In this document: positions 1 through 36,932 of the stretch, piece by piece
Position numbering within the stretch: position 1 is the first letter of the stretch
Layout: the number at the start of each line of letters is the position of its first letter
IMG/VR virus record: IMGVR_UViG_3300037963_002735
Coordinates: 1-36,932 of that record
DNA from: a virus
Length of the DNA: 36,932 nucleotides
Strand: one strand, 5' to 3'
The notes under the pieces: model-generated
What the model saw: the letters and a program-made list of their open reading frames with translations, nothing else
Databases searched by the model: none
Told to the model about the DNA's origin: nothing
Made by a program: the position numbers and the translations under genes

Positions 1-176
1 TTGTGCAGAAAGACATTGTTGACGCAAAAGGTGATCTTATTGTTGCGACCAGCGCTGACGCTGTGTCTCGGTTGGCTGTTGGCACTAATGATTATGTGCT
101 GACTGCTGCTTCTGGAGAAACAACAGGTCTTAAATGGGCTGCTGCGCCAGCAGATGCGACAAAGATGCCGCTTGCT
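1..176 (+). repeat. Imperfect terminal direct repeat, left copy
   Basis: Aligns without gaps to 36757-36932 (164 of 176 identical by hand count). The first 70 bases are identical; all 12 mismatches lie in the last 106 bases, six of them changing amino acids. This is consistent with a circular map closed through variant copies, or with a duplicated fibre module. Confidence 0.85.
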
Positions 177-440
177 GGCGGTACTTTTACTGGTTCTGTT
201 ACTTTTGAAGCGACAAATACATTTGAAGCAGCAAATACGTATCAGGGTGCTAGTCCGATACTTTTGACGGGTGCCACTACTGGTAATGGCTACGAAATCA
301 CTATTGCTGTAACTGATCCGACCGCTGACAGGACTATTACTTTGCCTAATGCGACTGGGACAGTAGCGCTTACTAGTGATATACCCACGTCCGTAAACGG
401 TACATCGGATAACATTATTTCTAATCAGGTCTTTAGCTAA
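1..440 (+). CDS. Tail fibre-like protein, 3' part (5' end missing at window edge)
   Basis: Open reading frame entering from the left edge; stop at 438-440. The GTG at base 3 is an internal valine codon, not a start: the same codon is Val39 of the gene at 36645, whose sequence is nearly repeated here. Residues near 53-62 read KMPLAGGTFTGS, a motif typical of phage tail-fibre repeats. The C-terminal half is rich in T, G, N and A (TITLPNATGTVALTSD), as in beta-rich fibre shafts. It probably forms part of the host-binding fibre. It lies just after the tail nozzle-like gene when the map is circularised. The fibre class is inferred from the motif and position; receptor specificity cannot be read. 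Confidence 0.7.
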   Translation, partial: VQKDIVDAKGDLIVATSADAVSRLAVGTNDYVLTAASGETTGLKWAAAPADATKMPLAGGTFTGSVTFEATNTFEAANTYQGASPILLTGATTGNGYEITIAVTDPTADRTITLPNATGTVALTSDIPTSVNGTSDNIISNQVFS

Positions 441-449
441 GGGACAGAT

Positions 450-806
450 ATGGCGACATATTCAAAACATCTTCTTTCGGGAAGCACAAACGGAAAGAAT
501 ATTTCTGTAACAGGAACTAGCACGGGCGCATCTGTGACCGTTCATACAGCGACTTCGGGTACATCTAATTTGGATGAGATCTGGTTGTATGCGACTAACA
601 CTTCTGCTGCTGCCGTAGTTCTTACTGTTGAGTTTGGTGGCACAACAGATCAAGACGATTTAGTCGAACTTGAAATTGCTGCTGATTCAGGAATGACACT
701 TATTATTCCTGGCCTTCTCTTACAGAACAGTTTAGTAGTAAAAGCATTTGCGGCTTCCGCAAATGTCATCAACCTAAACGGTTATGTAAACCGCATAACT
801 GCCTAA
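450..806 (+). CDS. Small virion-associated protein, unknown (118 aa)
   Basis: ATG at 450 follows AAGGGA nine bases after the fibre stop. The protein is rich in T, S, A and G with alternating hydrophobic residues (for example VVLTVEFGG, GMTLIIPGLLLQNSLVVKAF), which suggests a compact beta-sandwich. No signal peptide, membrane segment or catalytic motif is seen. Similar small proteins starting with LLSGSTNGK-like sequences occur near fibre genes in environmental phages (recalled, not searched). Position between the fibre and a large tail protein suggests a decoration, fibre-associated or head-tail accessory role. That function is inference only. Confidence 0.7.
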   Translation: MATYSKHLLSGSTNGKNISVTGTSTGASVTVHTATSGTSNLDEIWLYATNTSAAAVVLTVEFGGTTDQDDLVELEIAADSGMTLIIPGLLLQNSLVVKAFAASANVINLNGYVNRITA

Positions 807-818
807 TCGGAGGCGTAA

Positions 819-2579
819 ATGTCGTTCCGACAGGACAGAACCAATCCATCTACTGCCGTATCTAATTGGAAAGGGCGCTCGGAAACCCCTAAAGGGCATC
901 CGAGTACCCGTGTATCTCAATGGATAAACGGCGGCATATTCGGTGGTGGTGCTGCTGATACTTGGTTCAGTCTTTACAGTTGGGATAGTGATTGGAGCAA
1001 CAGCATGGGAGCCAAGTACCCGACCACGGCTAGACCGTGGGAAGGTGCTAAAAACACTCCATTAACTTCAGATGGTTCTGTAGTTATGATGTGTCAGTCA
1101 GGCTCAAACTCAAATTATATTCATTATCAAATAGCGCCTGATGGCACCATTACTCCAAATGCGGCACAAATTGGTCAATATTTCATTACTAATGGTGAGT
1201 TGCAGTCGTACAGTAGTACGACCAACGGTACCAATTTATTGTTGATTGGTGGCTACACAAAATACACTCCTGATAGCGCCTACAGGCAGATGCCTTCGGT
1301 AACTGCGATTCCATTATCTGATTTGAGTACTAGTGGTACGCCCACAATCGAAGCTTTTGCTGGGTACAACGTCCAGGCAGGAAGTGGAAGTTCTTGGAAC
1401 CAAGACCGTTTTAGGTCGTTGATGGTTTACAACGATGACATCGCTGGAAGTAACACTGTGTATTGGTGTTTGGGGGGTAGACCTACAGGTAAAACAGGTT
1501 GGGTATTTGGAACATATAATGTGAGTACCGACACTCTTGCTTGTACTGGTTCTGGAAGAATGTACGGCAGCGATTGGGATGACGCACGAACTGATTGGAC
1601 AAGTTTGGGCGGTTCAGGTCGTATGTACGGCTGGACTCAAGGCTCGCAACGTAGCCCTGCTGTTTTTATGAGTGACGCTACAAGTGAGGGTGCTAGCTTC
1701 GCTTACGAAAAGGGTTACTCTCAGGCTTGGAAGAAAAGCACAAGTTATAGCGGTGCGTACGGTCAGTGTTTTGGTGCTTATTACTGTGGTCAATACAGCG
1801 GCAATGACCAATTTTATGTCATGTATTCAGTCCAACAGCTTTACGGTGGTGCTGAAACTTATATTGCCAAAATGACTCCATTTAATGGAAACGTGCAAGA
1901 CAACATTCTTATATATGCCAACAATAACCAAGGCGACATGCACCCACCTGACTTGGAAAGCTGCGCTGGTTTTGTTATGGATTCCAGTGACAATCTTTAT
2001 TGTGTTATGCAACGTACAGGACTTAAGTCAAATAAAGAAACTGTAGTAATGAAATTGAACTCTGATTTAGATGTTCAATGGACTCGTGTTATGCAAGTAA
2101 CCGATAATCCTACGTGGAACGGTTTCACAAGCGGTCAGCATGATTTGTATGCTGGTGGAATTAATTTAAGTGCTGATGAGCAATATTTAGTAGTTCATTG
2201 CTTCCTGGAATATTATCCTTCTGGTGGGCAAAGATCTAAAGGTGTGGCTTTTAGAGTTAAGGCTGACGGTTCTGGAGCAATAGCGAATGATGCTACTGCG
2301 GTCAAAATTGGATCTGGTGGTTTTTCAACTCCAACTGTTTCGGACGATTATCCTTGGAATGCCTATGTTCGGTATTATGATCCTGCCGATACTTCTGCTT
2401 CTCCTAATCCTCGATCTGTAAACGTAACTTCGTTTGCTGGTAACTGGGGTTCTGCTACTTCCAATATGAACTCCGAATTTTCTGGGAATGTCGGTGCCTC
2501 AAATGTTGGAACTTTGACGAAATCAAATAAAGCAAGTGCTTATGGTAATTTTGTTTACGAAAATACGTTCCCAGGGTAA
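819..2579 (+). CDS. Large tail/receptor-binding-type protein (586 aa)
   Basis: ATG at 819 with a clear GGAGG six bases upstream. No known domain is recognised with certainty. The protein is rich in aromatic residues, Ser, Gly and Asn (WFSLYSWDSDWSN near the N-terminus). Around residues 380-430 it carries a pattern like DSSDNLYCVMQ...VVMKLNSDLDVQWTR, which resembles blades of beta-propeller repeats in bacterial surface and phage tail proteins. Length and location in the fibre cluster suggest a tailspike or receptor-binding protein. There is no sign of a pectate-lyase or sialidase motif, so enzymatic activity is not claimed. Confidence 0.65.
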   Translation: MSFRQDRTNPSTAVSNWKGRSETPKGHPSTRVSQWINGGIFGGGAADTWFSLYSWDSDWSNSMGAKYPTTARPWEGAKNTPLTSDGSVVMMCQSGSNSNYIHYQIAPDGTITPNAAQIGQYFITNGELQSYSSTTNGTNLLLIGGYTKYTPDSAYRQMPSVTAIPLSDLSTSGTPTIEAFAGYNVQAGSGSSWNQDRFRSLMVYNDDIAGSNTVYWCLGGRPTGKTGWVFGTYNVSTDTLACTGSGRMYGSDWDDARTDWTSLGGSGRMYGWTQGSQRSPAVFMSDATSEGASFAYEKGYSQAWKKSTSYSGAYGQCFGAYYCGQYSGNDQFYVMYSVQQLYGGAETYIAKMTPFNGNVQDNILIYANNNQGDMHPPDLESCAGFVMDSSDNLYCVMQRTGLKSNKETVVMKLNSDLDVQWTRVMQVTDNPTWNGFTSGQHDLYAGGINLSADEQYLVVHCFLEYYPSGGQRSKGVAFRVKADGSGAIANDATAVKIGSGGFSTPTVSDDYPWNAYVRYYDPADTSASPNPRSVNVTSFAGNWGSATSNMNSEFSGNVGASNVGTLTKSNKASAYGNFVYENTFPG

Positions 2580-2581
2580 TT

Positions 2582-2860
2582 ATGAAACTTTTGTATTACA
2601 TCGACGCTGTGGATTCAATAATTCATTTTGCAGATAATGCTGATTTGGAAAACGATATTCCTGTTTATTCTGCTGATATGCCTGAAGAAATTGTTGAAGG
2701 TAAAGTTTGGGTTCCTGAAGGACTTGTAGATATTACGGTTGAAGGGAAACCAGCTAAACAACAAGAATGGGTTTTGATTGACATGAACCCTGATTTCGTT
2801 GTTGCGGAACCTGAGCCTGAAGATGATGATGCTCCTCCTCCACCTGAAGAGGAGGAGTAA
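2582..2860 (+). CDS. Small acidic protein with Pro/Glu tail (92 aa)
   Basis: Starts two bases after the preceding stop. The body (about residues 1-75) is mixed and ends in a low-complexity acidic tail of D, P and E (residues 76-92). The GAGGAGGAG that codes the last glutamates also serves as the ribosome-binding site of the next gene, whose ATG overlaps the stop (TAATG). Its place among fibre-associated genes suggests a tail accessory protein or fibre chaperone; no family is recognised. Confidence 0.65.
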   Translation: MKLLYYIDAVDSIIHFADNADLENDIPVYSADMPEEIVEGKVWVPEGLVDITVEGKPAKQQEWVLIDMNPDFVVAEPEPEDDDAPPPPEEEE

Positions 2861-3147
2861 TGGCTGTTACGTATCGCCCTACGCACAAGTTTCTGGGACA
2901 GAACAGTGTTTCTTTAGAGTATGAATTAAGGAAACTGTCTCAAAAAATTGAAGCTATTAGCGATACGGATAGCGATATTCGTGCAGTCGCTTCGGGAGCT
3001 ATGGCGATTGCCACATCTGCCGAGGCAACTGTAAGCGCTACTTCTGCTAGCGCAGCTACAAATGCGGCGGCGATTGCGGTTAATGCTGCTGCAATTACAG
3101 TGTTACAGAACGATCTTGAAGCAGTCCGACTAGGACTTTGGAGTTAA
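2860..3147 (+). CDS. Small Ala-rich coiled-coil protein (95 aa)
   Basis: ATG overlaps the upstream stop by one base (TAATG). Residues 20-35 (EYELRKLSQKIEAI) and 45-92 form an almost uninterrupted Ala/Val/Ile/Ser pattern (NAAAIAVNAAAITVLQNDLE), typical of trimeric coiled coils in phage fibres. It has no Cys and no membrane segment. Probably a fibre trimerisation or connector element; that role is inferred from composition and neighbours. Confidence 0.65.
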   Translation: MAVTYRPTHKFLGQNSVSLEYELRKLSQKIEAISDTDSDIRAVASGAMAIATSAEATVSATSASAATNAAAIAVNAAAITVLQNDLEAVRLGLWS

Positions 3148-3148
3148 A

Positions 3149-3463
3149 ATGAGTTCAATATTAGCTAACGCAACTTCGTATGGTGTGTTCAAGGGCGACC
3201 AACAATTAACTGTTGGTAGCACGGCTGTGGCTTTAACTGTTCCTGCTGGTGCTGTTGCTGCGATGATTACGAATGGTGCTGAAGCTATTCGTATACGCTG
3301 GGACGATGGGAGCCGTGGTGGTGCGCCTACTGCTTCGGTGGGTCATTATTTGAATCCGTATTCGGTTATGGATCTATACACAAAAGATTTGACGCAAATC
3401 AAAATGATTCGTGTTGCTAGTGATTCTGATGTTCAAATTTCATATTTTGGTTTGGATAACTAA
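3149..3463 (+). CDS. Small virion-associated protein, unknown (104 aa)
   Basis: ATG at 3149, one base after the preceding stop. The sequence has alternating hydrophobic beta-type segments (STAVALTVPAGAVAAMITNGAEAIRIRWDDG, quoted here only for character in part) and ends ISYFGLDN. The 'IRIRWDDG..P..S.G' pattern resembles small beta-sandwich proteins found beside phage tail genes. Family not established. The stop overlaps the next ATG (TAATG), so it is translationally coupled to the 55-codon ORF that follows. Confidence 0.6.
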   Translation: MSSILANATSYGVFKGDQQLTVGSTAVALTVPAGAVAAMITNGAEAIRIRWDDGSRGGAPTASVGHYLNPYSVMDLYTKDLTQIKMIRVASDSDVQISYFGLDN

Positions 3464-3630
3464 TGACTATTAAACGCATTGAACAACGCATTACACAAAC
3501 TTCTGTTGGTGACATTTCTGCTGTGACGACCACCGCTCCTTTGCAAGGCGGTGGTACAAGTGGAGCTTTAGCGCTTACATTGAACACGCAATCAGATCAG
3601 ATTGTGTTGACTGCACAGGTGTTTAGCTAA
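3463..3630 (+). CDS. Short fibre-like peptide (55 aa)
   Basis: A 55-codon ORF filling exactly the gap between two genes: its ATG overlaps the upstream stop (TAATG) and its stop overlaps the downstream ATG (TAATG). The protein begins MTIKRIEQRITQTSVGD. Residues 22-40 (TTTAPLQGGGTSGALALTL) match the 'APLTGGGTSGNLTL' style motif of phage tail-fibre shafts. The last residues (AQVFS) resemble the end of the fibre at 1-440 (NQVFS). It may be a free-standing fibre tip or a remnant of a fibre duplication. Confidence 0.7.
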   Translation: MTIKRIEQRITQTSVGDISAVTTTAPLQGGGTSGALALTLNTQSDQIVLTAQVFS

Positions 3631-4040
3631 TGGCTTACGCTGGATATGGAGATCGGGCCAGTTCACTGGGTCGTCAGACTCGTGAATATGGTTATGGTCT
3701 TAGCGATATTCAGCGTGCCAAAGAACGTATTGGTCGTTCTGATGCTATGAATAAGTTCAATGTTGAACAGCAGATTGGTCGTGCTGCTCGTAGTTTGCCT
3801 GGTGCTTTTAATCGTCGTGGGATGATTGATTCTGGGCAGTTTAAGCGTGCGCAGGAGATTGCTGCTGGTGAGGCTGAGTTGGCTCGTTTTGGTGTGGCTG
3901 CTCAGACTGAGGAGGCTCGGAGGCAGTTGGATCAGCAACGCAATTTGTTGGAGGAGCAGTTGTATGGTTCTCAGATTGAGGATCAGATTGCTAATGCGTT
4001 GCGTCGGTTTGCGATTGCGCAAACGGTGGGTGGTTTGTAA
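3630..4040 (+). CDS. Internal virion/tail-associated protein, unknown (136 aa)
   Basis: Coupled to its neighbours by TAATG overlaps at both ends. The N-terminus is Gly/Tyr-rich (MAYAGYGDRASSLGRQ). Residues 30-130 are strongly helical and charged, with R/Q/E/A repeats (EEARRQLDQQRNLLEEQLY) that predict a coiled coil. It directly precedes a 658-residue coiled-coil protein and a 2588-residue giant protein, an order that recalls the internal core or ejection protein set of podoviruses. Function inferred from order only. Confidence 0.65.
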   Translation: MAYAGYGDRASSLGRQTREYGYGLSDIQRAKERIGRSDAMNKFNVEQQIGRAARSLPGAFNRRGMIDSGQFKRAQEIAAGEAELARFGVAAQTEEARRQLDQQRNLLEEQLYGSQIEDQIANALRRFAIAQTVGGL

Positions 4041-6016
4041 TGGCACATACTCCTGGGCATAGAGATCTTTCTGATCCTAAATCGTTCCAAAAAAGTAGCA
4101 TCGGTAACCCAATCGGTAATTTTTTTTCAGGGTGGCGGTTGGTTGGTGATGGGAAACCATCACAACCTGCGGCTCCTGTATCTTCTACTCGTGACCGTAT
4201 GGATACAGCTATTGCTAATTTGGTAGCTCAACAACAACGTCAGCAACCTGTTAATATAGTGACTTCGCCTGGGTTTGTGCGAAAAACTCCTGCTCAACGA
4301 GCCGCAGAACAAGCTACCAAACAAGCGACACAACAAATTCTTGCCAATCGTCAACAAGCTGCTTTAGATAATGCTTTTGCTCAGGCAGATTTAGGTGTGC
4401 CTCCACAGACAGGTCAAGGGTTTAATGCTCTGAACATTGATTTAGACGCTATTCAAGCTCAAGCTAATAAGGCTTTGGCTGATTACGTACCACCTAAAGT
4501 TGTTGTTAAAAAAGATCCGTCTGTTGTTGTTGATGAGAATGATGGTAATGAAGATCCTCCCCCTCCTCCTCCGCCGCCGCCGCCGCCGCCTCCGCCTGGG
4601 GTTCCTGTAAGCGACACTATTCGTTCTTTATATGGTGAACTTTCTACTCGTGATTTCAGCAACATGATTCGTAACATGATGGCTGAACGAGAAGCAAACC
4701 TGCGTGGTTTGAATCAACAATCAGTCGATCAGCTTGCTGCAAGCGTGTTGCGCCGCACAGGCCAGATTGGTGACATTAAAGCTGCTTTGGAAACAGAGCT
4801 TGGTGTGTTAGACGCTGATCGTGCTGGTGTGCAGCAGGGTCTTGTAGATGCTGTTGCTGCTCGTGCTCAACAAATGCAGGCTGGCACGGACGCTAGTTTG
4901 GCTGCTGCTCGTGCAGGTCTTGGCGATCAGGTTACTGACGAGTTTGAGAAGGTTGCTCAGATTGTGGGTTCTCAGGCTGCGTCGCAAGCTATGTCATCGC
5001 AGGATGCGATGGCTCGCTTGGCTCAGGTTGCAGATATGGCTGCTGCGGAGCGGTTGGCCGCTCCTGCGCAACTTGCTTCTGAAGCAGAGTTAGCTTTAGG
5101 TGATCAAGAGTTCGCATACACTCAACAGTTGCAAAGCAATCTGAGTGAAGCGTTAGCTGGTTTGGATGCTGAAGAAGCTGAACGTGTTCTTGGTGAGGCG
5201 ATGCGTCAAGAGAATTTCAACATTGGTCGGGATCAGAGAATGATTGAGGCTCTTGTTGGTGATCTTGTGCGAAAAGATACGCAGGCGTTCCAAGCTGGGC
5301 AAGCCCAGTTGGGTCGTGATTTCCAGGCGGATCAAGCGCAGCTTGGCCGTGATTTCTCTGCTGGGCAGTCTGCTCTTAGTCGTGCATTTTCCGCTAACCA
5401 GTCTGCTTTGAGTCGTGCGTTCCAAACTTCGGAACGTGAAGCTGCTCAAACTTTCAAAGCTGAACAAGCTGAGATTGTTCGTGCTGCGGAAGAAGATGCT
5501 GCAACGCTTAAACGTGAAGCATCGCTATTGGCGGCTCAAGCTGAAGCTGCTGATGAGCAAACTGCTGCTGATCTATACAAAGTTGATGTTGCTATTTGGC
5601 GACAAATGACAGGTAGTGAACGTCAGGCGTTGCGTGAAGATTGGATTGAAACGCAAAGGCTTGCTGGTATTGGTTCTGAAGCGTTCCCAATGGGAACTAT
5701 GCAGAACCTTCAACAGAAGTATCCGAAACTTAGTCCTGAGTTTTTTGTGCACGTAAATGCGATGTTGGGTATTGACACCTTGAACGCTGACGATGATGAA
5801 GCGGCAGAAAAGCTACGTGACCAGTATCTTGAAGGACTGCGCAATACAGATGCGTATGGCGCTAAAGGTTTGACTGTCGATGAGACTTCAATAATTGATA
5901 CTTTGTACGCTGAGTTGGCAGGAGATGTTGCAGCGGTAGCTCTTCAAAATCGTAATTTGGCGAATGATGCAAGAAATATGCAGCAACGAGAACGTACTGG
6001 TGCATTAACTAGATAA
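4040..6016 (+). CDS. Internal virion-type coiled-coil protein with polyproline linker (658 aa)
   Basis: ATG overlaps the preceding stop (TAATG). The region before about residue 170 is rich in Q, A and K. Residues about 174-187 are an unbroken run of proline (DNA about 4556-4599). After that, nearly the whole protein is predicted long helix or coiled coil, including 11-residue repeats at about residues 414-495. The C-terminal 150 residues are mixed. The gene sits immediately upstream of the giant ejection-type protein. By analogy with internal core proteins of T7-like podoviruses it may line or extend the ejection channel; no sequence family is claimed. The proline run probably separates an anchoring part from a rod-like part. 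Confidence 0.65.
   Translation: MAHTPGHRDLSDPKSFQKSSIGNPIGNFFSGWRLVGDGKPSQPAAPVSSTRDRMDTAIANLVAQQQRQQPVNIVTSPGFVRKTPAQRAAEQATKQATQQILANRQQAALDNAFAQADLGVPPQTGQGFNALNIDLDAIQAQANKALADYVPPKVVVKKDPSVVVDENDGNEDPPPPPPPPPPPPPPGVPVSDTIRSLYGELSTRDFSNMIRNMMAEREANLRGLNQQSVDQLAASVLRRTGQIGDIKAALETELGVLDADRAGVQQGLVDAVAARAQQMQAGTDASLAAARAGLGDQVTDEFEKVAQIVGSQAASQAMSSQDAMARLAQVADMAAAERLAAPAQLASEAELALGDQEFAYTQQLQSNLSEALAGLDAEEAERVLGEAMRQENFNIGRDQRMIEALVGDLVRKDTQAFQAGQAQLGRDFQADQAQLGRDFSAGQSALSRAFSANQSALSRAFQTSEREAAQTFKAEQAEIVRAAEEDAATLKREASLLAAQAEAADEQTAADLYKVDVAIWRQMTGSERQALREDWIETQRLAGIGSEAFPMGTMQNLQQKYPKLSPEFFVHVNAMLGIDTLNADDDEAAEKLRDQYLEGLRNTDAYGAKGLTVDETSIIDTLYAELAGDVAAVALQNRNLANDARNMQQRERTGALTR
5281..5520 (+). 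repeat. Tandem 11-residue (33-base) coding repeats
   Basis: Inside the 658-residue protein, successive units read like QAQLGRDFQAD, QAQLGRDFSAG, QSALSRAFSAN, QSALSRAFQTS and then degrade. The 11-residue period with fixed F, Q and L/A positions is a hendecad pattern expected of right-handed or straight coiled coils. Confidence 0.75.
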
Positions 6017-6025
6017 TGAGGCTTC

Positions 6026-9000
6026 ATGGCAGTATCAACCAATCGGAGCCGCATATCCGAAATTCTTGGAACTGATAGCACACCTAAAAAGAAACCTTTA
6101 TATGATCCTCAGATTTCTGAGACTGGTTCTCGCATTGCACAGATCTTAGAAGTTGAGACTCCTCAAATCGCGCAACAAGAAGTTTTTAAGCCTGTTGTTG
6201 GTCCGACTACTTATGATTGGGTAGAGGAAGGCTATATAGATTCTGCTACTCCTGCGTGGCAGAAAGCGTTGGCTAGTGGACCTGTAGGCGGCTTCTTTAA
6301 CATTATTCAAAAGCCTTTGGCTTTGGGATCTTCGCTGGCTAAAGAAAGCATTGACTTGGTTACAGGTCAGGGTTTTGATTTTGGGGATTTGCGTAAGCAA
6401 TACAACGAGAACTATACGTTTGGTCGTTTGTTGCATGACTACGATTTAATGCAAAATCGTGATAGCGGTTGGCAGAAATTTGGTGCTGCTGCTTTGGGGT
6501 TCACTGGTGATGTTCTTTTAGATCCTCTTTCTTATGTTGGTTTAGTAGGGAAGGGGGCTGCTTTTGCTGCAAAGTTGGCTACTGGTGGCGCTCGTGGTAT
6601 TGCTCGTAAAGCTGTAGCTGAGAATCTAAAAAAAGTTACGTTGGGGCATATCACTAGAACAGCAGGTGATGATGTTGCTCGTAACTTGGGCGACAACGTG
6701 TTTATGGAGTTGGGCGACAGGCTTGCTCGTGGTGAAACTGGTCGTTTTGGGCAGTTGGAGTTACGTAAAGGTAAGTCTGGTGGTTGGGAAGTAGATGTTT
6801 TTGCCAAGGTGGGTGATGATGCGGCAGAGGAGCTTGTTGTCAGTACCGCAAAGATTGGTAAATCTATTTCGGATGGAATTACAGATTTTTACAATATTTC
6901 TTCTAAAGCGATTCAAAAGGGTGCAAGTTTTGTTGACGGCGATGAGTTGCGTCGTGCCGCAAATTTTGTTGCTCAGAGTGGAATAGATAAGGCTGGTCGT
7001 TCGTCGGCTGACAATGTCGCTGCTGCTGTTGAGCGTAGTGTTAATAGAACTATTCGTGAACTTGGTGAAGATGTTACCGAGGATGCGGTTAGGGAAGCTG
7101 TAGAGCGAGCTACTCGGGAAGCCACGGAGCAGGCTACGGCTGCTCATAGAGCGTTTTTGACTGCTGATGAAGCAGCAAGAATGAAAATTGGGATTGGCAT
7201 GAAGGTGCCTGGTACTGGACCTATTGGTCGTGCTTTGCGTATTGCTGATCCTATTGAGAGGGCTATTAATAAGGTGACTCGGGCAGGGGTTCAGGCTCCT
7301 GTTGGTATTCGGTTTATGACTTCTGAGACTCCGATTATTGGCAAACTTGCTATGAGTTTGCCTCGGGGAGTGCGAGGTGCTGTTAATAGGGCAGGTCTTT
7401 CTAAAGTAGGAAATGCTTTAGTAGGTGGACGCTTACAGGATTTGAAGCGAACATTGCGCTCTACCGATGATGCTGTTCTTATTCAGCAAGGTAAGCGTGT
7501 TATTCACTCTGTTGCTCGTGGTAACTCTAAAGGTAAGTACGCTAAAACGCAGATGCTTCAGAGAGTGCGTCTTATTACTGAGGCTATTGAAGATGCTGGT
7601 GCTGATCCAGCGATGGTGTATCACGCTGTTGGTGGGGATGAGGCAGCGGCAGCGCAGTTAGCTGTTCTTGATGATTCGTTGTTGAATACGGTTCAAGAAG
7701 GCATTGAAGAGCTTCGTGTTATGGCGAACCAGATGGGTGGTTCAGAGTTTCTTTCAAGCGTAGATAATTATGTTCCTCGGCAGTTGACTGATGAAGCTAG
7801 AGAGGCTCTTCAGGAAGCGTTGGGGGCGAGTGGAAGGTATTCTAAAAGAACCCATAGGGGACGTGGTGCGTATCAGCCGACTGGTCCTGAGCTTCGTCGT
7901 TCGTATCTAAGTAGACAAGATTTTAATAAAGCAGCAGAAGCTGAAGCTGCTGCAAAAGGTATTTCTGTAGAGGAAGCTGCTTCAAGGTTAAAGCAGAGTG
8001 GCGAAGCGACAGACGAGTTTTTTGGTGAGACTTTGCTTGCTCCTGGAACGGTTGATGAACTTACTGGTGAGGTTGCTGGTTCTGTTGAGAAACAGATAGC
8101 TGACATTATTGAACGTAATGGTGGCGATTATGCCTTGTTTGTTGATGACATCAACATAGCTCTTCGGGGTTGGGTTGATCAGGTTGCTCCTCGGGTGGGT
8201 GAAACATATACGCAAACGCTTTTAACTGAGAGCGGTATTTTGCAGCATCGCTTTGTTGAGTATGTGCGGTTGCCTTCTCCTGAAGCTAAAGCTGCTTCTG
8301 CGAAGTTGTTGAAAGCTGAAGAAACTTTTGCTGCTCGTCAAGCTGCTGTTATTCGTGCTGCTTATGAAGTTCAAACTGCTGTAGGCGCTCAACTTGATAC
8401 GGCAAGGATGACTTTGCGTCGTCAAGAGGAATTGGCTGATGAAGCTCAAGAACTTTTAGATGTTGCTCGTCGTGAAGAAGATGAGCTATTTGCTAAGAAG
8501 TCTGTTGAAGAACAGCGTGTTCTTTCTTTGGATGAACAAGAAAAAGAATTACAAAACATTTTGGATCAGGTTGAAGGACGTTTACCTGAGACAGAGGGTG
8601 ATGAGCTTGTTCGTTTAGAAGCTCAACGTCAAGATTTGTTGAATCAGCTAAATATGATTCGTTCTGATGATGGTCGATTTAGGTGGTCGTACAATACGAT
8701 TGCTGCGGCTACTGGGCAAAAGTTGTGGCTGGAAAAAGCTATTCGTGAGGTGTTCACTTCGGGTGAAAACTTTGAGGCATTTGCTCGGGAAATGGCAGAT
8801 GTTGATGTAAGCGATCCTTCTTTTGATCCTATGGGTGTGTTTGTTGCGCCTGATGGAACTGAAATTTTGATGCAAGATGCTATTGGTTTTGCTGATGGAA
8901 TTTTGGAGAAAGCCGATTCGCAAGGTTATGGCTTGTGGATGGGTGTTGAACGTGAAATAGATCTTATTAATCTTCAGGTTGCTGCTAACAATCCGATTAA

Positions 9001-12000
9001 CAAGATTGATTACATGCGTAATCGGATCAATCAAGAACTTGAAGATGCTTTGAGTGTGGCTAATAGTTACAAAGAAGCTACGGGAGAAGATGTTCTTCTT
9101 CCTACTCCTGAGAATACTTTGGATGCCCAAGTTGAATTAGTAGCTAGAGTTGATAGAGCTATTGAGGACGGTGTTCCTACTACGGGTGCGTCGATGTCTG
9201 CTAGTGGCGTGTTTGATGGTATGGAATCGGAGTTAGGTGTCTTTTATGCGGTCAACGATTTTCCCACCATCGGTATACCTAATAGTAGCCAGTCTGATTA
9301 TCGCTCCATTATTGAACAGATTGAGGAAAAGATAGGTGGGCGCATACAGGAACTCGGGGAAGAAATAGCTGCTCGGGGTCAACCACTGAATTTGTCTTAT
9401 ACAGACAAGATGGGTCGAACGCAGACTTTAACTGTTGCTGATTATGTTTTGTTGAAGCAACGTATGAATGCGATTGAAACTGCTAAAGCTACGCATCAGT
9501 TTAATTTACGTCATGTCCGTCCTGGGATTGACGAGATGCGATTGGTTGAAGGACCGTCTGGGACTAATCCTGGTGGCGTGTATGAAGATGCGGCTGGTAA
9601 TCGTTATTACGCCAAACGATACAATGCTGTAGAAGAAGATTTTATGGGTCAACCTTCGGCAATGTATGACGAGGATGGCGATGTGATCGCTTCTCCTCGT
9701 CGTGCTGCTAGTGAAGTTTTGGCTAATGCTTTTTACCGTGAGTTAGGGCTTGGTGCTCCTAACTCTTACATGTCTTATGGAGCGGATGGCAGTTCGTGGC
9801 ATATCGCTCCAATGATTGACGAGTTTACAACTGTCATGGAGACAGGTTTCGATCCTGCTGAGTTGGTGGTGTGGACTGATCCGAACACTGGATTACAAAG
9901 ATTAGGTACACAAGGTATTGTTCCTCCTGGTGTCGCTGCTCGTCCTTTCCAGCAGATGGCTGCTGATGGTTTTACTGCTGATGTTATTTTGGCTAACTGG
10001 GATGCTGCTGGTACAGGGTTTGACAATATTGGTTTAGCTCCTTTTCATTTAGAAGAAACTTCCGTGGTTCGTATCGACAATGGTGCGACGTTTGGGTTTA
10101 GAGCACAGGGTTTGCCTAAGGAAGCAACTGGTTGGAGTTACCGTGATGTTTTGAGTGAAGCTGAAGGGTTAGCAGATCCCAATACAAATCCGTATGCGGC
10201 TCAAATGGTTGGTCAATTCGCTGACGATATGGGTGCGTTATCTCAACAGTTAGACAAGATTCTTGTGTTGCGAGCTAGGTATGGTGGGTTTGAAAACTTT
10301 GTTCGTCGTCATGCAGGTTTGTTGGATGAAGATGACATAGCTTATTTTGCTGATTTCTTAGAGGTTCGTACTCGGGAATTAAGCGAAATGATGAGTAAGG
10401 ATTTCCATGAAGCTGGTTCCGAGGAATTAGCTAAGGCTGGGTTAGCTGCTCGTGGTTTTTCTCAGACTGCTGTTGAGGATGCTTATTCGGGTGTGACTTC
10501 TGCCATGATTGCGTCTGGTGTTGTTCCTGATGCTGTTACGAGTTTGAATCATGGCACTACTGGTGGTGGTGTCGAAAACTTGTGGGGTAGTTATGGGGAT
10601 CTTCAAGCAGGTTATGGTGATTATTGGGCGCTTAACGCTACCCCTGGCAACATAAAATACGACGTTGGTCCAGCAACAGATGTTTACAGGCTTGAACTTG
10701 ATGTGCCTATGGGTGGAGAAAGCGTCAAGATTTATGGGTTAGATCCTAAACAACAGAATTTGGCTGCTGAACTTGCTGTTCAGATGGGTGTTGAAACTGA
10801 CCCAGACAAAGTGACTTCGATTGCTAATCGTTTGAATGCTTTGATAGATAGTTCTCGTTTCCCAGAGTCTCAAGTTTTTGCTGGGACTGCTTCTGGTAAC
10901 TCTATGATTTTGGATCAAGTTGGACGGGTAATGAACTCTGATCCAGAGTTTATGGAAGGGTTCGTAAGCGCTTTACGGGCTTCTGTTAATGATGCAAATT
11001 ACATTCAAGTAGTTCAAGATGAGTTTGTTACTAATCTTTTTGAACCTCTAGAACTTATAGCTGCGATAAGACAGCTTGATCTTACGAATGTAACGCCTGC
11101 GTATTCAGACATTGCTCAGAAATTAAATACTTTATCGACCGAAGATATGATGACTTTTTCGATAGTGATGAGTCGAACCTACGGCGGTTTAGATGCGTTG
11201 GAAGATCCTCAAACATTTTTAGAAAATGTTGCTAAATATTTTGCTGAGATAGATCCTCAAACTTCGCCTGATGTTTTAGCTACAGAAACTACGGCTACTG
11301 CAAAAGCTGGAGATTTAATTGGTGGTGCTACTTGGAGTAAACGCCAAAACGAACAATACGTTTCAGGGTTTGTTAGACGTTTTGATGATCTAGTTCATAA
11401 AAATAATCTTAATTTTCCGAGGCGAGACACTCCTTCTGGTGTTCCAACTATTGCGCCAACAGCAAAAGAAGCAGTTGGAAAAGTTATTGCCGAGTCTGGG
11501 AAAGACGCAACAGCGGCACGAATGTATTTAGATTTTATTGAGAAGTACACAACGTCATTATCTGTAGATGGATACACGTCTGTTGGTTGGATGAACACTG
11601 AAGAAATCACAGATGTTGTTGGTAACTATGTCAGTGGTTCCAAAGAAGGACGTTGGTGGCCTAACTTTTTAGTTACTGATCCTTTGGCTGTTAATTACAA
11701 GGGTGGTTTTACTGCGGATTATGCAGGAGCTTCTGCTGTAGATCCTGATGACGTTATAACTTCCGACTTTGTAGGCGCTACTGATTTTATTGAAACTCAA
11801 GCACGGAATGTGCAGGAATCGTTTCCTTTACAACATGACGTGATAACTGATTTACCTGAAGGTGACGCATTAGAAGAAATTGTTAGACAGCGTTCTCAAA
11901 TTGTTTCTGATTTAGGTTTAGCTAAAGGAGATTTCGACCAAGCTGATGCAGCTTTTAGGGCTGCTCGTGAAAGAACTGCCGCTGCTGCTGAAACCGCTGA

Positions 12001-13792
12001 TGAAAGATTGGCAGCAGCAGAAACGACTCGCGCAATCGCAGGTCACTTGGATGCTAATGCTGCTCAGGTGAATGCTGCGGTTGACACCCTTAACCAATTA
12101 GGTATCGGTGAAGGTGTCAGTCTTTATGACATACCTAACGATGATTTAATTGACTTAAAGATAGCTACAAACATTCTTATTGAGGCTGACGGTCAACGCA
12201 TACGGATGGCGTTGGACGAAATGGAGGATGGCGCTGACGGCTGGTTCGACCTGATTAGTTCAACTGCTGAACAGCGTAGCGATATTCACAGAATAGCCAA
12301 TAGAGAAACTGTGTTGGATAGTGTGTTTGCTTCAGGGATGCAACCTATTGGGGCTGTCGCTCAGGGGCCAGCAAACATTGTTGAAAGCATGGTTGCCGCT
12401 GAAAGGTTTGTTGCCCGTGGGGGCGCTAAAGCCTTTCTTCGTAAGTACGACAAATTACATAACTTGTTGCGTGCTTACATGATTGCCAAGCCTGGGTTCC
12501 ACGGTAGAAACTTTTTCTCGGGTGTGTTTATGAATCATCTGGCTGGTATGAACTGGTCGTCGTATCGCAAATTTATGCGTGCGTATTGGAAGTTCCAAGA
12601 GGAAGAAGCTGTGCGGTTGGGGATGCCTGATAGGGCTTCCAAGATGCGTAAGGCGATGCGTGCTCGTGGGATTAACCCAAACAATGTAAGCGCTGAACAT
12701 GTTGATTATGTGCGTGAGTTAGCTGAGACTGGTGCTTTGGGTGCTGCTGGTGCGCAGGTTGCTAGTGAGTTTGTTGATACTGCTGGGGCAGCAGCAGGTA
12801 GGGGTACTGTAAAGATTGCTGGGAAAAAGGTCAATTTGTTGACCGCTATGAATCCTGCTTCTTCTCAGAACTTGCCTTTGAGGTTGTCTAGAAACTTTGG
12901 TATGGCTACTGAAACTTTCTTGCGAGGAAGTTTAGGGTTCGACACATTGTTGAGAGGCGATTCTGCGGATGAGGCTTTCGATAATGTAATGAAATTCCAT
13001 TTCGATTATGACGATTTGTCGGACTTTGAGAGGAATGTCGTTAAGAAGGTTGTTCCGTTCTATACGTGGACTCGGAAGAATATGCCGTTGATGTTTGAGA
13101 TGGCTGCTCGCAAACCAGCGGTGTTCAATAAATACACTTCGTTTAAGAAAGAGATGGAGTACGGACAGGAACGTCCTAAGGTTGTTCCTCAGTGGATGGA
13201 ACGTCAGGGTGCTATTCAAACTCCGTTTAAGTATGACGGTGAATACATGTTTATTCTTCCTGATATGCCGTTCAAAGCTCCGATGGAGCTTCTTGAACCG
13301 TCATTGAGATTCGATAGAGATGAATCTGTTATGGATCGCATACAGACAGCTTTGGGTTCTTTTGGTACGCAGATTACTCCTTTGATTAAAGCTCCGTATG
13401 AGTGGAAAGCTAAACAAAATCTTTGGAAGGGCTACAACTTTGATGGCAAGTATCAAGTTGTGCCTCGTGCTTATGCGAAGGTTCCTTTCTTAATGGATTT
13501 GTTGTCTGTGCCTGGTATCGCGGGAAAGAACAGTAAGGGTCAGTGGGCGATGAAAGATTATGAACTTCACGCTATGGCTCAGTTGTTGCCTACGTTAAGT
13601 GATTTGCGTCGATTGTTCCCTGATGAGGAGCGTTATCAAAAGCGTGCTGTGTCTACTTGGATTTCGTTTATGTTTGGCGCTGGGTTGCGCACAAACACTA
13701 AATGGGAACAAGACCGTGAGTTGATAAGTCGTCTTTACGAGATGCGTGATGAAATGGAACAAGAGCGTTCTTTGGCTGGAGCTACCCTATAG
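6026..13792 (+). CDS. Giant virion/ejection-type protein with kinase-like domain (2588 aa)
   Basis: ATG at 6026 follows GAGG. At 7.8 kb it takes up a fifth of the genome. About residues 154-190 contain GFTGDVLLDPLSYVG and an Ala/Gly-rich possibly membrane-active stretch. About 760-880 is coiled coil. About 1172-1430 looks like a kinase-fold domain: a G-rich start (GTNPGGVYEDAAG), a candidate ATP lysine (YYAKRY, near K1197), a helix C-like ASEVLANAFYRELG, a catalytic-loop-like NWDAAGTGFDNIGL (near 1323) and a DFG-like RIDNGATFGFRAQG (near 1349). This layout resembles HipA/PI3K-like kinases embedded in large phage proteins. About 1975-2030 is a second coiled coil. About 2337-2358 (VVPFYTWTRKNMPL) is a signature I associate with giant phage structural proteins. 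It is probably packaged and ejected with the DNA. The kinase fold is inferred from motifs. Confidence 0.75.
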   Translation: MAVSTNRSRISEILGTDSTPKKKPLYDPQISETGSRIAQILEVETPQIAQQEVFKPVVGPTTYDWVEEGYIDSATPAWQKALASGPVGGFFNIIQKPLALGSSLAKESIDLVTGQGFDFGDLRKQYNENYTFGRLLHDYDLMQNRDSGWQKFGAAALGFTGDVLLDPLSYVGLVGKGAAFAAKLATGGARGIARKAVAENLKKVTLGHITRTAGDDVARNLGDNVFMELGDRLARGETGRFGQLELRKGKSGGWEVDVFAKVGDDAAEELVVSTAKIGKSISDGITDFYNISSKAIQKGASFVDGDELRRAANFVAQSGIDKAGRSSADNVAAAVERSVNRTIRELGEDVTEDAVREAVERATREATEQATAAHRAFLTADEAARMKIGIGMKVPGTGPIGRALRIADPIERAINKVTRAGVQAPVGIRFMTSETPIIGKLAMSLPRGVRGAVNRAGLSKVGNALVGGRLQDLKRTLRSTDDAVLIQQGKRVIHSVARGNSKGKYAKTQMLQRVRLITEAIEDAGADPAMVYHAVGGDEAAAAQLAVLDDSLLNTVQEGIEELRVMANQMGGSEFLSSVDNYVPRQLTDEAREALQEALGASGRYSKRTHRGRGAYQPTGPELRRSYLSRQDFNKAAEAEAAAKGISVEEAASRLKQSGEATDEFFGETLLAPGTVDELTGEVAGSVEKQIADIIERNGGDYALFVDDINIALRGWVDQVAPRVGETYTQTLLTESGILQHRFVEYVRLPSPEAKAASAKLLKAEETFAARQAAVIRAAYEVQTAVGAQLDTARMTLRRQEELADEAQELLDVARREEDELFAKKSVEEQRVLSLDEQEKELQNILDQVEGRLPETEGDELVRLEAQRQDLLNQLNMIRSDDGRFRWSYNTIAAATGQKLWLEKAIREVFTSGENFEAFAREMADVDVSDPSFDPMGVFVAPDGTEILMQDAIGFADGILEKADSQGYGLWMGVEREIDLINLQVAANNPINKIDYMRNRINQELEDALSVANSYKEATGEDVLLPTPENTLDAQVELVARVDRAIEDGVPTTGASMSASGVFDGMESELGVFYAVNDFPTIGIPNSSQSDYRSIIEQIEEKIGGRIQELGEEIAARGQPLNLSYTDKMGRTQTLTVADYVLLKQRMNAIETAKATHQFNLRHVRPGIDEMRLVEGPSGTNPGGVYEDAAGNRYYAKRYNAVEEDFMGQPSAMYDEDGDVIASPRRAASEVLANAFYRELGLGAPNSYMSYGADGSSWHIAPMIDEFTTVMETGFDPAELVVWTDPNTGLQRLGTQGIVPPGVAARPFQQMAADGFTADVILANWDAAGTGFDNIGLAPFHLEETSVVRIDNGATFGFRAQGLPKEATGWSYRDVLSEAEGLADPNTNPYAAQMVGQFADDMGALSQQLDKILVLRARYGGFENFVRRHAGLLDEDDIAYFADFLEVRTRELSEMMSKDFHEAGSEELAKAGLAARGFSQTAVEDAYSGVTSAMIASGVVPDAVTSLNHGTTGGGVENLWGSYGDLQAGYGDYWALNATPGNIKYDVGPATDVYRLELDVPMGGESVKIYGLDPKQQNLAAELAVQMGVETDPDKVTSIANRLNALIDSSRFPESQVFAGTASGNSMILDQVGRVMNSDPEFMEGFVSALRASVNDANYIQVVQDEFVTNLFEPLELIAAIRQLDLTNVTPAYSDIAQKLNTLSTEDMMTFSIVMSRTYGGLDALEDPQTFLENVAKYFAEIDPQTSPDVLATETTATAKAGDLIGGATWSKRQNEQYVSGFVRRFDDLVHKNNLNFPRRDTPSGVPTIAPTAKEAVGKVIAESGKDATAARMYLDFIEKYTTSLSVDGYTSVGWMNTEEITDVVGNYVSGSKEGRWWPNFLVTDPLAVNYKGGFTADYAGASAVDPDDVITSDFVGATDFIETQARNVQESFPLQHDVITDLPEGDALEEIVRQRSQIVSDLGLAKGDFDQADAAFRAARERTAAAAETADERLAAAETTRAIAGHLDANAAQVNAAVDTLNQLGIGEGVSLYDIPNDDLIDLKIATNILIEADGQRIRMALDEMEDGADGWFDLISSTAEQRSDIHRIANRETVLDSVFASGMQPIGAVAQGPANIVESMVAAERFVARGGAKAFLRKYDKLHNLLRAYMIAKPGFHGRNFFSGVFMNHLAGMNWSSYRKFMRAYWKFQEEEAVRLGMPDRASKMRKAMRARGINPNNVSAEHVDYVRELAETGALGAAGAQVASEFVDTAGAAAGRGTVKIAGKKVNLLTAMNPASSQNLPLRLSRNFGMATETFLRGSLGFDTLLRGDSADEAFDNVMKFHFDYDDLSDFERNVVKKVVPFYTWTRKNMPLMFEMAARKPAVFNKYTSFKKEMEYGQERPKVVPQWMERQGAIQTPFKYDGEYMFILPDMPFKAPMELLEPSLRFDRDESVMDRIQTALGSFGTQITPLIKAPYEWKAKQNLWKGYNFDGKYQVVPRAYAKVPFLMDLLSVPGIAGKNSKGQWAMKDYELHAMAQLLPTLSDLRRLFPDEERYQKRAVSTWISFMFGAGLRTNTKWEQDRELISRLYEMRDEMEQERSLAGATL

Positions 13793-13811
13793 GGACGAAC
13801 TACCCTATGGG
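13786..13811 (+). promoter_or_regulatory. Hairpin joining giant-gene stop and lysin start
   Basis: CCTATAGGG (13786-13794) pairs with CCCTATGGG (13803-13811): nine pairs including one U-G, with an 8-base loop. One arm holds the TAG stop of the giant gene and the other holds the first ATG of the lysin. No strong Shine-Dalgarno precedes that ATG, so the hairpin may delay lysin translation or couple it to upstream termination. Inferred from base pairing alone. Confidence 0.5.
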
Positions 13812-14556
13812 TATGAAGTTCATTTCCCGTGACGAATGGGGGGCCATTGACTCTGGTAAGAGGTTAAGCGAATTTCGCCGTGTCCCCATAGGTGTTGTTG
13901 TGCATCATACGACTGGTTCTCCGTCCTCTCCGTGGGATCGGGTCCGTCAGCATGACAAGTATCATGTCAAGACTCGGGGCTGGCGTTCTATCGCTTACAA
14001 CTGGTTGGTTTCTGGTGAGACTGGCGAGATCTTTGAGGGTCGTGGTTGGAAGCAAGGTGCAGCTACGAAAGGGCAGAACTCTAAAACCACTTCCATTTCC
14101 TATATTGGTTCGGGTGACGATCTAACTGAGACAGGGAAGGAGGCGATTCTTACCGTCGTAGAGGCAATGCGGAAAGAGTATGGCGACCATTTGTGGGTCA
14201 AATGCCATAGAGATTTCGGCACCACTTATTGCCCTGGTGACGGTTTAGCTGACTGGATTCATTCTGGGATGCCGATGACGAATACGCCTACTGCTTTGGA
14301 TTGGGATGTTCGGTTGGAAGAGATGGAATCTTTGGGAGTTGATTTCCGTCGTAAGCCTTTACACCGTGGGTCTAGGGGGAAGAACGTGGCTACTTTGCAG
14401 GCACGTTTGAATGAACGCATTAACGCACAGCTTGTGGTTGACGGCATCTTTGGTCGTGCGACTCAAAAAGCGGTACGTGAATTTCAAGCCAATTTTCCTA
14501 TTCGCAAGGATGGGAATGTTGGCCCTGTAACTTGGCGGTACCTGTGGTCCGTTTAA
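13807..14556 (+). CDS. Endolysin: N-acetylmuramoyl-L-alanine amidase with peptidoglycan-binding domain
   Basis: 249 residues. The N-terminal domain (about 1-155) matches the Amidase_2/PGRP zinc amidase family: GVVVHHTTGS carries a zinc histidine (H33/H34), AYNWLVSGETGEIFEGRGW is the typical core strand and turn, and KCHRDFGTTYCPG supplies the distal histidine and cysteine ligands. The enzyme cuts the bond between muramic acid and the peptide stem. The C-terminal domain (about 185-249: GKNVATLQARLNERI...DGIFGRATQKAVREFQ...VGPVTWRYL) is a PG_binding_1 repeat. No signal peptide is seen, and a holin follows nine bases later, so export by the holin is expected. Starts at 13807 or 13813 are both possible; the first lies within a hairpin. 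Confidence 0.93.
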   Translation: MGMKFISRDEWGAIDSGKRLSEFRRVPIGVVVHHTTGSPSSPWDRVRQHDKYHVKTRGWRSIAYNWLVSGETGEIFEGRGWKQGAATKGQNSKTTSISYIGSGDDLTETGKEAILTVVEAMRKEYGDHLWVKCHRDFGTTYCPGDGLADWIHSGMPMTNTPTALDWDVRLEEMESLGVDFRRKPLHRGSRGKNVATLQARLNERINAQLVVDGIFGRATQKAVREFQANFPIRKDGNVGPVTWRYLWSV

Positions 14557-14565
14557 GGAGAAGTT

Positions 14566-14769
14566 TTGTTTAATATAGATTTTCTTAAAGATTGTTCTGA
14601 GCGTGGTTTGGCTACGTTTTGTCAGGCGTTTGCTGCTGCTATGGCTGTTCCTGGGCCTGATTGGTTTGACTCGTTGAAAATAGCTGGAGCAGCTTTTGTG
14701 GTGTGTATAGCTAAGGCTATTGCATCTACTCGTGTCGGGGATTCCCGTTCAGCTTCTATGGTTGGTTAA
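14566..14769 (+). CDS. Holin, r1t-like (67 aa)
   Basis: TTG start at 14566, chosen because AAGGAG lies five bases upstream. The first residues FLKDCSERGLATFCQAFAAAMA form a hydrophobic helix (about 12-28). Residues 34-54 (FDSLKIAGAAFVVCIAKAIAS) form a second one, followed by the short tail GDSRSASMVG. This arrangement and the 'GD..SAS' tail are typical of small two-helix r1t/phage holins in actinophages. It would open the inner membrane to release the amidase encoded just upstream. Confidence 0.85.
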   Translation: MFNIDFLKDCSERGLATFCQAFAAAMAVPGPDWFDSLKIAGAAFVVCIAKAIASTRVGDSRSASMVG

Positions 14770-14770
14770 T

Positions 14771-15103
14771 GTGAGTGCCGAGGAGGAGTCTGCTCAATGG
14801 GAGGAATGGTCCGAAGAGTACGGTTATCTTGCCTCGGAAATTTACACTGGCATTAAAAACACTTCTCATTTGCTAGATGTGTCTGACGGGAATCATGCTA
14901 AGTGGCATGATGATTCGTTAGCGGTAATGCTCGTGTTGCCGTTTGAGCACGCTATGGCGTTTTCTGCGGAGTCAATGATGAACGACTTTGAAAACAGTCC
15001 TTTGCATAGCCATGTGTTTTCAATAGTCAGTGGTTTGATTCTTGCTTCGGCTGATGCAATGGATGAGTCTATGGACGACTCAGACTATGAAGTAGATGAG
15101 TAA
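14771..15103 (+). CDS. Small acidic protein, unknown (110 aa)
   Basis: GTG at 14771 is preferred: it begins one base after the holin stop, whereas the longer in-frame ATG at 14720 would overlap the holin by 50 bases. The protein is highly acidic at both ends (SAEEESAQWEEWSEEY and ESMDDSDYEVDE) with a hydrophobic middle (LAVMLVLPFEHAMAF and SIVSGLILASADAM). It is the last gene of the rightward block, and its final 24 bases overlap the convergent HTH gene. A lysis-related role is possible from location. No family is recognised. Confidence 0.65.
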   Translation: MSAEEESAQWEEWSEEYGYLASEIYTGIKNTSHLLDVSDGNHAKWHDDSLAVMLVLPFEHAMAFSAESMMNDFENSPLHSHVFSIVSGLILASADAMDESMDDSDYEVDE

Positions 15104-15463
15104 AAAATTTAAGTAGTCTCTAACGACTTGTCGTTTGTTTAACGCTCGTTTTAGTTTTCTTAAAATAAAGTCACGTTTACGTGCCACTGTTGTTTTAGGT
15201 AGCTGAGTTAATCGTTCGACTTGTCTGAGACTTAATCGTTCAAATAACAAAGCGTTTAGTAACCAAATTTCGTCTTTGTCTAATTCATCGAAAGCATCTA
15301 ACACAGCTTCTTGTAGCTGTATGCGCTCTTCTTGAGATTCTTCTAGTGCTGCGTGAGGTTCAGCTTCTTGAAGTATTTCTATTTCAGTTTGTTTTTGTTG
15401 TGGATTCCCTTGAACTTTCCATGCAAGATCAAGAGGATCAAAGGGAAATTCCTTCTTGACCAT
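15080..15463 (-). CDS. Sigma factor region 4-like HTH protein (127 aa)
   Basis: Residues 67-108 (WLLNALLFERLSLRQVERLTQLPKTTVARKRDFILRKLKRAL, shown for key residues L69, L79-V82, T91-R97) fit a sigma-70 region 4 helix-turn-helix: a helix, the SLRQVERL turn and a recognition helix. No region 2 or 3 is present. It is the last gene of the leftward block, so it could be made at the end of early expression and redirect host RNA polymerase to late promoters; that is inference. GGAGG sits only one base from the ATG at 15463, an unusually tight spacing. Its start overlaps the upstream nuclease gene by 26 bases and its end overlaps the convergent gene by 24. Confidence 0.75.
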   Translation of the reverse strand: MVKKEFPFDPLDLAWKVQGNPQQKQTEIEILQEAEPHAALEESQEERIQLQEAVLDAFDELDKDEIWLLNALLFERLSLRQVERLTQLPKTTVARKRDFILRKLKRALNKRQVVRDYLNFLLIYFIV

Positions 15464-15887
15464 ACCTCCATGCTATGTCGGCTGGTATGGCATAGTATTC
15501 CTTACCCTCTGGAAAAAATTTTGTTGGTGATTGCAGGCACAAGTCTCTAATTGTGTGAAATCTAAGAAACGTGTAGCGATCAAAGAACGAATCATAAAGA
15601 AATAACAAGACTTCCATTTGGTCATGCCACCATGACAGAGCTTGTAATTTATCTATCTTCATGTGGACTTCTTGGCTACGCCCAAACCCTTGTACCTCTA
15701 CTAGATAGTTCTCTGTGAGGTAGTCGGGTGTGTAACAAATATGTGAGGGTACTTTGTCTAGGCGAAATGGTGGCCTGTTCAGGCCATAGCGTGCGAAAGG
15801 CCAAGGTGCGACCTCTTCAAACTTGCCTTCGGATTGGTCGCCCATTTGGTTAAGACGTTCAGAGAAATCTAGGTCTTGGAACTTCAT
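15438..15887 (-). CDS. PD-(D/E)XK-like nuclease (149 aa)
   Basis: The ATG at 15887 is chosen because it overlaps the RusA stop as ATGA; a longer TTG start at 15908 is less likely. Residues 54-68 read PDYLTENYLVEVQGFG: Asp55, Glu64 and Gln66 in a D...ExQ arrangement. This is the core of a PD-(D/E)XK nuclease with Gln in place of the usual Lys; Lys78 or Lys80 may compensate. It is flanked by RusA and a transcription factor-like gene in a replication/recombination operon, so it is probably a DNA-processing endonuclease. A VRR-NUC or resolvase-type relationship is possible but not established. Confidence 0.7.
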   Translation of the reverse strand: MKFQDLDFSERLNQMGDQSEGKFEEVAPWPFARYGLNRPPFRLDKVPSHICYTPDYLTENYLVEVQGFGRSQEVHMKIDKLQALSWWHDQMEVLLFLYDSFFDRYTFLRFHTIRDLCLQSPTKFFPEGKEYYAIPADIAWRYGQEGISL

Positions 15888-16249
15888 AGTTTTTCTGCCT
15901 GTACCCAAACTACATCTCTGTCATTTGGAATGATCCCTGATTTCTGTAACCCATCAGCAGCTAGTTTGATGTAATTATCAAGGTCGCCACGCAGCTTGGG
16001 TTTACCCCAATCTGGTAGCGCCGTAATTTTTACGTATGTGCTTTCGTTCGTAAAATGTAATTCTAATTTTACTGGCCCTTCAAAGATTGGAGGGTTGTCG
16101 CCTACAGCTTCGACAATACGGTTCTCTGCTTCGACCGTTTCTTTAGGTGTGTAGGCACGTCCCCCACGGGTCATACGTGGACGGCCCTTTGTTCGGGGCC
16201 GTCCTTCTATGACTAGCTCATACGTGTCTGGTTGCTCTTTTTTGGGCAT
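15884..16249 (-). CDS. rusA: RusA-type Holliday junction resolvase
   Basis: 121 residues, the usual size for RusA. The N-terminal GRPRTKGRPRMTRGG resembles the family's basic strand. RGDLDNYIKLAADGLQ supplies the acidic pair Asp89/Asp91, and GIIPNDRDV contributes Asp110, the metal-binding residues that cut branched DNA. It overlaps the primase gene by 32 bases and the nuclease by 4. It would resolve recombination intermediates or concatemer branches before packaging. The start at 16249 is the only reasonable ATG that keeps the N-terminal strand. Confidence 0.92.
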   Translation of the reverse strand: MPKKEQPDTYELVIEGRPRTKGRPRMTRGGRAYTPKETVEAENRIVEAVGDNPPIFEGPVKLELHFTNESTYVKITALPDWGKPKLRGDLDNYIKLAADGLQKSGIIPNDRDVVWVQAEKL

Positions 16250-17261
16250 CGTCTACTAGTCGTTCCATTTGTCGGTCGCCGTCCCGTCGGCCCATAAACT
16301 TTGGGCCTTCTTCGTACCATTGGCCTAGTCGTGAATCTAGGTCGTTGGTCCATGACACTACGTCGCCTCGTTCAAATCCTGATTCAAACATTGCTCGTGC
16401 GAAACGGTTAAGGAATCCGTGTCGCCCTCTGCCTGCTCCGTGTTGTCTGTAATAGTCCACTGGCCCGTTACGGTACATCATTAACGCCAGTCCTCGTAGG
16501 CGTGAACCATCTATTCGCATAAGTGGTTCTTTGCTGTAGTCTCGGGGTGGTGGGATATCAGGTTCGGGGTCTTGGTATAGCTCTGCTGCTCGTTCTAGAT
16601 CTTCTAGTGGGGTTCGCGCTGCTTCGGCTCCTATTATGAAATCCCAAATGTCGTAGGTTTCCCCTGATTCGGTGTTGACCATTACTTGTCGCCCGTAGGG
16701 TCGTTCTCCTCCGTAGGGGAGGCGAATGTAGTTTCCTGGTGGGCCGTCTAGCCAATCTGATTTAGGATATACAGCGTCGTAGTCTCCTCCTGCGAGTTGC
16801 ATTACTGCTTGTAATGCTTTGCGCATGAGGGTGACGGGTGTCCATTGTTCCGCGAACACCCAGACGTGGTAGCCCTTACTGCGTGATCGTTCTAGCCATG
16901 CTGTAATTTCAAGGGCTTCAAATAATTTGATTGCGTTTTTAGCAATAATTTCTGAGTCGGTGTCGCCTTCGTCTATGTCGATGGCTCCCCACATGCACAT
17001 CCATAAATCCCTTTTCATGTCGGGATATATGGGTCGTGAATCTAAAGGTTCTCCTGATTGTAAGAACCCTGCTGGTCCAGTTTCTTTCTTATAGGGGTCG
17101 TAGACCATCGGATATATTCCGATCATCTCAGAGCCTTCTAGGTGCCTCTCAAACAGTTCTGTTGAGAGTGGGGTCCAGCGGCATCCGCCAGAGTCGGTGC
17201 CGTAGGCATAGGGGAACCCTTGAAAGACGTTACTGAATACGTTTGCTGCTGCGCTATCCAT
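16218..17261 (-). CDS. Archaeo-eukaryotic-type (AEP/TOTE-like) primase (347 aa)
   Basis: The ATG at 17261 is chosen because it lies in an 8-base overlap with the helicase stop; the longer form from 17318 would overlap by 65 bases. AEP landmarks appear in order: AIDIDEGD with metal-binding Asp95 and Asp97; SRSKGYHVWVF with His132 (the sxH motif); and GNYIRLPYG at 176-184, typical of AEP primases of TOTE/phage type. The C-terminal third (after about 250) lacks recognisable motifs and may be the primase C-terminal helical part. It would make primers beside the helicase gene upstream. No polymerase gene is present, so host polymerase is probably used. Confidence 0.85.
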   Translation of the reverse strand: MDSAAANVFSNVFQGFPYAYGTDSGGCRWTPLSTELFERHLEGSEMIGIYPMVYDPYKKETGPAGFLQSGEPLDSRPIYPDMKRDLWMCMWGAIDIDEGDTDSEIIAKNAIKLFEALEITAWLERSRSKGYHVWVFAEQWTPVTLMRKALQAVMQLAGGDYDAVYPKSDWLDGPPGNYIRLPYGGERPYGRQVMVNTESGETYDIWDFIIGAEAARTPLEDLERAAELYQDPEPDIPPPRDYSKEPLMRIDGSRLRGLALMMYRNGPVDYYRQHGAGRGRHGFLNRFARAMFESGFERGDVVSWTNDLDSRLGQWYEEGPKFMGRRDGDRQMERLVDDAQKRATRHV

Positions 17262-18252
17262 CGAACGTGCCTTGTTCCCATGTAACTCCTGGCTCCAGAA
17301 TACGTCCGCTGCTGTCAATGGTGAGGTTTACCTCAGCTTTTTCCCCATCTCCAGCTTTGTTTTTCCACAGGCCAGCGGAAACTTCGTCCTCGTAATGAGC
17401 ACGAGTTTCCTCATCTAGGTTGGTGTCATCCCACCTACGCCATGTTTCAATTAGGAAATGGCTTTCACTTGTGGATGCATACCTGCCTGCTTCAATGCCG
17501 CCAGCTTTGCCACGGTTACCTGTACCTCTGCCAGATTGGTGAATGATTACTCCCACCAATCGCCAGTCAGATACCAGTTGCTTAAACGATTCGATCTTTG
17601 CTTGGACGCTAGCTGCGTCCCCAGCTTCGCCGCCTCGGATTAGTTCTAGGAAATCGTAAACTAAAACTTCTGGTCGTTTGCCTCCCCACAAAGTAGTGGA
17701 TGCAATACGTAACGCTTTGTCTAAATCATCGACACTCATGCCAGTGGATTCAAAGTGGAGGTTCTTTTCGTCCTCCATGATTTGTTCCACCCGTTCCCAT
17801 GCCGTCGCATCCTCTCGGATAAGTCGGTTCAACCATTCTCGTTGATCGAACTCCAACCGAATAGACGAATATCGTCCCCAAAACATTGTTTCTGTTTCGT
17901 CGGGGCTAACCCAGAGTGTGCGATGGTTGCGATTCTTCGCAACCATGTTCATTGCAAGCAACGTTTTACCTGTATGCGATCTACCTATCAGGGTTACTAG
18001 TTGCCCTGGTCTTGCTCCTCCGAGTGTGGCCTCGTCAAAGGCTCGTACTCCGAAGCTCCATTCGTTGCCTGCGCGTAGGTCGTGTCGCATCCGACGTACT
18101 TGTTCCCCCTTGGGGGTGAACAGTCTGCGTAGATCTTGGGCGCTTACACCTTCGATCTCTTGTGGTTCAGCGGCAGGAGGTTCGGGGGCGGACGCAGTTG
18201 CCGCCCCCGTGACGAGATCCCTCGCCTCCTCCAAGCTGATTTCTTTAGGCAT
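17254..18252 (-). CDS. DnaB/RecA-fold replicative helicase (332 aa)
   Basis: Walker A is GRSHTGKT (residues 90-97) and Walker B is VLVYDFLELI (196-205), matching the DnaB-type 'IDYLQL' element. A sensor region VGVIIHQSGRG (233-243) corresponds to the DnaB 'SQL' segment. The first 60 residues are Ala/Pro/Glu-rich and lack the DnaB N-terminal primase-interaction domain, so the protein is a short, helicase-core-only form. The neighbouring primase gene suggests a two-protein priming/unwinding unit. Its ATG lies in an 8-base overlap (ATGCCTAA) with the upstream gene. A non-helicase RecA-like ATPase role is the main alternative. Confidence 0.87.
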   Translation of the reverse strand: MPKEISLEEARDLVTGAATASAPEPPAAEPQEIEGVSAQDLRRLFTPKGEQVRRMRHDLRAGNEWSFGVRAFDEATLGGARPGQLVTLIGRSHTGKTLLAMNMVAKNRNHRTLWVSPDETETMFWGRYSSIRLEFDQREWLNRLIREDATAWERVEQIMEDEKNLHFESTGMSVDDLDKALRIASTTLWGGKRPEVLVYDFLELIRGGEAGDAASVQAKIESFKQLVSDWRLVGVIIHQSGRGTGNRGKAGGIEAGRYASTSESHFLIETWRRWDDTNLDEETRAHYEDEVSAGLWKNKAGDGEKAEVNLTIDSSGRILEPGVTWEQGTFDG

Positions 18253-18961
18253 CTAGGCCGACAAGCCAACCCTGTGGGTCAACTGGTTCGGGTCGTTCAG
18301 GCCATGACCAAGAAGTGTTCTTCTGTAGTCCAGCGAAGTAACCGCTCTTGCTTGCAAGAGGATGGTTGCCGTCGCCTTTACCTACATAGACTTGCCCATC
18401 TTCTCCAATGGACAGTCCCTTCTTAAGTTTGAAATCTCCGAGTCCGCACTTTCCAGTTTTGGTTGTCGGGATATCTTTACCTCGCATTGAGTCTGCCCAA
18501 TAATCCTGAGGAAATTGGCGAATCCCTGTTTGAAACAGTTTACGTATTGCTTGGTTGTCCATGAACGCTGAGTCTTTCGACGCATAAACAATTCCTGCAT
18601 TCTTTTCACTTAGGAATATCTTATGTACTGCATCGTAATCTTCATCGCCTAGATATTGGCTTTGTCCACGGGGCGTAGTTGTCGCCCCTTGGAATGCTTG
18701 GGTTACAGCCGCTACCGCTTCGGTTTCTGTTGCCGCCGCTGGCGCTGCTGCTGGTTGGGGCGCTGCCCCTAATTGTGTTTTAACATCCCCAAGGATGTTC
18801 GCTAACACTGTCGCATTATCCGTCAGTGTTGTGAGAATATCCTCATTGGGATCTGTTGCATTCGCTGATACCTGTGCTGCTGTCAAATCGACAGCACCTT
18901 TGAGTATCGTCTGTGCTTCTATGCTCGCACGCTCGTGCGGCTCCATTGGCTTCCATGCCAT
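18245..18961 (-). CDS. Replication-operon protein of unknown function (238 aa)
   Basis: ATG at 18961 overlaps the exonuclease stop (TAATG). The N-terminal half is Ala/Thr-rich with a flexible PQPAAAPAAATETEA linker (about 85-100). The C-terminal half has conserved-looking basic and aromatic segments (RQFPQDYWADSMRGKD, KCGLGDFKLKKGLSIGEDGQVYVGKG, WSWPERPEPV). A position between a Cas4-like exonuclease and a helicase is where phages often keep a single-strand binding or annealing protein, but no OB-fold signature is certain. Treat as hypothetical. Confidence 0.7.
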   Translation of the reverse strand: MAWKPMEPHERASIEAQTILKGAVDLTAAQVSANATDPNEDILTTLTDNATVLANILGDVKTQLGAAPQPAAAPAAATETEAVAAVTQAFQGATTTPRGQSQYLGDEDYDAVHKIFLSEKNAGIVYASKDSAFMDNQAIRKLFQTGIRQFPQDYWADSMRGKDIPTTKTGKCGLGDFKLKKGLSIGEDGQVYVGKGDGNHPLASKSGYFAGLQKNTSWSWPERPEPVDPQGWLVGLDA

Positions 18962-19761
18962 TACTTTGCGCCTCCTATGATTGCGCCTTTACACCGTGTC
19001 CACGCTGGACACCATTTCTCAGAACACCACCAGCCGTCATCACCGAGAGGATATTTAGTCATCTCGGATTCAACGACGTGGCATAGCCCTAAGACCTTTT
19101 GACGAAGCCAATCTGTATGGCTGTCGTCACGAACTATATCCATGCGACCGACACCCTTCGGGTGCATGATCGCATAAGAGAAATTAGAAATACCTTTAGC
19201 CCAGCAGTACGCCATTGACTGAACATCCCAGCGTTCGTACTGCCACCGATCCCTGCTGTAGTCCCGACTAGGGAACTTCCAGTCCCATAGTCTGTCCTCT
19301 TCAACTAAATCAATGGTGCCAGAAAACTTGACAATCCTATTGTCATCTTCATGGAAAACTAAATTAAAATATTCCTCAACCTCTACAGGTTGCAATTCTG
19401 GCAGCACCTCGGTGCGCCAGTTCTCGATCTTGCGTAGCCCTTCTGTGTATGCGCTCTCACCTGAATAGCTGTTCCATACTTCGATGGTAGGTAGAGCTTC
19501 CTCCCAGTACATCTCGAACGAGTCAATCATGTCCTGTCGGGTCATCTCTCCACCCGTCTTACGGGTGTTGAGTGCATCCTCAGCTACTGCGTGGCAGGCA
19601 GTACCTAGTGTGGCTGCGTCTTTTATTTCTTCGCTTACAAGGTTGAAGATAGTGTTTCGGAACCTTTCTAAACACATATCGGCAGTCTTTATTGTGGACT
19701 GCCTCACCCATGTATGCACCCAGCGACCTTCGCTGTCTTTGTGTAAGGGGTACTCGTTCAT
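18961..19761 (-). CDS. Cas4/RecB-like PD-(D/E)XK exonuclease with putative Fe-S cluster
   Basis: 266 residues. The motifs are in the order expected for the RecB/Cas4 exonuclease group: LGTACHAVAEDAL with His57; FSGTIDLVEEDRLWDWKF with Asp151, Asp160 and Lys162; and QSMAYCWA with Gln181 and Tyr185. Cys30 plus Cys246, Cys251 and Cys257 match the one-plus-three cysteine layout that holds a 4Fe-4S cluster in Cas4 and AddB. It probably resects double-stranded ends for recombination-dependent replication. A promoter/operator cassette lies just upstream, so this gene appears to begin a second leftward transcript. No adjacent CRISPR array is present, so a role in spacer capture is not supported. Confidence 0.88.
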   Translation of the reverse strand: MNEYPLHKDSEGRWVHTWVRQSTIKTADMCLERFRNTIFNLVSEEIKDAATLGTACHAVAEDALNTRKTGGEMTRQDMIDSFEMYWEEALPTIEVWNSYSGESAYTEGLRKIENWRTEVLPELQPVEVEEYFNLVFHEDDNRIVKFSGTIDLVEEDRLWDWKFPSRDYSRDRWQYERWDVQSMAYCWAKGISNFSYAIMHPKGVGRMDIVRDDSHTDWLRQKVLGLCHVVESEMTKYPLGDDGWWCSEKWCPAWTRCKGAIIGGAK

Positions 19762-19795
19762 GTTGTCAGTCTCTCAGTGGGGTAGGACACTGAGT

Positions 19796-19858
19796 GGTAC
19801 TAAGTACCCCCCAACCACCTACCAGAGGTTGGGGGAGACTAAGTAATTACTTAGTATA
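19796..19858 (-). promoter_or_regulatory. Leftward promoter/operator cassette A
   Basis: Reading leftward: TATACT (19858-19853, a good -10 box), overlapping the perfect 18-bp palindrome ACTAAGTAATTACTTAGT (19838-19855), then two bases, a 9-bp hairpin (19808-19835, 10-base loop), two bases and the half-site GTACTAAGT (19797-19805). A second copy with the same layout lies at 26645-26710. No good -35 is seen at 17 bases, which would suit an activator-dependent promoter. It precedes the exonuclease-helicase-primase genes. Confidence 0.65.
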
Positions 19859-19893
19859 GCGGACACCTGTTCTGATTCCACATTACAGTTTCG

Positions 19894-20100
19894 TTACGAC
19901 GCAGGTGTTCGGTGTGTTTCCTTCCACGGTTGGTCCCAGTCGTGCCACCGCTCACAACAGAGCGTGCAACGACAGCCACCTAGTGCGTAGGTAGCTATGA
20001 AACCGTGCCGTGTGAAATCGGATGGTTCCCATTCGATGTATTTCAAATTGCTGTATCTAGCCACGGGTTCTTTCAATTTCTTGTTTAGTAAATGAGTCAT
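19894..20100 (-). CDS. Small Cys-motif protein, actinophage-like (68 aa)
   Basis: ATG at 20100 preferred over a TTG two codons upstream. The C-terminal half reads RHGFIATYALGGCRCTLCCERW. It resembles the 'HGT..GY..GCRC..CR.A' motif of very common small actinobacteriophage proteins thought to bind zinc through the CxCxxC group. Possible DNA- or RNA-binding accessory of the replication block; no experimental function is known to me. No clear Shine-Dalgarno is visible, which leaves the start uncertain. Confidence 0.6.
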   Translation of the reverse strand: MTHLLNKKLKEPVARYSNLKYIEWEPSDFTRHGFIATYALGGCRCTLCCERWHDWDQPWKETHRTPAS

Positions 20101-20131
20101 CTTCAAAGATGACAGGGTTATTTCTACTCAT
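20057..20131 (-). CDS. Very short overlapping ORF (24 aa), doubtful
   Basis: An ATG inside the HNH gene stop (8-base overlap ATGAGTAG, the same style as true junctions in this operon) opens a 24-codon ORF, MSRNNPVIFEDDSFTKQEIE followed by RTRG. It ends 43 bases inside the next gene. It could be a leader peptide that couples translation of the Cys-motif protein, or chance. Confidence 0.25.
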   Translation of the reverse strand: MSRNNPVIFEDDSFTKQEIERTRG

Positions 20132-20798
20132 GGCTTTCTTCTGCCACGCCTCCCTCTCTTCTTTGCTTATTTTTGTTTTTTTCTTTGGCAAGTTCTCGCT
20201 CCAATTTTTTAATTAGGTTTTTCTGGTCACGGACCTTTAATAGCAGCATGGCATATCGTTTCTTCAAATGGCGGACCATAGAAGCATCGCCATTGTTTTC
20301 CATGCCTGTTGCGAGGACTAGATGGTCAGGGTTACAACACGCTGTGTTGTAACAGTCGTGATGAACTTGCAACCCATCAGGGATAGGACCGTTCTTGTAA
20401 ATCCACATCATTCGATGTGTTTGTACGTTGTTCTTTGTGCCACACCTAGCAGCTATGACTTTGGAATTAACTAGCCCGTAGCCTGCACGCAGCTTGGTGC
20501 GTTGCCACTCAAAACATCCGTAAGGAGTGATCTTGATGTATCCATGAACAGGGTTCATGTAATGCTCAACACGTTCTTCAAACGTCATAGGCATCATCGC
20601 ACGTAATGGAATGTCTGTACGTGGCTCACCATATTTAATGAAGTGAGTGTTATGCCCATTGCATAAAGCAAGTAAACCGTCGCGTGAACCTGGCCCTGTC
20701 CAAGGTTTACTAGACCTACGTGTGCCTGTGCATTGTGATCCGTCGGGCATAATTGCCCAACAGCGTTGTTTTCTGTATCTGTTTGATCGTTCGGTCAT
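20124..20798 (-). CDS. HNH endonuclease family protein 1 (224 aa)
   Basis: N-terminal zinc-type cysteines (RCWAIMPDGSQCTG) are followed by YIKITPYGCFEWQRTKLRAGYG and an HNH_3-like core: HRMMWIYKNGPIPDGLQVHHDCYNTACCNPDHL with the catalytic His pair and Asn-Pro-Asp-His end. The C-terminus (about 175-215) is a charged coiled coil. It is paralogous to the next gene upstream, with which it overlaps by four bases (ATGA). It may be a homing-type nuclease or a nickase/nuclease acting on host DNA. It is not inserted inside another gene, so there is no direct sign of homing. Confidence 0.85.
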   Translation of the reverse strand: MTERSNRYRKQRCWAIMPDGSQCTGTRRSSKPWTGPGSRDGLLALCNGHNTHFIKYGEPRTDIPLRAMMPMTFEERVEHYMNPVHGYIKITPYGCFEWQRTKLRAGYGLVNSKVIAARCGTKNNVQTHRMMWIYKNGPIPDGLQVHHDCYNTACCNPDHLVLATGMENNGDASMVRHLKKRYAMLLLKVRDQKNLIKKLERELAKEKNKNKQRREGGVAEESHE

Positions 20799-21742
20799 GC
20801 TGCTTTTCGTTTCAATCGTTTTATTTCAGCTTTAAGTTCAGCAATTTCTTCTCGTAAAGCTTTAACTCTGCACGCTTCTGAATTGTTTTCTATGTACGTA
20901 ATGTTTTCCAAATGGTCAAGGTTTACACACGCTCTTTCCCCACAGATATGGTGTATCTGGTTTCCTTCAGGGATAGTTTCGTTGTTGGCTACTTCCCAGA
21001 CTTTTCGGTGAGCGGCCATCCGAGTCGTTCCTTCACCATTTTTTGCTATGGAAATAGTTCCATAACCCGCCTCTGTTTTAGTGTGTTGCCAAACTAAACA
21101 ACCTTTTTTGTTTGGCTTCACGTACCCATTTTGGGGATCTAAATAGAAAGCAATAGTTTCAGGCCAGTCCAAATTAAACAAAGTAGGCCGCACTTTTGCA
21201 CCTGCTTGAAAAGTTTTACTTGCGTACCATCTTGCTCCGTGCGCAGCACAAACCTCGCCGTATTCGATTGACTTTGGGTCAAACGTCGGAGGGTCTTGCA
21301 GACCTATAAACCCTTTTTCCGTGTGTCGCCCACAGGGGGTTCCTTTGGAATCTATAGGCACCATGCAAGTGGTATTGCGTGGCAAAGATCCAGCCAACGG
21401 AACATGAGCAAACACATCTCCATATTTTTCTAACCGTCTGAAATGATTAGAACAATAATCGTCGGTCTGTGTGCGTTGCCTAAATGAACAGCCTTGAACT
21501 ATGCAGTCTTTATATTTTCGTTCTTTAATCAGTTCGGTTTTGCTACCCATGCAACAACGCCGATCTTGTTGTTTCTTAGCAGCACGGCGAGCGTTCCCAG
21601 GCAACACATACCTTGGTTCCCCACAACGAGCACACTTCACATACCACGGTGTTTGCGAATCTTCGCCGTATGGCTCTAACGGAATGTATTCAAATTCTCG
21701 CATCTCTTTGTCAGCTTCTTCTGATGTTTTTTTAACTGCCAT
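20795..21742 (-). CDS. HNH endonuclease family protein 2 (315 aa)
   Basis: Starts directly after the lysozyme-like gene (stop TAA, then ATG). It has two N-terminal Cys-rich segments (KCARCGEPR..RRCC and CIVQGCSFRQ...CSNH), then TCMVPIDSKGTPCG and CAAHG, then NGYVKPNKKGCLVWQHTKTEAGYG and the HNH core HRKVWEVANNETIPEGNQIHHICGERACVNLDHL. It ends in a short Lys/Glu coiled coil. The order of modules parallels the 224-residue neighbour, with an extra N-terminal zinc region, so the pair probably arose by tandem duplication. Confidence 0.85.
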   Translation of the reverse strand: MAVKKTSEEADKEMREFEYIPLEPYGEDSQTPWYVKCARCGEPRYVLPGNARRAAKKQQDRRCCMGSKTELIKERKYKDCIVQGCSFRQRTQTDDYCSNHFRRLEKYGDVFAHVPLAGSLPRNTTCMVPIDSKGTPCGRHTEKGFIGLQDPPTFDPKSIEYGEVCAAHGARWYASKTFQAGAKVRPTLFNLDWPETIAFYLDPQNGYVKPNKKGCLVWQHTKTEAGYGTISIAKNGEGTTRMAAHRKVWEVANNETIPEGNQIHHICGERACVNLDHLENITYIENNSEACRVKALREEIAELKAEIKRLKRKAA

Positions 21743-22078
21743 TTACCTGTACCTCCCACAGGTCCATAATTGCCACCCTCCACGGGTGTTCTCGTGTATG
21801 TAGTGCGCCATCCATGTTGACTGCACCACTTCGTACCGTTTCGGCCAGTGTTTTTCAAACACATGGCCCCAATAATGTTCGTTTATTTGAAACAACCCAT
21901 GATCTACCCCGTTGTAGGCACGGGGATTGTGTAGTGACTCGCACCACGCAATCCCCAGCGCCCTTACGCAGTCGTCTGCGAAGTATTCGCAAACAACTTC
22001 GGGGATCTCCGCATTCGGTGGCTCATAATTCACCGATGCGAAGTCAAGGATTGACCAAATAGCCAACCAAAGATTCAT
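21743..22078 (-). CDS. Lysozyme/transglycosylase-like protein in the early block (111 aa)
   Basis: The core reads GIAWCESLHNPRAYNGVDHGLFQINEHYW: Glu47 in the 'A.CES..NP.A' context followed by GLFQIN is the hallmark of SLT/lysozyme-like muramidases. At 111 residues it is a minimal domain. The N-terminus (MNLWLAIWSILDFASV) is hydrophobic but short, a possible weak signal or anchor. It lies between replication genes and is read leftward, far from the amidase/holin lysis cassette. It may act at entry, at superinfection or as a second lysin. It overlaps the upstream gene as ATGA. Confidence 0.8.
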   Translation of the reverse strand: MNLWLAIWSILDFASVNYEPPNAEIPEVVCEYFADDCVRALGIAWCESLHNPRAYNGVDHGLFQINEHYWGHVFEKHWPKRYEVVQSTWMAHYIHENTRGGWQLWTCGRYR

Positions 22079-22530
22079 GTTGTTTCAAACCTTTGGTAAT
22101 TACCCTCGATCTCTTGGATCACCCGATCCTCGTGAAGCGCTAGCCCTGCACCACCCGACATAGGGGTAGTCGGACGTTCCGCCCACTCGTCGTACATGAC
22201 CGCCCAGACAAGAGCCATCGCATGAACCGAACGCTTATTCAGTCCCGACATGTTGCCGTTAAATATCTGCTTTTTGCAATGAGTTTTGAAGTCAGAGTAA
22301 TCAATAAGTTCTGCACGATTGGAAACGTAATTCACCCAATCTTGCTGAGGAACTGACACCCTGACAGGGTAATCACGTTCAGGTGTATCCTGAATCTCTT
22401 TGAATGACACACCGACTCTGGCACAGAAACGTCCAAGAGACTTTGGGTCACGACCACGTACAAGCACATGCCCGTCGTTGTCTAGGTCTTTCACGGTTGA
22501 AAAGAAACCGTCGTCTGTAAATGTCCACAT
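22075..22530 (-). CDS. Early protein of unknown function (151 aa)
   Basis: The start is set at 22530 (MWTFTDDGFF) because the hairpinned GGAGG lies just upstream; the longer frame would read through the intergenic hairpin. The protein has an N-terminal 'VKDLDNDGHVLVRGRDPKSLGRFC' segment and a C-terminal helical part (RSVHAMALVWAVMYDEWAE). No domain is recognised. It forms a coupled unit with the lysozyme-like gene that follows. Confidence 0.7.
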   Translation of the reverse strand: MWTFTDDGFFSTVKDLDNDGHVLVRGRDPKSLGRFCARVGVSFKEIQDTPERDYPVRVSVPQQDWVNYVSNRAELIDYSDFKTHCKKQIFNGNMSGLNKRSVHAMALVWAVMYDEWAERPTTPMSGGAGLALHEDRVIQEIEGNYQRFETT

Positions 22531-22534
22531 AAGC

Positions 22535-22548
22535 AACCTCCAATGGTT
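22535..22548 (-). promoter_or_regulatory. SD hairpin of the 151-aa gene
   Basis: On the coding strand AACC, loop ATTGGA, GGTT. The Shine-Dalgarno GGAGG spans the loop and the 3' arm; ATG follows four bases after the stem. Confidence 0.6.
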
Positions 22549-22568
22549 TGTGGGTTTGTTTGCTACTA

Positions 22569-22609
22569 GGTGTATTACACCCTCACTTCGTGAGGGGGTG
22601 TAATACACC
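22569..22609 (-). repeat. Large intergenic hairpin, early-block type
   Basis: Arms GGTGTATTACACCCTCAC and GTGAGGGGGTGTAATACACC pair over 18 bases with two extra G, closed by a TTC loop. There is no U-run after either arm, so it is not a standard terminator. Same design as the hairpins at 24828 and 24428. Confidence 0.75.
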
Positions 22610-22625
22610 AAGAGTTGGGGGGGCA

Positions 22626-22671
22626 GGGAGGCCAGGAGGGAGGTATACCGTTAGGTATCACCTGGCCTCCC
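22626..22671 (-). promoter_or_regulatory. GC-rich 11-bp hairpin after the DUF932-like gene
   Basis: GGGAGGCCAGG (22626-22636) pairs perfectly with CCTGGCCTCCC (22661-22671), with an inner ATACC/GGTAT stem. It lies 17 bases past the stop of the DUF932-like gene. Strong enough to stall or protect RNA, but no U-run follows leftward, so termination is uncertain. Confidence 0.6.
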
Positions 22672-22687
22672 CAGACCTATCCTACCG

Positions 22688-23698
22688 TCACACACCTACT
22701 AGTAGTAGCTCTCGCAGATATTGTTCTGCCGCATCTGCAATAGGTGTTTTACGATCCAAGACTTTCTCAAATCCTTTCTGCTTTGCAGCAGTCGTAGACT
22801 TGAAGCCTTGATTGATTCGATGCTGCTCGGCACCTTGGAATGCGTTGTATGCGAACCATCCATTACCCCAGACACCATTAGTTTCTTTTGACCAAGCGTT
22901 CAGGATCGCAGCACGTTTCGCATCTACAGCGTTCCGAGTTTTAGTGGGAGCGTCCATGTCTGCCTCTGGCAGTAGAGCGTTAAGCATCCGATAGAACGCA
23001 ACATCACTAAGCCCTTTTTCGCTGAGGTTGCGTGCAAAGGTGACAAGATTGTCACTATTCACCTTGCTTGCCTCCAGCAACGCTGACCGTAAGGTCAGTA
23101 GGTCGTCGTGATTCTTAGTTGACTTAACTTGGATCAGTCCTTTGGACAGATCCAACATGTTCAAGCAACTAACACGGTGACCAACAGCGTTGATCGTTGT
23201 CTTAGCTTGTCCGTTTAAGGACGAGCTAGTGATTATCACAGGTAAAATATTGTCACCATCCATAACTTCAATCGGATCTCCGATTTGTTGGGTGATAGCG
23301 ATACGCTCCCCACGACCAAACACAGTGATGTCTGTGCAACTATCAGGGAACATAGTTTCCATAGTTTCAAAGACGTGCTTGTATCCGTCACGTTGTGGGT
23401 ATCGACCAGAATGTAACCCAAGATCCGTAGAATCTTCTACTTCACCTAAGTCCAGCGGATTAACGCCGTCCACACGAAGAACATACAAGTTCTTAGGGTG
23501 ACCTTTCTTGTTACCTTTTTCGTAAACAGGGGTCTTAAGCTCACCTGTCATGGGGCATACATATCGTGATGCCACATATTCGACAGGGAAATCAGCATTT
23601 ACCTCTGATGCAACGTCAAGGACGTTGCGTCCATGTTCGTTTACCTCTTTGGTCAACCAGTCGTGACCTTCGTGGTAGATAACGGTTTCTAATGTCAT
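22688..23698 (-). CDS. DUF932-like phage/plasmid protein (336 aa)
   Basis: The ATG at 23698 is chosen because a hairpinned GGAGG lies just upstream; the longer GTG form adds low-quality sequence. The overall plan fits the DUF932 group: an N-terminal EVNADFPVEYVASRYVCPMTGEL region, a middle rich in beta strands (RIAITQQIGDPIEVMDGDNILPVIITSSSLNG), then 'HRVSCLNML' and a C-terminal ETNGVWGNGWFAYNAFQGAEQHR like the family's 'NT.W...NA.TEY..H'. DUF932 proteins are abundant in phages and plasmids; their role is not established. An early-expressed location is usual for them. Confidence 0.75.
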   Translation of the reverse strand: MTLETVIYHEGHDWLTKEVNEHGRNVLDVASEVNADFPVEYVASRYVCPMTGELKTPVYEKGNKKGHPKNLYVLRVDGVNPLDLGEVEDSTDLGLHSGRYPQRDGYKHVFETMETMFPDSCTDITVFGRGERIAITQQIGDPIEVMDGDNILPVIITSSSLNGQAKTTINAVGHRVSCLNMLDLSKGLIQVKSTKNHDDLLTLRSALLEASKVNSDNLVTFARNLSEKGLSDVAFYRMLNALLPEADMDAPTKTRNAVDAKRAAILNAWSKETNGVWGNGWFAYNAFQGAEQHRINQGFKSTTAAKQKGFEKVLDRKTPIADAAEQYLRELLLVGV

Positions 23699-23704
23699 GT
23701 AAAC

Positions 23705-23718
23705 ACACCTCCAAGTGT
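23705..23718 (-). promoter_or_regulatory. SD hairpin of the DUF932-like gene
   Basis: On the coding strand ACAC, loop TTGGAG, GTGT; GGAGG spans the loop and arm. ATG follows six bases after the stem. Confidence 0.55.
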
Positions 23719-24108
23719 ATTTGTTAATTGATTTATTTACTTTACCAAGTGGGTGGGACACTCACTCAGAAGCGTGGAATGTTAGGGATTTGCACCCCTA
23801 CACCCTCTCCAAACAAGAACCCAATGAACATAGATCAAGCGCCTTTCACCTGATCGTCCGATCTTGCCTGTCATGTGTATTGCTAGCCTTGCCGTGTAAC
23901 GTCATTGAGCTACGCCTTCACTGTGCCTGCCGTGACTTTTGAAGATTGCTCTCAACTTCTGGTCCTCAACGCATGGCGTTTCCGCATGGCGTATATGGAC
24001 CTCAACTTATTAACAATACTTCTCCTGCCAGACAACTCATAGAGACTTACCACTTAACCTTAGGTGGATAAGTGTGCTCTTTCGCCTTGGCCACATTCCT
24101 TATGTTTG
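23719..24108 (-). ncRNA. Gene-free 390-base interval; candidate structured RNA (24099 to 23776)
   Basis: No convincing ORF on either strand. On the minus strand GGAATGT (24099-24093) can pair with ACATTCC (23782-23776). Immediately before the latter is a T-arm-like hairpin (TAGGG, loop GTGCAAAT, CCCTA; 23800-23783), followed by a single A as discriminator. That is the geometry of a tRNA or tmRNA 3' end with a 324-base span. Inside are several short hairpins (GATCG/CGATC, GAAG/CTTC, two copies of CGCATGGCG). However, the usual tmRNA GGTTTCGAC start and an ALAA-type tag were not found, and the D- and anticodon arms are not clear. A tRNA-like structured RNA is possible; function open. Confidence 0.35.
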
Positions 24109-24153
24109 TGGGAGTATTTACCCCCTCAAACTAGAGGGGGGTAAATACACCCA
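24109..24153 (-). repeat. Large intergenic hairpin, GTATTTA type
   Basis: Core arms GTATTTACCCCCTC (24114-24127) and GAGGGGGGTAAATAC (24134-24148) with loop AAACTA, lying eight bases beyond the stop of the 79-aa gene. Compared with the copies at 24432 and 25763, one A-T pair is replaced by a C-G pair, so pairing is kept. Confidence 0.75.
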
Positions 24154-24160
24154 ACACTTG

Positions 24161-24400
24161 TTAAACGGGGCTGTACACCCCTTCCAGATGCTCATTCATA
24201 GCGATAACAGCGTCGTCGTACGTGTCGTATTTCTTCGACATAATCGTAGACATTCCGTTGCCATCATCCAACGCACCTAGATCTACAGTCACCTGAAAGA
24301 AAAACCAATCACGATCTTCCATTTTGGATACAGATGCCGCCGTCACATAGGGTCTATCGTAGATACACTCCATGCTCTGGTTGATTTCTTTTGTTGTCAT
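24161..24400 (-). CDS. Small early protein, unknown (79 aa)
   Basis: ATG at 24400 with GGGGAGGT in the loop of a hairpin. Aromatic and acidic (CIYDRPYVTAASVSKMEDRDWFFFQVTVDLG), with C-terminal DTYDDAVIAMNEHLEGVY that could form a short helix. No Cys pairs or membrane segment. Part of a cluster of small leftward genes where phages usually keep host-takeover or counter-defence proteins; this specific role is not shown. Confidence 0.75.
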   Translation of the reverse strand: MTTKEINQSMECIYDRPYVTAASVSKMEDRDWFFFQVTVDLGALDDGNGMSTIMSKKYDTYDDAVIAMNEHLEGVYSPV

Positions 24401-24402
24401 AC

Positions 24403-24418
24403 CCGACCTCCCCGTCGG
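24403..24418 (-). promoter_or_regulatory. SD hairpin of the 79-aa gene
   Basis: On the coding strand CCGAC, loop GGGGAG, GTCGG: five perfect pairs, two bases before the ATG. Confidence 0.65.
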
Positions 24419-24427
24419 TGTTGTTGT

Positions 24428-24471
24428 GGGAGTATTTAACCCCTCAAACTAGAGGGGGTTAAATACACCCA
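24428..24471 (-). repeat. Large intergenic hairpin, GTATTTAA type
   Basis: Core arms GTATTTAACCCCTC (24432-24445) and GAGGGGGTTAAATAC (24452-24466), loop AAACTA, with an outer GGG/CCC extension across an A-A mismatch. Nine bases past the upstream gene's stop. Confidence 0.8.
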
Positions 24472-24479
24472 ACATTTGA

Positions 24480-24800
24480 TTACATCCCAGGTTCCCACGT
24501 ATCTTCGGTGAGAATCCAAGTCGAACGAACGTCATACTTAGATGTGAACACACCAGCTTCTAATAGCTGGTTCCCATACTCATACCGCTTACGGGAAATG
24601 TTTGCTTCCTTATGGACAGGTGGAACGATAGTTCCAGTCAAAGAGTAAACCGCTTCAGCGGTTTGCGCATCCAAGAAAGCCCGAACCAAATTCGCATCAG
24701 CACCGTCCAAAGGACGGAACCTAGCTCGAACAGTGGCACCCATACCTACGATGTCGCCACCTACAGCGTAAAGTGCTGCACCCTCTATCCAATTGCTCAT
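24480..24800 (-). CDS. Small early protein, unknown (106 aa)
   Basis: ATG at 24800 preceded by a hairpinned GGAGG. The protein has a hydrophobic Gly-rich N-terminus (IEGAALYAVGGDIVGMGATV), a middle DGADANLVRAFLDAQTAEAVY helix and a C-terminal aromatic end (STWILTEDTWEPGM). No family is recognised. It is separated from the neighbours on both sides by large hairpins, so it may be translated independently. Confidence 0.75.
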   Translation of the reverse strand: MSNWIEGAALYAVGGDIVGMGATVRARFRPLDGADANLVRAFLDAQTAEAVYSLTGTIVPPVHKEANISRKRYEYGNQLLEAGVFTSKYDVRSTWILTEDTWEPGM

Positions 24801-24804
24801 ATTT

Positions 24805-24820
24805 CCGATCCTCCAATCGG
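24805..24820 (-). promoter_or_regulatory. SD hairpin of the 106-aa gene
   Basis: On the coding strand CCGAT, loop TGGAGG, ATCGG: five perfect pairs with the complete Shine-Dalgarno in a six-base loop, four bases before the ATG. Confidence 0.7.
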
Positions 24821-24827
24821 TTGTTTA

Positions 24828-24877
24828 TTGGGGGTATTACACCCCTCACTACGTGAGGGGGGTGTAATACCTCCCAA
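24828..24877 (-). repeat. Large intergenic hairpin, GTATTACA type
   Basis: Arms GGTATTACACCCCTCAC and GTGAGGGGGGTGTAATACC pair with two extra G and a TAC loop, with an outer TTGGG/CCCAA extension past one bulged T. Three bases past the stop of the 58-aa gene. Closest in design to the copy at 22569. Confidence 0.8.
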
Positions 24878-24880
24878 ACT

Positions 24881-25057
24881 CTACTTTCGCTCGGCATCAA
24901 GCCGTGCCTGCCACCAAGCCTTCCACTCAGCTTCAGCACGAGCCTGCCTAGCCTTACGCTCTGCCTGTAAGCGTTCCCATTTCGCTATGAGCAACATATG
25001 TGACCAAGCGATAGCGAACCCAAACAACAGGTACGATGCAGCAGGAATATCAGGCAT
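24881..25057 (-). CDS. Small membrane protein with basic coiled tail (58 aa)
   Basis: A 58-codon ORF whose ATG overlaps the upstream stop (TGATG). Residues 6-25 (AASYLLFGFAIAWSHMLLIA) form one hydrophobic segment. Residues 26-58 are a charged, Ala/Arg/Trp-rich helix (KWERLQAERKARQARAEAEW). Likely a single-pass inner-membrane protein with a cytoplasmic basic tail. Co-translated with the 118-aa protein. Function unknown; an antiholin, superinfection or takeover role is possible but speculative. Confidence 0.72.
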   Translation of the reverse strand: MPDIPAASYLLFGFAIAWSHMLLIAKWERLQAERKARQARAEAEWKAWWQARLDAERK

Positions 25058-25413
25058 CACGCATTCACCTGCCAGTACTCACGAATATTCTGCAAAGCCT
25101 GCACATCATCGGGATGCCAAGTATCTCCAGATACTTTGAACTCGTCCTCTAACTCTGAAAGAGTCCCCTCGTGACCCTCATAGCCAAGGTAATACCACGA
25201 CACTAGATGACCGTCCTCTAGGACGGCAGTCTCGTAAGCCTCATTAGTGAGGAACACTTTGCCGCTGTGAGTATTAAACATAGGCCGCACCATGTCTGAC
25301 TCAAAGTCAGACGGCAACCCACACATATTCCATGCCGTAAGCAACTCAACAAGAATCTGCCGCTCACGAGCACCAAACCGACCTATGTCGGTAGTAACAA
25401 TATCATCATACAT
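25057..25413 (-). CDS. Small early protein, unknown (118 aa)
   Basis: The start at 25413 (MYDDIVTTD) is set by the hairpinned GGAGG upstream; the longer frame runs back through the hairpin. Soluble and acidic, with an N-terminal helical part (RERQILVELLTAWNMCGL) and a C-terminal WHPDDVQALQNIREYW. No motif is recognised. Its stop overlaps the next ATG, so the 58-aa membrane protein is probably made in step with it. Confidence 0.75.
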   Translation of the reverse strand: MYDDIVTTDIGRFGARERQILVELLTAWNMCGLPSDFESDMVRPMFNTHSGKVFLTNEAYETAVLEDGHLVSWYYLGYEGHEGTLSELEDEFKVSGDTWHPDDVQALQNIREYWQVNA

Positions 25414-25417
25414 TTTT

Positions 25418-25431
25418 CGGACCTCCATCCG
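25418..25431 (-). promoter_or_regulatory. SD hairpin of the 118-aa gene
   Basis: On the coding strand CGGA, loop TGGAGG, TCCG: four perfect pairs, four bases before the ATG. Confidence 0.65.
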
Positions 25432-25466
25432 TAATATTCCAATCAACATATCAAGAGATTGGGGCA

Positions 25467-25491
25467 GATCCACCACCAAAGGTGGTGAATC
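25467..25491 (-). repeat. Intergenic hairpin, CACCACC type
   Basis: CACCACC (25471-25477), loop AAA, GGTGGTG, with an outer GAT/ATC stem across one mismatch. Same position (12 bases past a stop) as the GTATTTAA hairpins but a different sequence. Confidence 0.7.
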
Positions 25492-25503
25492 CGACTCAAC
25501 CGC

Positions 25504-25731
25504 TTACTTATTGAGCAACTCGACACCCTTTTCAAGGGTCAAATCATAAGACAAGGCATACGCCCAGCCATCATATTCAGGCCGATTAAAGTCCTTAATA
25601 GCAACCACAAACGGTGCTTCAGGGAAGGGACATTCGTCCCTTTTCACTAGGATTCTAAAGAATCCAGGGTCGTTAGCAATTTCAACCTTGTCGATAATGG
25701 GATACCCATTAGCAGTGGTAATTTCATTCAT
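25504..25731 (-). CDS. Small early protein, unknown (75 aa)
   Basis: The ATG at 25731 is selected because the hairpinned GGAGG lies directly before it. Sequence MNEITTANGYPIIDKVEIAN, then DPGFFRILVKRDECPFPEAPFVVAIKDF and a C-terminal helix. Mixed alpha/beta, single Cys. Flanked by large hairpins on both sides. No family recognised. Confidence 0.75.
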   Translation of the reverse strand: MNEITTANGYPIIDKVEIANDPGFFRILVKRDECPFPEAPFVVAIKDFNRPEYDGWAYALSYDLTLEKGVELLNK

Positions 25732-25748
25732 CCGATTTCCTCCATCGG
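25732..25748 (-). promoter_or_regulatory. SD hairpin of the 75-aa gene
   Basis: On the coding strand CCGAT, loop GGAGGAA, ATCGG: five perfect pairs with the complete Shine-Dalgarno in the loop. The stem abuts the ATG directly. Confidence 0.7.
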
Positions 25749-25762
25749 TTTTGATAGTGAGA

Positions 25763-25797
25763 GTATTTAACCCCTCAAACAAGAGGGGGTTAAATAC
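25763..25797 (-). repeat. Large intergenic hairpin, GTATTTAA type
   Basis: GTATTTAACCCCTC (25763-25776), loop AAACAA, GAGGGGGTTAAATAC (25783-25797). Nearly identical arms to the copy at 24432, with one loop base changed. Confidence 0.8.
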
Positions 25798-25827
25798 ACT
25801 CAATCCAGCAGTTAGCTGATCTAACCC

Positions 25828-25849
25828 TCCAACCCCCTAAGGGGTTGGA
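25828..25849 (-). promoter_or_regulatory. Hairpin after the 57-aa gene
   Basis: TCCAACCCC (25828-25836), loop CTAA, GGGGTTGGA: nine perfect pairs, 32 bases past the stop at 25882. No U-run follows leftward. Could be a processing or stabilising element. Confidence 0.65.
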
Positions 25850-25881
25850 AAGAAAGAACAAACAACGCTGTAAGCGTTACC

Positions 25882-26055
25882 TCAATCCAATACCTTCGGC
25901 AAAGCAACAGCCAACAGCCCCATCAGATCTACGATCTGCTTCGGAGTCAAAGTCACTTTCATCTGAGATTGAGAAACCAAAATCCCTTGGGGATTCAACA
26001 CCTGCTCTTCAACAGAATCAGCAAAGACAGCAGTAAATTCAAAAGTTTTCATCAT
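25882..26055 (-). CDS. Small early protein, unknown (57 aa)
   Basis: A 57-codon ORF; its first ATG overlaps the upstream stop (TAATG), and a second in-frame ATG follows directly. Sequence MMKTFEFTAVFADSVEEQVL, then NPQGILVSQSQMKVTLTPKQ and a hydrophobic C-terminal helix IVDLMGLLAVALPKVLD. The last 17 residues could be amphipathic or peripherally membrane bound. It forms a coupled pair with the 56-aa gene. No family recognised. Confidence 0.7.
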   Translation of the reverse strand: MMKTFEFTAVFADSVEEQVLNPQGILVSQSQMKVTLTPKQIVDLMGLLAVALPKVLD

Positions 26056-26225
26056 TAGACTAACTCTCCAATCGCATCGAGATACCTCTCGATATCACCC
26101 AAAGCTCTCCTAATTTCAGGAGCAGTATTTCCAGCTTCAATCTGCTGAAGCAGCAACAATCTCATATTTTTGTAACCATCCAAAGATGGTTCCAAACTGA
26201 TAAAGCTAATTTCTTTATTTGCCAT
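26055..26225 (-). CDS. First gene of the leftward block, unknown (56 aa)
   Basis: The start at 26225 (MANKEISFIS) is used; an in-frame ATG at 26237 lies inside the Shine-Dalgarno and is not credible. Acidic helical protein: NMRLLLLQQIEAGNTAPEIRRALGDIERYLDAIGEL. It is the promoter-proximal gene after the divergent control region, so it is probably among the earliest products. Function unknown. Confidence 0.72.
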   Translation of the reverse strand: MANKEISFISLEPSLDGYKNMRLLLLQQIEAGNTAPEIRRALGDIERYLDAIGELV

Positions 26226-26242
26226 TTCGACCTCCATCGAAA
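26225..26242 (-). promoter_or_regulatory. SD hairpin of the 56-aa gene
   Basis: On the coding strand TTTCGA, loop TGGAGG, TCGAAA: six perfect pairs with the Shine-Dalgarno alone in the loop. The last paired base is the A of the ATG. Confidence 0.75.
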
Positions 26243-26254
26243 ATTTGGTTTGGG

Positions 26255-26291
26255 GTTTTCTCTCCCCTCAAAAAGAGGGGGGAGAGAAAAC
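26255..26291 (-). repeat. Large leader hairpin before the first early gene
   Basis: GTTTTCTCTCCCCTC (26255-26269), loop AAAAA, GAGGGGGGAGAGAAAAC (26275-26291), with two extra G as in the other copies. It occupies the same place relative to the SD hairpin as the intergenic hairpins, though here it is not preceded by a gene. Confidence 0.75.
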
Positions 26292-26399
26292 TCTTTCAAA
26301 GAGAATCAAGCTACTTTCAGAACCCCCAGCAAAACCCCCCAACCATCGAAGGGTTGCCACGAAGTGGCAGCGGTCCGCTATTTGCCACCACCAACAGCA

Positions 26400-26414
26400 A
26401 ATTACAGAGTAATT
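26400..26414. promoter_or_regulatory. Operator-like palindrome O1
   Basis: AATTAC, spacer AGA, GTAATT: perfect 6-bp arms with the same AGA spacer as O3. Confidence 0.45.
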
Positions 26415-26426
26415 CTGGGCCGTTTC

Positions 26427-26443
26427 CTAGTACAAAGTACTAG
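26427..26443. promoter_or_regulatory. Operator-like palindrome O2
   Basis: CTAGTAC, spacer AAA, GTACTAG: perfect 7-bp arms, six bases from O3. Confidence 0.6.
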
Positions 26444-26448
26444 TTTTT

Positions 26449-26469
26449 ACTTAGTACAGAGTACTAAGT
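26449..26469. promoter_or_regulatory. Operator-like palindrome O3
   Basis: Arms ACTTAGTAC and GTACTAAGT around spacer AGA: nine perfect pairs. Best match to a dimeric regulator site in this region. Confidence 0.65.
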
Positions 26470-26632
26470 GCAGCGGCGGTCCACCGAACTGGCCCAGCTT
26501 GCTGAAAGCAAGCCGCACGCACCCACCCCCCTGTGGGGGTACGCCCCCTTGCGCACGTATATGTATAGATATCCATTTGGAATGCGTTTGGTTTTTAGAA
26601 CTTGAATCCTTTGTCGCTGTATGCGCCAAAGT

Positions 26633-26653
26633 TCTTAGTTCCTAGTACTAAGT
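26633..26653. promoter_or_regulatory. Operator-like imperfect palindrome O4
   Basis: TCTTAGTTC, spacer CTA, GTACTAAGT: right half identical to O3; left half has two mismatches. Confidence 0.5.
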
Positions 26654-26710
26654 GTCAATCTCCATCCCTGGGGGGTATGGAGATTGGTACTAAGTAATTA
26701 CTTAGTATAG
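26645..26710 (-). promoter_or_regulatory. Leftward promoter/operator cassette B
   Basis: Half-site GTACTAAGT (26645-26653), two bases, a 10-bp hairpin CAATCTCCAT/ATGGAGATTG with an 11-base loop (26656-26686), two bases, palindrome ACTAAGTAATTACTTAGT (26689-26706) and the leftward box TATACT (26710-26705, partly overlapping). Same order and spacing as cassette A at 19796-19858 but a different hairpin sequence. It would drive the cluster of small early genes. No good -35 is visible. Confidence 0.65.
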
Positions 26711-26753
26711 GGGGAGAGTGTCCCGTTTTATTTACTGGTTGTGTGTGTTTGTA

Positions 26754-26763
26754 ACAGTACTGT
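26754..26763. promoter_or_regulatory. Short palindrome near the late start
   Basis: ACAGTACTGT, perfect 10-bp palindrome followed by CATATTCT, a possible rightward -10 (TATTCT); no -35 at normal spacing is evident. Confidence 0.35.
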
Positions 26764-26788
26764 CATATTCTAGTTAGGTGTCTGCTTG

Positions 26789-26800
26789 GGACATCTGTCC
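26789..26800. promoter_or_regulatory. Short palindrome upstream of small terminase
   Basis: GGACATCTGTCC: five-base arms around TC, 35 bases before the first late ATG. Could be an operator or a leader hairpin. Confidence 0.35.
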
Positions 26801-26834
26801 TATGGTGTGGGCATACAAATGAAGGAGCGCTTAC

Positions 26835-27305
26835 ATGCCACAGAATGGTGGAGGCCGAGGTTGGGCCTGGGACGAGGACTCAAACGAGAAAGTGATGCCT
26901 GACACTTGGAAGGCTTTACTGGATTGGTTGTTGCTTGGTCCTGAAAGGTCACCTAAGACTCAGAAGGAGTGGGCGGCTGAACAGGAAATCCATCAGGATT
27001 CTGTTCGCCGCATCAAAAGAGATCCACGGTTTATCCGTGAGTGGGATCGTCGTGCAGCAGAACTGAACATCAACCCTGAACGTGTTCAGAGCGTCATTGA
27101 TGCTCTTTGGCAGCAGGCTGCCAGTGGTGATGTGAAGGCTGCTTCTTTGTATTTGCAATACATTGAAAAGTTTACGCCGAAGCGTAAAGTGGTTATGGAA
27201 GATGAACGGGACGTTTCTGCTTTTAGTGATGACGAGCTTGCTTCGTTGTTGGAAGAAGAAGTTGCTTCTCTGCGATTAATTAAGGGTGGTTTGGAAGATG
27301 CCTAA
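26835..27305 (+). CDS. Terminase small subunit (probable)
   Basis: 156 residues; ATG preceded by GAAGGAG at the right distance. Residues 38-70 (SPKTQKEWAAEQEIHQDSVRRIKRDPRFIREWDRRAAEL, key T41, W45, H51, S54, R57) form a helix-turn-helix like the phBC6A51-type small terminases. An acidic tail follows (DERDVSAFSDDELASLLEEEV). It would recognise the packaging site and deliver DNA to the large terminase. It is the first gene of the late block, five genes before the large terminase. A host-type HTH regulator is the alternative, less likely from order. Confidence 0.8.
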   Translation: MPQNGGGRGWAWDEDSNEKVMPDTWKALLDWLLLGPERSPKTQKEWAAEQEIHQDSVRRIKRDPRFIREWDRRAAELNINPERVQSVIDALWQQAASGDVKAASLYLQYIEKFTPKRKVVMEDERDVSAFSDDELASLLEEEVASLRLIKGGLEDA

Positions 27306-27411
27306 GGTTGGCAAGAAACACTATTCATATACGTCTAAGGGTCGTGCTGCGGCTGCTAAAGAGGCGAAGCGTACTGGTAAGAAGGTTACGAATAAGCGGA
27401 AAAAGCGTTAA
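27298..27411 (+). CDS. Very small basic protein (37 aa)
   Basis: ATG lies in an 8-base overlap with the small terminase stop (ATGCCTAA). Sequence MPKVGKKHYSYTSKGRAAAA, then KEAKRTGKKVTNKRKKR. Very rich in Lys and Arg, without Cys. Its stop overlaps the next ATG (TAATG). Many phages carry such tiny basic proteins beside the terminase; they may bind DNA or be packaged, but no function is known. Confidence 0.72.
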   Translation: MPKVGKKHYSYTSKGRAAAAKEAKRTGKKVTNKRKKR

Positions 27412-27569
27412 TGGCTAAGAAGCCTGGTTTGTATGCAAATATTCATGCAAAACGGAAGCGTATTAAGGCTGGTAGTGGGGAGCGTATGAGGAAGCCTGGT
27501 GCTAAAGGTGCGCCTACAGCTAAGGCTTTTAAGCAATCTGCTAAAACTGCGAAGAAAAGGAAGCGATAG
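27411..27569 (+). CDS. Small basic protein, conserved in environmental phages (52 aa)
   Basis: Coupled at both ends (TAATG, TAGTG). Sequence begins MAKKPGLYANIHAKRKRIKA and continues GSGERMRKPGAKGAPTAKAF. The 'KPGLYANIHAKR.RI..GSGE.MR.PG.KGAPTA.AF..SAKTAK' pattern is one I recall from many marine and freshwater phages, always as a short late gene; no function is established. Highly basic, probably nucleic-acid or capsid associated. Confidence 0.8.
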   Translation: MAKKPGLYANIHAKRKRIKAGSGERMRKPGAKGAPTAKAFKQSAKTAKKRKR

Positions 27570-27835
27570 TGGCATCTAAACCTGATCCTCGATTAAAACG
27601 TGCTGGTGTTTCGGGTTATAACAAGCCGAAACGTACACCTAAACACCCTACGAAGTCGCATGTTGTTGTGGCTAAAGAAGGAAATCAGATTAAAACGATT
27701 CGTTTTGGTCAGCAGGGTAAGACTGGGGATAAGGGGAATACGGCTCGGTCTAGGTCGTTTAAGGCTCGTCATGCAAAGAATATTGCTAAGGGCAAGATGT
27801 CTGCGGCTTATTGGGCGAACAAGGTGAAGTGGTGA
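27569..27835 (+). CDS. Conserved basic phage protein (88 aa)
   Basis: GTG start overlapping the previous stop (TAGTG). The sequence has PRLKRAGVSGYNKPKRTPKH, SHVVVAKEGNQIKTIRFGQQ and a C-terminal SFKARHAKNIAKGKMSAAYW. The pattern 'RLKRAG..GYNKPKRTP.HP.KSH.VVAKEG..IK.IRFGQQG' is widespread in environmental phages, annotated as unknown-function. Strongly basic, beta-type core. Located between terminase subunits, so a packaging or internal DNA-binding role is plausible. Confidence 0.82.
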   Translation: MASKPDPRLKRAGVSGYNKPKRTPKHPTKSHVVVAKEGNQIKTIRFGQQGKTGDKGNTARSRSFKARHAKNIAKGKMSAAYWANKVKW

Positions 27836-27984
27836 CAGAACTGCAAGATTTACGTGATGATGGGATGTGGATGCAGCTAGAGGAGATGGGTGAACGCCCT
27901 GATTTGTTGCGTGATCCATTTGAAGATGATGAACCATTGGAGTGTGGTTTGGATAACCCTGAGGTGTGTGAGTCTTGCCAGTAG
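27832..27984 (+). CDS. Small acidic protein with Cys motif (50 aa)
   Basis: GTG start in a 4-base overlap (GTGA) with the previous stop. Acidic (MTELQDLRDDGMWMQLEEMG) and ending CGLDNPEVCESCQ, with three cysteines that could bind a metal. The next start is ten bases downstream after GGGGGCGG. Unknown function. Confidence 0.65.
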   Translation: MTELQDLRDDGMWMQLEEMGERPDLLRDPFEDDEPLECGLDNPEVCESCQ

Positions 27985-27993
27985 GGGGCGGTT

Positions 27994-28275
27994 ATGGAGA
28001 TAGAGGATGTTGCGGAGAGGGCGGATGTTTGGTCGGAGGCGATCAAAAAGATTGTTGCAGCGATTACTGCTGCTGTGGTGGCGTTGATTGCCGCTGTCAG
28101 CGGTGTGTCGATGCTGTGGTCTGATGATAAAGAGGAGCCTGCGCCTATAGTAAGAACTGATTTGGTGCCTGGTTATGGGCCTCAGTGTTCTCAGCTTTAC
28201 AATACGATTGACCATACTTGGACTGAGCAACAGTGGTCTGTGTGGGAGCAGTTGAAGAAAGATTTGAATTGTTAG
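27994..28275 (+). CDS. Small single-pass membrane protein (93 aa)
   Basis: Residues 18-42 (KKIVAAITAAVVALIAAVSGVSMLW) form one clear membrane helix after an acidic N-terminus. Residues 43-93 are polar with two cysteines (PQCSQLYN and DLNC) and would face outside in an N-in topology. The next gene (large terminase) starts immediately after its stop. Lysis accessory or spanin-like roles are possible, but position beside terminase is unusual for them. No family recognised. Confidence 0.68.
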   Translation: MEIEDVAERADVWSEAIKKIVAAITAAVVALIAAVSGVSMLWSDDKEEPAPIVRTDLVPGYGPQCSQLYNTIDHTWTEQQWSVWEQLKKDLNC

Positions 28276-29163
28276 ATGAGTCGTTTGACGGAGTTACGCC
28301 AGGAAGTGGAATGGCGGAAGTGTGTCAGAAGTGAGAAGTATTTTCTTGAAAATTATTGGTACATTGCTCACCCTGCTCACGGGCGTATTCTTTTTTCTTT
28401 ACGTGAGGCTCAGGAAAAGGCTCTCAAAGAGTGGGCCGAAAATAGATATTCGCTTACACTAAAAGCTAGACAGATTGGGTGGACGACGCTGGTTGCTGCT
28501 CACCAGTTTTGGCTAGCGTTTTTTCATCCCGATCAAAACATTATTGATCTCTCTCGTACTGAGAGAGAGTCAGTGTTGTTGTTGAAAAAAACAAAGTATG
28601 GGGCAAAGCATTTGCCAGATTGGATGATAAATCGTGGACCTAAGTCCTTGGTCGAACACCAGCAAAGAATGGCTTTTGACAATGGATCGCAAATCGTTTC
28701 GATGCCTTCAGCGAGCGACCCTGCTCGTGGAGAATCGGCCAGCCTCGTCGTGGTTGACGAATGGGCTTTCTTACCTTCACCAGAGGACGCATGGGCCAGT
28801 ATTGAGCCTGTAGCTGATGTGGGTGGCCGTATTATTGGGTTAAGTACGGCGAATGGGTCTGGTAACTTTTTTCATCATTTGTGGACTGGTGCTACTACAG
28901 GAAATAACAAGTTTTCGCCTATGTTTTTTCCGTGGAGTGCGACGGGAGATAGGGATGAATCTTGGTACGAATCAAAGCGTGATTCGATGCTCCCGTGGCA
29001 GTTGGCTCAGGAGTACCCGACCACCCCCGAAGAGGCTTTTATTCGTTCGGGAAATCCTGTGTTTGATTTGGATGTTCTTGACGCTATGCAAATGCATGTG
29101 GAAGCTGGTCGTTACGGCTATCTTCACGAGATCCAACCAAAGGTTTTGGAGTTTAGATGCTAA
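28276..29163 (+). CDS. terL: Terminase large subunit, ATPase part (295 aa)
   Basis: ATG immediately after the previous TAG. Walker A-like LKARQIGWTTL (residues 62-72; the catalytic basic residue is upstream, as in many TerL). Walker B is SLVVVDEW with Asp161 and Glu162. The coupling motif is GLSTANG (188-194). The sequence ends shortly after the linker (IQPKVLEFRC) by a TAA at 29161, just where a nuclease domain would normally continue. The nuclease is in the overlapping next ORF, so this motor is either genuinely split or broken by a frameshift. It powers DNA translocation into the prohead. Confidence 0.9.
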   Translation: MSRLTELRQEVEWRKCVRSEKYFLENYWYIAHPAHGRILFSLREAQEKALKEWAENRYSLTLKARQIGWTTLVAAHQFWLAFFHPDQNIIDLSRTERESVLLLKKTKYGAKHLPDWMINRGPKSLVEHQQRMAFDNGSQIVSMPSASDPARGESASLVVVDEWAFLPSPEDAWASIEPVADVGGRIIGLSTANGSGNFFHHLWTGATTGNNKFSPMFFPWSATGDRDESWYESKRDSMLPWQLAQEYPTTPEEAFIRSGNPVFDLDVLDAMQMHVEAGRYGYLHEIQPKVLEFRC

Positions 29164-29822
29164 CGGTGTGGCAGGAACCAGAGCGGTGGAGCGGATACGT
29201 CCTTGGCGTGGACACGGCTGAGGGTTTAGGTCATGGCGATTATTCGTGTATTCAGGTGTTGGATGCAAAAGAAGGCACACAGGTTGCGGTATGGCACGGC
29301 CATATCCCACCTGATGAACTCGCTTACGAGGTTCACAACCTTGGAATTTGGTACGGGAATGCTTTGTGTTGCGTGGAGTCAAATAACCACGGGCTAACGA
29401 CTATTACACAGTTGCGTCAGTTGGGTTACCCGAACATGTTTCGTCGTAGGTCGTTAAATAATCAAACAAATCGGCAGTCGCAAGAGTTTGGGTGGAAAAC
29501 TACTCGTACATCTAAACCGTTGATGATTGATGATTTGTCTATGGCTTTACGTAACGAAGAGTTGATTTTGAAAGACCAGCATACGATTGCCGAGTTGCGT
29601 ACTTATGTGCGTAATGAGCGTGGTGGCATGTCGGGTTCTCCGCATGATGACCGTGTTATGGCGTTGGCGTTAGCTAACCAAATGCGCAAGTATGCGTTTA
29701 TCCCTGAGTACGTTCAAAAAGTAGATGATATGTATACTTTTGATTGGTGGATGAGACAAGCCAACCAACCTGAACCTGTAGGCGATACGATTGGCTTGAA
29801 CACGTTACGTGGGACAGCTTAA
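29157..29822 (+). CDS. terL: Terminase large subunit, nuclease part (221 aa)
   Basis: The ATG overlaps the stop of the ATPase ORF (ATGCTAA, 7 bases) in the -1 frame; an in-frame TAG precedes this ATG directly, so translation must start afresh here or the frame change must occur within a few bases. RNase H-like landmarks: YVLGVDTAEG with Asp19, CVESNNHG with Glu74, and SPHDDRVMALALA with Asp164/Asp165. It cuts concatemeric DNA at packaging start and end. The N-terminal LTVWQEPE fits normal TerL linker sequence, so only a few residues separate the halves. Confidence 0.9.
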   Translation: MLTVWQEPERWSGYVLGVDTAEGLGHGDYSCIQVLDAKEGTQVAVWHGHIPPDELAYEVHNLGIWYGNALCCVESNNHGLTTITQLRQLGYPNMFRRRSLNNQTNRQSQEFGWKTTRTSKPLMIDDLSMALRNEELILKDQHTIAELRTYVRNERGGMSGSPHDDRVMALALANQMRKYAFIPEYVQKVDDMYTFDWWMRQANQPEPVGDTIGLNTLRGTA

Positions 29823-29862
29823 ATATGTCTTAGACATGTCTCTATGATTGGAGTGGCCGAAT

Positions 29863-30129
29863 ATGGCAACCAACCGAAAATATAATGCATCGGGAATGGG
29901 CGAAACAATGCGCATCAACCATGCACAGCTTTACAATGGACCTCCTGCTGAGGGTGGTTCTCAACCAAACGAACCTCGTTTCACAGGAGCTATGAATCAA
30001 GCTCATCCTGGTGACAAGGGTGCAGATATGCGAGTTCGCGAAACTCCTTTGAATCAGCATGGAGTTACGGGTCGGGTAGCACCTGGTACTAAACTTCCTC
30101 AGCCTGATGGCGCTGTTCAAAGCACCTGA
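29863..30129 (+). CDS. Small late protein, unknown (88 aa)
   Basis: The start is placed at 29863 (MATNRKYNAS) because TTGGAG lies at a fair distance upstream; an earlier in-frame ATG at 29848 would leave no room for it. Polar, Pro/Gly-rich, low hydrophobicity (HAQLYNGPPAEGGSQPNEPRF...NQAHPGDKGADMR), likely extended. Lies between terminase and portal with the next gene; head-assembly or packaging accessory by position. Confidence 0.65.
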   Translation: MATNRKYNASGMGETMRINHAQLYNGPPAEGGSQPNEPRFTGAMNQAHPGDKGADMRVRETPLNQHGVTGRVAPGTKLPQPDGAVQST

Positions 30130-30131
30130 GT

Positions 30132-30401
30132 ATGGCGGTCATCCCAGATGGGGCGACCTTTGAAGAGTTCACCCAATACGTTATTGCACGTCGTGGGGAA
30201 GTTCCTCTAACGGAACTTAAAGAACTTTGGGAGCGTCGTTTGCGCCTCAAATCGGTAACGGTTGCTAGAGGCGAAACGATGCGCAACATGTTGCCACCAG
30301 AAGATCGTGACCTAACTGTTAGGGAACGAGAGAAAAAAATCATTTCAGAGGCTCGTGCTGCTGGGCATGAACCCATTTATCAAGGGCGACGCTGGGTATA
30401 G
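30132..30401 (+). CDS. Small late protein, unknown (89 aa)
   Basis: ATG two bases after the previous stop. Helical and charged: FEEFTQYVIARRGEVPLTEL, KELWERRLRLKSVTVARGET, then REREKKIISEARAAGHEPIY and a C-terminal QGRRWV. No Cys. The portal gene starts two bases after its stop. Possible portal or head accessory; not recognised. Confidence 0.65.
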   Translation: MAVIPDGATFEEFTQYVIARRGEVPLTELKELWERRLRLKSVTVARGETMRNMLPPEDRDLTVREREKKIISEARAAGHEPIYQGRRWV

Positions 30402-30403
30402 AT

Positions 30404-32308
30404 ATGGCACGGATGACGAAAGCCGACAGATATTCTCAAACAAAAGAGAGAATAGATAACACGTACAGGTGGCGTAGCGAAGAAGGCTACGACGCTAAGT
30501 GGCATCGGATGATTGACCTTTATAGAGGTAAAACATTCGGTGGTGTTGGTGGGGGTTATGAGGGAAATGTCGGTTATGACCGCATTTCTGTCAATATGGC
30601 TTTCTCAACCGTTAATGTTATTGCTCCGAGCGTTGCGGTAAACCACCCAACAATTACTGTTACAGCAAACAAAGAGGGTGACGAATCACGAGCCGTTTTT
30701 GTTGAGGCAGTAATTAACTATTTGTGGAGACATCACGACTATCGGAAACCATTTCGGCGTGCAGTTAAAGACTTTCTAATCGTGGGCCACGGCTGGCTTA
30801 AAGTCGGTTGGCGGTTCGTAGAGGAAGAAAGAGACTTGACTGCCGCTGAAATGGCTGCTGAATACAATGCAGCTACTCTCGAAGTCGATCAGTTTGCTTA
30901 CGACAACCCTGAAATGGTAAACGATCTGCCATCAGATCAGGATGTAATGGATTCCATTCCATCCAAAAAGATGGAAGTTGTAGAAGATCAAGCGTTTGTA
31001 GAACGGATTAGCCCGTTCGACATGCTTGTTGATCCTGAAGCAACATGTCTTGACGATGCTCGTTGGATAGCGCAACGTATTGTGCGCCCACTAGCAGAAG
31101 TAAAACGAGACAAAAGATTTAAGCGATCAACTCGACAAAACTTAGTTGCTGATTCTGGTGTTCGTTATCGCTGGGATGGTGACGACGAACGTGAACAGTA
31201 CAACGAAGTAACTGCACGAGTTACTTTGTACGAATTTTATGATCTTGAAGATGGCACAATTTCTGTTTGTTCAGAAGGTGGCGACGACTATTTATTAGAT
31301 CCGACCCCAATGCCGTATCATTTTGGTCACCCGTTTGTAATGATGAGGAACTACGACGTTCCTGACATGTTCTACCCAATGGGCGACCTTGAAGCTATCG
31401 AATCGCTTCAAGAAGAACTAAACAAAACTCGTTCTCAAATGGTAAACCACAGAAAACGGTACGCACGAAAGTACCTTTACCACGAGCGTTCATTTGGGCC
31501 TGAAGGCCGTGAAGCATTGGAATCTGATGAAGATGGACGTTTTGTTCCTGTTATCGACGAGAACCGTGACCTTGCAGGAGTGGTCCAGCCATTACCGCAA
31601 GTCCCTCTTGCCCCCGAAATGTATAACCATTCAAACATTATTGAAGGAGACATAAACACTGTAAGCGGTGTATCTGAATATGCCCGTGGGCAAATGCCTG
31701 AAACTCGTCGTACTGCAACAGAAGCCAGCATTATTGTTGATGCAGGTAACGCCCGTGCGGCAGACAAACTGGCAATTGTAGAAATTTCTATTTCAGAAGT
31801 TGCACGTATGGTTATGCAACTGATGATGCAGTACATGACTGACGCACAAATGGTGCGTATCACAGGCAAAGATGACCAAAAGTTTTATGTCGCTTACACC
31901 CGTGATGACATTATCGGGGAATTTGATTTCTCAGTAGAAGGCGGCTCCACTCAACCGTTTAACGAAACGGCTCGCCGTCAACAAGCAATTTCTTTACTTA
32001 ACGCTATGGCTCCCTTAATTGGAACTGTTGTAGATCCAACAGAAATAGCAAAACATGTGTTGTCTTACGGATTTGGGATTAATGATCCTGACCGTTACAT
32101 GATTCAACAACAAACTCCTCTTGATGCTCAAGTTGCGCAAGAGGAATCTGGGGGAGTGGCTGATCCCTTTGGTGCGCCTCCAATGTCGCAAGGCGGCATG
32201 GGTCCAGGCCCAATCCCCGAACAAGTCTTTGAAGGCACAGGCGGAGTACCACCCGAACTGATAAGTCAACTCCAGAACCAAATGGGTATAGAGTTGCCTA
32301 ACATGTAA
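30404..32308 (+). CDS. Portal protein (634 aa)
   Basis: Large protein directly before scaffold and capsid genes. Sequence features of podovirus-type portals: RYSQTKERIDNTYRWRSEEGYDAKW and IDLYRGKTFGG near the N-terminus; NMAFSTVNVIAPSVAVNHPTITV (about 65-87); the wing-type DFLIVGHGWLKVGWRF (about 125-140); LEAIESLQEELNKTRSQMVNHRKRYARK (about 328-355), the long helix of the stem region; and an unstructured Gly/Met/Pro tail (PFGAPPMSQGGMGPGPIP). It forms the twelve-fold DNA entry ring. The ribosome-binding site is weak, suggesting coupling with upstream genes. Confidence 0.9.
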   Translation: MARMTKADRYSQTKERIDNTYRWRSEEGYDAKWHRMIDLYRGKTFGGVGGGYEGNVGYDRISVNMAFSTVNVIAPSVAVNHPTITVTANKEGDESRAVFVEAVINYLWRHHDYRKPFRRAVKDFLIVGHGWLKVGWRFVEEERDLTAAEMAAEYNAATLEVDQFAYDNPEMVNDLPSDQDVMDSIPSKKMEVVEDQAFVERISPFDMLVDPEATCLDDARWIAQRIVRPLAEVKRDKRFKRSTRQNLVADSGVRYRWDGDDEREQYNEVTARVTLYEFYDLEDGTISVCSEGGDDYLLDPTPMPYHFGHPFVMMRNYDVPDMFYPMGDLEAIESLQEELNKTRSQMVNHRKRYARKYLYHERSFGPEGREALESDEDGRFVPVIDENRDLAGVVQPLPQVPLAPEMYNHSNIIEGDINTVSGVSEYARGQMPETRRTATEASIIVDAGNARAADKLAIVEISISEVARMVMQLMMQYMTDAQMVRITGKDDQKFYVAYTRDDIIGEFDFSVEGGSTQPFNETARRQQAISLLNAMAPLIGTVVDPTEIAKHVLSYGFGINDPDRYMIQQQTPLDAQVAQEESGGVADPFGAPPMSQGGMGPGPIPEQVFEGTGGVPPELISQLQNQMGIELPNM

Positions 32309-32354
32309 TGGGACACTTCCATGTGTCATATAGGAACACCCGAAAGGATTCCTG
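32309..32354 (+). promoter_or_regulatory. Portal-scaffold spacer with two small hairpins
   Basis: GACAC/GTGTC around TTCCAT, then AGGAA/TTCCT enclosing CCGAAAGGA, the Shine-Dalgarno of the scaffold gene. The second again places a ribosome-binding site in a loop. Confidence 0.4.
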
Positions 32355-33053
32355 ATGGATGAAAACACAGCCTTGGGACTGGATACCAGCAACCCAAGCG
32401 AAACAAGCGAAGATAGCGGCCCTTCTTTTACCGTCACCGTTGACGGTGAACAAATGGATGTGTCGCAAACCGAGCTTATTAATGGCTACCAACGCCAAGC
32501 GGATTACACACGTAAAACGCAAGAGTTGGCAACTGAACGCGAAAGATTGGCTCAAGGTGAGGCAATCGTCCAAGCGCTGGAGTCTGATCCTGAAAGTGCT
32601 GTATCAGCGTTAGCTGATGCTTTCGGAATCAGAATGGGCAACCAAGTATCCGTTCCCGAAGAGGAAATGGAAGAACTGGACCCAGAAGAAACCAGACTTA
32701 GACGACTTGAATCAGCGATTGAAGAACAAAGTCGCTTAAACAGACAGCAAAATTTGCAGAAAGAAATGGACGGACTGCGAGATAAATTTCAAGCTGACAT
32801 AGATGAGAATGCTTTGTACTCTCATGCTTTGAAACACAATATTGGGAACTTAGAAGCTGCTTATGCGCATATGACTTATGCGGATTTGCAGGAGAAAGCT
32901 AAGAACTCTGACATTGTGGAAGAAAAGCGTGCAGCCTCAGTTGTTGAGGATGGTTCGGGTTCGGCACCAGGTACTGTCAGTCGTGATTTTGGTAACGCAG
33001 TTACTTCTATTCGTGATGCTTATGAGCTTGCAACTAAAAAATTATCCGAATAA
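32355..33053 (+). CDS. Scaffolding protein (232 aa)
   Basis: ATG with AAAGGA upstream; directly before the capsid gene. Acidic N-terminus with FTVTVDGEQMDVSQTELINGYQRQADYTRKTQEL, a signature seen in scaffold proteins of many podoviruses and siphoviruses. Then long charged helices (RLRRLESAIEEQSRLNRQQN) that predict a coiled coil, and a helical, Lys-containing C-terminus (RDAYELATKKLSE) suited to bind coat protein. Works as an internal assembly core and leaves or is lost from the mature head. Confidence 0.87.
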   Translation: MDENTALGLDTSNPSETSEDSGPSFTVTVDGEQMDVSQTELINGYQRQADYTRKTQELATERERLAQGEAIVQALESDPESAVSALADAFGIRMGNQVSVPEEEMEELDPEETRLRRLESAIEEQSRLNRQQNLQKEMDGLRDKFQADIDENALYSHALKHNIGNLEAAYAHMTYADLQEKAKNSDIVEEKRAASVVEDGSGSAPGTVSRDFGNAVTSIRDAYELATKKLSE

Positions 33054-33070
33054 CTAACTAAGGAGTAGAC

Positions 33071-34009
33071 GTGGCTGGTAACGCAAACTTTGACCAAATT
33101 TTGTCAACCACTCTCTATAACTACGTCCCTAAGCTGGCTGACAACGTATTCGGTGCTCGACCTCTGTTTTATGCGCTTACCAATGGTCAAACCATTAGGC
33201 GTGTGAGCGGTGGAGCAAAGATCGTTGTTCCAATCATCTATGGGTCTAACTCAACTGCCGCTTCATATGAAGGCGCTGACACAATCGCTATTACTGCTCA
33301 AGATGGCATTAGTGCCGCAGAATACGACTGGAAACAGTATGCAGCAACAGTAACCATTACTGGTATTGAAGAAGGCAAAAACAACGGCGAAGCAGCAATT
33401 ATTGACCTCCTTGAGGGCAAGGTTATGCAAGCCGAACAAACCATTATCGACAACATGAACACCATGTTGTGGGGTGATGGTAACGGTAATGGCGGCAAAG
33501 ATTTCATGGGTATCCAGGGAATCGTTGCTGGCGGAACGCTGGGTGGAATTAACTCAGCAGCGGCTGGTAACTCGTGGTGGGCACCAACAATGACCAACCA
33601 CGGTGCAGCAGCATTGTCTTTGGCAGCTATGTCATCTGTGTACAACACAGTTTCTGTTGGCAATGATCAACCAACCATTATCTTTACTGACCAAGAGCGT
33701 TACGAAGATTACGAAGCCTTGCTTCAGCCAAATCTTCGGTACACAAGTGCCGAAGTAGCTGACGCAGGATTCCAGAACCTCCTTTTTAAGGGAGCACCAG
33801 TGACCTTCGATAGCAACTGCGAAGCAAATGCTATGTATTTCTTAAATACGAAATACCTCAGGCTTGTGGCTCATACGGATACTTGGTTCCAACCAACTCC
33901 GTTTGTGCGTCCCACAAACCAAGATGCTCGCTTTGCGCAGATCTTGTGTTACGGAAACTTGACTTGCAGCAACCGCTCAAGGCAAGGACGTTTATTTAAC
34001 ATCGCCTAA
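33071..34009 (+). CDS. Major capsid protein (312 aa)
   Basis: GTG start with AAGGAG upstream. Located after the scaffold and strongly structured: LYNYVPKLADNVFGARPLFY near the N-terminus, GGAKIVVPIIYG, TVTITGIEEGKNNGEAAIID and a helix LLEGKVMQAEQTIIDNMNTMLWGDG (the spine-helix region), then beta-rich P-domain-like sequence and an RLVAHTDTWF C-terminal part. This fits an HK97-fold coat. The 312-residue length is typical of podovirus coats. Followed by two hairpins, as expected for a highly expressed gene. Confidence 0.9.
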   Translation: MAGNANFDQILSTTLYNYVPKLADNVFGARPLFYALTNGQTIRRVSGGAKIVVPIIYGSNSTAASYEGADTIAITAQDGISAAEYDWKQYAATVTITGIEEGKNNGEAAIIDLLEGKVMQAEQTIIDNMNTMLWGDGNGNGGKDFMGIQGIVAGGTLGGINSAAAGNSWWAPTMTNHGAAALSLAAMSSVYNTVSVGNDQPTIIFTDQERYEDYEALLQPNLRYTSAEVADAGFQNLLFKGAPVTFDSNCEANAMYFLNTKYLRLVAHTDTWFQPTPFVRPTNQDARFAQILCYGNLTCSNRSRQGRLFNIA

Positions 34010-34047
34010 TTTATTAGGCAGTTGGTGGGGGGGCTTCGGCCCCCACC
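34004..34047 (+). terminator. Tandem hairpins after the capsid gene
   Basis: First, GCCTAAT, TT, ATTAGGC (34004-34019) contains the capsid TAA stop. Second, GGTGGGG through GGGC, loop TTCG, GCCCCCACC (34024-34047) is a stable UUCG-loop hairpin. A short T-rich run (TTTGGTTT) follows only after nine bases, so it is probably an attenuator or partial terminator. Confidence 0.6.
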
Positions 34048-34074
34048 ACCTGAATTTGGTTTAGTGGAGCAAAT

Positions 34075-34338
34075 ATGCAACGAGAAGTAGCTCTTGTTTA
34101 CAGTTCAAATGCACGACCTGCTGGTGCGACTGGTGCTCGTCCTGGGCATTATGCTCCTGGCGAAGTACAAGGTGCTCGTGCCATACCTGGTGTAACTGAA
34201 TTTGTAGAAGAAGCTCCTGTTTCTCACGCCACAACTTTTTGCTCTGCAACGACCCGTGCAGGCAATCCGTGTAAAGCACGGCCAGTCGGCGGGTCGGATA
34301 TCTGCATTGGTCACACCCGACAATCGGCGGCTACCTAA
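34075..34338 (+). CDS. Small zinc-motif protein (87 aa)
   Basis: ATG after GGAGC. The C-terminal half reads CSATTRAGNPCKARPVGGSD then ICIGH: Cys, Cys, Cys and His in a C..C..C.H pattern of a DUF5763-like small zinc finger that I recall from many phage proteins. The N-terminus is Pro/Gly/Ala-rich and flexible (YSSNARPAGATGARPGHYAP). Position between capsid and adaptor suggests a head-associated protein; DNA binding is possible. Confidence 0.7.
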   Translation: MQREVALVYSSNARPAGATGARPGHYAPGEVQGARAIPGVTEFVEEAPVSHATTFCSATTRAGNPCKARPVGGSDICIGHTRQSAAT

Positions 34339-35060
34339 TGGCTTTAACTCTGGCTCAGATTCGTACTCAAGTGCGTAGTGTTGTTGATATTGATTCAACT
34401 GACATTGATGACACCACGTTGGATACGATGATTGGTCAAGGGTTTGATCTGATTGTTTATAGCGAAAAGCGTTGGCCTTTTTATGAAGTGCGCACGACGT
34501 TTAATACTGCTGATGGGACCAAGGATTACACACTAGCTACTATTGCTGGCGCTCCTGATGCTGTAACTCAGGGTTTGCGTGACATGATCGCTATTCGGAA
34601 CGATGACCATGTTTTGGAATACATAGGTTCTGATAGCGCAGATTTTGATTACCCATTGAACTCGTTACCATCGGGTTCTCCGTGGGAGTGGAGTTTTTGG
34701 AACGACACAGTTCGTCTTTACCCTGTTCCTGATGGTGTAGATACTATGTATGTTCGGGCTATCCGTAACCCAACTGCGTTTGGGTTGGGTAGTTCTAGCG
34801 GTTCTTCTCCTGATTTACCTGATCCGTTTCATGCGGTTCTTGCTACCTACGCTATTTCTGCTGCGTATTTCCAACAGGAAGATCCAACAATGGGTAACCA
34901 GTACATGGCGTTGTTTACTTCACAACTTGACAACCTTGCCCGTCGCTACGCTGATACTCCTGCTCCGCAACCGATGATTGCGAACAGTCGAAGATCAACT
35001 CTTTACGCTGCTGGTATGGGGAGATTGAGGTACGCCAATACTGGCGGAGTGATCTGGTAA
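34338..35060 (+). CDS. Head-to-tail adaptor (240 aa)
   Basis: ATG overlaps the previous stop (TAATG). N-terminal LTLAQIRTQVRSVVDIDSTDIDDTTLDTMIGQGFDLIVYSEKRWPF is characteristic of phage adaptor proteins of podoviruses that sit below the portal (gp4/gp6-like helical start followed by beta domain). Middle: VRLYPVPDGVDTMYVRAIRNP; C-terminal HAVLATYAISAAYFQQEDPTMGNQYMALFTSQLDNLARRY, a helix pair typical of this family. Connects the portal to the tail nozzle encoded next. Confidence 0.83.
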   Translation: MALTLAQIRTQVRSVVDIDSTDIDDTTLDTMIGQGFDLIVYSEKRWPFYEVRTTFNTADGTKDYTLATIAGAPDAVTQGLRDMIAIRNDDHVLEYIGSDSADFDYPLNSLPSGSPWEWSFWNDTVRLYPVPDGVDTMYVRAIRNPTAFGLGSSSGSSPDLPDPFHAVLATYAISAAYFQQEDPTMGNQYMALFTSQLDNLARRYADTPAPQPMIANSRRSTLYAAGMGRLRYANTGGVIW

Positions 35061-35066
35061 CCCCTG

Positions 35067-36644
35067 ATGGCTCGTCAAGGTTTTTCTCTTGAAGTACTGG
35101 AGTCTTTCTCAGGTGGATTGAACCTTAGAAGCGACCAGTTCAACCTCGCAGACAACGAATCACCCGACATGCTCAACGTAACGGTTGACCCTCGTGGTGG
35201 TATTCGGATGCGTGATGGTGTTGACCGCCGAAACACAACAGCCCTAAGTGCCGACGTTAAAGGCATGTGGGGATTTCACACTGATTCTGGAACTAACCAG
35301 TTGATGGTTAATTACGGAACCAAAGTGGCTCATTCGGCGGTGGGCAATTTTACGGATCTTACAGGAATAACAGCAAGGACAAATGGCTCCCGTGTTTACG
35401 GGATGACAATGAACAATGTTTCTTATGGCGTTAGTTATGACAAGCCGTCTTTCAAGTGGGATGGGTCAACGGCTGCGGATCTCGGAACCGCTTTTGGGGC
35501 AAGCGGCAACATGCCGCAAGCCCAATACATTGCTTTCTGGAACAACTTTGCATGGGTGGCAAACACTTACGAATCAGGAACGGGTTACCGTTCCAGAGTC
35601 AGATGGTCAAACACAAACACCCCAGAAACATGGTCAGCAGAAGATTACGTAGACATAGATGTTGGTGAACACGGCGACCAGATAACTGGTCTGGTTGCTG
35701 CTGGTGATCGTTTAATAGTTTTCAAAACAAACAGCGTGTATGCGATATTTGGTTTTGATTCTGATTCGTTTCAAGTCGTTACGTTAAGTAACGACGTTGG
35801 GGCAGTAGAACTTTCGTCGCCTGTAAATACTCCAGTTGGAACATTTTTTTGGCACGCACAAGAAGGCATATACGTTTACGACGGTCAAAGTTTTACGTGG
35901 CTGTTTAGCAAATTGCAGCCAGCTATAGATAATCAGCAAATTACTTTTGGGTCTGCACCGCAGCTTGCGTGGGGTAACAACAAACTTTATGTTTCTGTTG
36001 ATTACACAGATTCTGCTGCAACAGTTCGCCGCACCTATATTTATGATCCTTCGCTGGGGCAGGGTGGTGCGTGGGTAGCTACTGATATTGATGCTGGCCC
36101 ATTGTTTTCTTATAGGCCACCAAATAGTACGCCTACAGTGTTTGCTGGATGTGTGGCGAATACGGGTTCTGTGGTTGATGTTGAGGATGAACAGAAACGT
36201 GACGCTGATCGTTACACGTCAAGTACGGAAACACATATTGATTCGTATTTTGTTACTCGTTGGGTAACAGGTAAAGACCCTATTGTTAAGAAGCGTTGGG
36301 GTCGTCCAAGGGCTGTTGTTTCTGCTGAAGAAACAATTACGTTGCCTATAAACATTTTTAAGGATTACGACAAATCTACGCAAACTTCTAGTTTTAGTGT
36401 GAGCGTCGAAGGCAAAACGTCTGCTTCTCGTTGGGATACAGCTAAGTGGGATGACGCAGGTACTGATTCTGCTTATCTCGCTAAATGGGATGCTATTGGT
36501 CGTGATCTCACCGCTGATGTCAAAAACTTGCCTACACTTGGGACAGGACGGAGTGTAAGTATGAAAGTCAGCGGACCTACTAATAATTTCCATTGGGAAA
36601 TCAATGCGCTGGCGTTCACCTATACGCCAAGGAGACTGCGTTAA
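35067..36644 (+). CDS. Tail nozzle/stabilisation-type protein (525 aa)
   Basis: ATG seven bases after the previous stop. N-terminal FSGGLNLRSDQFNLADNESPDMLNVTVDPRGGIRMRDGV is the typical opening of podovirus nozzle proteins (T7 gp12 or P22 gp10-type), where the first strand contacts the adaptor. The rest has repeated beta-propeller-like segments: NNFAWVANTYESGTGYRSRVRWSNTNTPETWSAEDYVDIDVGEHGDQITGLVAAGDRLIVFKTNSVYAIFG is the clearest (about 165-230; key W, Y, G and D residues). It forms the tail tip below the adaptor to which fibres bind. Confidence 0.83.
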   Translation: MARQGFSLEVLESFSGGLNLRSDQFNLADNESPDMLNVTVDPRGGIRMRDGVDRRNTTALSADVKGMWGFHTDSGTNQLMVNYGTKVAHSAVGNFTDLTGITARTNGSRVYGMTMNNVSYGVSYDKPSFKWDGSTAADLGTAFGASGNMPQAQYIAFWNNFAWVANTYESGTGYRSRVRWSNTNTPETWSAEDYVDIDVGEHGDQITGLVAAGDRLIVFKTNSVYAIFGFDSDSFQVVTLSNDVGAVELSSPVNTPVGTFFWHAQEGIYVYDGQSFTWLFSKLQPAIDNQQITFGSAPQLAWGNNKLYVSVDYTDSAATVRRTYIYDPSLGQGGAWVATDIDAGPLFSYRPPNSTPTVFAGCVANTGSVVDVEDEQKRDADRYTSSTETHIDSYFVTRWVTGKDPIVKKRWGRPRAVVSAEETITLPINIFKDYDKSTQTSSFSVSVEGKTSASRWDTAKWDDAGTDSAYLAKWDAIGRDLTADVKNLPTLGTGRSVSMKVSGPTNNFHWEINALAFTYTPRRLR

Positions 36645-36932
36645 ATGGCAACTCTTGGACCTCTAAACGACTTTACGGCAGGAACAACGATTGTTGCTGC
36701 CGACATGAATCAAAACTTTACGGACATTGAAACTTTTGTAAACACCACTCCTGGTGTTGTGCAGAAAGACATTGTTGACGCAAAAGGTGATCTTATTGTT
36801 GCGACCAGCGCTGACGCTGTGTCTCGTTTGGCTGTTGGCACTAATACTTATGTGTTGACTGCTGATTCTGGGGAAGCAACAGGTGTTAAGTGGGCTGCTG
36901 CTCCATCAGATGCGACAAAGATGCCACTTGCT
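36645..36932 (+). CDS. Tail fibre-like protein, 5' part (runs off right edge)
   Basis: ATG at 36645, just after the nozzle stop. N-terminus MATLGPLNDFTAGTTIVAAD, then MNQNFTDIETFVNTTPGVVQ: the 'N.NF..I..FVN' pattern is common at the start of phage fibre proteins (virion-anchor segment). From Val39 onward it matches the ORF at the left edge: nearly identical for 58 codons with five amino-acid changes. Joined to 1-440 it would give 183 residues. See the terminal-repeat finding. Confidence 0.75.
   Translation, partial: MATLGPLNDFTAGTTIVAADMNQNFTDIETFVNTTPGVVQKDIVDAKGDLIVATSADAVSRLAVGTNTYVLTADSGEATGVKWAAAPSDATKMPLA
36757..36932 (+). repeat. Imperfect terminal direct repeat, right copy
   Basis: Matches 1-176 in the same frame with 12 mismatches, all after the first 70 bases. 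Confidence 0.85.

Follow-up and report, generated by a model that had tools for sequence, protein, structure and literature searches.

Bacterial start sites that contain structure are usually taken to be obstructed or switched off by it. In phage T7, long hairpins lie between the early genes and are cut by RNase III to separate the messages. RiboJ-type synthetic insulators combine an upstream structured RNA with a hairpin exposing the Shine-Dalgarno sequence (SD), such that expression is independent of the upstream sequence.

Among phage elements, the start-associated sequences (SAS) of Cluster K mycobacteriophages and Microbacterium Cluster EF phages are repeated elements over the SD that occur only at the starts of non-structural genes, and about half of them have an inverted repeat, the ESAS, just upstream (PMC3203893, PMC7302621). 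For the Cluster K ESAS repeats, pairing as RNA has been judged not to occur, and they may contain promoters (PMC11373665). Phage mRNA structure is also known to act on translation initiation in T4 (genes 38, 25 and e, and RegB sites), where the structures hide the SD or shorten the SD-AUG spacing (PMC3014915).

The window considered here is a whole stretch of 36,932 nucleotides, positions 1 to 36,932 of the IMG/VR record IMGVR_UViG_3300037963_002735. In the uncultured marine phage family that it represents, the SD of many early genes lies in the loop of a small predicted RNA hairpin (Table 1). As with the SAS, this is a phage element over the SD, a few base pairs ahead of the starts of non-structural genes. 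Unlike the Cluster K SAS, which is one fixed 13-bp sequence (GGGATAGGAGCCC), the SD alone is constant here, while the arms vary with pairing kept. Allowing up to two mismatches, GGGATAGGAGCCC gave 0 matches in the window, and the 13-bp Cluster EF SAS (GGGAAAGGACCCC) likewise gave 0. Judged by sequence, the element is not a Cluster K SAS; the resemblance seen in the original prediction holds for the layout, with variable instead of fixed arms, and does not extend to the SAS sequence itself. In contrast to the T4 structures, the hairpins would display the SD in a loop, and no prior description of a hairpin used to keep the docking signal open was found in the literature.

Hairpins around the Shine-Dalgarno sequence of early genes

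Table 1. Start-site (SD) hairpins and long hairpins of the window; loops are in square brackets.
Element	Positions	Strand	Sequence	Start or context	Fold z	Hairpins or arms in relatives
SD hairpin	26225..26242	-	TTTCGA[TGGAGG]TCGAAA	takes in A of ATG 26225		TTTCGAT[GGAGGT]ATCGAAA; one U.G variant
SD hairpin	25732..25748	-	CCGAT[GGAGGAA]ATCGG	ATG 25731		CAAC[TTGGAG]GTTG (L094); TGTAC[TGGGAG]GTACA (L138)
SD hairpin	25418..25431	-	CGGA[TGGAGG]TCCG	ATG 25413		GGATC[GAGGGA]GGTCC, with U.G pair (L101, L095)
SD hairpin	24805..24820	-	CCGAT[TGGAGG]ATCGG	ATG 24800	-3.3	GCGGC/GCCGC; ACAAC/GTTGT
SD hairpin	24403..24418	-	CCGAC[GGGGAG]GTCGG	ATG 24400		CCGAA/TTCGG; GAAC/GTTC
SD hairpin	23705..23718	-	ACAC[TTGGAG]GTGT	ATG 23698 (DUF932 gene)
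SD hairpin, weak	22535..22548	-	AACC[ATTGGA]GGTT	ATG 22530	0.32
SD hairpin	21745..21763	-	ACCTGT[GGGAGGT]ACAGGT	ATG 21742 (HNH gene)	-3.9	ACTTGT/ACAAGT
Long hairpin	26252..26293	-	GAGTTTTCTCTCCCC...GGGGAGAGAAAACCC
Long hairpin	25758..25803	-	TGAGTGTATTTAACCCC...GGGGTTAAATACTCTCA
Long hairpin	25455..25503 (ends approximate)	-	around GGATTCACCACC[TTT]GGTGGTGGATC
Long hairpin	24829..24877	-	GGGAGGTATTACACCCC...GGGGTGTAATACCCCC
Long hairpin	24428..24470	-	GGGTGTATTTAACCCC...GGGGTTAAATACTCCC
Long hairpin	22566..22612	-	CTTGGTGTATTACACCC...GGGTGTAATACACCTAG
Long-hairpin copy	24110..24152	-		no SD hairpin; followed by tRNA-like RNA, no gene start

Each of the seven stem-SD-stem strings of the original prediction was located on the minus strand at the ATG given for it, and an eighth, ahead of the HNH gene, had been missed. 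The eighth is among the strongest of the set, although it falls inside the upstream gene, at its 3' end, and its ATG comes right after the upstream stop codon. The SD hairpins have stems of 4-7 bp, with about -4.5 kcal/mol, and loops of 5-9 nt carrying GGAGG, most of them 6 nt (38 of 56 are hexaloops); from the end of GGAGG to the start codon there are 4-9 nt. An extra U.G pair in several window stems narrows the loop to GGAG. The site at 22530 proved weak: two G's of the SD are inside the stem, its stability is no better than that of shuffles, its arms do not vary among close relatives, and distant relatives have lost them. Taken alone, it provides no evidence.

With a hairpin defined as at least 4 stem pairs around the SD, and with left flanks re-dealt among SD sites in 2000 permutations as the null, hairpins are found at 8 of 13 early SD sites in the window versus 2.06 expected, a count reached in 0 of 2000 permutations, and at 0 of 12 late sites. 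Among the GGAGG words on both strands of the window (n = 56), those at the listed starts all sit in a hairpin of at least 4 Watson-Crick pairs (8/8), compared with 6/48 elsewhere; the Fisher P of 2e-6 for this contrast is optimistic, as the eight sites were partly picked for their hairpin, and the left-flank permutation is the fairer test. Four control phages (T7, TM4, Pixie and Ruegeria phage 45A6) display no hairpin excess at SD sites, T7 having an SD-loop hairpin at 0 of its 38 SD starts. The element had been said to be missing from genes with an ATG overlapping an upstream stop. Such a tendency does exist, with hairpins at 43/53 SDs located at least 30 nt past the upstream stop and at 10/23 located less than 10 nt from it (P = 0.002, from crude gene calls), but the start at 21742 is a strong counter-example.

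Covariation of the arms among relatives

Comparison with 65 related marine contigs, divided into close and distant groups, extends the excess beyond the window. Hairpins occur at 57 of 85 early SD sites in close relatives (10.9 expected) and at 39 of 92, below half, in distant ones (9.7 expected). No hairpin was present among 42 late SD sites of the close relatives, and roughly one in three early GGAGG sites is without one. The DUF932 gene keeps its hairpin in 18 of 18 contigs through 8 different hairpins, in line with the earlier claim that the arms change in step.

Some arms (CCGAT/ATCGG, CGGA/TCCG) reappear ahead of unrelated genes, as might be expected if a few copies had spread by duplication in a composition that favors palindromes. 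Shuffling had been named as one of two tests that could refute the element, and the family version of it speaks to this explanation: when arms are dealt within gene families, with flank composition kept, 15.3 +- 2.1 hairpins result versus 48 observed, only a third. Together with the lack of excess in late genes and control phages, this makes chance and shared ancestry scarcely credible as the source of the pattern. More generally, swapped or permuted flanks form 3 to 5 times fewer hairpins.

Because a position-by-position pairing matrix is diluted by varying registers, a register map was used instead; its excess is seen only in registers that place GGAGG within or adjoining the loop, and registers farther out are at chance level. 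When ortholog columns are compared in one fixed register, 31 changes are double Watson-Crick, 22 are single changes to or from G.U and 20 are double with G.U, while 143 break pairs (104 single, 39 double), a count in which register shifts and hairpin-less orthologs are all scored as breaking. For this reason the within-family permutation is preferred. Interruptions of stems are G.U in 7 cases and A.C in 4. In relatives, arm changes preserve the pairing, and flanks that are swapped or permuted give fewer hairpins; selection for a base-paired structure around a constant SD thus passes the refuting test set in the original prediction and is supported, as had been proposed there.

Long hairpins upstream and accessibility of the Shine-Dalgarno sequence

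The element has a second part, which the original prediction overlooked. A long hairpin lies upstream of 32 of 59 SD-hairpin sites, about half as with the ESAS, compared with 7 of 58 other sites and 0 of 89 late sites, and the spacing to the SD hairpin is tight, mostly 13-18 nt. These long hairpins are near-perfect, lie between genes and comprise about 20 different stems. The stem covaries as well, with both sides changed in 4 of 11 consensus pairs. Intrinsic terminators were considered and rejected, there being no T run after the long hairpins. At the curated gathering score Rfam gave no match in the window and no ribozyme was recognised; microRNA-like matches to the long hairpins were weak and under threshold.

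At the DNA level, the inverted repeats might instead be operators, promoters or antisense terminators. Three window hairpins do look like weak terminators on the opposite strand, and the Cluster K ESAS repeats offer a precedent in that they may hold SigA-like promoters (PMC11373665). Here, however, the long hairpins pair and covary, and there is no shared repeat consensus with SigA-like hexamers, promoter-like matches being below those in shuffles (2 versus 6.0). The tails on the opposite strand are mostly not T runs, the freely varying arms would not fit any single DNA-binding protein, and the orientation is always sense, with GGAGG in the loop right ahead of a start. We regard a DNA-level role as very improbable. 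The original prediction had allowed for RNA or DNA; the element is best resolved as an RNA function because of its sense-strand orientation, its position at starts, its restriction to early genes and its variable arms, and the DNA alternative is disfavored.

Folding calculations suggest what such an RNA may do. On average, GGAGG is unpaired with a probability of 0.71 where there is a hairpin, compared with 0.49 for early sites lacking one and 0.33 for late sites. Swapping the left arm lowers the hairpin-site mean to 0.50, the native sequence scoring higher in 49/56, and shuffling the 70 nt upstream lowers it to 0.61, the native sequence being ahead in 50/56. The AUG shows no gain, at 0.46 in native and 0.53 in arm-swapped sequences. 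Thus, in the folding model, the SD hairpin and the long hairpin are both predicted to raise SD accessibility, lending computational support to the earlier suggestion that the element presents the SD to ribosomes. Since part of the gain is due to any local hairpin being present, it would fit protein binding as well.

A putative start cassette and its alternatives

We lean slightly toward the view that the element is a cis-acting RNA, a two-hairpin translation-start cassette that presents the SD and insulates it from upstream sequence. As the mRNA folds, the long hairpin and both arms of the SD hairpin would pair with themselves rather than with the SD, leaving the SD single-stranded in its loop and within reach of the 16S anti-SD, regardless of which gene or intergenic sequence precedes it. 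The 30S subunit may be able to melt the weak small stem while settling on the AUG. Each early gene would thereby have a start site independent of its neighbors, which would suit a region whose genes are small and variable; late genes, like most coupled ones, would manage without the cassette. An upstream structured RNA plus an SD-exposing hairpin is also the arrangement of RiboJ, which differs in having a self-cleaving ribozyme. If the proposal is true, the cassette would be a natural counterpart of engineered start-site insulators. Sequence comparison, for its part, would not separate SD presentation, insulation and processing from one another.

The main rival is a phage or host RNA-binding protein whose reading of GGA or GGAGG in the loop of the short stem would repress, protect or time early translation, an explanation that we hold to be possible rather than probable. 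Constant loops with free arms are the mark expected of loop-and-shape recognition. CsrA/RsmE sites (ANGGAN hexaloops) share with the element a short hairpin whose loop, in many cases of six nucleotides, holds GGA and which can overlap the SD, and CsrA SELEX ligands mostly carry GGA in 6-nt loops on stems of at most 4 contiguous pairs (PMC7652899). In the present set, 28 sites read exactly C[NNGGAG]G. Yet the conserved first A of ANGGAN occurs in only 5 of these 28, with T in 21, and in other common registers GGA is elsewhere in the loop. The CsrA family is absent from 22 phage records, a search that covers phage-encoded proteins; a host CsrA might bind instead. Unlike single regulatory sites, the element is a serial feature of the early region, and the ribosome requires a constant GGAGG anyway. 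If a protein does read the element, the element would mark out an early regulon by a simple structural code.

Cleavage or processing could in principle act at either hairpin: a phage RNase might cut the SD in the loop to shut off early genes, or RNase III-type enzymes might cut the long hairpins to separate early messages. The restriction to early genes, the GGAG in start regions and the long near-perfect intergenic hairpins, a likeness to T7 (which is without SD-loop hairpins), are all in keeping with this idea. T4 RegB cuts the GGAG of early SDs; it favors A-rich sequence on the 3' side of GGAG, and structure impedes it (PMC3014915). Here a pairing arm follows GGAG instead, and the RegB family (PF10715) was not found in 22 phage records, several of which are fragments. 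Cutting at the long hairpin would leave the SD hairpin unexplained. Processing as the main function is distinctly unlikely.

Returning to the start cassette, selection here appears repeatedly to keep a structure that displays the SD, with its arms free and often beside a second covarying hairpin. A broader reading, which we consider doubtful, is that of a new cis-regulatory RNA class: a family-wide structural address that is read, by a single trans-acting factor or a specialised mode of initiation, to switch the early regulon, with the SAS flanks as a sequence-frozen version. The GGG/CCC ends of the Cluster K SAS could pair, though the arms are mostly invariant and, where copies in TM4 and Pixie deviate, the changes seldom compensate each other. 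Were the cassette proposal true, the function of SAS and ESAS would become more testable, beginning with whether a stem is what the GGG/CCC ends form.

When the early half of the window was compared with cultured phages by megablast, no match was obtained. The closest capsid and primase relatives are distant, namely Mx8, Ruegeria phage 45A6 and spring-water podoviruses, and a capsid search aimed at the host matched one contig, without the early region, that is binned as a Euryarchaeota MAG.

SD hairpins of the early genes

The 36.9-kb virus record represents a podovirus-like marine phage. Its genes include a terminase, portal, major head protein, AEP-type primase, DnaB-like helicase, and HNH and PD-(D/E)XK nucleases. 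The early genes occupy the minus strand, starting at 26.3 kb and running towards lower coordinates, and the structural genes the plus strand; the labels 'early' and 'late' are inferred from gene content. No close cultured relative was found, and IMG/VR holds many relatives. The sole major-head-protein match in the genome collection (67% identity) lies on MAG contig PAYF01000019.1 (L103), binned as Euryarchaeota, which could be a host hint or a binning error. Upstream of the early genes (~26420-26720, minus strand) lie repeats of short motifs, ACTTAGTAC and TAGTACTTTGTACTA among them, possibly marking an operator or origin region.

The seven hairpins predicted to hold the Shine-Dalgarno (SD) sequence in their loops, just 5' of early ATGs, are all exact in the window sequence, and an eighth was found 5' of the ATG at 21742. 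Each SD start was scored by its longest perfect Watson-Crick stem with the SD in the loop, and the null was built by dealing left flanks anew among SD sites and rescoring. At least four pairs are present in 8 of 13 early genes against 2.06 expected (0/2000 permutations as high) and in 0/12 late genes. Starts 24800 and 25413, missed by a simple gene caller, were entered by hand; the hairpin at 22530, taken alone, is weak.

To extend the comparison, 65 contigs were collected by searching with several early proteins, among them that of the DUF932 gene and a conserved one of 238 aa. Among unique GGAGG sites, at least four pairs were scored in 57/85 from close relatives (10.9 expected; 300 permutations, maximum 20) and 39/92 from more distant ones (9.7 expected, maximum 18). 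Late sites gave 0/42 in close relatives and approximately the expectation in distant relatives. No clear hairpin excess was seen in the control phages T7 (0/38), TM4, Pixie, Ruegeria 45A6 and one spring-water podovirus.

Covariation of the hairpin arms

The arms change in step: between orthologs they differ while pairing is kept. The DUF932 gene has a hairpin in 18/18 sites, amounting to eight hairpins with loop variants counted. Dealing left arms within gene families lowered the hairpins from 48 to 15.3 +- 2.1 of 87 variants (2000 permutations, maximum 23). The HNH-gene hairpin lies inside the 3' end of the upstream reading frame, where our reading of its paired changes gives ACC->ACT (synonymous) and AGG->AAG (Arg->Lys). 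A DNA-level role for the inverted repeats fits poorly with arms so free to vary.

Features of the window and its relatives, with hairpin arms by gene
Feature	Position (strand)	Arms or remarks
DUF932-domain protein (PF06067, phrog_1221)	22688-23698 (-)	well conserved across this phage family
DUF932 gene hairpin	ATG 23698 (-)	ACACA/TGTGT, ACAC/GTGT, CATGTAC/GTACATG, TGTAC/GTACA, TGACC/GGTCA, TTGG/CCAA
HNH gene hairpin	ATG 21742 (-)	ACCTGT/ACAGGT, ACTTGT/ACAAGT
Hairpin of gene at 24400	ATG 24400 (-)	CCGAC/GTCGG, CCGAA/TTCGG, GAAC/GTTC
Hairpin of gene at 24800	ATG 24800 (-)	CCGAT/ATCGG, GCGGC/GCCGC, ACAAC/GTTGT
Hairpin of gene at 25731	ATG 25731 (-)	CCGAT/ATCGG, CAAC/GTTG, TGTAC/GTACA
Long-hairpin copy	24110-24152 (-)	followed by the tRNA-like RNA, not a gene
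tRNA-like RNA	23770-24099 (-); L082 9429-9495; also L091, L094, L109	upstream of DUF932 gene

Identical arm pairs (CCGAT/ATCGG, CGGA/TCCG, ACAAC/GTTGT) also occur 5' of unrelated genes in the early regions of different phages (window, L082, L095, L094). Such recurrence suggests that hairpin cassettes are mobile, travelling together with small early genes or from one to another.

The hairpin is a real, structurally conserved RNA element and a new form of start-associated element. Its layout is strikingly similar to that of the start-associated sequences (SAS) and ESAS of Cluster K mycobacteriophages, but the likeness stops there: the SAS is one fixed sequence, while arms vary in this phage family, and the defining SAS sequences were not found in the window. 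TM4 and Pixie carry start-associated SAS copies with changed arms: a single copy (Pixie CGG/CCG) compensates fully, another forms a G.U pair, and in most of the rest a pair is lost. Pope et al. describe the SAS as asymmetric, their hairpin remark being about the ESAS, and the word 'hairpin' is absent from a 2025 survey. Among open papers, none proposing the SAS as hairpin-forming was found.

Long upstream hairpin and predicted SD exposure

Roughly one in two hairpin genes (32/59, versus 7/58 others and 0/89 late) has a second, longer hairpin on its 5' side, which ends 13-18 nt before GGAGG in 25/32 cases. Some 20 different stems are represented, and the consensus shows changes on both sides in 4/11 pairs. 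The long hairpin has no T run on its 3' side, and the gap to the SD hairpin is too small for a promoter.

Folding of -100 to +38 around each start gave GGAGG a computed mean probability of 0.71 of being unpaired where a hairpin is present; the value is 0.49 for the remaining early GGAGG sites and drops to 0.33 for late ones. Swapping the left arm lowered the 0.71 to 0.50 (native higher in 49/56), and shuffling the upstream 70 nt lowered it to 0.61 (native higher in 50/56); the hairpins are thus predicted to expose the SD. Their stems are weak (mean -4.5 kcal/mol), and start-site stems of such stability can reportedly, after de Smit and van Duin, be opened by the 30S subunit. Since folding is predicted to expose the SD and the stems would be weak enough for this opening, the favoured reading is that the two hairpins form an SD-presenting, insulated start cassette, a plausible mechanism from which we infer higher or context-independent translation.

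The strongest rival is that a CsrA-like protein, possibly host-encoded, recognises GGA in a hexaloop. Hairpin excess is confined to registers with GGAGG inside the loop or at its edge (T[GGAGG], NN[GGAG]G, NNN[GGA]GG, GGAGGAA), the main ones about tenfold or more over cross-pairing and those further out at chance level. This variation in register speaks against CsrA-like recognition, as do a T at the first loop base in 21/28 sites with the right geometry and a negative csrA search of phage records. RegB-like cleavage of early SDs would be attractive by analogy, but the sequence context 3' of the site is wrong and a RegB search of phage records was negative.

tRNA-like RNA by the DUF932 gene

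The acceptor and T arm of the tRNA-like RNA are constant (GGAATGT...GGGGTGCAAGTCCCC ACATTCCA) and its anticodon arm is very variable. ARAGORN called tRNA-Glu in L082 only, and the Rfam tRNA score is 26.1 bits, slightly under threshold. In the window, ~270 nt are inserted between two conserved ends. Directly 3' of the RNA in some relatives (L082 ~9495-9700, L101, L091, L109) lies an apparently structured stretch, CATCGGGAG...CTCCCGAC, that is missing from the window and has no Rfam match in L082. The L096 copy of the tRNA-like RNA seems to have a different yet pairing acceptor stem.

Follow-up and report, generated by a model that had tools for sequence, protein, structure and literature searches.

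Base-paired, directional hairpins at early gene borders of an uncultured marine phage as candidate RNA processing elements at joints of gene exchange

Start-linked repeats made of two parts have been described in the Cluster K mycobacteriophages, in which an element containing the SD sequence (SAS) lies a few nucleotides before the starts of non-structural genes and a second element (ESAS) lies upstream of it, and likewise in the Microbacterium phages of Cluster EF (PMC3203893, PMC7302621). The Cluster K SAS is a fixed 13-mer, GGGATAGGAGCCC, accompanied by an inverted repeat at approximately half of the sites; these 17-bp repeats are conserved in sequence, and the authors saw little support for pairing of the ESAS in the mRNA (PMC3203893). 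Allowing up to two mismatches, we counted ten SAS sites in TM4, and at several of them each half of the upstream repeat is itself palindromic (TGTTGA..TCAACA), like DNA operators. T7 mRNA carries RNase III processing hairpins, which occupy about ten sites and have individual sequences. For T4-type phages, a stem-loop paired with an early promoter, the PeSL, is described in the work of Arbiol 2010 and Comeau 2014 as cited in PMC4503421.

The DNA analyzed here, called the window below, spans the full 36,932 bases of an IMG/VR virus record from an uncultured marine phage. Its leftward genes, between approximately 16 and 26.2 kb, encode a helicase, a primase, an exonuclease, HNH endonucleases and a DUF932 protein, and form a non-structural block that we call early on account of this gene content. 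The rightward genes, from 26.8 kb, are those of packaging and structure (terminase, portal, major head and internal virion protein), and the portal, major head and internal virion families bear out the initial annotation of a podovirus-like genome. Searches with TerL, the major head protein and the DUF932 gene found no close cultured relative: the best TerL match was 50% to an environmental record, the best match of the major head protein was 37% to Myxococcus phage Mx8, and the DUF932 gene returned no cultured relative. A search for the host with the helicase in 84,980 genomes found no relative.

Every hairpin reported here falls in the early block and on its mRNA strand, the minus strand. 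The usual order is a stop codon, a hairpin of approximately 20 bp, an A/C-rich linker, a small hairpin whose loop or 3' arm carries the SD sequence, and the start codon. The initial annotation had named seven places with large hairpins of a shared design, and hairpins exist at all seven; six are near-identical in design and the one at 25453-25505 differs in sequence. The extra G that it described on the 3' arm belongs to the opposite strand; because the genes are on the minus strand, the RNA has one or two additional C in its 5' arm. Its placement of the hairpins between a gene stop and the next SD hairpin describes the usual case but not 25453-25505, which overlaps the stop, 24109-24153, which precedes a tRNA-like stretch, or 26252-26294, which has no gene stop within 150 nt upstream.

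Large hairpin 5 (24427-24471) serves to describe the design. Its RNA reads UGGG U GUAUUUAACCCC C UC UAGUUU GA GGGGUUAAAUAC U CCCA. From the base upward, a U.U mismatch separates four pairs from a run of twelve, and a bulged C lies between these twelve and the last two pairs, which close the loop. The upstream stop codon lies 8 nt before it and the start codon 26 nt past its end, with the SD hairpin CCGAC-GGGGAG-GTCGG (24403-24418) leading to the start at 24400. Throughout this CCCCTC class the CCCC/GGGG block, the C bulge and the UC/GA pairs are constant, the outer stem varies by site and the tips vary (TAGTTT, ATTTAT, CGTAG, CTTAG). Of the CCCCTC hairpins, 12/15 have a single U.U or U.C mismatch at the point at which the stem picks up again, and 8/15 hairpins with TGAAC tips have a U.U mismatch there. 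The linker of the CCCCTC class is composed of 47% A, 30% C and 8% G. Predicted fold energies are -23 to -29 kcal/mol for the large hairpins and -3 to -9 kcal/mol for the SD hairpins. The median stem length is 20-22 bp in every sequence class, a figure with a floor set by the threshold at which hairpins were collected. Approximately this length is needed by RNase III, and it exceeds that of terminator stems. The 8 nt past the hairpin hold on average 1.2 T in the CCCCTC class, which agrees with the earlier remark that a U-run is missing and speaks against intrinsic (rho-independent) terminators.

The other sites follow in the direction of transcription. Large hairpin 1 (26252-26294, AGAGTTTTCTCTCCCCCCTCTTTTTGAGGGGAGAGAAAACCCC), with a CC bulge in the 5' arm, occupies the leader of the first early gene, has no gene upstream and has an orthologous hairpin in two related loci, L009 and L010; the SD hairpin TTTCGAT-GGAG-GTCGAAA (26225-26242, -6.2 kcal/mol) and the start codon at 26225-26223 come after it. 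Large hairpin 2 (25758-25802) has a C bulge and a U.U mismatch in the lower stem, scores 70.6 bits on the minus strand versus 40.7 on the plus strand with the covariance model described below, and leads to the SD hairpin CCGAT-GGAGGAA-ATCGG (25732-25748) and a start codon at 25731. Large hairpin 3 (25453-25505, GATTCACCACC-TTT-GGTGGTGGATC), the one unlike the others, is outside the CCCCTC class and scores only 11.2 bits; the same hairpin is present in L010 and L111, and here it is followed by the SD hairpin CGGA-TGGAGG-TCCG (25418-25431) and a start codon at 25413. Large hairpin 4 (24830-24874), with a CC bulge and a CAC-GTA-GTG tip, has an identical copy in L017 and L111, where it stands ahead of other genes; its SD hairpin is CCGATT-GGAG-GATCGG (24805-24820), with a start codon at 24800. 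Large hairpin 5 scores 72.1 bits. Large hairpin 6 (24109-24153) has a C bulge and a U.U mismatch and is followed by a tRNA-like gene and no coding gene. The DUF932 gene (22688-23698) is preceded by the SD hairpin ACACT-TGGA-GGTGT (23703-23719), with no large hairpin directly upstream. Finally, large hairpin 7 (22566-22612) has a CC bulge and a CAC-GAA-GTG tip and precedes the SD hairpin AACC-ATTGGA-GGTT (22535-22548) and a start codon at 22530; most members of this gene family, down to approximately 25% protein identity, keep an upstream hairpin of altered sequence.

Under a hairpin score that tolerates a single bulge, the window has seven hairpins of at least 36, and none reach this score in 20 dinucleotide-preserving shuffles of the window (best 35.5). 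Six of the seven are of this family and the seventh (26646-26696) is in the divergent promoter region. When the large and the SD hairpin are folded together as RNA, z ranges from -2.2 to -6.3.

Searches of IMG/VR with the terminase, DUF932 and helicase genes gave approximately 160 loci for comparison, and the near contigs among them hold several such hairpin sites apiece. In a set of 33 different hairpins, the outer 8 bp are paired in 99.2% of cases, versus 63% with the 3' arms reshuffled (maximum 72.7% in 1000 shuffles), and two-sided changes occur at 8/8 outer-stem positions. A separate gapless alignment of 18 sequences gave a covariation of 0.314 versus 0.081 after shuffling (0/500 shuffles), with 35 two-sided cells and no slid register coming near. 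The claim that pairing is kept where the sequences differ is confirmed by both measures. Wobble pairs are a small test that favors G-U in the anchored count only (G-U 4, A-C 0, 33 hairpins); a first, unanchored count of the CCCCTC class ran in the opposite direction (A-C 18 versus G-U 9), in part because it counted in mismatches at the base of the stem. In 33/33 hairpins it is the 5' arm that carries the bulged C or CC, and under the covariance model of the CCCCTC class the early-mRNA strand outscores its complement for nearly all members. The strong matches of this model in the window are all in the early operon. A search with this model found the family in relatives and gave no match in 77 unrelated viral contigs; Rfam gave no match at the gathering threshold, only matches at chance level. 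As a separate observation, the exact word CTGAACGAAGTGAAG is present in at least 120 stretches of viral contigs, half of the time without a clear hairpin, so membership of the family cannot be read from this word alone. As far as comparative sequence evidence goes, these data establish a base-paired, directional intergenic element that is tied to gene borders and is kept by compensating change.

The SD hairpins have a stem of at least 5 bp at 69% of sites versus 23% when shuffled, and their stems differ by gene, with 66 different 4-nt arm pairs among 96 distinct SD hairpins. Starts with an SD hairpin have a strong hairpin in the preceding 60 nt at 51/76 sites in near contigs, 42/94 in distant ones and 1/25 on the late strand. 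The distant relatives (terminase or helicase at approximately 75-83%) keep the layout with other stems, including TGAAC-GAA-GTGAA tips and CTCTCT..GAGAG stems. The initial annotation had held that relatives lacking the hairpins while keeping the genes would speak against its reading, and in part such relatives exist: L091 and L102 (helicase 94-98%), near-identical to the window in core genes, keep only the SD hairpins, and the gaps hold small stem-loops. The large hairpin is therefore dispensable and, going by these genomes, characterizes certain lineages of the early region without being required.

The hairpins were also compared together with their neighboring genes. The 68 hairpin junctions of the window and the near contigs, a few of which fall outside the CCCCTC class, join 50 distinct pairs of upstream and downstream gene families, as defined by single-linkage BLAST clustering, in which the largest families may be composite. 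The identity of the SD region is 0.665 when the downstream gene is shared and 0.456 when the upstream gene is shared; that of the large hairpin is 0.73 when the upstream gene is shared, 0.64 when the downstream gene is shared and 0.46 for unrelated pairs. In these comparisons the SD hairpin tends to stay with the gene that follows it, and the large hairpin appears to follow either neighbor, on average the upstream gene slightly more. For example, the window hairpin before a 75-aa gene precedes, together with its upstream flank, the first-gene family in contig 3300002231_000900, where that family retains its own SD hairpin. The hairpin class can also be swapped at one gene family, which has a CCCCTC hairpin in the window but, in L018 and L106, a stem whose tip is GTAACGTAGTGAAG. 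Judged from these junctions, hairpin joints clearly coincide with gene exchange. Integron attC sites, which combine an R-box core (GTTRRRY/RYYYAAC) with an IntI-type tyrosine recombinase, were considered and ruled out: the record has no integrase-family match, and no constant core was seen by eye at the hairpin bases of the sites compared.

These patterns suggest that the hairpins are probably points at which the message is cut or shielded, and that they mark the joints of gene reshuffling. We infer that they act as RNA, through cutting by host RNase III or protection of RNA ends, with a standby site in the linker. The stem would be a double-stranded-RNA processing or stability element in the early polycistronic message, cut most likely by host RNase III as is T7 early mRNA. 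The stems offer approximately 20 bp or more of double-stranded RNA with a mismatch or bulge, as in RNase III sites, and the record holds no RNase III gene, so the host enzyme must be assumed. After a cut, the upstream message would finish in a protected 3' terminus, and the downstream gene would be left with a short leader of its own, in which the A/C-rich single strand followed by a weak SD hairpin could provide a ribosome standby site and a gated SD. Insulation of this kind would let genes and tRNAs be swapped like cassettes. That the hairpins are processing or stability elements insulating each early gene is a reading to which we would give slightly less than an even chance. The wider proposal, an operon-wide insulator in which nearly every early gene or tRNA is an interchangeable cassette, flanked by a directional processing hairpin on one side and a gated-SD hairpin on the other, with replaceable hairpin classes, is possible but more doubtful.

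The exception at 24109-24153 bears on this question. The stretch downstream of it is tRNA-like and non-coding, with no coding SD hairpin; the same place in L084 has a tRNA-Glu with the acceptor halves GGAATGT/ACATTCC, and the window also has GGAATGT/ACATTCC, separated by approximately 300 nt. Because it adjoins a tRNA-like gene, hairpin 24109 cannot have translational control as its role, and a hairpin placed where a coding gene meets a tRNA points to cutting or to the protection of ends.

The constant bulge makes protein binding the main rival. The hairpins would then resemble coat-protein or N-type hairpins: a phage or host RNA-binding regulator would read the C bulge and the tip, and so govern translation or transcript decay. 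The bulged C or CC is invariant in the class, the U.U/U.C mismatch recurs and each genome has several copies; a bulge that is constant, together with the U.Y mismatch, points to specific recognition more than to a generic duplex and so counts against processing. However, the tips vary, the hairpin class is swapped at one gene family, and a scan of the small early proteins gave no convincing family match, so a candidate protein was not found. We consider a regulator rather unlikely.

The junctions could instead be recombination joints only, conserved border sequences that promote cassette exchange like PeSL and have no function as RNA. The diversity of gene pairs, the SD region that stays with its downstream gene, the hairpin that goes slightly more with the upstream gene and the identical hairpins inside one genome would all agree with this. 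Recombination needs shared sequence, not pairing, yet here the sequence drifts and the pairing is kept; moreover, the orientation is fixed and there is neither an integrase nor an attC-like core, which leaves this explanation improbable. Attenuators or terminators lacking a U-run, which would lower early transcription stepwise, are suggested by the site just past stop codons and the GC-rich upper stems, but the low T content past the stem, the stem length and the copy in the first gene's leader, at which termination would shut the whole operon, make a termination role unlikely, and we give attenuation little credence. Double-stranded DNA binding sites or cruciforms, as the ESAS authors preferred for their repeats (PMC3203893), are very improbable for the near-palindromes found here, in which the outer arms vary by site within one genome and so share no DNA word in the outer stem, the asymmetry is fixed relative to transcription, and stop and start codons are closely spaced to the hairpins.

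The T7 RNase III sites would be the best mechanistic parallel and the T4 PeSL cassettes the best evolutionary one. Like the T7 sites, these are hairpins between podovirus genes, approximately 20 bp long, that have bulges or mismatches and lack a U-run; the T7 sites differ in that they do not recur as an exchanged family accompanied by SD hairpins, and the cleavage here is predicted. PeSL, in the account of PMC4503421, are also stem-loops at gene borders amid strong gene shuffling, whereas the short A/C-rich linker here, which is followed by an SD hairpin, would offer hardly any space for a promoter. The tisB mRNA, as presented in PMC7708055, is a processed mRNA that has a single-stranded stretch beside a structure and upstream of a sequestered RBS, but it is one toxin mRNA with approximately 100 nt from standby site to RBS, and the layout here is short and repeated operon-wide. 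The 17-bp palindromes of Cluster O (Corndog) are likewise inverted repeats in many copies, often intergenic, with recombination inferred between copies; they differ in having invariant 7-bp arms and no fixed orientation, with approximately one third inside genes and no link to starts (PMC4351075). As in Cluster K, an upstream inverted repeat is present at a subset of start-linked elements and in the non-structural region only. However, no fixed word corresponds to the SAS at the RBS, since the SD stems vary, and in place of conserved 17-bp half sites without pairing support there is an outer stem that varies and covaries and a directional bulge. The likeness to SAS plus ESAS seen in the initial annotation thus holds for the two-part design and not for kinship with Cluster K, where the SD word is fixed and, at several TM4 sites, the halves are palindromic.

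The SAS/ESAS-like two-part layout has strong evidence of pairing in this genome, and the function of start-linked repeats becomes testable. RNA insulation may be linked to the fast shuffling of genes in phage early regions, and the family would offer many natural insulator-like parts of constant design and differing sequence.

The large hairpin at window 24109-24153 precedes a non-coding, tRNA-like stretch on the minus strand (23777-24099), whose ends are complementary over 7 bp (GGAATGT/ACATTCC) and which also contains GGGGTGCAAATCCCT, resembling a T-arm. The same ends are found in a plain tRNA-Glu(TTC) in the relative L084 (7651-7717), and another relative, L085, likewise has a long insert. 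Neither ARAGORN nor Rfam recognized window 23777-24099; it looks like a tRNA split by approximately 250-300 nt, or else a tmRNA-like RNA.

Directly upstream of the large hairpin at 22566, another long hairpin, imperfectly paired (GGGAGGCCAGG..CCTGGCCTCCC, window 22615-22672), occupies the gap that follows the DUF932 gene. In the first early gene, an ORF at window 26055-26237, the first ATG (26237) falls within the SD hairpin, and the true start is probably the ATG at 26225 rather than that at 26237.

Repeated hairpins such as ctttCTGAACGAAGTGAAGaaag were also observed in other viral contigs (L186, L199, L205, L229 and L230), where many of them are followed by ATAGAGAGAT; these may represent an independent use of the same tip motif.

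The divergent promoter region of the window (26420-26705) contains repeated palindromes of the TACTTAGTA type and a 51-nt hairpin (26646-26696), and many relatives have a counterpart of this hairpin, altered in sequence, at the corresponding place. The divergent region of a relative (L078:1771-2119 and L079:7268-7616) holds about seven palindromes, each 37-64 nt long and packed tightly back to back in an array; GTACT/CTGAG cores occur in several of them. The palindromes and the 51-nt hairpin of the window are probably operator or origin elements.
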